In this document: piece after piece, positions 1 through 41,848 of the stretch
Layout: each line of letters begins with the position of its first letter
Numbering within the stretch: position 1 is the first letter of the stretch
Assembly: GCA_905480285.1 (NCBI GenBank)
Contig: CAJQPT010000240.1
Coordinates: 1 to 41,848 of the forward strand
DNA: 41,848 bases
DNA from: an uncultured bacterium
GTDB lineage: Bacteria > Planctomycetota > UBA1135 > GCA-002686595
Direction: 5' to 3'
Program-made: the position numbers and the translations under genes
Notes under the pieces: model-generated
Seen by the model: only the letters and a program-made list of their open reading frames with translations
Told to the model about the DNA's origin: nothing
Databases searched by the model: none

Positions 1-280
1 CCAGCTCGGACATCCGGGCGTGCTCGGTGCGCACGCGGCCTTGAAAGGGCTCGAGACGCTCCCGCGCGATGGACAGGATCTCGGGATCCTGGTCCACCCC
101 TAGGAGGCATAGGCGCGGGAAGCGCTCGAGCAGGAGTGCTGAGTGCCCCCCGGCACCCAGCGTCGCATCCACCAGCAGGCCACAAAGGGAGTCGTTATCG
201 CGTCTACCCCCCAGCAGACGCATGACTTCCTGGGCCAGCACGGGGATGTGCACGTGTCCGTCACTTGTGGGGTCCGTCAT
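1..280 (-). CDS. rsmH: 16S rRNA (cytosine(1402)-N(4))-methyltransferase RsmH, N-terminal part
   Basis: Only the first 93 codons lie in the window; the gene runs off the left edge. RsmH uses S-adenosylmethionine to methylate N4 of C1402 in 16S rRNA. The start (ATG at 278-280) is followed by HVHIPVLAQEVMRLL, the usual family opening. Next comes DATLGAGGHS, the SAM-binding glycine loop, and then LGVDQDPEIL, where the acidic end of strand 2 contacts the ribose. It lies 71 bp downstream of mraZ on the same strand, the classical first pair of the dcw (division and cell wall) cluster. No clear Shine-Dalgarno sequence precedes the start, so translation may depend on mraZ readthrough. Identification is secure from these motifs plus context; the C-terminal half cannot be checked. 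Confidence 0.93.
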   Translation of the reverse strand, partial: MTDPTSDGHVHIPVLAQEVMRLLGGRRDNDSLCGLLVDATLGAGGHSALLLERFPRLCLLGVDQDPEILSIARERLEPFQGRVRTEHARMSEL

Positions 281-351
281 CGCAGAGCGCACATTCAGCT
301 GGAGACTGCGGAGCGGGGGGACGGGCCCGCTCGCGGAGGATTGGATGGAGC

Positions 352-828
352 TCACGCCTGGACCTCCGGGTCGCCGGCGTGGTGGAGCGGTGACTTGGCG
401 CCGCGGTGGCGATCGCCCCAGCGGTCCCTGGACCAGATCTCGGCGCGGCTGCGCATGCCGACCGCGACGACCTCGTCGCCGATCCCGGCGATCTCCCTGA
501 AGCGCGCCGGCAGCACGAGGCGGCCGGAGGTGTCGAGCGTGAACTCCGCGACGAACTCGAAGAAGTCCCGCTGGCTGTCGAGGTCGGCCGCGCCCTCCGA
601 GGCGAAGGCGCCGGTGCCGAACCCCTCCATCTCCTGATCGAAGCCCTCATCGTTGAAGACCCAGATGCAGCGGCCGTGGGAGGGCTCGAGGCACATCACG
701 CCGTAGGGGCGGTTCTCCTCGTCGCGGTCGAGAGCGTCCTGGAAACGCTTCGCGAAGGACATGCGGCCCTTCTTGTCGACCGTGTGCTCGGACGGCCCAA
801 GGAAGCGCCTTCGGCGGGCGGGGGTCAT
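352..828 (-). CDS. mraZ: Transcriptional regulator MraZ
   Basis: 158 residues, close to the family's usual 140-155. MraZ is a double AbrB-like-fold DNA-binding protein that assembles into rings and represses its own dcw operon. The first half carries SEHTVDKKGRMSFAKRF near residue 15. The second carries FTLDTSGRLVLPARF near residue 100, the D-x-x-GR-x-x-x-P signature; in the first repeat the usual Pro is Ala. An in-frame opening extends 30 codons upstream, but I chose the ATG at 826-828. It has GGAGG seven bases ahead, and the upstream sequence holds the repeated operator-like boxes at 843-897. rsmH follows on the same strand. Function is secure; autoregulation is inferred from the boxes. Confidence 0.93.
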   Translation of the reverse strand: MTPARRRRFLGPSEHTVDKKGRMSFAKRFQDALDRDEENRPYGVMCLEPSHGRCIWVFNDEGFDQEMEGFGTGAFASEGAADLDSQRDFFEFVAEFTLDTSGRLVLPARFREIAGIGDEVVAVGMRSRAEIWSRDRWGDRHRGAKSPLHHAGDPEVQA

Positions 829-842
829 CGGATGACCTCCAC

Positions 843-897
843 TGCCAGTTGCTGCCTTTCTATGCCATCCTGTGCCACCCGGGTAGCTTGCAGTGCC
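843..897 (-). promoter_or_regulatory. Probable MraZ operator (10-bp-phased TGGCA boxes)
   Basis: Read on the minus strand, the boxes TGGCA, TGGCA, TGGCA, AGGCA and TGGCA occupy plus-strand positions 893-897, 873-877, 863-867, 853-857 and 843-847. They sit in exact 10-bp register, with one register (883-887) unoccupied. The last box ends about 14 bp before the mraZ start. Known MraZ operators are direct repeats of a short G-rich box at about 10-bp spacing just upstream of mraZ (TGGGN in E. coli). Phase and place match; the box sequence is a variant. No convincing -35/-10 pair was found upstream. Confidence 0.7.
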
Positions 898-1219
898 ACC
901 TCGATCTACACAAGGCACCCCTCCAGCAAAGTCGATGGGTTTCTAAGCCAAGCCCTGACAAACACTTAGGCCGCAAGCGCACAATCAGCCGCGAGGCACA
1001 AGATGATGTGTCCTTAATGTCCGGCGAGCCCTACCAACGCTAGATGTAGTGCCCCTCGGCGGCGGGCCACCACAACTGGCGCGGTCGCATGTCGCGCCCC
1101 GCGTCCCCTGCGGCCGGTGGATCTCCCCCATGCCACTCCATGCCACCGCGCGATCGAACGCCCCCTCGGCGCCTCGGCAGTCCCGAAGGTCGCGCCATCG
1201 GATCGCCCCACTCCCGGGG

Positions 1220-1264
1220 CTCCCCGCGCCGAACCTCCCCGCGCCGGGCCTCCCCGCGCCGGGC
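1220..1264. repeat. 15-nt tandem repeat, 3 copies
   Basis: Unit CTCCCCGCGCCGGGC, with one copy ending GAAC. Copies run 1220-1234, 1235-1249 and 1250-1264. Intergenic. Confidence 0.85.
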
Positions 1265-1388
1265 CAGCCCTCTCCCTGCCTCGGCCCCCGGTCCCGGTAC
1301 GGCCCCTGACCAAGGCGTGGCAGGGCTCCGCCTCCCCTGGTGGGCTCAGGGCCCCGTCCTGGGGATGGCATCACCGCACCGGCGCGCA

Positions 1389-1430
1389 GCTCTGGCGCGC
1401 GCGATCTGGCGCGCAGGATCTGGCGCGCAG
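1389..1430. repeat. 14-nt tandem repeat, 3 copies
   Basis: Unit GATCTGGCGCGCAG. Two perfect copies at 1403-1416 and 1417-1430 follow a degenerate copy at 1389-1402. Intergenic. Confidence 0.8.
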
Positions 1431-1552
1431 GGCTCCCCCAGCGAGGCTCAGCAAACGATGGGCACGGACGCGGAGCCCTGGCGAGAGCCACTCGAGGGGC
1501 GACTGAGCGACATCACCCAGCAGGCGAGTCCAGCTCCAGCCATCGGCCCCAT

Positions 1553-1643
1553 CAGCCGACTCCTTCAGCCGACTCCTTCAGCCGGCCCCTTCAGTCGGCC
1601 CCGTCAGCCGGCCCCGTCAGCCGGGTCCATCAGCCGGGTCCAT
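1553..1643. repeat. 13-nt tandem repeat, 7 copies
   Basis: Unit CAGCCGRCYCCNT in perfect 13-nt register through seven copies, with degenerate copies on both sides (from about 1540 and beyond 1644). Adjacent copies are most alike in pairs (1-2, 4-5, 6-7), as expected from stepwise local duplication. Intergenic. Confidence 0.85.
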
Positions 1644-1758
1644 CAGCCCGCCGGGCGCCTTGCACCGACCGGGCCGCCACGACCAGGAGCCCGAGCCGGG
1701 GAAGGCCCCGATCGTATGGCGTCGAGCCGCCCGCCTGGCCGTCCGCCAGGGCGCTGGC

Positions 1759-2565
1759 CTAGGCTTCAGCCGGGGCTTCGACCCCGGACTTGACCGCCTC
1801 AGCCGACTCGGCGGGCTCAGCCGACTCGACGGGCTCAGCCAGCTCGACGGACTCAGCCGGCTCAGCTCCGGGACCCTCTTGGGGAGCGGATTCTGCCGTG
1901 GGCTGGGATTCTGCCGTGGGCTGGGATTCTGCCGCGGGCTTGGATGCTGCTGCGGGGCTGGACCCCTCGGAGGTGGAGGCTCCGGCGTCCGGCGCCTCGG
2001 CCGCATCCCCCTCCATATCGTCGTCTTCCAGGCCCAGTCGGATGCCGTGGGGCCCCTCGGCGCCATCGAACACGGCCTGCAGCTGGGCGCGAACCTCATC
2101 GAGGCGGTCCGCCTCGAAGTCGTAGACGAAGACCTTGAAGCGGCGGTCGTCCCGGGGGCGCTTGACGATGAACGCCTCCTCGTCACCCTCTCGTAGGACC
2201 TTCTCCACCTTCACCCTGCGCTTGCGCATCAGCAGCAGGCAGAGCACGTAGCGGAGCTCGCGCACCTGCAGTTCCTCGCGCCCCTCGAGCTCGAGGAAGA
2301 GCCGGTCGAGGGATTCGAGGTCCAGCTGGACCGTCTTCTTCCGCGTCACGAGGTGCCGTGTGAACCAGTGGAACAGGGGCGGCTCCGCCTCGCCGGAGTC
2401 GATCCTCTCCTGGAAGGACTGCCACGCCCCCACCGAGAGGTCCGCGCGCTCGAGCGCGCCCTCGACGACGGTGAGGAGCGAAACGTGTCGCTCCCCCTCC
2501 TCGAATTCACGCTCGGTCTCCGCGCAGCGCCCTTGGCGGCGCGAAATCGTCCACGTCGATGCCAT
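1759..2565 (-). CDS. Conserved-looking protein of unknown function with repetitive acidic tail
   Basis: 268 residues; I do not recognise the family. Residues about 25-180 look like a folded, mostly helical domain with alternating charged and hydrophobic stretches (for example RELRYVLCLLLMRKRRVKVE, residues about 102-121). From about residue 185 the chain is Ala/Glu/Ser/Pro-rich and repetitive, with AESQPT three times and then AEPVES-like units. That tail is encoded by two 18-nt tandem arrays at 1888-1941 and 1798-1869, and it looks disordered. There is no signal peptide or membrane segment. The ATG at 2563-2565 lies 9 bp after the stop of the glycosyltransferase gene, so it is probably the last gene of that minus-strand unit. 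No ribosome-binding site decides the start. Confidence 0.7.
   Translation of the reverse strand: MASTWTISRRQGRCAETEREFEEGERHVSLLTVVEGALERADLSVGAWQSFQERIDSGEAEPPLFHWFTRHLVTRKKTVQLDLESLDRLFLELEGREELQVRELRYVLCLLLMRKRRVKVEKVLREGDEEAFIVKRPRDDRRFKVFVYDFEADRLDEVRAQLQAVFDGAEGPHGIRLGLEDDDMEGDAAEAPDAGASTSEGSSPAAASKPAAESQPTAESQPTAESAPQEGPGAEPAESVELAEPVESAEPAESAEAVKSGVEAPAEA
1798..1941. repeat. Two 18-nt tandem arrays inside a coding tail
   Basis: Array 1 (1798-1869): three 18-nt copies beginning CTCAGCCGACTCG, then two 9-nt half copies. Array 2 (1888-1941): three 18-nt copies beginning GGATTCTGCCG, and a degenerate fourth to about 1957. Both unit lengths keep the reading frame and encode repeated hexapeptides of the disordered tail. 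Confidence 0.85.
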
Positions 2566-2574
2566 GGGCCGAGC

Positions 2575-4038
2575 CTATCCGATCGGGGCCCGATCTCCTC
2601 GGACCGCCCGCTCGTAGTGTTCGATCAGCGCGTCGCCCACCTCGGACCACGCCCTGAAGCGAGGGCTGGGGCCCCTCGTGAGTCCGCTCGTGGGACCCGC
2701 AGCAGGGACGGGAGCGGCGCTTGTGGCGCTCGCGCCCACGCCCCGGGCGATCTCCAACTCGGAGGCCAGCGCGGCTCGCAGCCCCTTCACGTCTCCCTCG
2801 CGGAAGAGCGTGCCCGGCAGACCGTCCGCCACCAGCTCTGCCATGCCACCGAGGTCGGTGGCGATCACCCGGGCCCCCGCGGCGAAGGCCTCGAGCATCA
2901 CGAGCGGGCGGATCTCGGTCCACTGGCTGGGCGTCACGAGCACGTCGGTTCGGGCCATCTCCGCGCGCACTTCCTCGCGCCCGAGGGCGCCCCCCACCGT
3001 GACGTTGAGGGGCTCAGCTGCTCGCCGCAGGCCCTCCACGTAGCCGGCCTCGTGTTGATCTGGACCGAGGACCCGCAGGGTCGCGGCCTCACGCGTCACC
3101 CCGGGGAGCTGGCCCCATGCCTCGAGGAGGAGGTGAGGCGCCTTGTGGGGCACCAGAGACCCCAGGAAGAGGACTCGCACCGGCTCCCCCTGGCCACGCT
3201 CGACCCGCGGGTGGTGCCTTGCGCCCTCCCAGTCCACGCCGGTGGTCTCCACGTGGAGCCGCGCGGGGTCGAGCCCCAGCTCCTCGAACCAGGGGACCAT
3301 GAAGCGCGCAGGCAGCAGCACCCGGTCCACGCAGCGCCGGAGGGTGGAGACGAGGTCCTCCAGGCGGCTCGACGCGGCTCCCTCGAAGCGCGCGGCCTCC
3401 CCGCCCGAGGGCGGCGCCCAGCTCGGACCAGGCTCGCTTCGGGCAGCAGCGGCCAGCCGCCGCACCGGACCCGACACGTCGAGCCCGGTCACGCCCTTCA
3501 CGGCGGAGACTCCGCGGGCCACCCGCCGCTCGAGGTCGGACTGACGCCACTTGAAGCTCGGCAGGCACGTCCCGCAGCGCTTCACATCCACGTGCGCGCA
3601 GCGCGACCCATCGGGATGGAGCAGCTGGCCGAACCGCGCGCACCCCAGCCAGAAGTCGTGGATGGTCATGACCACCGGAATCCCTCGCTCCTCGCAGAGG
3701 TCGAGCAGGCCAGCGGACAGGTAGAGCAGGTGGTGAACATGGACGACCTCCGGGCGCACCTCATCCAGCACGCGAGCGAGGACTCGATCCATCGCCGGTC
3801 GACGCCAGGTCTCCTCGAAGGTCCGCGCGAAGAGGTTGTTGATCACCTCGATCACCCGCAGCCCGGCGTGCTCTCGCTCCCGGGTGGAGAGGTCCGGCTG
3901 GGCGATGTCCTTCTCCGTGGTGACCACGACCACCTCGTGCCCCGCCGCCGCAATGTGCGCACCCGTGACGGAGGCGAACACCTCCACGCCGGCGGTGTGG
4001 TGCGGCGGGTAGAGGTGAGTGGCGAGGAGGACGCGCAT
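2575..4038 (-). CDS. Family 4 glycosyltransferase (GT-B fold)
   Basis: 487 residues. It opens with MRVLLATHLYPPHHTAGVEV, the GT4 N-terminal Rossmann strand with its acceptor-side Gly loop. The C-terminal half holds the nucleotide-sugar site: VRVLFLGSLVPHK, then PLVMLEAFAAGARVIATD with the E-x7-E-type signature, then LGGMAELV. Between the halves (about residues 145-170) is a four-Cys segment, GCARFGQLL then RCAHVDVKRCGTCL. It is seen in a subset of GT4 enzymes and may bind a metal (inference). It would transfer a sugar from an NDP-donor during capsule, O-antigen or other surface glycan assembly; donor and acceptor are not predictable. It sits in a minus-strand run with two GT2 genes. The ATG at 4036-4038 starts exactly at the Rossmann strand. 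Confidence 0.9.
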   Translation of the reverse strand: MRVLLATHLYPPHHTAGVEVFASVTGAHIAAAGHEVVVVTTEKDIAQPDLSTREREHAGLRVIEVINNLFARTFEETWRRPAMDRVLARVLDEVRPEVVHVHHLLYLSAGLLDLCEERGIPVVMTIHDFWLGCARFGQLLHPDGSRCAHVDVKRCGTCLPSFKWRQSDLERRVARGVSAVKGVTGLDVSGPVRRLAAAARSEPGPSWAPPSGGEAARFEGAASSRLEDLVSTLRRCVDRVLLPARFMVPWFEELGLDPARLHVETTGVDWEGARHHPRVERGQGEPVRVLFLGSLVPHKAPHLLLEAWGQLPGVTREAATLRVLGPDQHEAGYVEGLRRAAEPLNVTVGGALGREEVRAEMARTDVLVTPSQWTEIRPLVMLEAFAAGARVIATDLGGMAELVADGLPGTLFREGDVKGLRAALASELEIARGVGASATSAAPVPAAGPTSGLTRGPSPRFRAWSEVGDALIEHYERAVRGDRAPIG

Positions 4039-4189
4039 GGTTCAGAAGGGGCCTACTCCACCCTAGTCCCGCGCGCCGCAGAATGCCCGGAGCAGCCACC
4101 CGTCGTGGCGCGGCAGCGAGAGGGCCTGGGGGCGAGTGGCTCGCTTGCGGCCGGCCTGCGGGTGGCGCGGCCTTGACAGGGCGGCCGGC

Positions 4190-4234
4190 GGCCGTGTGTA
4201 CAGCGGCCGTATGTACAGGGGCCGTGTGGACATC
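4190..4234. repeat. 15-nt tandem repeat, 3 copies
   Basis: Copies beginning GGCCGTRTGTACAG at 4190-4204, 4205-4219 and 4220-4234, in the 271-bp gap (4039-4309) between two glycosyltransferase genes. I see nothing else in that gap. Confidence 0.85.
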
Positions 4235-4309
4235 GCGGGGGGGGCAGTGGCTGGCCAGAAAGTGGCTGTCGCTGGGCCTGGGCAGACAGTCCGGTGCGCC
4301 AGACCTCGC

Positions 4310-5410
4310 TCACACCACGAACCAGCGGCACAGCCCCCACCATCCACGGAGCGCGCCGTCCAACAGTCGAAGCCCGAGGCCGCCCGAGGAGGAGAGGTTG
4401 GGGCTGAGCGTCAGCGGCCCCCCGACCAGCAGCCCGCGGTCGCCGATCTTGCGGCCGCGCTGGACTTGCCGCCGGCGCCTGAGCACCTCCGGCAGGCGCC
4501 CGAAGAAGGCCACCTTCCCGCGCCACCATGAACCCAGGTGACCCTGCTTCGCGGAGAAGAGGACCCACGCGGCCTCGTAGATGAGCAGGCCCGGTGCGCT
4601 CAGGAGGAGCGTCCAGAGGCGGTGGCACTTGGCCATGTACAGCCAGCGGTTGCGCGAGTGAAAGAAGACCCGCCGGCCGGGATAGTCCGTGCCCTCACGG
4701 AAGCTGATCCCCGCGGTCCCCGCGTCATGCAGGACCGCCGCGGAGTTGACCTTCAGGATCCGGTGACCCGCCAGCCTCAGTCGATGCGAGAGATCGAGGT
4801 CCTCGAAGAGGATGAAGAACGACTCGTCGAAGCCGCCGACCTCGATGGCGGCCTTCTTGTCCACGAGCAGGCAGAGGGAGATCGCCACGTTGATGTCTTC
4901 CACCGGCGGCGACTCGAGGGCCCCGACCTCTGCACCGAAGTTGTGGAGACTGATGAGCCCGGCAAAGTGGAAGTCACCTCCGTCGTAGTGGACCCGGGTG
5001 GGGTCCGCCTTGAAGAGGCTCCGCGGCTGCGCCATCACCGCGCCTTCCTCGACCGAGACCGCCGCCGCGAGGTGCTCGAGGGTGTCGTCCGCGAGCACGA
5101 CATCGTTGTCCACGAGGAGTACCCAGCGGTACTTCGCGGCTCGCATGCCGACGTTCCTCGCGGTGCACGCGCCGACGTTCTCCACCATCCGGAGGGTCTC
5201 GATGCCCCGGAACTGTGTGTTGAGCAGGTTGAGGCTGCCGTCGGTGCTCGCGTTCTCCACGACGATGAGCTCAGCCACTGGCAGCGACTGCGCCTGGATC
5301 GAGCGGATGCACGCCTCCAGGTACGCCTCTCCCTGGTAGTTCACGACCACCGCAGAGATCGGCCCCAGGGGCGAGGCGGCTCCGTCGGAGCGTTGGTTGG
5401 GCTCGGCCAT
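4310..5410 (-). CDS. Family 2 glycosyltransferase, membrane associated
   Basis: 366 residues, GT-A fold. The N-terminus has ISAVVVNYQGEAYLEACI and VVENASTDGS, the donor-binding GT2 core. RNVGMRAAKYRWVLLVDNDV carries the D-x-D (DND) that binds metal and nucleotide-sugar. A later FEDLDLSHRLRLAGH contains the ED pair that usually supplies the catalytic base in rhamnosyltransferase-like GT2 proteins. A hydrophobic stretch at about residues 275-300 (LLLSAPGLLIYEAAWVLF) could anchor the protein at the inner membrane. The basic C-terminus is compatible with this. It lies between a GT2 gene 31 bp upstream and a GT4 gene downstream, so a glycan biosynthesis role is likely. The sugar is unknown. Confidence 0.9.
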   Translation of the reverse strand: MAEPNQRSDGAASPLGPISAVVVNYQGEAYLEACIRSIQAQSLPVAELIVVENASTDGSLNLLNTQFRGIETLRMVENVGACTARNVGMRAAKYRWVLLVDNDVVLADDTLEHLAAAVSVEEGAVMAQPRSLFKADPTRVHYDGGDFHFAGLISLHNFGAEVGALESPPVEDINVAISLCLLVDKKAAIEVGGFDESFFILFEDLDLSHRLRLAGHRILKVNSAAVLHDAGTAGISFREGTDYPGRRVFFHSRNRWLYMAKCHRLWTLLLSAPGLLIYEAAWVLFSAKQGHLGSWWRGKVAFFGRLPEVLRRRRQVQRGRKIGDRGLLVGGPLTLSPNLSSSGGLGLRLLDGALRGWWGLCRWFVV

Positions 5411-5441
5411 CGTGCGGACGGGAAGGGGGATCCTGGGGGGG

Positions 5442-6722
5442 CTACTGCAACGGCAGCTCGAAGTCCGGCGCCTGGACGGGCTCGCGGTGCTTGAGGCAGT
5501 ACGGCACGTTGTACAGCACGCTGAACAGCGCGCGCGTCACGATCCACCACGCGCCCTCGGTTTCCCGGAGGGACTTCCCCACTCCGATGGTGCCGACAGC
5601 GTCGGTGACCTCTCCGGCCTCCTCGGCCTTTCGGCCGCGCAGCAACACCTTGGTCAGCACGAGGAAGGGCATCCGCGCGAGGTCCTTGGCCGGGGCGTAC
5701 TTGAGCATCCCGAGCCAGGCGTTGCGGGCGTGGTAGTAGAGGCTGCGCTTGCCCATCTGCAGCCCGAAGGGCGTCCGATGGAAGGTCTCCGCGCCAGGAA
5801 ACTGCAGCACGCGATAGCCGAGGTTGAGCAATCGGCAGGTCAGGTCCCGCTCGTTGCCGTAGATGAACAGGCGCTCGTCGTACCCCCCAGCCTTGTCGAT
5901 GGCCTCCTTGCGAGCCAGGCTCGCGCACCCCCGAAACGTGCTCATGTACCGCTCGCGGTTCAGCGCTTCGGCGTCTCGGAAGCTATCCGGCATCCCCGGC
6001 TCCACGACCTTCGTGGAGACGACCGCCGTGGTCTCGGGCTCCTCGGCCATCCGCGAGAGGGAGCGCTCGAGCCACCAGGGCGTGAGCACCACGTCGTCGT
6101 CGAGGATGGCGATGTACCCGGTCAGCGCGGTGGAGAAGCCCACGTTGAACGTCTCACATGCGCCGTAGGCGCTGTTGGGCATCACGACGAGGCGCACCTC
6201 GGGAAACTCGTCCCGGATCATCTGCGCCGTGCCATCGCTGGAGTGATTATCCACCACCACGACATCGTCGAAGGGGCGCGTTTGCGCGCGGATGCCGAGC
6301 AGGTTGGCCCGCACGTCGTCGCGCTTGTTCCAGGCGGAGATCACGGCGGTGACGGTGCGAGAGTCATCGCTGGTCCGCTCGCGAGCCTCGGCGCGCCGGG
6401 CCCGATCGAACCCCGAGGCCGACAGAGGGACTTCGCCGCCGCAGCTGACCAGCACACCGCGCAGACTGCAGGCCGCCGCCGCTGCGGCGACGAGCGCGCG
6501 GTGGTCGTCGTCATCGTCGGCCTCGACCGGGAGCGAGACCGCCTCGACGCGGTGGCTCTCGAGCAGCTCTCCGAGCGCCTCGATCAGACCGTGCGACCGG
6601 CCGACCGCGCCAGGCTGAAGACCGAGCGCTCCCTCAGCGTCCCCCACCAGCGTGGCTTGGTGGACGACTTCGCCCCCCAGCTCGGCAGGAGGGCCTTCGC
6701 TGGAGCTCATCCTCACGACCAT
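5442..6722 (-). CDS. Family 2 glycosyltransferase with extra N-terminal region
   Basis: 426 residues from the chosen start. The first ~120 residues are an unrecognised domain rich in Ala, Glu and Asp with an Asp run. The GT2 core follows: TVTAVISAWNKRDDVRANL, VVVDNHSSDGTAQMI and GYIAILDDDVVL (the D-x-D). A later FIYGNERDLTCRLLNLGY stands at the position of the usual ED motif. The frame is open 48 codons further up, to an ATG at 6864-6866. That stretch contains the tandem repeat at 6791-6852 and overlaps the upstream gene by 25 bp, so I take the ATG at 6720-6722; ATG 6708-6710 is also possible. It belongs to the glycosyltransferase run and its donor and acceptor are unknown. Confidence 0.85.
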   Translation of the reverse strand: MVVRMSSSEGPPAELGGEVVHQATLVGDAEGALGLQPGAVGRSHGLIEALGELLESHRVEAVSLPVEADDDDDHRALVAAAAAACSLRGVLVSCGGEVPLSASGFDRARRAEARERTSDDSRTVTAVISAWNKRDDVRANLLGIRAQTRPFDDVVVVDNHSSDGTAQMIRDEFPEVRLVVMPNSAYGACETFNVGFSTALTGYIAILDDDVVLTPWWLERSLSRMAEEPETTAVVSTKVVEPGMPDSFRDAEALNRERYMSTFRGCASLARKEAIDKAGGYDERLFIYGNERDLTCRLLNLGYRVLQFPGAETFHRTPFGLQMGKRSLYYHARNAWLGMLKYAPAKDLARMPFLVLTKVLLRGRKAEEAGEVTDAVGTIGVGKSLRETEGAWWIVTRALFSVLYNVPYCLKHREPVQAPDFELPLQ

Positions 6723-6790
6723 GGTGCGCAGGGATTCGAACGCGTTGTTGAGGGGATCGTCCAAGGGGGATGGGGAGGGCCAGCGTAACC

Positions 6791-6852
6791 CCGGCGTGTC
6801 CTTCAGGCGGCAACCGGCGTGTACTTCAGGCAGCAGGTACTTCAGGCAGCAG
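6791..6852. repeat. 23-nt/16-nt tandem repeat, 3 copies
   Basis: Two 23-nt copies (6791-6813, 6814-6836) and a 16-nt copy of the 3' part (6837-6852; GTACTTCAGGCAGCAG). They span the junction of two minus-strand glycosyltransferase genes and provide the last codons and stop of the upstream one. Confidence 0.85.
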
Positions 6853-7723
6853 TAGGGCGAGAGCATTCCTTTCGGCGCCTCGCCCGGGTGAGGACCCGCG
6901 CGAGACGGTCGAGCTGTTCTCCCGTCTCCTCCTCCCTGAGCTCAGGGAGCTGCGCGTGGTCGAGGGCGCCGCGCAGGGCCGCGGTCCAGTCCAGCGCCGT
7001 CGGCCGCGAGGAGACCGGGAAGCAGTGGGGCTGAGCCGCGAGGTCCACCCCCCCCGGTGCGACGAGGGCTCGGCCGAGCTGAGCACAGACCGCGGCGATG
7101 ACCCCGTCCTCACCGTGCTCGGGTTCGGTCAACACCGCCACCTCGTGCCGCGCCAGGAGAGACCTGAAGCGCCGCGCGGCGCCCGAGTCATGGGCGTCTG
7201 GCCCGAGGACTGAGCAGCCGAGCGACAGTCCATAGAGCGCCTGCTCGAGCTCCTCGGGGAGGTCCTCTCCGAGGACGAGGATCCCCTCGCCCACCGCACC
7301 GTTGGTGCCAGCGAACATCTCGGGGGCCGCAGGGGCGATGAGATCGGTGCGATCCGCTTGCAGGAGCCCGGCGCTGCCGAGGCGAACGAGGTGAGAGCGG
7401 GTCGACACGATGACTCCGTCCGCGTGGGAGAGGAGCTCCCGCAGCCCCGTCGCGGGGGCGTGATCGCCCGGCACCGCGTGGACCCTCACGAGGAGCGGCC
7501 CCAGCCGATCGTAGAGGCTCTCTATCCCGGCCCCTTCCACCCAGGGGCTGAGCCCATCGTCGAGGACATCCACCAGAGTCAGGTCCGCCCCAGGCCCGAA
7601 GGAGGGCTCGAAGCCCCTCGCCTCGAGGCCGACCTGGGTCGCCTCTCGGATCAATGAGATGGAGGAGGGGCGTCCGCCGGTCGATGCGCCGGCGCGGGTC
7701 AGGTCCACGGATGAGAGCTTCAC
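6842..7723 (-). CDS. Glycosyltransferase-like protein (probable GT-B fold)
   Basis: 293 residues, assigned with less certainty than its neighbours. The N-terminal half has a Rossmann-like LTLVDVLDDGLSPW, then LLVRVHAVPG and LLSHADGVIVSTRSHL with IAPAAPEMF. This matches the place where GT4 proteins describe an acceptor site and first contact the nucleotide. The C-terminal half has GILVLGEDLPEELEQAL and VCAQLGRALVAPGGVDLAAQ, resembling the second Rossmann domain. At 293 residues it is short for GT4 (usually 350-400), and I do not see a clear E-x7-E signature. It may be inactive or remote. Its stop lies in the tandem repeat shared with the next gene, and context supports a glycan role. Confidence 0.65.
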   Translation of the reverse strand: MKLSSVDLTRAGASTGGRPSSISLIREATQVGLEARGFEPSFGPGADLTLVDVLDDGLSPWVEGAGIESLYDRLGPLLVRVHAVPGDHAPATGLRELLSHADGVIVSTRSHLVRLGSAGLLQADRTDLIAPAAPEMFAGTNGAVGEGILVLGEDLPEELEQALYGLSLGCSVLGPDAHDSGAARRFRSLLARHEVAVLTEPEHGEDGVIAAVCAQLGRALVAPGGVDLAAQPHCFPVSSRPTALDWTAALRGALDHAQLPELREEETGEQLDRLARVLTRARRRKECSRPTAA

Positions 7724-7813
7724 ATGGAGCGGATCGACACCTGGGGTCCGCTGTGTTCAGCCCAATCGCCACCCCGCCACGAGTTCCTGGAACGCTCTCG
7801 TCTCGGGACGGGT

Positions 7814-7852
7814 CAGGAGTTCGCCCGCGCCCCCCCCCGCGGGAGACTCCTG
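7814..7852 (-). terminator. Possible hairpin downstream of the der-lipoprotein unit
   Basis: On the minus strand CAGGAGT and CCCGCG on one side pair with CGCGGG and ACTCCTG on the other, around a run of nine G. It lies 47 bp past the stop of the lipoprotein gene. There is no T-tract, so termination is only possible. Confidence 0.3.
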
Positions 7853-7898
7853 GGGAAACTCTGTGGGCCGCCGGGCTCGACGGCCACCGCTCGCCGAG

Positions 7899-8372
7899 CT
7901 AGCTCTCGCCCGATCCGAGAAGGGACTCGAGCCGCTGCATGATCGTCTTCGCCGCGACCACGTCATCCGGCGCGCCCTTCCAGTCGGCGTAGGCGGGATC
8001 CAATGAGCGGTACGACTCGTTGGTGTCCTTCTCCACGCGGATGGTCACATCGAAGGCCACCAGGGGATCCGATGAGGCCGGCGCATCGGAGCGCTCGTAC
8101 CGCGCAATGACTCGCGTCCTGAACCCCTTCCCCTTGTAGGGGGCGAGGTCGAGCTTCCACCCGCTGAGGATCTCGCGCTTCCCCGAATCGGCGCCCGTGC
8201 CCACCGGATAATCGCTCAGGTCCACCGCGATACGCAGCGCCTGCCAGAGCTCGAACTCGGTCTTCGCCGAGACGGTCCGCTCGACGGGGATCGCCGTGTT
8301 CACGGACACGCACGCGCTGATCGCAGGCACGAGAAGGAGGAGGAGGGCCGGGGCGAGCGACTTGATCTTCAT
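7899..8372 (-). CDS. Small lipoprotein of unknown function
   Basis: 157 residues. It starts MKIKSLAPALLLLLVPAISAC: a charged n-region, a leucine-rich core and a lipobox ending at Cys21 (ISAC), so it should be a lipid-anchored envelope protein. The mature part has no family I recognise. It has a beta-rich look, with repeated RVIARYERSD and VAFDVTIRVEKD strands and a helical C-terminus. The start overlaps the stop of der in an ATGA, so the two are translationally coupled. The coupling says nothing specific about function, since der acts in ribosome assembly. About 175 bp separate its stop from the next gene. Confidence 0.85.
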   Translation of the reverse strand: MKIKSLAPALLLLLVPAISACVSVNTAIPVERTVSAKTEFELWQALRIAVDLSDYPVGTGADSGKREILSGWKLDLAPYKGKGFRTRVIARYERSDAPASSDPLVAFDVTIRVEKDTNESYRSLDPAYADWKGAPDDVVAAKTIMQRLESLLGSGES

Positions 8373-9808
8373 TCTTGCGCAGCCTCTTCCGAGAGCGTCT
8401 TGGGGTCCTTGAGCACGATGCGCAGGGGCACCTCGTGGAACGGGAGCTCCTCCCGGAGCCGGTTCGTGAGGTAGCGTAGCCAGTCCTTGCCGATGTGCCG
8501 CTTGTCGTTGACGAATAGCACGAACGTGGGCGGCGACACCTCCGCCTGGGTGGCGTACTTGACCCGCGCTCGATAGCCCTTCGAGCTGGGCTGCCGAGCC
8601 TCCAGGGCGCGCTCCAAGACCTGGTTGAGGTCTCCGGTGCTGACGCGCTGCTGGCCCTGTTCAAAGAGGTCCTTTGCGACGCCGATGAGGTCGTCCGCCC
8701 GCAGGCCCTCCTTGGCCGAGAGGAATACGATGGGCGCGAAGCCGAGGCCAGGTACCTGCGCATCCAAGTACTCGCGGAACGACTCGGGGGTCTGCCCCTC
8801 CACGAGGTCCCACTTGTTGGCGGCCAGGATGGTGGGCTTGTAGCGGTCGATGGCGTAGCGCGCGAGGTTCTTCTCGATCGACGAGAGCTTGCGCGTCACG
8901 TCGAACAGGAGGATGACGACGTCCGCCCTGCGGATGGTCTTGAGGCTCCGCGCGTCCGAGTAGAACTCGATGGCGTCCTCGAGCTTGGAGCGCTTTCGGA
9001 TGCCCGCCGTGTCGATCACGGTGAAGGTCTCTCCGTCCCGCTCGAAGACCACGTCCACCGCGTCGCGGGTCGTGCCCTCGATCTCGGAGACGATCATGCG
9101 CTCCTCCCCCGCGAGGTGGTTGACGAGCGTCGACTTGCCCGCGTTCCGGCGCCCCACGACCGCGATCTTCATGAGCGGAGTCTCCGTGGGCTTCTCCTCG
9201 GGCGCCCCCGGCAGGTGGTCCGCCATGCACTGGCGCAGGTCCGTGATCCCCTCTCCGTTCTGGGCGCTGATGACGATGGGGTCTCCCCCCACACCCAGCG
9301 CGTGGAAGGACTCGGCCTCCCACTCGAACCCGCCGCCCTCGGCCTTGTTGACCACAAGCTGCACCGGCACGCCCGCGCCGCGCAGGAGCTTCGCCACCTG
9401 CTGATCCGGCGGCGTCAGCCCGTCGCGTACGTCGACCATGAACAGCACCAGGTCCGCGCCTTTGAGCGCGGTGTCCACCTGGGCCTCCACGTGGGGCCCA
9501 AGGTCGTCGCGGTCCACGATACCGAGACCGCCGGTGTCGATGACCTCGACCCAGCGCTCGCCGTCCCTGGTGGTCAGGCGAGCGGGGACCGCGATCCGAT
9601 CCCGAGTGACCCCGGCCGTGGGCTCGACGATCGCAACGCGGCTCCCGCAGAGCCGGTTCAGGAGCGTGGACTTGCCGACATTGGGGCGCCCCACGAGGGC
9701 CACGCGCGGCATCGGCACGGAGGAACGCGCAGCGCCGGCCGCGGACTGCGCCACCCGCTGCTCTTGCTCGGCGTCCGCAGGGGGATCGACTTCGGTGGGT
9801 TCATTCAT
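8369..9808 (-). CDS. der: Ribosome-biogenesis GTPase Der (EngA)
   Basis: 479 residues: two tandem GTPase domains and a C-terminal KH-like domain. It assists late assembly of the 50S subunit. Domain 1 has GRPNVGKSTLLN (G1), DTGG (G3) and NKAE (G4, a common Der variant of NKxD). Domain 2 has GRRNAGKSTLVN, DTAGIRKRSK and NKWDLV. The KH-like part includes KYATQAEVSPPTFVLFVND and ends in a short tail. The frame is open a further 35 codons, but the ATG at 9806-9808 is preferred. It lies just after the queE stop (19 bp) and gives a normal Der with about 30 extra Ala/Glu-rich residues before G1. The stop overlaps the next start by ATGA. Confidence 0.96.
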   Translation of the reverse strand: MNEPTEVDPPADAEQEQRVAQSAAGAARSSVPMPRVALVGRPNVGKSTLLNRLCGSRVAIVEPTAGVTRDRIAVPARLTTRDGERWVEVIDTGGLGIVDRDDLGPHVEAQVDTALKGADLVLFMVDVRDGLTPPDQQVAKLLRGAGVPVQLVVNKAEGGGFEWEAESFHALGVGGDPIVISAQNGEGITDLRQCMADHLPGAPEEKPTETPLMKIAVVGRRNAGKSTLVNHLAGEERMIVSEIEGTTRDAVDVVFERDGETFTVIDTAGIRKRSKLEDAIEFYSDARSLKTIRRADVVILLFDVTRKLSSIEKNLARYAIDRYKPTILAANKWDLVEGQTPESFREYLDAQVPGLGFAPIVFLSAKEGLRADDLIGVAKDLFEQGQQRVSTGDLNQVLERALEARQPSSKGYRARVKYATQAEVSPPTFVLFVNDKRHIGKDWLRYLTNRLREELPFHEVPLRIVLKDPKTLSEEAAQE

Positions 9809-9827
9809 GGATCGATCAGGCGTGGAC

Positions 9828-10646
9828 TCAGGCGATCCCCATGGCTCGATGAACCTGGGGAAGAACGCGGATGTCGAGCTCCAGCTCGCGGGCGTGCTCG
9901 ACGACCTCGACAAGGTGGTCGAGGGTGGGCGCCTCGCATCCGCCCATCGGGGTCACCGGAGCGATGAAGACGGGGAGCGACGCGGCCCTGCGAGCGACGT
10001 CCTCGAAGAGCTCATCGTAGTCGCGGGGCTCGCGATCTGCGGTGACCACGACCTTCGCGCAGGCGTCACGATCCTGGAGGAGGTCGAGGCAGCGGCGGCG
10101 GGCCATACGCCAGTCCTCGGGCGTCACCGGCGCGGGCTCATCGATGGACTCCGGCTCTCCGTCGCGGGACTGCAGCTCGACAGGGGCCCCCATGTCCGCG
10201 GGCAGCTTGAGGTCGAGGCTCACGTGGTCAATCCGGTCAAGGACGCGCGCGAGCGCCTCGGGGTGCGCCCCGGCGGTCTCCAGGTGAATGCGGCGCGGCG
10301 CGATCATGGACCGGAGGCCGCGGATGAACTCGGGCCACATGAGCGGCTCTCCACCGGTGACGCTGACCGTGCGCGGCTCGCCCGGCTCGACGCCGGCGAC
10401 CCACAAGGCCGCCTGGAAGGGCGAGGCGACCCGCCCCTCGCGGAGCGTGCCCTCCGGTGCATCGATCCGCGCTTGCCCGTCCATGCGGGTCTCCCAGGAA
10501 CCCGGGGTGTCGCACCAGCGGCAGCGCAGGGGACACCCGGCGAGCCGGAGAAAGACCTGCGGTTGCCCGACGTACAGTCCCTCGCCCTGGAAGGAGGCGA
10601 AGACCTCCATGACAGGGGCAGCGGCGGGGGCGGACGTGGGGCTCAT
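9828..10646 (-). CDS. queE: 7-carboxy-7-deazaguanine synthase QueE (radical SAM)
   Basis: 272 residues. QueE converts 6-carboxy-tetrahydropterin to 7-carboxy-7-deazaguanine in the pathway to preQ0 and queuosine. The N-terminus has VMEVFASFQGEGLYVGQPQV, the substrate-side signature, then LAGCPLRCRWCDT with the C-x3-C-x2-C that holds the 4Fe-4S cluster. VSVTGGEPLMWPEF is the SAM-binding GGE motif. IHLETAG and HVSLDLKLP match later QueE strands. The frame continues 82 codons upstream as Arg/Pro-rich low-complexity sequence, so I take the ATG at 10644-10646 just before the conserved region. No other queuosine gene is nearby. The downstream der gene starts 19 bp on, so the two are probably cotranscribed. 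Confidence 0.93.
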   Translation of the reverse strand: MSPTSAPAAAPVMEVFASFQGEGLYVGQPQVFLRLAGCPLRCRWCDTPGSWETRMDGQARIDAPEGTLREGRVASPFQAALWVAGVEPGEPRTVSVTGGEPLMWPEFIRGLRSMIAPRRIHLETAGAHPEALARVLDRIDHVSLDLKLPADMGAPVELQSRDGEPESIDEPAPVTPEDWRMARRRCLDLLQDRDACAKVVVTADREPRDYDELFEDVARRAASLPVFIAPVTPMGGCEAPTLDHLVEVVEHARELELDIRVLPQVHRAMGIA

Positions 10647-10778
10647 GGCTGGGAGAGGCTCGCGACGGCGGGGGCAACGCGGGAAGCCGAGTCCCCCACA
10701 GGGAGAATCGGCTTCATGGTGCCCCCTGTGACCGCGGGCGGGCCGCGGCGCGCGCCGGGGCAAGACGAGATGAAGAGG

Positions 10779-10796
10779 GCCGGCAGGCGCGCCGGC
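10779..10796 (-). terminator. Hairpin after the small basic protein gene
   Basis: GCCGGC, 6-nt loop, GCCGGC, placed 7 bp past the stop on the minus strand and followed by CCTCTTCATCTC. A short GC-rich stem with a T-rich tail; a plausible terminator or attenuator before queE. Confidence 0.45.
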
Positions 10797-10803
10797 GGGA
10801 GGA

Positions 10804-10992
10804 TCACTCCTCCTTCTTCTTCTTCGCCGTCTTGAGCTTGTACTTGGTGCGGACCTTGGGGAGCCCGTAAGCGGAGTCCGTGTCAGCGACACGGCCCTCT
10901 TCCATCAGTTTGAGCAGACGCTCTTTGCGAGTGAAGACGCTGCGCTCACCGATGAGGGTGTTGACACCGCGAAGGCTGGGGTGGATCGACAT
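10804..10992 (-). CDS. PVC-superphylum small basic protein
   Basis: 62 residues, about a quarter Lys/Arg. It opens MSIHPSLRGVNTLIGERSVF, has TRKERLLKLMEEGR, then SAYGLPKVRTKYKLK, and ends in a KKKK-rich tail. This matches my memory of the small basic signature protein of Planctomycetes, Verrucomicrobia and Chlamydiae, described as nucleic-acid binding with ribosomal-protein-like expression. Its molecular role is not settled. The frame is open 67 codons upstream through non-conserved sequence, so the ATG at 10990-10992 is chosen; a GAGG about nine bases upstream may serve as ribosome-binding site. It stands alone, with a 548-bp gene-free region upstream and a hairpin downstream, and probably forms its own transcript. 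Confidence 0.85.
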   Translation of the reverse strand: MSIHPSLRGVNTLIGERSVFTRKERLLKLMEEGRVADTDSAYGLPKVRTKYKLKTAKKKKEE

Positions 10993-11540
10993 GATTGGTG
11001 GCCTCAGGTTCGAATGAGGGGCGGAGAGGGTACTCGAAGGACGGACGGAGCAACCACCCGTCCAGACCAAAATGTGCGGTGAGGGGCCAGTGAAGGCCTC
11101 GCGGAGGCCCAAGCAGGCGCCCACCGGCCGCGGACCACTCGCTGGCCCCACCGTAGAGGAGCTGCGGCGCACCGGCCGCCGCGCCCACTTCAAGCCGATC
11201 GAGCTCGGCCGAACGAGGCCAGCCGAACGAGACGGGGCGCCTCACCCCCCGCCGAGTGGGCCACCTGAGCCAGCCCGCCGGGGCAGATGAGACCGAGGGC
11301 CGCATCAGGGGTCCGGCGACCAGGACCTCGGCCCACCGCGGGGCCCGAGCCCAGCTGCAGCCGCGCGCCTGAGAGGGGTGGGGCCCTGTCATCAAGGTGA
11401 CGCTGAGACCAAAATGACGCTGAGACCAAAGTGACGCTGAGACCAAAGTGACGCTGAGGCCAGCGCGGCAGTGAGATCTCGGCAGCAGTGAGACCAACGC
11501 GGCAGGGCGGGGCCTCGGGGCCCCGCACGCCGCGCCGCGC
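10993..11540. other. Gene-free stretch upstream of the small basic protein gene
   Basis: 548 bp with no credible ORF. It contains the 17-nt tandem array at 11394-11461 with degenerate echoes to about 11510. It must hold the promoter of the small basic protein gene, but I cannot place one. Confidence 0.65.
11394..11461. repeat. 17-nt tandem repeat, 4 copies
   Basis: Unit AAAGTGACGCTGAGACC at 11394-11410, 11411-11427, 11428-11444 and 11445-11461, with one or two changes per copy. Related AGTGAGAYC pieces follow. Intergenic. Confidence 0.9.
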
Positions 11541-12521
11541 TCAGTCGATCTCTCGATTGATGTTGACGACGTAAGCCGTTCGGAAGTCCGGCGTCCGACG
11601 CGGCCCGACACGAACGTTCTGCAGCTCATTCCGCAGGTCGGCGAGTTCGTCCATCGAAGCCGCCGCCCCGACGTGGAGGAAGATCCGGATGCCGCCGCTG
11701 GAGGGCTTCACCACCGGGAATCCCAGCTCGGCGAGCAGGTCGTAGGTCTCCCAGGCCAGCGCCTCGTTGGCGGGGCTCCGGGTGTAGCTGATGGCCAGCA
11801 CGGTGAAGCGCATGGCGGGGTCCCAGAAGGCCTGGTCCGCTGCCGTGTCTGGATCCGGCTGGGCCGAAGGACTCGAGGTGTCAACCGCCGCGACGCCGTC
11901 GCTCTGGGTCCCCTCAGGTGAACCTCCGCCACCCGGCGTTCCCGCCTCCCCCGGTGCCCCGGTCTGGCGCTCCGGTTGGATGGCTCGCGCGCCGGCATCG
12001 ACGGCTCCGGAGAGCTGGCGGGACGTCAGCGACCGGCCCGGCATCCCGAAGCTCGCGGCCTCGAGACGCGCCTGACCGGAGGCCTCGGACGAATGGCTCG
12101 CGCCCAGCCCGAACCCATGCTCCTCGAACTGGCGGCCGAGCAGGAAGGCGCCCACGAGCAGCAGGACCTGCAGGACAGCGAAACCGTACCCGCTGAAGGG
12201 CAGGGTCAAGCCGGTGCGCGCCGCGCGCCCCTCGGCGTCAATGCCCTCGGAGTCGACGCCCGGGTGGCCCCCGGAGGCGCTTCCGCCGACGGAGGACTCC
12301 CCCACCGGGACGATGGCCGGGCCATCGTGCACGCTCGGAGCGGGGCGCGGATCAGCGCGCCCCTCCCCCGCGAGAGGATCCCCGGCGAGAGGATTGTCGA
12401 CGCCAAGAGCGCCATCCCCTGCGGCGGCCTGAGTTCTGGAAAGCGCGGCGTCTTGGCGCTCCTGGGAAGTCCTTGCGGAGTCCTGGAACGCCTCGAGCAT
12501 GGTGACCTTACGGCGCGTCAT
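11541..12521 (-). CDS. Bitopic membrane protein with SPOR-like C-terminal domain
   Basis: 326 residues. Residues 1-108 are hydrophilic, low in complexity and probably cytoplasmic. Residues about 111-129 (YGFAVLQVLLLVGAFLLG) form one transmembrane helix. A disordered Gly/Ala/Ser/Pro linker follows to about 240. The last ~80 residues read FTVLAISYTRSPANEALAWE, then DLLAELGFPVVKPS, then IRIFLHVGAAASMDELADL and AYVVNIN. That is the strand-helix-strand rhythm of a SPOR-type domain (periplasmic binding of denuded glycan strands). The match is by pattern only, not a clear motif. The ATG at 12519-12521 is preferred to one 48 codons upstream, which would add Arg/Pro-rich sequence. Confidence 0.7.
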   Translation of the reverse strand: MTRRKVTMLEAFQDSARTSQERQDAALSRTQAAAGDGALGVDNPLAGDPLAGEGRADPRPAPSVHDGPAIVPVGESSVGGSASGGHPGVDSEGIDAEGRAARTGLTLPFSGYGFAVLQVLLLVGAFLLGRQFEEHGFGLGASHSSEASGQARLEAASFGMPGRSLTSRQLSGAVDAGARAIQPERQTGAPGEAGTPGGGGSPEGTQSDGVAAVDTSSPSAQPDPDTAADQAFWDPAMRFTVLAISYTRSPANEALAWETYDLLAELGFPVVKPSSGGIRIFLHVGAAASMDELADLRNELQNVRVGPRRTPDFRTAYVVNINREID

Positions 12522-12928
12522 GGTGTGCCCTGGTGGAATCGACCCGTCGCTCGACCCCCTCAATCGAGGGGCAGCGAGGGGCCTATGCGGTGAATGAGCG
12601 CGGCTGCCTGTGCGGGGACAGCTGCTCTCCGACAGCAAACTACGGATCCAGGGGCCGCGGTTCAAGCTCCACCCGGCGCCGGCGCACGGCCACTCCCGGG
12701 GGCGCCCCTCCCCCCTGTGGCTTTGGGGGCGTTGGGGGCGTTGGGGGCCCTGGTGGCCCTGGTGGCCCTGGTGGCGTCGGTGACGTGAGGGGCGTCGGGA
12801 GCCTGGGGAGCGCCGGTGGAGCCGCTCAAGGGGCCGAGCCTCTCCGGGACCGCCCCGCCGCGATCGAGGACGGCGAGCCCCTCAGCGAGCGGCGCCGCGA
12901 GAACCAAGCCTGGACCTCGCTTCCGACC
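12522..12928. other. Gene-free stretch with 9-nt repeat
   Basis: 407 bp between two minus-strand genes. Reading frames across it give Gly-Gly-Pro or Ala-Leu-Gly repeats that simply mirror the 9-nt array at 12731-12775. No promoter or terminator could be assigned. Confidence 0.65.
12731..12775. repeat. 9-nt tandem repeat, 5 copies in two subtypes
   Basis: GTTGGGGGC twice (12731-12748), then CCTGGTGGC three times (12749-12775), then a degenerate copy. G-rich on the plus strand. Intergenic. Confidence 0.85.
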
Positions 12929-14623
12929 TCAGCCGCCCGCGCGGAGCGACCGGAGGAGCGCGCTCGCCTCCTCCCGAGTGCTGGCGTCGTCCGCAGTCGC
13001 CGGTCGGCGAAGGTACTGGTCCAGGGTCGCAATGGCATCGCTCGCCTGGCCGCTCTGCTCCTGGCAGCGAGCCAGCATCAGCGCCACCTCGAGGCCGAGA
13101 GGCTCCCCGTCGAGCTCCGAATTCCGGAGCGCGCGGTCCAGTTCTGGCACGGCCTCTGCGAAGCGACCAGCTGCGTAGCGCAGCTCCCCGAGCAGGTGAT
13201 GCGCCATGGCGTCGTCAGGGTCCACCAGGGTCGCCTGCTCCGCGAAGACCAGCGCTGCCTCGAGGTCGCGATCCCCCATGGAATCGACCGCCCGCTGCAG
13301 ATAGATGGCCCCCGAGAGCTCCGCCAGACCCGCCACCTGGGGGTCTGTGTCACGCGCGGCGGCAGCGAGCTGCCCCGCGCGCTCGGTCTCGCCGGCAGAG
13401 AGCGCCGCGGCGGCCGCCTCCAGGAACCAGCCCGAGAGGGTGTAGCGGCCGCGCTCGCCCTCGCCGAGGAGCCCGACGGCTTCGGCGACCCGCAGGCGCA
13501 GGCTCGCCGTTTCTGCAGCCGTGGCTGCGACCACCGCGGCGTCGAAGGCCCCGCGCGCCTCGGCCTCGAAGAAGCCCTTCGCCATCCCCTGCGTCGCCTC
13601 CACGCACCCGAGCTCCCGGGCGCGTAGGTAGTACTTGCGCGCAGCGCCTCGGTCGCCGGCGACCTGGGCCTTCACCCCCGCCGACCAGCTCATGCGGGCG
13701 ACGAGATCCTTGACCTCCTCGCCGTCCTTGAGGAGCTGCTCGAGCAAGGCGATGCCGCCAGAGAAGTCCCGGTTCACCGCGATGATGATCTCGGCGTAGG
13801 TGCGGCGCGCCCCTGGGTCGGTGGGATCGAACTCGAGAGATCTTTGGATCCGCTCGAGCGCCAGCTTGCCCTGCCCTTCGGCCATGGAGCGCTGGGCGGA
13901 GAGCAGGTACGCCTGACCCAGCGGGCGGCCCATGAACGGGAGTCCCGGGTCGGCCTGGAGGGCGGACTCCAGATAGAGGAGCCCGGTCTTCCCCCCGCCC
14001 ACAGTCGTGATGGCGTAGACCCCCTGCGCTCGCTGCAGCTCCGGGGTCAGCGAACCGACGGCCTCGAGGCCGCGGGTGATCTCATCCAACGCGGACTCGT
14101 GGAGCCCGATCGAGGCGTACAGCTCGGCGGCGGTGGCGTAGGGCCTGGGGTCGGCCGGGTTCATCGCCCGGGCGATCTCGATCTGCTGGAGCCAGGACCC
14201 CCGGTCGCCCTGGATCACGACGAGACGAGCACGCAGCAGCGGCCCCTCGAGGCCGAGCTCTGGCTCGAGGGCCGCGAGCATCGGCGCGGCGAGATCCGTC
14301 CGGCCCTCATCCAGCAGGCGGCGAAGCTGCACCGCCTCGGCCCGTCCGTCTCGGCGCAGCTCCGAGGATGCGACGGACGGGGCGGTCCCCGCCCCCTCCG
14401 GCGAATCGGGGTCGGAGCCACCGCAGGCCGTGAGGGCGGCGAGGAGCAGCAAGGCCGAGCCCGAGGGTGCGGCGACGCGGGACCGTCGGAGCCCCGTGAG
14501 GCACCTGAGTGCCCGGGGGACGGGGAGGGCTGCAGGAGCGGAGTCACCGCGGGAGACGAGTCCTGCGATGGAGTCGAGCGTGTTTCGAAGCACAGTGCGG
14601 GCAGTGTAGGCGGTCGCCGCCAT
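12929..14623 (-). CDS. TPR-repeat lipoprotein
   Basis: 564 residues as annotated. Cys67 sits in a lipobox (LLLLAALTAC) after a hydrophobic core and an Arg-rich n-region, so it should be a lipid-anchored envelope protein. The first ~45 residues are too long for a signal peptide. The true start may be downstream at a non-ATG codon; no other ATG exists before the lipobox. The mature part is helical with TPR-like units. Examples are LGLEGPLLRARLVVIQGDRG, the unit around IARAMNPADPRPYATAAELY, SLEFDPTDPGARRTYAEI and VDPDDAMAHHLLGELRYAAG. Such proteins act as scaffolds. Its start lies only 26 bp from the divergent mtaB start. Confidence 0.8.
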   Translation of the reverse strand: MAATAYTARTVLRNTLDSIAGLVSRGDSAPAALPVPRALRCLTGLRRSRVAAPSGSALLLLAALTACGGSDPDSPEGAGTAPSVASSELRRDGRAEAVQLRRLLDEGRTDLAAPMLAALEPELGLEGPLLRARLVVIQGDRGSWLQQIEIARAMNPADPRPYATAAELYASIGLHESALDEITRGLEAVGSLTPELQRAQGVYAITTVGGGKTGLLYLESALQADPGLPFMGRPLGQAYLLSAQRSMAEGQGKLALERIQRSLEFDPTDPGARRTYAEIIIAVNRDFSGGIALLEQLLKDGEEVKDLVARMSWSAGVKAQVAGDRGAARKYYLRARELGCVEATQGMAKGFFEAEARGAFDAAVVAATAAETASLRLRVAEAVGLLGEGERGRYTLSGWFLEAAAAALSAGETERAGQLAAAARDTDPQVAGLAELSGAIYLQRAVDSMGDRDLEAALVFAEQATLVDPDDAMAHHLLGELRYAAGRFAEAVPELDRALRNSELDGEPLGLEVALMLARCQEQSGQASDAIATLDQYLRRPATADDASTREEASALLRSLRAGG

Positions 14624-14649
14624 GGGGTGGGCGCTCCGCTTCGGCTACC

Positions 14650-16101
14650 ATGCCCCCCATGGAGAGTCTGGGCGGAGGATCGAACGACAGGGACGCGCCG
14701 GGTTCCGTGCGCTTCGTCACCTTCGGGTGCAAAGCCAACCAGTACGACACCCAGGTCCTCCGGGAGGCCCTGGGGCGGCGGGGGCTCGAGGAGACCGGCC
14801 CTGGGGCTGACCTGGTCGTCGTGAACACCTGCACCGTGACGGCGGAGGCCGGCCGCAAGGCGCGCCAGCTGATTCGCCGGATCGGTCGCGAGACCCCCGA
14901 GGCGAGGGTGGCGGTGACGGGCTGCCTGGCGGAGTCCGAGCCCGAGATCCTGCGCGAGATCCCCAATGTGGAGTGGGTCCTCGGCAACGGCGAGGCCAAG
15001 CGCCCGGTCAACTTCCTGCGCCAGATCGGGCAGGAGGTGGGCCCAGAGGAGCTCGGCATTCCCGCCGGGATCACCGAATTCGCGGGCCACCGGAGGGCCT
15101 TCCTCAAGATTCAGGACGGCTGCGACAAGCGCTGCGCGTTCTGCATTATCCCCCACGTTCGCGGCCGTAGCACCAGCCGCCCGGCAGAGGAGCTGGCCGC
15201 CGAGGTCGAGCGCCTCGTGGCCTCGGGGCACGTGGAGATCGTGCTCTGCGGCATCCATATCGGGCACTGGGGCCTGGACATCGACTCCAGCTTCTCGGCC
15301 CTCCTCCAGCGCCTGGTGAAGGTGGAGGCCACCGGTCCTGACGGTGCCCCCGTCGAGTGGCGGCTGCGGGTGTCGTCCATCGAGGCGACCGAGGTCGACG
15401 ACGACATGGTGTCCCTCATGGCGGAGCGACCGGACCGGATCGCCCCCCACCTCCACATGCCCATGCAGTCCGGTGCTGACCCGGTGCTCAAGGCCATGAA
15501 CCGCTGGTATACGGTCGCGGAGTACCTGGAGGCCTGTCACCGGATCCGGGCCCGCCTCGATCGACCCGCGTTCACCGCGGACATCCTCGTCGGATTCCCC
15601 GGAGAGACCGACGTCGACTTCGAGCGCACCCTCGCTACTGCGGAGGAGGCCGGATTCACCAAGGTCCACGTCTTCCCGTTCTCTCCTCGGCCAGGCACAG
15701 CCGCCGCCTCGATGGGCTCCAGGGTCCCTCCGGAGGCCTCCCGGGCGCGCCGTGCGGCGCTCTCCGAGGCCGCAAGCGGTTGGGAAGAGGCCTTCCGGCG
15801 GGAGCTCCACGGCGCCCGCGACCGGGTGGTCCTCGAGGGCTTTGTGGGCCTCTCCGGCCGCTATCAACGGGTTTCGGTCGACCCTGACCACATCGCGGGG
15901 GTGCCCCCCGACGCCCTGGATGTGACCCTGGAGTGCACCGTCGAGACCGCGGCGGACGGGCGCGAGGTCAGCCGCCTCAGGGGCCGCCCCCTGGGAGTGG
16001 CCGGTCCAACGCGAGACACGGGGCCACTCGTTCTAGGGCGATCCGTGGGCGACGTGAGGGCTCCGGGCAGCTCGGAACGGCCAGCAGAGGTCTCGAAATG
16101 A
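14650..16101 (+). CDS. mtaB: tRNA (N6-threonylcarbamoyladenosine(37)-C2)-methylthiotransferase MtaB
   Basis: 483 residues. MtaB adds a methylthio group to t6A37 of tRNAs that read ANN codons, using two 4Fe-4S clusters. The N-terminal UPF0004 domain has Cys27 (TFGCKANQYD), Cys61 (VNTCTVT) and Cys92 (VTGCLAE). The radical SAM domain has Cys158, Cys162 and Cys165 in DGCDKRCAFCIIP, the C-x3-C-x2-C. The TFGCKAN opening, KIQDGCDKRCAFC and the LCGIHIGHWG segment point to MtaB rather than MiaB or RimO. The C-terminal TRAM-like part is diverged. The start is ATG 14650 or ATG 14659. The stop overlaps the next start as ATGA, so it is translationally coupled to the uracil-DNA glycosylase gene. Confidence 0.92.
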   Translation: MPPMESLGGGSNDRDAPGSVRFVTFGCKANQYDTQVLREALGRRGLEETGPGADLVVVNTCTVTAEAGRKARQLIRRIGRETPEARVAVTGCLAESEPEILREIPNVEWVLGNGEAKRPVNFLRQIGQEVGPEELGIPAGITEFAGHRRAFLKIQDGCDKRCAFCIIPHVRGRSTSRPAEELAAEVERLVASGHVEIVLCGIHIGHWGLDIDSSFSALLQRLVKVEATGPDGAPVEWRLRVSSIEATEVDDDMVSLMAERPDRIAPHLHMPMQSGADPVLKAMNRWYTVAEYLEACHRIRARLDRPAFTADILVGFPGETDVDFERTLATAEEAGFTKVHVFPFSPRPGTAAASMGSRVPPEASRARRAALSEAASGWEEAFRRELHGARDRVVLEGFVGLSGRYQRVSVDPDHIAGVPPDALDVTLECTVETAADGREVSRLRGRPLGVAGPTRDTGPLVLGRSVGDVRAPGSSERPAEVSK

Positions 16102-17078
16102 GCCAGGACAACCCCCAGGAGGGCTCCTCGGGGAGCCCCGAAGGCGATATCGCCGGGCTCGCTCTCGCGCTACAGCACGCCCTCGGCCGCCGCGAGGCCA
16201 TGGGGACTCGCCGCATCGCACGGCTGGACGCCCTACCGGCGACGCCACCGCGCCCCGCGAAGGACCTGCCCGCTGCCCATGCCGCGCCTCCTGGGCCCCG
16301 CTCCTCCGATGCCGCTCCCGCTGGCGGAGGGCCCGCAACAGCCGTCCCAGCAGCCGCCCGTACCGCCGCCCCTGCTGCCGCCCCTGCTGCCGCCCCTGCT
16401 GCCGCCCCTGCCGCCGCGCCTGCTGCAGCTGGAGGCCGGGGCGCTGCCCCCTCCACTGCCGAAAGCGCAGCGGACGCTCGCCCGAAAGACCTGGAGGATC
16501 GAGCGTCTGGCGCCCGAGACCTCGGCGAGCTCGAGGCCTGCGTTGCGGACTGCACGGCCTGTGGGCTGGCGTCCACGCGCACGCAGACCGTGTTCGGCGA
16601 CGGCACCGGCTCCCGACGGATCCTCTTCCTCGGCGAGGCCCCTGGCGAGGACGAGGACAGGCAGGGCGTCCCCTTCGTGGGCGCCGCGGGAGACCTCCTG
16701 AATGACATCATCTCAAAGGGGATGGGAATCGCCCGTGAGGACGTCTACATCGCGAACGTGGTCAAGTGCCGACCGCCCGAGAGCAGGGACCCGCTCCCGG
16801 AGGAGCAGGCCCTTTGCTCCGCGTGGCTGGAGCGCCAGATCGAGCTTGTGGACCCGCTGGTGATCATTCCCCTCGGCCGCCACGCGGCCGGGCACCTCCT
16901 GGGCGTCGACGCCCCCCTGGGACGCCTGCGGGGCAAGGTGCATGACCACATGGGGCGCAAGGTCGTCCCCACCTTCCATCCGGAGTACCTGCTCCGGTCC
17001 CCCCACGAGAAGCGCAAGGCGTGGGAGGACATTCAGCTGGCCATGGACGCGGCTGGGCTTCCCCGTCGGACCCCCTGA
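16098..17078 (+). CDS. Uracil-DNA glycosylase, family 4 (Fe-S type), with long N-terminal extension
   Basis: 326 residues. The catalytic domain (about 145-326) removes uracil from DNA to start base-excision repair. It has the family 4 uracil-binding signature GEAPGEDEDRQGVPFVGAAG at 179-198. The four cluster cysteines are Cys152-x2-Cys155 and Cys224-x15-Cys240, the spacing of known 4Fe-4S family 4 enzymes. The active-site His segment is FHPEYLLRSP at 293-302. The first ~140 residues are an unrecognised Ala/Pro-rich extension. It includes (PAAA)n at about 92-111, encoded by the 12-nt repeat at 16365-16424, and is probably disordered. The start (ATG 16098) overlaps the mtaB stop; no intrinsic terminator was seen downstream. 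Confidence 0.92.
   Translation: MSQDNPQEGSSGSPEGDIAGLALALQHALGRREAMGTRRIARLDALPATPPRPAKDLPAAHAAPPGPRSSDAAPAGGGPATAVPAAARTAAPAAAPAAAPAAAPAAAPAAAGGRGAAPSTAESAADARPKDLEDRASGARDLGELEACVADCTACGLASTRTQTVFGDGTGSRRILFLGEAPGEDEDRQGVPFVGAAGDLLNDIISKGMGIAREDVYIANVVKCRPPESRDPLPEEQALCSAWLERQIELVDPLVIIPLGRHAAGHLLGVDAPLGRLRGKVHDHMGRKVVPTFHPEYLLRSPHEKRKAWEDIQLAMDAAGLPRRTP
16365..16424. repeat. 12-nt tandem repeat, 5 copies, coding
   Basis: Unit GCCGCCCCTGCT in exact 12-nt register, the last two copies with one change each. It encodes the Ala/Pro linker of the uracil-DNA glycosylase and keeps the frame. Confidence 0.85.
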
Positions 17079-17556
17079 GCGCCCCTCGGCGTCCAAACAA
17101 CGAGGCGCTGCGGGCATCGACGGATCCGCCCGAGATCTTCAGCGACGACACCGCGCCGCCACCGGTAACCGCTCGCGACGCGATCTATATCGGAGGCGAG
17201 CTATCTGAGAACTGGGTGCCCGTTGACCCTTCTGCACAGGAACCGTACTCTCCGAAGCCCAATAGAGGCGCTCCATCGGGCTCCGCCGCGCTAGCGGTGG
17301 CTCTCGAAGCTGAATGTCGCCGCGGCCAGCAACGGCCCGGAGCCTCAGCAACGGACGCGAGATCCCCCCACCAACCCGTTCTTCGAACCGCCCCGCGTCC
17401 CGTTCCACGCGCTCAGATGCGACCCTCTTGGTTGCCCTGGGCACGAATCCCCCCCCAGCGTTCGCTCCTGTCCCCCATCGCCGACTGCGTCGGCGACGAA
17501 CTGGGGCGGACGACCGTCATCTCCCCCCGACGACCCCCACGCGTCTGACTCGATCC
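17079..17556. other. Gene-free region: promoter and long leader of the first secretin gene
   Basis: 478 bp without a credible ORF on either strand and, unlike most long gaps here, without an obvious tandem repeat. It contains the promoter-like sequence at 17223-17251 and then about 300 nt of C-rich leader with no Shine-Dalgarno sequence before the ATG at 17557. Confidence 0.6.
17223..17251 (+). promoter_or_regulatory. Putative sigma-70 promoter of secretin gene 1
   Basis: TTGACC (17223-17228), 17-nt spacer, TACTCT (17246-17251). It is 145 bp past the uracil-DNA glycosylase stop and about 306 bp before the secretin start. An almost identical arrangement precedes the second secretin gene at 27982-28010, which raises confidence. 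Confidence 0.45.
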
Positions 17557-20190
17557 ATGCGGACAAGTCTTTCCTACCTCCCGTTCCTGATCGCGGCATC
17601 CGTCGCATGCGTAGGCACCGACCCGAGCGTCTCCACCGACGCTGTCGCGGAGACCGCGACAACGGAGTCCAGTGACCTTTTCACCTCAAACGTGGCGGCC
17701 GCCGCTAGCGAAGACGCTGACTTCGCCCTGGCCACCAACGTGGTCGTTCAGGAGGACGACGGCGATGACGGTGCCGACGAGAGCTTCAACACCGCGCTCG
17801 TGCGAATGCAGAAGAGCAAGGTGCTCTCCGAGCAGTTCGCTGCGCGCGCCGCGGAGGCCCTCAGCCGTTCGGACCTGAAGGGAGCCCTGGTGCTCTACTC
17901 AGAGGCCGTCCAGATGGACCCCTCGAACCAGTCGGCCCGCGAGGGGTTCCGCAAGGTCGAGGCGATGATGGGCGACCCCCTCGCCCAGGGCGGCGAGGCC
18001 TTCGCCTCCGAGGCGGACCGCTACCTCGTCAAACAGACGATGACGCGCGCTCGCGCTGAAGAGTGGGACGCCAAGGGCGAGGCTGCCATGAGGGCCGGCG
18101 ACTACGACCGCGCCATCGAGAGCTTCCGTCAGGCCGAGACGATCCTCCGCATCGATCCGCTGATCGCCACCAACTCGCTCGACGAGCGCCTGGTGAGCAA
18201 CAAGCTGAAGGAGGCGCTCATCGCCCGCGACGAGGCCGAGCAGCTTGAGCTGGCCCAGCAGCGCTCCGCCGCTGCCGAGGAGGTCGCCCGCATGGAGGCC
18301 GCCGAGCGCGACCGCGTCCGCAACAAGCTGAGCAGCTACTACGAGCGCGCCAACTCCGCCTTCATGGCCGAGAACTACGACGAGGCTTCGAAGTTCGCCC
18401 AGCTCATCCTCGTGGCCGACCCCGGCAGCGAGGCCGCCCAGGAGCTCCTTGAGACCTCCCGCGCCGCCGGCCACGCCAAGGTCGATGAGCGCCAGCGCCG
18501 CGACTACCGCGAGGAGTGGCTCCGCACCTTCGACGACCTGCGGACCATGGACGTCCCGCAGACGCAGCCCCTGATCTTCGATCTGGACCGCTGGAAGGAA
18601 GTGAGCCAGCGCCGCTCCTTCTCGAGCATTCAGATCGAGACCGCGATCGACCCCGAGCGCGCCGCGGTCCTCGAGCGCCTGAACCAAACGGTGGTCCCCG
18701 CCCGCTTCGGCGATGAGGACGGCCCCGCTGCGCTCTCGAGCGTCGCGAACTTCCTGCAGGCCCAGAGCGGCGTCAACTTCCAGATCAGCTCCCTCGTCTA
18801 CGACGAGATCGGAGAGGACGAGGTGGCCGTCGACCTGGACGTCTCTGACAGGAGCGTCACGCAGATCCTCGACATGATCGCGCTGCTCACCGAGGGCATG
18901 AGCTGGAAGATCGAGGACGGCGTGGTGCTGTTCGTGACCGACAGCGAGATGACCGGCGGTCAGGTCAGCGCGACCTACTCGGTGGCCGACCTCGTGACGC
19001 CGATCCCGGACTACCCCGGGCCCGACATCAACATCTCCCCCTCCGACGGTCTCCCCATCCCGGAGGAGGACCTGCCCGAGCGCGAGGCCAACGTGATCGG
19101 CACCGGTGAGCTCGAGGAGCTGATCCAGAACAACATCGCCCCGAACAGCTGGGGCGACGATCCGGCCAACTCGATCCGGGTCACGGAGAAGGGCACGCTG
19201 GTGGTGAGCCAGACCCCCGAGGTGCAGGGCAAGATCAAGGACCTCCTTGACGACCTCCGCGAGTCCACCGGCATCCTGGTCGACATCCAAGCGCGCTTCA
19301 TGCGCGTCGAGGACAGCTTCCTCGAGGACATCGGCGTCGACTTCCGCGGCCTCGGCCTCCCCGGCCCCGGCCCGAACGGCGTCGAGTTCAACGACTTCGG
19401 CGACGGCTCCTCGGAGTTCGGCGACGTCATCGGTCGCACGAGCGATGTCGGTGCCTACTTCGACGACGGCGCTGACGGTAGCTACCGCGGCCGCGTCGAG
19501 GACCTCTACGACACCCAGCTCGGCTCGGACACCTTCCAGGCTTCCGGTGGACTGTCCTTCCAGTGGTCCTTCCTGAACGACCTGCAGCTGGAGCTCATCC
19601 TGCGCGCGGTCTCCAAGAGCGAGCGCCGCGAGTCCGTGGTCGCCCCGCGACTGCTGGTGAACAACGGCGCCCGGGCCAACATCTCGGTGCTCAACCAGGT
19701 CGCCTACGTCTCTGACTTCGACGTCCAGATCGCCCAGGCGGCCTCCATCGCCGACCCGATCATCAACGTCATCCAGGACGGCGTGGTGCTCGACGTGCGC
19801 CCGGTGGTCTCGGCCGACCGTCGCTTCATCACCCTCGAGCTGCGCCCGACGATCGCCAAGCTGAAGCGCCCGATTCAGGACAAGCCGACCACCCTCGGCA
19901 CCCAGAACTCGGTCACCATCCAGCTGCCCGAGGTCTCCATCGAGCGCGTTCGGACCTCCATCCCCATCATGGATGGCGGCACCGTTCTCCTCGGCGGCCT
20001 GAAGGAGTCCACCAAGCAGGACCAGCGCTCCGGCGTCCCGTTCCTGAACAAGATCCCGCTGCTGAACTTCCTGTTCGAGCGGAAGGGCAACTACACCGCC
20101 AACCGCAAGCTCCTGATCCTGCTCAAGGGTGTGATCGTGATCCCCAAGGAAGACGCGCCGACCGACGCCGAGCTCGGCCGCGACTTCTGA
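17557..20190 (+). CDS. Secretin-like TPR lipoprotein 1 (GspD/PilQ superfamily)
   Basis: 877 residues. The N-terminus MRTSLSYLPFLIAASVAC has a hydrophobic core and a lipobox-like end at Cys18, so it is probably lipidated. An acidic linker and TPR-like and helical units follow (about 75-320: LKGALVLYSEAVQMDPSN, AGDYDRAIESFRQAE, AENYDEASKFAQLILVADP). An STN/N0-like fold lies at about 390-462 (FLQAQSGVNFQISSL, DVSDRSVTQILDMI, GVVLFVTDSE). At about 545-600 is an N1-like segment, LVVSQTPEVQGKIKDLLDDL. The secretin domain fills about 660-862, with APRLLVNNGARANI, GVVLDVRPVVS, IPIMDGGTVLLGGL and VPFLNKIPLLNFLF. Secretins form outer-membrane multimeric channels. It heads the run to the TPR and ExbB/ExbD genes; ATG 17557 gives the best signal peptide. 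Confidence 0.88.
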   Translation: MRTSLSYLPFLIAASVACVGTDPSVSTDAVAETATTESSDLFTSNVAAAASEDADFALATNVVVQEDDGDDGADESFNTALVRMQKSKVLSEQFAARAAEALSRSDLKGALVLYSEAVQMDPSNQSAREGFRKVEAMMGDPLAQGGEAFASEADRYLVKQTMTRARAEEWDAKGEAAMRAGDYDRAIESFRQAETILRIDPLIATNSLDERLVSNKLKEALIARDEAEQLELAQQRSAAAEEVARMEAAERDRVRNKLSSYYERANSAFMAENYDEASKFAQLILVADPGSEAAQELLETSRAAGHAKVDERQRRDYREEWLRTFDDLRTMDVPQTQPLIFDLDRWKEVSQRRSFSSIQIETAIDPERAAVLERLNQTVVPARFGDEDGPAALSSVANFLQAQSGVNFQISSLVYDEIGEDEVAVDLDVSDRSVTQILDMIALLTEGMSWKIEDGVVLFVTDSEMTGGQVSATYSVADLVTPIPDYPGPDINISPSDGLPIPEEDLPEREANVIGTGELEELIQNNIAPNSWGDDPANSIRVTEKGTLVVSQTPEVQGKIKDLLDDLRESTGILVDIQARFMRVEDSFLEDIGVDFRGLGLPGPGPNGVEFNDFGDGSSEFGDVIGRTSDVGAYFDDGADGSYRGRVEDLYDTQLGSDTFQASGGLSFQWSFLNDLQLELILRAVSKSERRESVVAPRLLVNNGARANISVLNQVAYVSDFDVQIAQAASIADPIINVIQDGVVLDVRPVVSADRRFITLELRPTIAKLKRPIQDKPTTLGTQNSVTIQLPEVSIERVRTSIPIMDGGTVLLGGLKESTKQDQRSGVPFLNKIPLLNFLFERKGNYTANRKLLILLKGVIVIPKEDAPTDAELGRDF

Positions 20191-20224
20191 TGGCCCGCCC
20201 CTCCTGAGGGGCGCCAAGTCCTCC

Positions 20225-20262
20225 GCCGCCGGGCGGTCCGCATCTGCGGGCCGCCCGGCGGC
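20225..20262 (+). terminator. Intrinsic terminator after secretin gene 1
   Basis: An 18-nt left arm from 20225 pairs with a right arm ending at 20262. One G-T wobble interrupts the stem and the loop is 2-4 nt; TCTCTTGT follows. It lies 34 bp past the secretin stop. A strong stem with a modest T-tract; readthrough into the TPR gene is possible. Confidence 0.75.
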
Positions 20263-20306
20263 TCTCTTGTATCGCCAGATAGCGCCCGCAGAGCTGGGCT
20301 CAGCCG

Positions 20307-20335
20307 TTCCCAGTCGCGCCCGCTTGCCGTATCCT
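20307..20335 (+). promoter_or_regulatory. Putative promoter of the large TPR gene
   Basis: TTCCCA (20307-20312), 17 nt, TATCCT (20330-20335), 155 bp before the ATG at 20491 and downstream of the terminator. The -35 is weak. Supported mainly by spacing and position. Confidence 0.35.
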
Positions 20336-20490
20336 CTCCCGCCCGCTTCCTGGTCTCCTCGAGTGACAGGGGCATCCTTTTGGATTCCTCGACGAGCTCT
20401 TGGTCACCCCCTTCATCCAGCGGACTAAGACCCGGTCGAAGCCCACCGCCAGCCTCCCCCAGCGAGGCTCTGCGATTGCGACGAACGAAC

Positions 20491-23481
20491 ATGACCATCT
20501 CACTCAGCGCCTGCACCCTCCCCCGTCAGCTCGTCCTCCTCACCGCCGCGCTCGGCCTTGCCCTGCCGGCCGGCGCTCAGTCGAGCTCCGAGAAGGCCGT
20601 CGAGGCGGAGATCAACTTCGCGCGCGGCCTCGCCAAGCAGTGGGCCTTCGTCGACATGGCCAACAAGGTCCTCGACAACGTGGCCGACGCGGGTGTCTCC
20701 GGCCGAATGGAGTCCGAGCTCGACCTCGTCCGCTGTGACATCTACTACATCGGCGCCAAGGCTTCCTCGGACCCCGCCCGTCGCAACGAGCTCTTCGAGC
20801 AGTCGCTCAGCGCCTACGAGGACTACGTCAACGCCAACATGGGCGCGGACAATCGCATCGATGCCCAGCGCACGATGGTGGAGCTCGCCAGCTTCTATGC
20901 GCGCAGCCTCGACATCTCCCTCGAGGATGCCGTCGGCGAGGAAGCCGAGGCGCTCCGAGCGCGCAAGGTCGAGGTGCTGGAGAAGTCCGTCCGCCTGTGC
21001 GAGGAGCTCATCGAAGAGATCGACGCGACGGACCCCATGACCCCCGCGCTCAAGACCAAGCGGGATGTCCTGATGCTGGACAAGGCCGGGCTCTACGCAC
21101 GGATCAGCGCCGCCACGCCGGACGATGCGTTCTTCAGCGAGCAGGCCATCGAGACGTACTCGGAGCTCATCTTTGATGTGGGCGAGGGCACCGAGATCGC
21201 CCTGCGCGCCAACGCGGGCATCGGCGACGTCTACGCGAGCACCGGCTTCCCTGAGGAGGCCCGTGACTTCTACCTCGGCGTGATCAACAGCGTGATCCCC
21301 ATCGACCCCACGGAGCGGGAGGAGATGCTCGAGTGGTCCAAGCTCCCCCTCGACATCAAGCAGAAGCGCTTCCTATATGTCGAGCTCGTCATCCCCGGCG
21401 TCCAGGGCACCTCGAGGGACCTCGGTGAGCTTGAGGGCGCGATCACCGCGGGTCTCTTCTTCTACAACCTCTACCGCCAGGAGGGCTTCTCGCTCTCTGT
21501 GCTCGGTAACACGGCCATGCTCGAGTTCGCGAGCACCCTCGTGGACGCCGGCGGGTTCATCGGCGGCGACCTCGGCCAGGGTCGAGCCCAGTGGTTCGCC
21601 ACCGAGGCCGAGATGCGCGAGGCGGTGAAGTCCCGTCGCCAGCAGCGCGACAGCATCACCTTCGCCCTCGACCTCGCCAAGCAAATCGCGACGGACAACC
21701 CCGGCAGCGAGGCTGCCCGGAAGGGCGGGGAGCTCATCGCCTCGATCAACGAGCGGCCGGGTATCGAGATCCCCCCGGCTCAGCTCCTCCAGGCCGCCGA
21801 CGCGAAGCGCGCGGGCGAGAACTACGAGGAGGCCCTGGCTGGCTACCGTGAACTGCTGACGCGGCTCGACGCGCTCGACCCCGCGGACCGGGTCGAGTTC
21901 GGCGCGAAGGTCTACAACGGCATGGGCCTCACCCTGCGACGCCAAGACCGCCAGCTCGAGGCTGCCATGGCCTTCCGTGAGGCGCTCATCAACTGGCGCG
22001 ACAATGACTTCAACCGCTCGAACGCGCGCGGTTACCAGAACACCATCAAGGCCTGGGCGCGCAACCTCGGGCTCGAGCGGCAGGACGACGTGGCCGCGAT
22101 GGTCCGCGAGGCCGAGAACTTCGTCATCCAGTTTGACGAGGAGGGCTCAGCCGACGAGATCATCTTCAACCGCGGCGAGAAGCGACGCGGCGATCGAGAC
22201 TGGGAGGGCGCCATCGCCGAGTACCAGCAGATCCAGCCCGCCGACGGCTTCTACGAGCTGGCGCAGATCCAGATCGGGCTCTGCAAGCTCTCCAACAAGG
22301 ACCTCTCGGGCGCACGGAAGGCCTTCGACGGCTACCTGACCGGTCGCGCGAAGGACCCCGAGTTCACCCCCACGAGCCCGCTCGAGGAGGCGCGCCGCAG
22401 CCAGGCCCTCTCGCGCGCCGAGTTCTACCGCGCCTACATCGACCACGTGATCGCCAACAGTCGCTATCGAAAGTCCGAGGGCGCGGACGACAGCGGCTTC
22501 GCGACGGTCATCAGCGAGCTCCGCAACTACGGGTCGACCTACGGCAACGCCGGCAAGTTCGTGATCCGCGCGCAGTCCATGCTCGCTGACTCCTACGCCA
22601 AGTCGGGCGACGCCGCGGCCGCGGCCGCCATCGTGGCCGAGATGGTCGAGGCGAACCCCGACGCTCCGGAGACCGCGAGCGCATCGATCGACCTCTACCT
22701 GGCGCTCAAGGCGCGACGTGACCGCCTGGAGGCGGCAGGGACGCCCGACGCGAACGCTTACCAGCAAGTCACTGGCGAGATGGCCAGCGCCCTGCAGGTG
22801 GCCAACGGCATCACCACCAGCCCGGAGTTCAAGAACCTCCGGGCAGAGTCCAAGCTGTGGCTGGAGCTCCAGGAATGGGAGAAGGCCAAGGCGCCGCTCG
22901 AGCGGCTCGCCTCGCGCTTCAAGGACGACGAGAAGTACGGCAAGACCGTGGCCAACCAGGTCACCCCTGACCTGGCTGAGTGCCTGGTGGAGCTCGGCGA
23001 CATGGAGGTCGCCAAGAACCTGCTGGCGCCCCTCATCGTCGGGCCCGATGCCGTCCTGAAGTCGCGTCGTCCGACGCTGCTGCTCAGCCGCGCCATGCTC
23101 GGCTCCGTCAACGGCGGCAGCGGCGGTGAGCGAGTCTCCGCAACGCGCGGTGCTGGCGGCACCGAGGAGGAGTTCCAGTTCATCACCGACCGCCTGAACA
23201 CCTTCGCGCAGTCCGGCGACAAGTGGTTCGCCTGCGACTGGTACGAGGCCAAGTTCATGTCGATCTACGCCTACTACGTCTGGGGCCTCCAGGATGACCG
23301 CAAGACCGGCAGCGCCAAGCGGCTCATCGATACCGTGGTGCTGACCCTCGAGAACGACCTGCAGTTCGAGCTGGTGGATGAGTACTGCTCCGGCGAAGAG
23401 ACGGACGCGGCCATGCGCGCGCGCCTCGGCAACGGAGCCCTCTCAGGCCGCTATCGCTGGCTCTATCAGCAGACCCGTTGA
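20491..23481 (+). CDS. Large exported TPR-repeat protein
   Basis: 996 residues. MTISLSACTLPRQLVLLTAA opens a typical Sec signal peptide with likely cleavage after Ala29 or so (AGA-QSSS). The rest is almost entirely helical with TPR-like units. Examples are the unit around ELFEQSLSAYEDYVNANMG, the unit IEIPPAQLLQAADAKRAGEN, AIAEYQQIQPADGFYELAQI and KSGDAAAAAAIVAEMVEANP. There is no transmembrane helix after the signal peptide and no catalytic motif that I recognise. It should be a periplasmic or outer-membrane scaffold. It lies between a secretin-like gene and the ExbB/ExbD genes, and a second TPR gene starts 56 bp downstream, so a structural role in that envelope system is likely (inference). 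ATG 20491 is chosen because it starts the signal peptide. Confidence 0.85.
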   Translation: MTISLSACTLPRQLVLLTAALGLALPAGAQSSSEKAVEAEINFARGLAKQWAFVDMANKVLDNVADAGVSGRMESELDLVRCDIYYIGAKASSDPARRNELFEQSLSAYEDYVNANMGADNRIDAQRTMVELASFYARSLDISLEDAVGEEAEALRARKVEVLEKSVRLCEELIEEIDATDPMTPALKTKRDVLMLDKAGLYARISAATPDDAFFSEQAIETYSELIFDVGEGTEIALRANAGIGDVYASTGFPEEARDFYLGVINSVIPIDPTEREEMLEWSKLPLDIKQKRFLYVELVIPGVQGTSRDLGELEGAITAGLFFYNLYRQEGFSLSVLGNTAMLEFASTLVDAGGFIGGDLGQGRAQWFATEAEMREAVKSRRQQRDSITFALDLAKQIATDNPGSEAARKGGELIASINERPGIEIPPAQLLQAADAKRAGENYEEALAGYRELLTRLDALDPADRVEFGAKVYNGMGLTLRRQDRQLEAAMAFREALINWRDNDFNRSNARGYQNTIKAWARNLGLERQDDVAAMVREAENFVIQFDEEGSADEIIFNRGEKRRGDRDWEGAIAEYQQIQPADGFYELAQIQIGLCKLSNKDLSGARKAFDGYLTGRAKDPEFTPTSPLEEARRSQALSRAEFYRAYIDHVIANSRYRKSEGADDSGFATVISELRNYGSTYGNAGKFVIRAQSMLADSYAKSGDAAAAAAIVAEMVEANPDAPETASASIDLYLALKARRDRLEAAGTPDANAYQQVTGEMASALQVANGITTSPEFKNLRAESKLWLELQEWEKAKAPLERLASRFKDDEKYGKTVANQVTPDLAECLVELGDMEVAKNLLAPLIVGPDAVLKSRRPTLLLSRAMLGSVNGGSGGERVSATRGAGGTEEEFQFITDRLNTFAQSGDKWFACDWYEAKFMSIYAYYVWGLQDDRKTGSAKRLIDTVVLTLENDLQFELVDEYCSGEETDAAMRARLGNGALSGRYRWLYQQTR

Positions 23482-23537
23482 TCGCCTCCCCCCTCTCTCT
23501 CCACGCCCCCGCGACGCCCGATCTCCCCGAGACTGTG

Positions 23538-24704
23538 ATGAAGATCGCCACCCTCCCCACGCTCCCCCGCTCCCTACGACGCCTCGCCCCCGCAGCGCTC
23601 GCTGCCTGCGCGATGCTGGTGGCCCCCGCACTGGCGGCCCCTCAGTCCAAGCCGGACCAGGTGTTCCGTGTGAACCCGAAGACCAACAAGGCCAGCACCG
23701 TCACCGGGACGGTCACCAAGGATGGTCTCGACAACGTGAAGGTGACCCGGCGCGATGGACGGGAGATCTCGATCAAGTCGGCCGAGGTGATTCAGATCGC
23801 ATGGGGCAGCGGCTCCAGCGCCTTCAGTGACGGCGGAACCTACGCGGGCCGGGGCGCCTGGGAAGAGGCCGTGCAGAGCTTCCAGGAGGCCGCGGGCGAC
23901 TCCGAGGTGCGCGATCCCCTGCGAGCCGAGGCCCGCCTGCAGGCGGCCACCTCGCTCATGGCGCTGGCCGCCACGGACATGACCCGGTTCGGGGACGTCG
24001 CCAGCGAGTGCGACCGCTTCATGACCGACTTCCCCTCCGCGCGGCAGGTCCCCATGGTCCTCGCCATGAAGTCCCGCGCCCAGTGGCTGAACGGCGACGC
24101 CGCCGCTGCCCGGGACGGGTATCGCGCGCTCTTTGAGACGGGCAAGGGCGGAGCGGAGGGCTACTCCGCCATCGCGACCGCGGACGCTGCAATGCAGGCC
24201 GCCTACGCCGCCATCAGCGCCGGCGACAACGTCGGCGCCCGGGAGCTCTTCGACCTCGCGGCCGCAGCCTTCGGAGCCGTCGAGAGCGAGAACGCCGCCG
24301 TGGCCGCCGCTGCGGCTGCTGGTGCCGAGGTCGCGGGCATGGGCGAGGCGATCACCAAGGCCGCCTCCGGTGACGCCAAGAGCGTCCGCCGGACCTTCGA
24401 GTCCGCCGCCAAGAGCAGCGAGACCTCGGCCGGCATGGCGGCCGCCCACCTCGGGCTCGGGCACGCCTGGCTCGCAGAGGGCGACCTCCGCAAGGCTCAG
24501 TTCGAGTTCGCCTGGGTCGCAGGCCTCGATCACACGTCAGCTGACCGCAGGGCGGAAGCGCTGGTCGGGCTCGCCGAAGCGGGCATCGCCGCCGGTGAGC
24601 CCGGGGACGCCAACGCCGCGAAGACAGCCCTCAGGAACGTGGCGTCTCAGTACGGCGCGACGCCTTCGGCACGCAAGGCGGCGCAACTTCTCGAATCGTT
24701 GTAA
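23538..24704 (+). CDS. Exported TPR-like protein
   Basis: 388 residues. The signal peptide is long: Arg-rich (SLRRLAP), hydrophobic (ALAACAMLVAPALA), with likely cleavage near APALA-APQ. Residues about 40-90 (VFRVNPKTNKASTVTGTVTK, VTRRDGREISIKSAEVIQI) form a small beta-rich domain. Together with its TPR tail this resembles exported TPR proteins of planctomycetes. The remainder (about 100-388) is Ala-rich and helical with TPR-like units such as GRGAWEEAVQSFQEAAGD, DNVGARELFDLAAAAFGA and EGDLRKAQFEFAWVAGLD. It starts 56 bp after the large TPR gene, so the two are surely cotranscribed. It is probably a partner of the large TPR protein. The function is not known. Confidence 0.82.
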   Translation: MKIATLPTLPRSLRRLAPAALAACAMLVAPALAAPQSKPDQVFRVNPKTNKASTVTGTVTKDGLDNVKVTRRDGREISIKSAEVIQIAWGSGSSAFSDGGTYAGRGAWEEAVQSFQEAAGDSEVRDPLRAEARLQAATSLMALAATDMTRFGDVASECDRFMTDFPSARQVPMVLAMKSRAQWLNGDAAAARDGYRALFETGKGGAEGYSAIATADAAMQAAYAAISAGDNVGARELFDLAAAAFGAVESENAAVAAAAAAGAEVAGMGEAITKAASGDAKSVRRTFESAAKSSETSAGMAAAHLGLGHAWLAEGDLRKAQFEFAWVAGLDHTSADRRAEALVGLAEAGIAAGEPGDANAAKTALRNVASQYGATPSARKAAQLLESL

Positions 24705-24714
24705 AACATCACGG

Positions 24715-24742
24715 TTGCCGATGGCCCAGCGGGCGGTACGTT
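24715..24742 (+). promoter_or_regulatory. Possible promoter of the exbB-like gene
   Basis: TTGCCG (24715-24720), 16 nt, TACGTT (24737-24742), 10 bp past the stop of the TPR gene and about 250 bp before the ExbB start. The 288-bp gap holds no ORF or repeat. Weak match, given mainly for its position. Confidence 0.3.
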
Positions 24743-24992
24743 CTCTGTCCGGAAAACGGCCCCTGGGCCCGCAGCCACCAAGTCCTCGGGCTCCGCATGC
24801 ATCTCTGCGAGCGGTTCCCGTCCGACCGGGACTCGATCCCCCCGGTCTCCCTACCCCAATCCAATTCTCCCCTCGCCGCCCCGGTGTCCCTTCCGGTCAC
24901 CTCCAGGGTTCGGCGAGCCCACGGTCCCTCGACGCTCTCCGCTCCGCTCTTCGGAGTCTCGGTGAGGCTCGACACGCCCCCCAGCCATCCCA

Positions 24993-25700
24993 ATGAACGC
25001 GAACTCCCTCCTCGCTCGACTGGCACCTGCAGCTGCTGCCGGCCTCGTCTTCCTTTCGACGGCGACTCCGGCCATGGCCCAGAACACCACGGCCGGTGAC
25101 GTCTTCAAGAACGCTGGCCCGGTCGGCTGGTGCATCATGCTCCTCTCGATCGTCGCGCTTGCGGTGATCATCGAGAACACGATGTCCCTGAAGCGCGACA
25201 AGCTCGCACCGCCGGAGCTCATCGACGACATCGAAGTCCTCTTCAACGAGGAGAAGTTCCAGGAGGCCATGGACCTCTGCGAGGAAGAAGAGACCTACTT
25301 CACCCGCGTCTGCGGCGCCGGCATCTCCAAGATCGGGCACTCCTACGACGTGCTTGAGAAGTCGCTCGAGGAGATGGGCGACGAGGAGTCGATCAAGCTC
25401 CACCAGAAGATCGGCTGGCTCTCCCTGATCGCCAACGTGGCCCCCATGATGGGACTGCTCGGCACCGTGATGGGCATGGTCACCGCGTTCAACGAGATCG
25501 CTCGCTCGCAGGGCCAGGCCAACCCGGCCGACCTCGCCGCCGGTATCTCGCAGGCGCTCCTGACCACCATGCTCGGCCTGATCGTTGCCATCCCGGTGAC
25601 GGCGGCCTTCGCCTTCCTGCGCAACCGCCTCATCAAGACGATCATCGAGACCGGTGCCATCGTCGAGGACCTCTTCGAGCGCTTCCGCCCGCAGACCTGA
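24993..25700 (+). CDS. exbB: MotA/TolQ/ExbB-family proton channel subunit
   Basis: 235 residues. ExbB-like proteins form a pentameric inner-membrane collar around ExbD and use the proton gradient to drive an envelope partner. Residues 1-29 are a Sec signal peptide (cleavage AMA-QN), a known feature of some family members. TM1 is about 42-62 (GPVGWCIMLLSIVALAVII). The cytoplasmic domain is 65-135. TM2 (about 141-165) has IANVAPMMGLLGTVMGMV, the P-x-x-G-L-x-G-T-V family signature. TM3 (about 184-208) has LTTMLGLIVAIPVTAAFAF. Two exbD-like genes follow on the same strand. Upstream lie TPR and secretin genes rather than tonB or tolA. ATG 24993 begins the signal peptide. Confidence 0.93.
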   Translation: MNANSLLARLAPAAAAGLVFLSTATPAMAQNTTAGDVFKNAGPVGWCIMLLSIVALAVIIENTMSLKRDKLAPPELIDDIEVLFNEEKFQEAMDLCEEEETYFTRVCGAGISKIGHSYDVLEKSLEEMGDEESIKLHQKIGWLSLIANVAPMMGLLGTVMGMVTAFNEIARSQGQANPADLAAGISQALLTTMLGLIVAIPVTAAFAFLRNRLIKTIIETGAIVEDLFERFRPQT

Positions 25701-25706
25701 GCCGCT

Positions 25707-25777
25707 GCCGGCGACGGCGGGGCTCCCACCGGGAACCCGCCGGCCGCCGGCTAACGGGGTCGGGATTGTCCCGCCCC
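25707..25777 (+). terminator. Two tandem hairpins between exbB and exbD1
   Basis: Hairpin 1 (25707-25751): GCCGGC and GGCGGG pair with CCCGCC and GCCGGC. Hairpin 2 (25756-25777): GGGG-T-CGGGA, loop TTG, TCCCG-CCCC. They start 7 bp after the exbB stop. No T-tract follows, so partial attenuation or 3'-end protection is more likely than full termination. Confidence 0.4.
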
Positions 25778-25838
25778 GCCAACACCACGACTCAGAGAGA
25801 GGCCCACGCGCCGCTGAACGCTCCAACGGAGACTGCAC

Positions 25839-26348
25839 ATGAACCTGGCAAAGCACGACTCAGAGACAGATATGGAGATGGACATGACGCCGATGATCGA
25901 CGTCGTCTTCCTCCTGATCATCTTCTTCATGATCATCACGGACATGACCCAGCAGGACCTGGAGGACGTTGACCTCCCGGTGGCTGAGCATGCCCAACCG
26001 GATAAGCCCGACCCCAAGGAGTGGCGGCCGGTCATCAACGTCCCGCACGACGGGACGATGATCATCAAGAAGAAGACCTACTTCGACCCGGACGTGAACC
26101 TCGGCCCGGAGAAGTGGAACGACCTCGATAAGTGGCTGAAGTTCGCCGCCGACAACATGGAGCGCGCTCCGATCGCCCCCGGGAGCAACATCGAAGTGCC
26201 CGATGAGCCCGTCCTGATCCGCGCGGACCAGGTCACGCCGTTCAAGTACGTGCAGTACATCATGGAGCGCTGCGGTCAGGACGGAACGCAGATCTGGAAG
26301 CTGCAACTCGCCGTCTCCACCCCCGACACCAACGAGGGCGGCGAGTGA
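25839..26348 (+). CDS. exbD: ExbD/TolR-family protein 1
   Basis: 169 residues. ExbD dimers sit inside the ExbB pentamer and carry the proton-accepting Asp. A short cytoplasmic N-terminus leads to MDMTPMIDVVFLLIIFFMII. Asp21 is the conserved membrane aspartate and the helix spans about 18-38. The periplasmic domain (about 45-169) has the family's strand-helix pattern. It is longer than usual, with an insertion of about 50 residues (DPDVNLGPEKWNDLDKWLKF and on) before VLIRADQVTPFKYVQYIMER. A GGAGA sits ahead of the start. The gene follows exbB by 138 bp and precedes a second exbD by 61 bp, so both ExbD proteins may serve the same ExbB. Confidence 0.9.
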   Translation: MNLAKHDSETDMEMDMTPMIDVVFLLIIFFMIITDMTQQDLEDVDLPVAEHAQPDKPDPKEWRPVINVPHDGTMIIKKKTYFDPDVNLGPEKWNDLDKWLKFAADNMERAPIAPGSNIEVPDEPVLIRADQVTPFKYVQYIMERCGQDGTQIWKLQLAVSTPDTNEGGE

Positions 26349-26352
26349 CCGG

Positions 26353-26378
26353 CGGGGCGAGCTCGCTCGCCCGCTCGG
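26353..26378 (+). terminator. Hairpin between exbD1 and exbD2
   Basis: CGGGGCGAG, loop CTCG or shorter, CTCGCCCG, starting 5 bp after the exbD1 stop. Short spacing to exbD2 and no T-tract; more likely an mRNA-processing or attenuation element than a terminator. Confidence 0.3.
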
Positions 26379-26409
26379 TCCGCCCCCAACACAAGGGAGT
26401 CAAATAGAC

Positions 26410-26949
26410 ATGGCCAAGAAGAAAGGAAGCGCCCTCGGCGAGATCATGAACGAGAAGTGCGAGCTGCAGATGACGCCGATGATCGACGTCACCTTCCTGC
26501 TGCTCATCTTCTTCATGTGCACGCTGAAGTTCAAAGTGCTCGAAGGCAAGCTCGGCGCGTATCTCCCGAAGGACGTGGGCGTCAACACGAGCCAGGCTGA
26601 GCCGGTCGAGAAGGTCGACATCCGCCTCGACGTGCTGCAGCCCGGCGAGAAGATGCGCGTGACCCGGGACGGCCTCGTGCCCTACACGGATGACGACGTC
26701 GAGGCCAACCGCCGCTTCGTCTACAAGCCCGGCTCGCGGGTCATCCGGTACACCGTGGGTTCCAAGCGGACCAGCGAGCTGTCGGAGGTCGTCGACTCAC
26801 TCAAGGCCTTCATCAAAGCCGAGCCCGAGAAGAAGGCCACGATCGACCCCCGGACGGACATCAACAACCTCGATGTGGTCCTCGTGCTCGACGCCGCGAT
26901 GGACGCCGGGTACACGGACATCACGTTCAAGGGCTCGTTCGAGCGCTGA
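26410..26949 (+). CDS. exbD: ExbD/TolR-family protein 2
   Basis: 179 residues. The lysine-rich cytoplasmic N-terminus is followed by LQMTPMIDVTFLLLIFFMCT, with the conserved membrane Asp26. The periplasmic domain differs in sequence from ExbD1: KLGAYLPKDVGVNTSQAEPV, DIRLDVLQPGEKMRVTRDGL, then a helical VVDSLKAFIKAEPEKKATID and ending in VVLVLDAAMDAGYTDITF. That last segment is a recognisable ExbD C-terminal half. The start has AAGGGAG upstream. It is the last gene of the motor unit, with the strong terminator at 27006-27043 about 56 bp after its stop. Two non-identical ExbD proteins with one ExbB suggest a heteromeric ExbD pair or alternative partners. Confidence 0.9.
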   Translation: MAKKKGSALGEIMNEKCELQMTPMIDVTFLLLIFFMCTLKFKVLEGKLGAYLPKDVGVNTSQAEPVEKVDIRLDVLQPGEKMRVTRDGLVPYTDDDVEANRRFVYKPGSRVIRYTVGSKRTSELSEVVDSLKAFIKAEPEKKATIDPRTDINNLDVVLVLDAAMDAGYTDITFKGSFER

Positions 26950-27005
26950 TCGCGAGAGGTCTTGGCCCCAGAGGCCTCTCGGTCCGCCACCGGCGGCCCA
27001 TCCCG

Positions 27006-27043
27006 GCAGCACCCCCAGGCGATCCATCGCCTGGGGGTGCTGC
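27006..27043 (+). terminator. Strong intrinsic terminator after exbD2
   Basis: A perfect 18-bp inverted repeat: left arm 27006-27023, 2-nt centre, right arm 27026-27043, then TCATCTTGG. The stem carries five consecutive C-G pairs. It closes the TPR-ExbB-ExbD unit and could also work for transcripts from the other strand. Confidence 0.85.
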
Positions 27044-27114
27044 TCATCTTGGTGAGCATCGGATCTCCCCTCGGGAGCAGAGTCTCCCATCGGACCAGGG
27101 GGCTTCCCCTGGGC

Positions 27115-27190
27115 AGGAGCTCCCCGGTGGAACGGAGGCTCCCCGGCTGAAAGGAGGCTCCCCGGTTGAAAGGAGGCTCCCCGGGAAGGG
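27115..27190. repeat. 19-nt tandem repeat, about 3.5 copies
   Basis: Unit AGGCTCCCCGGYTGAAAGG. Near-perfect copies run 27136-27154 and 27155-27173; a truncated copy starts at 27174 and a degenerate copy lies upstream. Intergenic. Confidence 0.8.
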
Positions 27191-27416
27191 ACTTGGGGCT
27201 CGCTGTGGGGTGGGAGCCTCGAGGGGGCCGTGGCGGAGCGTGAACCCCAAGGCGAGCAAGGGGATGAGCCTCTCCCGGAGGACCACGAGGGGAGATCGCT
27301 CCGCGCGGGCATCGCCTTCAGGCCCCGATCGAGTCGGAGGCGCTCCACAAGACGCAAGCCCAACGCACCCTCGGGCGCGGGCAGACCCCGGTCACCGTCC
27401 GCTCAGCGCTGCCCCT

Positions 27417-27491
27417 GGACCCCAGATCGACGGACCCCAGATCGACGGGCTCAAGATCGACAGCCTCCAGATCAACGGGCTCCAGATCGAC
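27417..27491. repeat. 15-nt tandem repeat, 5 copies
   Basis: Unit GGACCCCAGATCGAC / GGGCTCCAGATCGAC in exact 15-nt register. One minus-strand frame reads as (V/A)DLxx pentapeptides, but no gene is supported. Confidence 0.85.
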
Positions 27492-27981
27492 CACCCGAGC
27501 CTTGAGCCGCTGGCCCGGTGAGTTGGCCGGCGGGGCACCTCGCGATCTCCCCGCCCCACTCTCACTCGAGATCCACTCCGGCTCGCCCAGGATCGACTCC
27601 AGTTCTTGTGTTCGCCCCGGCCCCCAGGCCCCCGGGCCCCCGGGGCTCAAGGCACTACGCCCCCCCTCCGACCCCAAGCTTCAATCTCGGATCGGCCCCC
27701 TCCTCTTGGGAGCAAAGGGCGCTGCATCACCTCTCCGCCGCCCTCCGAGTCGCTCTCTCCCCGTGGCCCCCGTCGGCCGGGCTGCCGATCACCGAGGCAG
27801 CGAGGCGGACCAGCGGCGCCCCCTCCCCCGCCCGGTTCGCCAATCCATTGCCCTATCCGTCCAGTGACGGCCGAGTCCCACGTGGCGCGGTCCCAACTCC
27901 GCGGCCTGCTGGACCCCCTCTACCCGGCGGCGAGGTGCCCCGGCCGACCTCAGTTCATGGGGGTGATTCGCCTCAGGGCCT

Positions 27982-28010
27982 TTGACGGTCCCCGACCCCT
28001 TCCTTACTCT
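27982..28010 (+). promoter_or_regulatory. Putative sigma-70 promoter of secretin gene 2
   Basis: TTGACG (27982-27987), 17-nt spacer, TACTCT (28005-28010), about 276 bp before the ATG at 28286. It repeats the promoter of secretin gene 1 in both hexamers (one base different), in spacer length and in leader length. Confidence 0.5.
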
Positions 28011-28285
28011 CTTGGACCCATTCCTTCTTCCCGGCAAACGCAGCACGCGTCCACTGGAAAGAGAGTTCGGGCGCGGTGGCTCCCCAGCTGCTGTCGATCT
28101 CGGCCCGTCGGTGACCTCCCACAGAGAACGCCCTGGTCCGCGTGTCCCTCCCCCCCCAAAGTTCGTCGACTGCGATCCGGCTAATCCCCGGTAGCCAATC
28201 GATTTTCTACCGGTAGCTGCAGAGGTCTCGACACCTCCACGCTTCCTCCCCCCACCTCCTTGCATTCGACGTGAGTCTTCCCCGC

Positions 28286-30922
28286 ATGAGGATCACCGGC
28301 CCCGCCCTCAACGTGTCCTTCCTGCTCATCTCCGGCAGCGCCTCTATGGCTCTCCTGGGATGCGCTTCGACCTCTTCCGAGGCCCCCCAGGACGCCGAAG
28401 TCAGCACGACCAGCGAAGGTCGCCGCGCCACTATCGACCCCTCCACGATCGAACGCGCTGGCGGCGCTGCCGCCGCGCAGGATGATCAGGCCGGGGACGA
28501 CGCTGAGCTCCTGACCCTGCGCGAGCAGAAGAACAGGCTGCTCTTCGACTCCGCCATGGCACGCGCCTCCGAGATGAAGCAACAGCTCATGCTCGAAGAG
28601 GCGTTGGCCCAGGTCGATCGAGCGCTCGCCATCAACGGCGAGAGCCTTGAGGCGAAGCGAATGCGCGCCGAACTGGCCGCGTTGCTCGACCGCCCCGACG
28701 GCGTCAACGCCATCGGCGACGCGGAAGCCTCCCGGTTCTCGCTGAAGCTCGAGCAGCTCAAGGTCGCCGTCCGCCAGGACCTGAGCGACGCCAAGATGAT
28801 GAAGCAGCGCGGCGACTACGCCGGCGCCATCGCCGAGCTGCGGCTTGCCCGAACCAAGATCGAGGTCGGTGGATACGACATCGACTGGGAAGGCACGGAC
28901 GTCGAGGTCCGCGATCTCCTCGCGCAAACCGAGCAAGAGCGCAGCGTTGCTGAGAAGTCCGAGAAGGACATGACTCGGAGGGAGGCCTTCGAGATGCTCA
29001 AGCAGAAGGAGACCGCCGAGGCGGACCGCCAGCAGGCCCAGGTCGACCTCATCGTCACCGAGGCTGCGACGGCGTTCGAAGAAGGCCGATACCGGGACGC
29101 TGAAGAGGCCGCTCGCCTCGCGCTCACCAAGCAGCCGAGGAACGACCAGGCCGAAGAGATCCGCACGGCGGCCTTCCGGGCCAGCCGTCAGCAGGTTCAG
29201 GCGGACTACATCGTCAAGAAGAGCGAGCAGTTCAAGGAGTACCGCGAGCAGCTCGAGGAGATGCGGATCGCCCGCAACGAGATCATCACGCTTCCCGACG
29301 CCGACGAGTGGCGCCGCAAGTCGATCCTCCGCTCCAAGCGCGTCTACAACCCCTCGAAGAAGATCTCCCCCATCGAGGCGGAGCTTCGGACGGCGCTCGC
29401 TACCACCAAGGTGACGCTGCCGAGCATCGAGGACGAGGAGAGCCTGAAGGTCGTGATGGGCTACGTCGCCGACTTCACAAACCTCCCCATCATTGTCGAC
29501 CAGGCCGCCGAGGACCTCGTCTCTGATGAGGGCGTCGTCTACAACTTCAACTTCCAGAACGAGTTGTCCGCCGAGCAGGCGATCAACCGGATCGTCGCCG
29601 CATCAGGCGAAGAGATCCGCTGGACGATCATGTTCGACGCGGTCCTCGTCACCAGCGCCGAGAAGGCCGTCGGTGCACCGGAGCCGGTCGTGCACGACGT
29701 GTCCGACCTGATCTTCGCGCTCACGGACTTCCAGGGCCCGCGCATCGACCGGATCCGTCTGATCGACCAGCTCGAGGACGACGACGGCGGCGGCCCCTTC
29801 GGCGCCATCGGCGAGGCACCGCGGATCATCGAGCTGGAGAACCTCCAGACGCTGATCACGGACACCGTCGCGCCGGACTCCTGGGAAGTGGAAGGTGTTG
29901 GCATCGAGGTCGGCGAGACCAACCTGCTCGTCACCCAGACCCCTGAGGTCCAGATGCAGATCGTCGAGTTCCTGAACGACCTCCGTCGCTTCAACTCGTC
30001 GCTCGTCACCATCGAGTCCAAGTTCCTCGAGGTCACCGACAACTTCATTCAGGAGATCGGGAACGACTTCCGCGGCCTGGATGACTGGGTGCTGGAGGAC
30101 GTCACGAACGGCCTCGAGGACCAGGCATCGCTCGGCCTCGACAACGGCGGCACGGGCACGGACGGCACGAACGCGGCCGGCGCGCCCAGCGCGGGTCTCT
30201 TCTTCGACGATGGCCTGGACGGCGCCTTCAGCGCGACCACCCAGAACTTCTTCGAGACGGCTCTCGGCAGCAGCCTGAGCACCATCGGGGGCCTGAGCTT
30301 CCAGATGACCTTCTTCGACGACTCGGAGGTCTCCTCGATTCTCCGCGCCGTGGAGAAGAGCGAGAAGAGCGAGATCGTCAACAGCCAGATGCTCAGCGTC
30401 CAGGACTCCCAGCGCGCCTACGTGGCGGTGCTGAACCAGCGCGCCTACATCCAGGACTTCGACGTTGAGGTCGCCCAGTTCCAGGCGGTCGCCGACCCGG
30501 TGGTCAACGTCCTCAACGAGGGCGTGGTCCTCGACGTGCGACCCACCATCCTCGAGAACCGCCAGTGGCTGCGGCTCGAGATTCAGCCCACCGTGGCCAA
30601 GGTTGTCGCGCTCCGGAACTTCTCGACCACCCTCGGTGGCAACACCGCCCCGGTCGAGTTCCAGCTCCCCGAGCTTGAGGTCCAGAGCGTGAACACGAGC
30701 GCCTTCCTCCCGGATGGCGGCTCGCTGCTCCTGGGCGGGCTGTCCCGGATCCGCAACATTGAGCGCCGCGCGGAAGTCCCGTGGATTGGGCAGATCCCGG
30801 TCCTTGGCTTCCTCTTCAAGAGCGAGGGCTTCAACGACGAGCGCAGCTCACTCATGGTGCTGGTCAAGGCCACGATCACCAACATCCGCGAGTCGGTCGC
30901 GAACTCGCTCGAGTCCCAGTGA
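28286..30922 (+). CDS. Secretin-like TPR lipoprotein 2 (GspD/PilQ superfamily)
   Basis: 878 residues. MRITGPALNVSFLLISGSAS then MALLGC gives a clear lipobox, with Cys26 lipidated. Helical and TPR-like units follow at about 75-330 (EEALAQVDRALAINGESLEA, RGDYAGAIAELRLARTKIE, EEGRYRDAEEAARLALTKQP). An STN/N0-like domain lies at about 385-460 (VVMGYVADFTNLPIIVDQAA, FQNELSAEQAINRIVAAS). An N1-like segment, LLVTQTPEVQMQIVEFLNDL, lies at 547-566. The secretin domain comes after about 655 (RAYVAVLNQRAYIQDFDVEV, GVVLDVRPTIL, LPDGGSLLLGGLS, VPWIGQIPVLGFLFKSE). Its layout parallels secretin protein 1, so the two are diverged paralogues. An in-frame GTG at 28271 is possible, but ATG 28286 gives the better signal peptide. 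A terminator follows 41 bp after the stop. Confidence 0.88.
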   Translation: MRITGPALNVSFLLISGSASMALLGCASTSSEAPQDAEVSTTSEGRRATIDPSTIERAGGAAAAQDDQAGDDAELLTLREQKNRLLFDSAMARASEMKQQLMLEEALAQVDRALAINGESLEAKRMRAELAALLDRPDGVNAIGDAEASRFSLKLEQLKVAVRQDLSDAKMMKQRGDYAGAIAELRLARTKIEVGGYDIDWEGTDVEVRDLLAQTEQERSVAEKSEKDMTRREAFEMLKQKETAEADRQQAQVDLIVTEAATAFEEGRYRDAEEAARLALTKQPRNDQAEEIRTAAFRASRQQVQADYIVKKSEQFKEYREQLEEMRIARNEIITLPDADEWRRKSILRSKRVYNPSKKISPIEAELRTALATTKVTLPSIEDEESLKVVMGYVADFTNLPIIVDQAAEDLVSDEGVVYNFNFQNELSAEQAINRIVAASGEEIRWTIMFDAVLVTSAEKAVGAPEPVVHDVSDLIFALTDFQGPRIDRIRLIDQLEDDDGGGPFGAIGEAPRIIELENLQTLITDTVAPDSWEVEGVGIEVGETNLLVTQTPEVQMQIVEFLNDLRRFNSSLVTIESKFLEVTDNFIQEIGNDFRGLDDWVLEDVTNGLEDQASLGLDNGGTGTDGTNAAGAPSAGLFFDDGLDGAFSATTQNFFETALGSSLSTIGGLSFQMTFFDDSEVSSILRAVEKSEKSEIVNSQMLSVQDSQRAYVAVLNQRAYIQDFDVEVAQFQAVADPVVNVLNEGVVLDVRPTILENRQWLRLEIQPTVAKVVALRNFSTTLGGNTAPVEFQLPELEVQSVNTSAFLPDGGSLLLGGLSRIRNIERRAEVPWIGQIPVLGFLFKSEGFNDERSSLMVLVKATITNIRESVANSLESQ

Positions 30923-30962
30923 TCGGTTGCGGGCCCACGTGGCCCGCTCCTGGAACGAACCG

Positions 30963-31002
30963 GAGAGCCCGGCGAACCTTCTAGGTCGCCGGGCTCTCTT
31001 AT
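30963..31002 (+). terminator. Intrinsic terminator after secretin gene 2
   Basis: GAGAGCCCGGCGA (30963-30975) pairs with TCGCCGGGCTCTC (30986-30998) around an ACCTTCTAGG loop, followed by TTATT. Classical stem and T-rich tail. Confidence 0.85.
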
Positions 31003-31113
31003 TGGTGAAGCTTCTTGAGGCCCAGGGAGGCCCGGCAAGGCCCGCCAGCAGGGTCCACCAGCGGTTCCTCGGAATCGGTGCGTGTGCCGCCGCGGCGGTT
31101 CCGATGGATCAGA

Positions 31114-31130
31114 TGCACGGACCCCGTGCA
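31114..31130. promoter_or_regulatory. Palindrome upstream of the HAD gene
   Basis: TGCACGG-ACC-CCGTGCA, a perfect 7-bp inverted repeat 39 bp before the ATG at 31170. It could be an operator or a small hairpin in the 5' leader. No regulator is implied by the sequence. Confidence 0.3.
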
Positions 31131-31169
31131 CAATAGAAGCGCCCGCCCCTCCGCCCCCCCCATCACGAC

Positions 31170-31892
31170 ATGAAGGCCGTCCTCTTCGACATTGACGACA
31201 CCCTCTTCTCCACCACGGAGTTCGCGAAGAACGCACGCGCCCGCGCGGTCGACGCCATGATCGAAACGGGGCTCGATGCGAGCCACGAGGAGATCGCGGC
31301 GGAACTGCAGGAGGTCGTGCGAGAGTTCGGCTCGAACTACAGTCAGCACTACAACAAGCTGATCCAGCGGCTCCCCCCCCACCAGAAGCGCGACGTGAAC
31401 CCGGCGCTGATCGTGGCGGCCGGGATGGCGGCCTACCACGACACCAAGTTCAAAGGCCTCTGTGCGTTCGACGACGTCGAGCCCTTCCTCAAGGCGCTCT
31501 CGAGGGCGAAGATCCGCACGGGCATCATCACCCACGGGTGGACGACCAAGCAGTCGGAGAAGCTCATTCGCCTCGGGCTCGTTCCGCTGCTCGGCCCGCG
31601 AAACATCTTCATCTCGGACCAGGTCGGCATCAGCAAGCCGAACGTGAAGCTGTATCAGCACGCCCTGCGTGAGATGGGCCTCCTCCCCGGCGAGGTCCTC
31701 TACGTCGGGGACAACCTCGCCCATGACATCGTCCCGCCGGTGAGCATCGGCATGCACACGGCCTGGATCCGCCGCGCCGCACGCGAGGGGCAGGACGTCG
31801 AGGCCGCGAACCCGGAGTTCATCGTGAACGACTTCCGCGAGCTCGCGACGATCCTCCGGGAGCGCTTCCAGGTCCCCCTCGAGGAGTTCTAG
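31170..31892 (+). CDS. HAD-superfamily hydrolase (subfamily IA, TIGR02253-like)
   Basis: 240 residues. It is a phosphatase-type Rossmann enzyme. Motif I is FDIDDTLF, where the first Asp is the nucleophile. Motif II Thr is in TGIITHG, the motif III Lys in GISKPNVKLY, and motif IV is VGDNLAHD. The helical cap lies between motif I and residue about 90 and includes EFGSNYSQHYNKLIQRL and AAYHDTKFKGL. Those cap segments, with KQSEKLIRLGL, recall the archaeal-type HAD group I know as TIGR02253, whose substrate is not established. The nearest general activity is phosphoglycolate or nucleotide phosphatase. It stands alone between a terminator and the repeat-rich stretch. No Shine-Dalgarno sequence is obvious. 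Confidence 0.9.
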   Translation: MKAVLFDIDDTLFSTTEFAKNARARAVDAMIETGLDASHEEIAAELQEVVREFGSNYSQHYNKLIQRLPPHQKRDVNPALIVAAGMAAYHDTKFKGLCAFDDVEPFLKALSRAKIRTGIITHGWTTKQSEKLIRLGLVPLLGPRNIFISDQVGISKPNVKLYQHALREMGLLPGEVLYVGDNLAHDIVPPVSIGMHTAWIRRAAREGQDVEAANPEFIVNDFRELATILRERFQVPLEEF

Positions 31893-31904
31893 ACCGTCCG
31901 GCCA

Positions 31905-32819
31905 CAGATCACGCGGCTCCACCTGCGCCGCTGCCGCAGAGATCGCATCGGGAGTCTCTTCCAGCAGCGGGACTACAGGGGGCAGGGCGACATGCGAGCG
32001 GACGTCCACGGGCCACTGCAGCCATTCAGGCTCCGAGACGCGATCGGCGGGGTCGAGACCGGGACGTATTGGCGATGACGCGGCAGCCCTCCCCGAGGAG
32101 GAGCGCGACCGCACCGAGAGGCCAGAGCCCCCCGCTAGCCACTTCGACGAACGGGCTGCGGTCGAGCCTCTCGTACCGGGGCACCTCCCGGCGCGGCGGA
32201 GTCAACGCACCGCCCCTCTGGTCCGGCGGGTCTTCGCGGAAGGCCCAGTGGGCGCCCTCTGGGACTGAAGTCGCCTCGAGCAGATCAAGGGCGCCTATTG
32301 GAGAGGAGCCGCGGACCCCCTCCCCGGTCGGACGCCGGCACTCTAAGGGCGGCTCCTCTGCCCCCACTGCGGCGGTGGTGTCCGCGGAGCAGGGTGGTCC
32401 AGAGCGCAGGTCGGTCCAACTCGGGTCGCCGCGACCACCTGAGCAGCGGGGCAGGGACCGGGGGACCGGGCCCACATGGAGCGGGGCGTCCCTGGAGGCC
32501 GGCGCATCGCTCTGTCGCCGGCACCACTCTTCGGCCTCGTCGCGGTCCGGCTGCCACACCCTCAGGCGCCGCCCTGGCCGTCCTCCGAAGCCTCAGGACG
32601 GGTCCAGGCTCCCGGGCCCTGCTCCGGGGCCCTGGTCCCGGCTCCCACATCCGCAGGGCGCCGCCTGGCGGGGTCACGCGCCTTCCATCGCCACCGCCTG
32701 GAGCCCTCCTGAACACGGCGAGGACGAGCACGGCCGCGCCGAAGACCGAGAGCCCTGCCGGGAAGCAGGAACCACACCTCGGAGGGGCCGGCTGCGATGG
32801 AGAGCGGGAGCAGCGTCAT
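31905..32819 (-). pseudogene. Probable frameshifted gene for a membrane-anchored protein
   Basis: From the ATG at 32817-32819 the frame reads MTLLPLSIAAGPSEVWFLLP and then leaves a membrane-like pattern. Removing one base of the CCC run (32760-32762) restores GLSVFGAAVLVLAVFRR, a good transmembrane helix. Further down, protein-like segments continue in two more frames: RVWQPDRDEAEEWCRRQSDA (frame of 32559-32026), then DPADRVSEPEWLQWPVDVRS near 32060. Each step is a shift by one base in the same direction. This could be a decaying gene, assembly indels, or coincidence in GC-rich DNA. It begins 24 bp after the small membrane-protein ORF. I cannot assign a family. Confidence 0.3.
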
Positions 32820-32843
32820 GGCCCCGGGCACTGCAACGGCAGC

Positions 32844-33050
32844 TCAGGGGGCGCTTCGATCTCTCTCCGAGGCCTGGAGCTGTGCCTCAGGGCGCTCGAC
32901 CTTGGTCTCCAGCCGCTGCACTCGCAGCTCGCTGCCACGCCAGGTCCGCCGCATGCCCTCAGCGCCGTCGTTGCGGGTCACCGTCGCGATGAGGACGAGC
33001 TTGACCAGGCCGAACACCAACAGCCCGGCGAGAAAGGCGACCATCTCCAT
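32844..33050 (-). CDS. Possible small membrane protein with coiled-coil tail
   Basis: 68 residues from the ATG at 33048-33050: MEMVAFLAGLLVFGLVKLVL forms one transmembrane helix. A basic, Arg-rich linker follows, then a heptad-like tail (LRVQRLETKVERPEAQLQAS). The frame is open 57 codons further up, but that part is Arg/Pro/Gly-rich and unlike protein. No family is recognised. It sits just upstream of the frameshifted membrane-protein remnant, so the two may once have formed an operon. Existence is plausible rather than proven. Confidence 0.4.
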   Translation of the reverse strand: MEMVAFLAGLLVFGLVKLVLIATVTRNDGAEGMRRTWRGSELRVQRLETKVERPEAQLQASERDRSAP

Positions 33051-33205
33051 GGCCGCAGCATATCCGCCCCTCAGGCGCGGTATTGGCCCTTGCCGGCGCC
33101 GAGGACCCACGGCGGGGAGACCCGCAAGGCGCCGCTCGGACCGCCAAGACGGGACGGATCGCGAGCCGCGGCAGCCCCCAAGAGGCCGCCCCCTCACGGG
33201 CCCCG

Positions 33206-33355
33206 ACCTCTGAGTCCCCACCTCTGAGTCCCAACCTCTGAGTCCCGACCCCTAAGCCCCACCTCTGGGCTCCCACCTCTGGGCCACTGCCGCTGGGCCA
33301 CAGCCGCCGGGTCGCTGCCGCCGGGTCACTGCCGCCGGGCCACTGCCGCCGGGCC
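33206..33355. repeat. 14-nt minisatellite, about 11 copies in two subtypes
   Basis: Subtype 1 ACCTCTGAGTCCCC, about six copies at 33206-33285, some of 11-13 nt. Subtype 2 ACTGCCGCCGGGYC, five copies at 33286-33355 in exact register. The largest array in the window. Intergenic. Confidence 0.9.
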
Positions 33356-33617
33356 ACTGACGCGACCTTGGGCCGAGAGTTGGGGCCGAAGACCTGGGAA
33401 GCCCGAAGGCCGGGACAGGGCAGCGGTGGACGCCACCGAACAGGGCGGGCCCCTGGATGGCGAACCACGGCGCGCCTCCGGGGACCGCGGGGCTCAACGG
33501 TGGGACGGGCCGGGGAGGACTCTCGCCGGGCGCCCGGAGGACGGCCCCAAGCCGACGGGCGAGCCTCGCGTGGGCCGGCGGGAGAGTCCCCCGCGAGCAG
33601 GGCCAGGTCCGAGAGTC

Positions 33618-33650
33618 AGCCGGGCGGCCCGAGGGGCCCCCTCGCCGGCT
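33618..33650 (-). terminator. Hairpin at the end of the oxidase operon
   Basis: On the minus strand AGCCGG(C)GAGGGG pairs with its complement ending CCGGCT, beginning 2 bp after the stop of the last oxidase gene. GC-rich stem without a T-tract; a probable terminator by position. Confidence 0.45.
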
Positions 33651-33652
33651 CG

Positions 33653-34333
33653 CTACATACCGAAGAGGAGCGCGAGGACGGCGACCCACATGACCGTGAG
33701 GAAGCGCCAGTACTGGTAGAGCATCTGGAGCGAGCCGGCGAGGGGGCCGCGCCCTCCCGTGGAGCGTGAGAGCACGATCCCGTTCGCCACCACGCCTCCG
33801 AGCACGTGAGCGGCGTGAGCGATCGTGAGCATGAGGAAGAGGAACCCCTCCATGCGCAGCGTCCCGTCCCCGTCGGGGTCCCCCTGGGCGATCAGGGGGA
33901 TCCAGCTGAAGCTCTGGACGACGAGGTAGATCGAGGCCGTGATGAGCGTCAGCCGGGTGAGCTTGAACGCGGCTGTCCGGTCGTCCTCCTTGCGGTAGGC
34001 GCGCGCCGCCGCGATGTCAGCGACGACGAGCAGCACCGTGGCGGCAGCGAGCCGCATCACCTCGCCGCTGTCGACTGCGCCCTGCCACTCGTCCCGGGAT
34101 CGCCACCAGATGATCCCGTAGGCAGCGAAGGTCGCGCCAAAGATCATGGTCAGGGAGGCCAGGAACAGCTTCATCCCGAAGCCCAGCACCTCGGACTCGG
34201 ACGCAGGCACCTCGGCGGGCGCCACGCCGCGCGCTCCGGCGCCGGCGTATCCACCCTCGGGCAGGTCGCCGGACACCTCAAGGCGGGCAAAGCGATCGAT
34301 TTGACGTAAGGGGCCTGGGGTGGAATAGCTCAT
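33653..34333 (-). CDS. Second cytochrome c oxidase subunit III-like protein
   Basis: 226 residues with a soluble N-terminus of about 50 and five hydrophobic segments: MKLFLASLTMIFGATFAAYG, VMRLAAATVLLVVADIAAAR, LTRLTLITASIYLVVQSFSW, FLFLMLTIAHAAHVLGGVVA and FLTVMWVAVLALLF. The HAAHVLGG and final YQYWRFLTVMW segments match the HxxHVxxG and YWHFVD-type motifs of subunit III, in weakened form. It is the last gene of the operon, 246 bp after the subunit IV gene, with a hairpin in that gap. The more canonical subunit III is at 35017-35928, so this is a diverged second copy. It may replace or pair with it in another oxidase form (inference). Confidence 0.8.
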   Translation of the reverse strand: MSYSTPGPLRQIDRFARLEVSGDLPEGGYAGAGARGVAPAEVPASESEVLGFGMKLFLASLTMIFGATFAAYGIIWWRSRDEWQGAVDSGEVMRLAAATVLLVVADIAAARAYRKEDDRTAAFKLTRLTLITASIYLVVQSFSWIPLIAQGDPDGDGTLRMEGFLFLMLTIAHAAHVLGGVVANGIVLSRSTGGRGPLAGSLQMLYQYWRFLTVMWVAVLALLFGM

Positions 34334-34488
34334 GGGTCGTGGGAGGAATCTAGACCATCTTCGCGCGCGGATAGACCCCTGATGCCGCCCTGAGGCCGAT
34401 TACCGCACGGCGCGGCTGCGGGGCCGTCCCAGGCGGATACCGACCGGCGCCAGGACGCTGGGCCAGCCGCGGACGAAGGTCAATGGAG

Positions 34489-34529
34489 GCGGCCCCGCCC
34501 CCTCCCCCGGGGGAAGGCAGCGGGGCCGC
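34489..34529 (-). terminator. Hairpin between subunit IV and second subunit III genes
   Basis: GCGGCCCCGC and GCGGGGCCGC are perfect 10-nt complements enclosing CCCCCGGGGG-type pairing, 51 bp past the subunit IV stop on the minus strand. No T-tract; a probable attenuator or processing site that would lower expression of the last gene. Confidence 0.4.
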
Positions 34530-34579
34530 GTCGGAGTCCCGTGGCGGACCGTCACGGGACGGAGCCCGCCTGACCGAGG

Positions 34580-34960
34580 TCACTGCCCCAGGTCGATGGC
34601 GATCTCCTGCTGCTCCTTCTCGTTGATGTCGACCTGGTACTGACCGCGGTCGATCCAGACGAAGCTGATGAACAGGAAGACGAACAGGAACGACCCGTAG
34701 ATCAGGAGCGAGTGGAAGCCCTTGTCGAACCCCAGGTGCATGAAGATCAGCATCACCAGGGTCGCCTTGACCGTCGCGATGGCCATGGCGACCGGGAGGT
34801 CGAAGGCACCGAGCGGGAAGGTTGAGGCCGTGACGGTGAAGACGGTCAGGCCCATCAGGGCCAACCAGGTCCCGATCAGGAGCCAGAGCGGGAGGACGTG
34901 GTGGTCGCCGTGATCATGACCCTCGGCGTGGTCGTGTTCCGTGGAGGCTGCAGCAGTCAT
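34580..34960 (-). CDS. Cytochrome c oxidase subunit IV (caa3 type)
   Basis: 126 residues with three transmembrane segments: LPLWLLIGTWLALMGLTVFT, LPVAMAIATVKATLVMLIFM and LLIYGSFLFVFLFISFVW. The ATVKATLVMLIFMHL segment is the hallmark of the prokaryotic subunit IV / CaaD-like family, which stabilises the oxidase core. The N-terminus is strikingly His/Asp-rich (EHDHAEGHDHGDHH), a possible metal-binding stretch. The gene follows subunit III by 56 bp on the minus strand. Position and length fit caa3 and ACIII-linked operons. Confidence 0.9.
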   Translation of the reverse strand: MTAAASTEHDHAEGHDHGDHHVLPLWLLIGTWLALMGLTVFTVTASTFPLGAFDLPVAMAIATVKATLVMLIFMHLGFDKGFHSLLIYGSFLFVFLFISFVWIDRGQYQVDINEKEQQEIAIDLGQ

Positions 34961-35016
34961 GGGAGTCTTGTGGCTTGCGGGGCGTCGCTGGTGAAGAGGA
35001 GGTCAGCCGCGCGGGC

Positions 35017-35928
35017 TCAGTTGATCAGGTAGAGCAGCGGGAACAGGTAGATCCAGATCAGGTCGACCAGGTGCCAGTACAGGGCCGCGAAGTCGATCGG
35101 CCCGTAGTAGGTCGGCGTGAAGTGCCCGCGGATCGCGCGGGTCAGGAGCCAGCCCAGGACGAGGATCCCGATGAGCACGTGGATGCCGTGCAGGCCCGTC
35201 ATGCAGAAGTAGATGCCGAAGAAGATCTTCAGCTTCCGCTTGGTGCTCTCGGGCACGTTGGGGTCATTCCACGGCGCGAGGGGCGCGTGCCCATCGGCGT
35301 GGTCCCCATCTGCGTGGTCTCCGTCCGCGTGCGCCTCGCCGGAGTGGTCCTCCAGGGCCTCCGCCGCCTCGGCGAGTTCGGCCTCCTGGGTGTCACCCAG
35401 CGAGTAGGCCACGCCGGGCAGGGACTCCTCGGAGCTCTCCTCCTGGTCAGGGGAGGTGAAGGCCACGGTGTTCGCGTTGCCCTTGCTCTCGTCGCCGTAG
35501 GCGCCCTCCTTGGCCTCGTACTTGTCCCCGGGGAACAGGCCCAGGTGGAACTTGTGGGAGTACTCGAGGTACTTGATCCCCATGAACCCGAACGCGCACA
35601 GGATCGTGATCGAGAGGTTCACGATCAGCCCGGTCTTCTGACCGAGCTGGGCGTTCCGCACGGCCCAGGCGGCCGTGAGGCTGGAGAAGATGAGCACCCC
35701 GGTGTTGATGGCGCCCATCTGCGTATCCAGCGCGTTGGACGCGAAGGTGAAGACCTCCGGGTGCATCGCGCGATAGATGACGTAGGCGCAGAAGAGACCG
35801 CTGAAGAACAGGATCTCGGTCACCAGGAAGGCCCAGATCCCCAGCTTGCCGGAGTCGAACTGGTGGTCTTCGTCCTCGAAGTGGTGGGCGAGGAAGGGCT
35901 TGTCGCCGTGTCCGTGAGCGTCAGACAT
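35017..35928 (-). CDS. ctaE: Cytochrome c oxidase subunit III
   Basis: 303 residues. Subunit III stabilises the oxidase core and may help the proton entry. Five helices are visible: LGIWAFLVTEILFFSGLFCA, GAINTGVLIFSSLTAAWAV, IVNLSITILCAFGFMGIKYL, IFFGIYFCMTGLHGIHVLIG and the final DFAALYWHLVDLIWIYLFPL. The HGIHVLIG and YWHLVDLIW motifs are diagnostic. The loop between helices three and four is enlarged to roughly 85 residues (about 134-215) and is acidic and His-rich, with a repeated DGDHA. By homology this loop should face the periplasm. The N-terminus is also His/Asp-rich. It follows coxA by 138 bp. Confidence 0.94.
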   Translation of the reverse strand: MSDAHGHGDKPFLAHHFEDEDHQFDSGKLGIWAFLVTEILFFSGLFCAYVIYRAMHPEVFTFASNALDTQMGAINTGVLIFSSLTAAWAVRNAQLGQKTGLIVNLSITILCAFGFMGIKYLEYSHKFHLGLFPGDKYEAKEGAYGDESKGNANTVAFTSPDQEESSEESLPGVAYSLGDTQEAELAEAAEALEDHSGEAHADGDHADGDHADGHAPLAPWNDPNVPESTKRKLKIFFGIYFCMTGLHGIHVLIGILVLGWLLTRAIRGHFTPTYYGPIDFAALYWHLVDLIWIYLFPLLYLIN

Positions 35929-36066
35929 TGGTGAGCGTCGTTCCAGCGGTTGCTGAAGGGGATCAGCGGGACCGCGGTTCGAGGGGGAGCCCCGGGGACC
36001 GGGGCGGGGAAGGGTTGGAAGGAGTCCGAGAGCCGGCGAGCTGCCGGCCCTCGGGCTGTGAAAGGA

Positions 36067-37758
<1,692 letters not shown>

Positions 37759-37942
37759 CGGAGTGTCTTGCTCCAGTCACCGGAGGATGCCAGTGAGCTG
37801 GGTGGTTCTTGGTTGGTTCGTCGCGTGGTCTTCCCCGATCGGGGAGTCTTGCCGGGCAGGTCCCGCGCGCCTGGCGTCCGCGCTGTCCCGCGGGAAAGAG
37901 GGTTGAGCCCCCCGCCCCGCGGCGCTGTCTCGGTCTCTGGGG

Positions 37943-39385
37943 TCAGTCCTTGCGGGCCACCCCTTCAAGGGACTTGATGAACTCGATCATCCCGTTGATC
38001 TGCTCCACCGGGAGCATCGGGCTGTAGATGGTCATCTGCTTGCCGTAGCTGACTCCGTTCGCGTCCACGACCACCTGGCTGTAGGGGTCACGGATCGACT
38101 GATTGATGTACTGCTCGTCCGCCACCGCGGACGTGCCATCATCGAATTGGCGCTCTAGCCCCCAGAGACCCGCGAAGGTCGGGCCGGTGCCCTTGGTGCC
38201 GTCGATGGAGTGACAGGACTTGCAGCCCCGCCGGTTGTAGGTCAGCTCGCCGATCTCGAGGAGCGGCTTCATCTCCCCGTTCTCGTCGACCATCCAGTTG
38301 CCCGCCTTGGTCAGCCAGGCCTCGTAGTCCTCGCGTGGCTCGACGACGAGCTTGGCGTACATGTTGCTGTGATCCTTGCCGCAGTACTCGGTGCAGTACA
38401 CGCGGTAGGTGCCCGGCTCACCGGAGTTGAACCAGATCTTCGTGTACCGGTTCGGCAGCACGTCAGACTTGGACCGGTAGGCCGGCAGGTGGAACGAGTG
38501 GAGCGTATCCGTGGAGGTCATCACCAGCTCGATCGGCGTGTTGGCCGGCACGTGGAACTCCTGGGGGCTCTCCACGCCGCTGGGATACTGGAAGTTCCAG
38601 CCCCACCGGTACGCCGTCACGTTCACCTTCATGCTGTCGGGCGGCGGCGTACGGAGGTCGAGGAAGGTCACGTAGCCGCCCCAGAACATGACCGCACACA
38701 GGATCGTGGGGATGATGCTCCAGGTGATCTCGAGGGGTGTGTGGTGGGTGATCGACTGGTCCGCTCGCACGCCCGGGCGACGCCGATACTTGACGCAGAA
38801 GACCACCATCAGCCCGCCGATGATCGCGGCGAAGATGTAGTTGATCCACATGATGAAGTTGAACATCCGGTCCACGTCCTTCGCGGTCTCGGACGCGGCC
38901 TCCGCCATCCAGAAGGTGCCGTTATCCACCTCGGGCGCGAACGGCATCATGTGGACGCTGTCGGGGGTGATCACCGGGGGCCGATTGGGCTTGGCGTTCG
39001 AGGTCACCCGGAGCTCCTTGCCGTTCCGATTGATGATCACCACGTTCGGGTCGGTGGACGGGATGGCGACGTAGCCCTTGTGAGCCTTGTCGATGTCCCC
39101 CGGGGCCACACCGGCGGCGATCCAGGAGCGCTCCTCGTCGGTGAACGTTCGCGGCGCGTCGCTCCCCTCGTTGAAGGCCGCGATCACGGCGTCCACGTCG
39201 AGGTCAGCGACCACGCGAATCGTCGCCGAAGCGGCGGGCGCGGCGTCCTCGGCCGCGGCGGCAGAATCTGCTGCGGCGGATTCCTCCGCCGTGGGTGCCG
39301 CCGGAGCCGCGTCGTCCTGGGCGAGGCCAGCGCTGGCGCCCGCGAGTCCGAGGAGGGTGGTGAGTAGGAAGGCTTGAAGCTTCAT
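37943..39385 (-). CDS. ctaC: Cytochrome c oxidase subunit II with fused cytochrome c domain (caa3 type)
   Basis: 480 residues. It takes electrons from a c-type cytochrome or complex III through heme c and CuA to heme a. The signal peptide is about 1-22 (SAGLA-QDD). The next ~150 residues are an unusual Ala/Glu-rich periplasmic extension before helix 1 (FNFIMWINYIFAAIIGGLMV). Helix 2 is LEITWSIIPTILCAVMFWGG. The CuA domain has TLHSFHLP and CTEYCGKDHSNM, giving the two Cys, Glu, His and Met ligands. The C-terminal cytochrome c has GCKSCHSIDG (CxxCH) and a likely Met ligand in IYSPMLP. The start ATG 39383-39385 begins the signal peptide. It lies 10 bp after the SCO gene, so the two are coupled. 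Confidence 0.95.
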   Translation of the reverse strand: MKLQAFLLTTLLGLAGASAGLAQDDAAPAAPTAEESAAADSAAAAEDAAPAASATIRVVADLDVDAVIAAFNEGSDAPRTFTDEERSWIAAGVAPGDIDKAHKGYVAIPSTDPNVVIINRNGKELRVTSNAKPNRPPVITPDSVHMMPFAPEVDNGTFWMAEAASETAKDVDRMFNFIMWINYIFAAIIGGLMVVFCVKYRRRPGVRADQSITHHTPLEITWSIIPTILCAVMFWGGYVTFLDLRTPPPDSMKVNVTAYRWGWNFQYPSGVESPQEFHVPANTPIELVMTSTDTLHSFHLPAYRSKSDVLPNRYTKIWFNSGEPGTYRVYCTEYCGKDHSNMYAKLVVEPREDYEAWLTKAGNWMVDENGEMKPLLEIGELTYNRRGCKSCHSIDGTKGTGPTFAGLWGLERQFDDGTSAVADEQYINQSIRDPYSQVVVDANGVSYGKQMTIYSPMLPVEQINGMIEFIKSLEGVARKD

Positions 39386-39395
39386 GGTCCTGGTT

Positions 39396-40325
39396 TCAGT
39401 TGCTCGGGTCTCCGCCCAACGCGCCGGCCGCGGGGGCCTCTTGAGGCCCCTGCTGCGCTTCGCCGCGCCGAAGGAAGAAGACACCGCCCGCGACGGACAT
39501 TGCCGTCAGTGCAGCCGCGATCTTGAGAAGCATGATCGCGTCGGTCGTGTATTGACCCGTGGTCGAATCAAAGATGAGACAGTTGAGGAACGCGTTCTCG
39601 AACAGCGTTCCGATCTTCCCTTCGCCGGCCTCGAGGAGCGCCGTGCGGAGGGTCTCGGGCGGCACGAACGTGCCGTCGAGGTAGCGCGTGATCTGTCCGC
39701 TCGGCGAGCAGAGGATCGTCGCGGCCTGGTGGGCGTACTCGCCCTGGGACTCGACCCAGCGATAGCTGAAGCCCGCCGCCGTGGCGACCCGGTCGATCTC
39801 GAGCTTGTCCCCCACCAGGTAGGACCACCCGCCGGCCGGGTCGGGGCGCGTGATGTCCAGCTTGTCGGAGACGAAGACGTAGTCGCTGAGGTACCGCTCC
39901 TCCGACCCCGCCGCCTTCTCGGGCGTGTCGCGGGGATCGATGCTCACGGTGAGGACTCGGTAGTCCTCGCCCAGATTCAGATCGATGGCCGCCATCGCCT
40001 CCGTCAACTTCGACAGCTGCATGCTGCAGAGCTGCGGGCAGTCGACGTAGTTGAGGGTCAGGATCGTGGGCCGCTCGCCGTCGAAGTAGTCGCCGAGGGC
40101 GACCTCGTCGCCGCCCGCGCCCAGGAAGGACGCGTCCAGAGGGAGCATCGCCTCGAGGTGCTGCTCGATCCCGACGCCGTCCAGGAGGTCATCGGCGGTC
40201 ACCGCGCCAAGGGGCTTGGCAAGCCCCTCGCCTGAGACATCCTGCCCCATGGCCACCACGCCGAGCGCCGCGGTGGCGGCGAGCAGCGTCAGGGGGCGCA
40301 GCGCGCCCATCTGTTGGAGGTTCAT
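39396..40325 (-). CDS. SCO1/SenC-family copper chaperone
   Basis: 309 residues from ATG 40323-40325. SCO proteins are thioredoxin-fold chaperones that deliver copper to the CuA site of subunit II. The signal peptide is about 1-28. The copper-binding CxxxC is in NYVDCPQLCSMQL, and the third ligand, His, lies in QGEYAHQAATILCS. Between them runs YRVLTVSIDPRDTPE, the family strand. Unusually for SCO, which mostly has an N-terminal anchor, there is a C-terminal transmembrane helix (IMLLKIAAALTAMSVAGGVF). It may therefore be anchored at both ends or only at the C-terminus. The frame is open to a GTG at 40370, with another ATG at 40332-40334. It lies directly upstream of subunit II. Confidence 0.9.
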   Translation of the reverse strand: MNLQQMGALRPLTLLAATAALGVVAMGQDVSGEGLAKPLGAVTADDLLDGVGIEQHLEAMLPLDASFLGAGGDEVALGDYFDGERPTILTLNYVDCPQLCSMQLSKLTEAMAAIDLNLGEDYRVLTVSIDPRDTPEKAAGSEERYLSDYVFVSDKLDITRPDPAGGWSYLVGDKLEIDRVATAAGFSYRWVESQGEYAHQAATILCSPSGQITRYLDGTFVPPETLRTALLEAGEGKIGTLFENAFLNCLIFDSTTGQYTTDAIMLLKIAAALTAMSVAGGVFFLRRGEAQQGPQEAPAAGALGGDPSN

Positions 40326-40378
40326 GGGGAACATGTAGTTGGTACCCGTCAGGCTTCGATGCCGGAGCACCGAGGACT

Positions 40379-40729
40379 TCAGCGATTCGCGTCCTCGATG
40401 ACTTTTTTCATCCCCTCCGAGACAGGGATGCTCACAGTGCCGCGCGTCACATTGCCCTGGCCATCATCGATGTCGGGGTGCTTGAAGAAGCCGTCGACGA
40501 CCATGGCGTCGATGGTCTGCTGGGCCTCGAGGTCCGTGACGCGGGCGTCCGCCTCCTCCTGGAGTCGGGCTTCGCGCTGGTCGAGGGTGACGTAATAGAC
40601 GGCGGTGAGGAGGATCACCGAGACGGCGATGAGGATCGTGGCGACCCCGCCGAGCCACGCGATGAAGCCGACGTTGACGACGTCCTCTTCGATCTCGCGC
40701 TCACTGGTCTGTGCTTGCTCGTTGGCCAT
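40379..40729 (-). CDS. Small single-pass membrane protein of the ACIII/oxidase operon
   Basis: 116 residues. A hydrophilic acidic N-terminus (about 20 residues) is followed by one transmembrane helix, GFIAWLGGVATILIAVSVIL then LTAVYYV. After it comes a coiled-coil-like segment (LDQREARLQEEADARVTDLE) and a short domain ending in VSIPVSEGMKKVIEDANR. The helix with EDVVNVGFIAWLGG resembles small proteins I have seen next to alternative complex III genes, but I cannot name the family. It lies 32 bp after actF and 53 bp before the SCO gene, so it is part of the operon. A role in complex III or supercomplex assembly is an inference. Confidence 0.8.
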   Translation of the reverse strand: MANEQAQTSEREIEEDVVNVGFIAWLGGVATILIAVSVILLTAVYYVTLDQREARLQEEADARVTDLEAQQTIDAMVVDGFFKHPDIDDGQGNVTRGTVSIPVSEGMKKVIEDANR

Positions 40730-40761
40730 GGAACTGGATGTGTCCTGGGAAAGACGGGGGC

Positions 40762-41848
40762 TCAGATGTTCTGGAAGGCCATGGACTCGGGCAGCCGCGG
40801 GTCGCCGATGGCGAGCGCGGGCTTCCCGTCGATGCGCTTGAGGACGGCGAAGGCGAACAGGCCGCCGACGCCGATCATGGCGGTGAGGTCCATCAGGTCG
40901 AACTGGGGCCCGGTGGTGGCCGGGTCTCCGCCAGGAACGCCGTTGACCATCTCAGGCATCACGTTCCAGTAGAGGTCCACGAAGTGGAACACGAGGCAGT
41001 ACACGGCCCACGCGGCGAGCACCGAGCGGTTGCGCTTCACGTGGCGGGACATGAGCCCCAGGAGCGGGATGGCGAAGTGCCCGATGAGGAGCAGGGTCGC
41101 AAAGCCGTTCCAGTCGCCCCAGATCCGGTAGTTGAACCAGTGGGTCTCTTCGGGGATGTCGGCGTACCAGTACAGCATGAATTGACTGAACGCGACGTAG
41201 CTCCAGAACACCGTGAAGGCGAACATGAGCTTGCCGATGTCGTGGTAGTGCTCGGAGGTCACGACACCCTTGAGCTGGCCGCGCTTCTCGAGCCACATGG
41301 TCAGCAGCGCGAGCGTCGCCAGGGACGACCAGAACGCGCCGGCGAACATGTAGACGCCGTACATCGTGCTGAACCACTCCGCGTTGAGCGACATCATGAA
41401 GTCGAACATCGCGAAGGTCAGGGTCAGGCCGAAGGCGATCATGCAGATGCCGCTGCGGCCCTGCATCTTCAGGGTGCGCGACTTGTCCTGGTCCACGTCC
41501 TGGGCCAGGGACTGGCCGCTGAAGAAGCGTGAGACGCCGATCCACACCGCGAAGTACGCGAGGACGCGGACGAGGAAGAACTTCCCGTTCAGGTAGCCGG
41601 CCTTGTGCTGGACAAGCTCATGGGCGTCGACGAAGGCCAGGTCGGCCCAGTCGTAGATCCAGGCCTTGTCCATCAGGACGGGGGCCACCAGGACGCCGAG
41701 GACCAGCAGCCCGAGGATCGGGAACGCGGCCGTCATGGCCTCCGCCACCCGGCGCACCACCACGGACCACCCCGCGCTCGTCACGTGCTGGAGCAGCGTG
41801 AAGAACAGGGCGCCGAGGCTGATCGACAGGAAGAAGACGATGGCCACG
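40762..41848 (-). CDS. actF: Alternative complex III quinol:cytochrome c oxidoreductase subunit ActF, C-terminal part
   Basis: 361 residues remain; the gene runs off the right edge, so the start is not visible. ActF is a polytopic subunit (NrfD-like helices) of alternative complex III, which oxidises quinol and reduces a c-type cytochrome. The visible part has about nine hydrophobic segments. The characteristic middle reads YLNGKFFLVRVLAYFAVWIG, the downstream LTFAMFDFMMSLNAEWFSTM, then KLMFAFTVFWSYVAFSQFML and YWYADIPEETHWF. This FDWMMSLDPHWFSTMYG-like and YADIPEETxW pattern is diagnostic of ActF. The other act genes (actA-E) should lie to the right of the window. The downstream genes encode the matching caa3-type oxidase. 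Confidence 0.92.
   Translation of the reverse strand, partial: VAIVFFLSISLGALFFTLLQHVTSAGWSVVVRRVAEAMTAAFPILGLLVLGVLVAPVLMDKAWIYDWADLAFVDAHELVQHKAGYLNGKFFLVRVLAYFAVWIGVSRFFSGQSLAQDVDQDKSRTLKMQGRSGICMIAFGLTLTFAMFDFMMSLNAEWFSTMYGVYMFAGAFWSSLATLALLTMWLEKRGQLKGVVTSEHYHDIGKLMFAFTVFWSYVAFSQFMLYWYADIPEETHWFNYRIWGDWNGFATLLLIGHFAIPLLGLMSRHVKRNRSVLAAWAVYCLVFHFVDLYWNVMPEMVNGVPGGDPATTGPQFDLMDLTAMIGVGGLFAFAVLKRIDGKPALAIGDPRLPESMAFQNI

Follow-up and report, generated by a model that had tools for sequence, protein, structure and literature searches.

The window analysed here, a stretch of 41,848 nucleotides from an uncultured planctomycete, carries close to its beginning a gene pair read on the minus strand, mraZ and directly after it rsmH, preceded by a promoter-like region with five short boxes. 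The features of this locus, given in the direction of reading, are as follows:

908–913, minus strand: predicted -35 element, TTGTGT, upstream of box A and separated from the -10 element by 17 bp
894–898, minus strand: box A, TGGCA, between the -35 and -10 elements, at a step of 21 bp from box B
885–890, minus strand: predicted -10 element, CAAGCT, between box A and box B, which are 21 bp apart
873–877, minus strand: box B, TGGCA, offset 0, at about the predicted transcription start
863–867, minus strand: box C, TGGCA, +10 from box B
853–857, minus strand: box D, AGGCA, +20 from box B
843–847, minus strand: box E, TGGCA, at an offset of +30; a regular feature in the window's genus only
836–840, minus strand: Shine-Dalgarno sequence, GGAGG, from the sequence
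828–826, minus strand: start codon of mraZ, ATG
352–828, minus strand: mraZ, 158 amino acids, two MraZ domains (Pfam PF02381, E 2.6e-16, in two stretches)
2–280, minus strand: 5' part of rsmH (mraW), the next gene, which runs off the contig (Pfam PF01795, E 2.2e-17)

The first-pass annotation had described five boxes in a single 10-bp register, ending 14 bp before the mraZ start. Read on the minus strand, the four boxes at 843, 853, 863 and 873 do follow each other in steps of exactly 10 bp, and 14 bases indeed separate the ATG (828–826) from the nearest of them. The far box had been placed at 893, where the sequence (893–897) reads GTGCC; it is the TGCCA at 894–898 that gives TGGCA on the minus strand. 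Its step is therefore 21 bp and not 20, so that the common register holds for four boxes (843–877) and is left by the fifth. Four direct repeats at 10-bp phase thus stand upstream of mraZ, where at least three are expected of a MraZ operator. On the minus strand of the window, [TA]GGCA boxes spaced by 10 bp form one four-box row and two three-box rows, neither of which arose in 300 windows simulated by a first-order Markov model; two-box rows were seen 4 times against 0.11 expected per window under the same model, and three TGGCA boxes with at most 2 mismatches gave 2 matches against 0.05 expected. The search for further rows that had been proposed was run on the window's own genome (4.5 Mb, 84% complete): three WGGCA boxes with at most 1 mismatch were found at the mraZ site only, and the reversed-pattern control gave 0. 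Between mraZ and the next upstream gene, the window is of low complexity at 1390–1430 and 1555–1650, with repeated TCTGGCGCGC and TCAGCCG units.

The mraZ product has the marks of a MraZ protein in sequence, genomic place and fold. The PF02381 match scores 59.8 bits against a cut-off of 23, and each of the two domains carries the DxxxR motif, which we take to be the DNA-binding motif of MraZ: D11, R15, D92 and R96 are invariant in an alignment of 69 rows, and in the window's genus the DxKxR of domain 1 is intact, K13 included. The structural model (pLDDT 90.1) matched 16 chains at E ≤ 0.001, all of them MraZ entries; these include 1n0e, 9sz7 and 9r4j, of which the latter two are, to go by the structure titles, MraZ complexes with promoter DNA, 9sz7 with a four-box promoter.

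We compared the sequences upstream of mraZ at 91 loci from this order: 9 from the window's genus, 57 from other loci of its family and 23 from other families, the remaining 2 being second-MraZ loci that were set aside. In the alignment of related planctomycetes, which had been suggested as a check, the phase is kept in 9/9 species of the genus. Over the 57 other family loci, TGG pairs are enriched at distances of 10, 20, 21, 31 and 41 bp (104, 52, 43, 54 and 52 pairs, respectively, against 5 to 7 at those distances in shuffles of these loci). A row test that used boxes B, C and D only, leaving position -21 unused, recognized a three-box 10-bp row in 53 of 64 family loci (the 57 plus 7 fetched later), compared to 3.3% of shuffled sequences. 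TGG stands at -21 in 34 of these 53 rows, at -31 in 10 and at any other place in at most 4; by contrast, it stands at -21 in 4 of 20 rows from other families of the order (37 loci, one genome counted twice), and in 7 of 47 rows from other orders of the phylum, where -20 is occupied in 6 of 47 (67 loci). Since the -21 TGG is common in the family rows and rarer elsewhere, box A at -21 is mainly a feature of the window's family. The family layout is box A, 21 bp, box B, 10 bp, box C, 10 bp, box D; the -10 element falls between A and B, and the -35 element precedes A. A coding origin of the repeat was discarded: a step of 10 bp is not divisible by 3, and the stretch from box A to the gene is interrupted by in-frame stops in 4/9 genus loci and 38/57 other loci.

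The promoter elements are conserved along with the boxes. An A at -12 together with a T at -8 is present in 9/9 genus operators and, among 34 clean family operators, in 17; another 9 of these have the same pair one base upstream, and other places account for at most 4. TTG at -36 is found in 8/9 genus and 21/34 clean family operators. Set against the conserved -35/-10 pair, box A falls between the two elements, box B coincides with the expected start and boxes C to E belong to the leader. The seemingly missing box slot between A and B is, as judged from this alignment, the -10 element, and by the same placement the operator would overlap the start region of the promoter, the transcription start being deduced to lie near box B.

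MraZ is among the most widespread regulators of bacterial division, and the site that it binds is as a rule defined by a core of GTG. Boxes C, D and E of the genus do not answer to this description: box C reads GGCA in 9/9 genus loci and GTGG in 1/9, against 10/57 and 42/57 in the other family loci, box D reads GGCA in 9/9 and GTGG in 1/9, against 13/57 and 48/57, and box E, with GG in 9/9 genus loci and 6/57 others, reads GTGG in 0/9. Boxes A and B retain GTGG in the genus (7/9 and 9/9, respectively), and the TGG of box B is present in 9/9 genus and 42/57 other family loci. As the core shared by the genus boxes is GGCA and not GTG, we file the operator as a variant. In five separate lineages of the genus, the majority letter is found on average in 4.69 of 5 at the GGCA columns and in 2.87 of 5 at the spacer columns, and a row whose GGCA columns are kept while its spacers are not is not a copied tandem repeat. 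The genus is nevertheless a single clade, in which 5 of the 9 MraZ proteins are near copies, so its change of word counts as one event.

The first-pass annotation had seen in TGGCA a lineage-specific MraZ recognition sequence. The word of the genus is lineage-specific and its phase conserved (9/9), but TGGCA as such is not unique to the genus: GTGGCA boxes occur in other genera of the family, above all in the sisters g18 and g29, where most boxes read GTGGCA or ATGGCA and E reads GGGGCA or CGGGCG; several GTGGCA boxes are also found in some other genera (e.g. g6, g7 and g9). What sets the genus apart, on the aligned operators, is that C, D and E have lost their GTG part and that a fourth downstream box is regularly present. 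In a MraZ tree built on 84 of 91 rows and few columns, the genus is supported at 100 and its stem measures 0.9 changes per column, with g18 and g29 as sisters (support 85). This suggests the order GTGGNG, GTGGCA, GGCA; given the GTGGCA boxes of g6, g7, g9 and others, the first step may have been taken more than once. On the protein side, M16, beside DxKxR, is found in 8/8 genus rows against 0/61 others, and position 19 is A or S in 8/8 genus rows against 2/61, with P in 59/61 others. Hypothetically, these substitutions caused the change of word, but neither of them was required for the first step, TGGCA being frequent in genera with V16 or L16 and P19, and genus MraZ also differs from the others at many columns outside the recognition loop, which makes the link between the word and particular residues weak.

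A second MraZ gene is present away from mraZ–rsmH in 9/9 genus genomes and also in genera g3, g5, g17, g19, g21, g22 and g40. In the window's genome it lies outside the window, at L124:5140-5664 (G000:C276:8139-8663), with a gene for a YNCE-like beta-propeller protein directly downstream on the same strand (L124:3807-5075); the two possibly form an operon. The upstream regions of second-MraZ genes (28 loci, one too short to count) contain TGG pairs at 11 bp: 37 against 2.4 in the genus and, over the 18 loci from other genera, 36 against 3.5. Three TGG in a row at this step were seen in 6/9 genus and 5/18 other loci, compared to none and one locus, respectively, at 10 bp. The best TGG step in the genus is 11 bp in 6/9, with 2 ties and 13 bp in 1, and in the other genera 11 bp in 9/18, with 5 ties, 10 bp in 2, 13 bp in 1 and 9 bp in 1; the genus rows often show an 8-bp step at GTAT. 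According to the excerpts of PMC5282649 that we consulted, MraZ can bind a GTG pair spaced by 11 bp in vitro, namely the (GTGTTAN5)2 site of the controller protein HsdC. That site resembles the second-MraZ arrays in its GTG direct repeats 11 bp apart, but HsdC is a C-protein of restriction-modification systems and not a MraZ (PMC5282649). With such a pair bound by MraZ, it is plausible, by analogy, that the 11-bp TGG arrays are MraZ sites.

Taken with the genes that it precedes, the 843–898 region is very probably a MraZ autorepressor operator-promoter of mraZ–rsmH, extending from -20 to +35, with a lineage-specific GGCA box. The reading that competes best, though we hold it improbable, is that another DNA-binding protein reads the genus boxes and that MraZ is now a passenger. 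The fast evolution of genus MraZ (the stem of 0.9 changes per column) and the paralogue in all nine genomes would fit it; against this, the 10-bp register of the family is kept around the same -10 element while word and MraZ change together, the paralogue has 11-bp TGG rows of its own upstream, and DxKxR is intact. We think it very improbable that the boxes work at the level of the leader RNA, or by forming a G-quadruplex, instead of as protein sites. Boxes B to E would be transcribed and G-runs recur, and excerpts of one report describe a G-quadruplex downstream of the mraZ promoter in Staphylococcus aureus (PMC11796246). However, box A lies upstream of the start, nearly all genus boxes hold GG pairs only, and neither leader RNA nor quadruplex needs an exact 10-bp phase; a structured leader was also rejected on its folding, which is unremarkable (z -1.23; 25 of 200 shuffles fold equally well). 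TGGCA is also the usual -24 element of sigma-54 promoters, and the TGGCAC at box A resembles the -24 consensus, but we give hardly any credence to the boxes being such elements of RpoN promoters: TGG followed by 10 bases and GC occurs in 0/9 genus operators, as does TGGCA with TTGC at 5–8 bases, which rules out this promoter type on spacing, and a -35/-10 pair is conserved instead. Finally, chance or a functionless small tandem duplication, although slippage can yield repeats, is ruled out for practical purposes by the conservation of the boxes and not of the spacers in five lineages and by the absence of any such row from the 300 simulated windows.

The MraZ operator proposed here is of a kind already known; what changed in the genus, as far as alignments tell, is the DNA word and the layout, together with the protein. 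In Escherichia coli, the mraZ operator is said, after Eraso (2014), to consist of TGGGN boxes, and the sequence upstream of the gene reads TGGGA, TGGGG and TGGGA at 10 bp, behind TAAACT at -14 to -9. Common to both are the 10-bp direct repeats, the first box right behind the -10 element and the order mraZ, rsmH, whereas E. coli has three boxes, no TGG at -21 and the word TGGG in place of GGCA. In Burkholderia cenocepacia, as related in excerpts of PMC7761207, PmraBc comprises four 7-nt repeats with 3-nt spacers, to which MraZ binding was shown by gel shift. Its repeat row likewise lies downstream of the -10 element and over the start site, but it is defined by a conserved GTG motif, which is almost lost in C and D of the genus, and the excerpts describe no upstream box in the spacer such as box A (PMC7761207). 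The mollicute site is given as (AAAGTGKN3)3, with MraZ as a repressor, in excerpts of PMC5282649 and PMC8475190; it shares the 10-bp direct repeats at the mraZ promoter, and a mollicute complex has, by its title, been solved with a four-box promoter. Of the mollicute core AAAGTG so given, the genus has lost the GTG half in C to E and keeps the 3' half of the box, GGCA. A search of open papers by title and start of abstract found none on MraZ boxes in planctomycetes.

By analogy with these systems, MraZ is likely to act in this lineage by start-site occlusion. With TTGTGT and CAAGCT, 17 bp apart, as its promoter elements, RNA polymerase would start near box B; MraZ would sit on box A, between these two elements, as well as on boxes B to E, which span about +1 to +35, and in this position would cover the -10 element and the start site, thus repressing the operon and its own synthesis. 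Here MraZ probably lowers the expression of the cell-wall and division gene cluster to which it belongs, as it is described to do in E. coli and Mycoplasma genitalium in excerpts of PMC8475190. The A-21-B layout around the -10 element makes this a concrete occlusion model. As to its history, recognition would have shifted towards the 3' part of the ancestral box, from a GTGG(N)G core to GGCA: the first step, GTGGCA, would date from the common ancestor with g18 and g29, and the second, in the genus alone, would have combined the loss of GTG in C to E with the substitutions next to the DxKxR of domain 1. That regulator and operator changed their recognition code together in such steps (GTGGNG, GTGGCA, GGCA), and that the two MraZ paralogues are insulated by word and helical phase, is a possibility that we put forward tentatively, as somewhat doubtful. 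No second MraZ was seen in g18 and g29, although both have GTGGCA, which makes it less likely that insulation first gave rise to the GGCA word. Core word, box number and the recognition segment of the protein changed within one clade whose intermediates survive, so that the recognition code could be tested by swapping few residues and boxes.

The genus also raises the question of what MraZ controls without a Z-ring, the switch being strongly conserved without FtsZ. FtsZ_C had no match in 9/9 genus genomes, while the control matched in 13/14; mraZ, rsmH and the operator are kept all the same. The absence of FtsZ from Planctomycetota is already known, as stated in excerpts of PMC12283558. A wider regulon of GGCA rows was rejected: away from mraZ in the 9 genomes, three DGGCA boxes with at most 1 mismatch were not generally more frequent than the reversed pattern, and G108 has a near row that falls within a long open frame. 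In one species only, a perfect TGGCA-TGGCA-GGGCA row at 10 bp stands shortly before a probable gene start (L257:1035-1059, G137:C91:8634).
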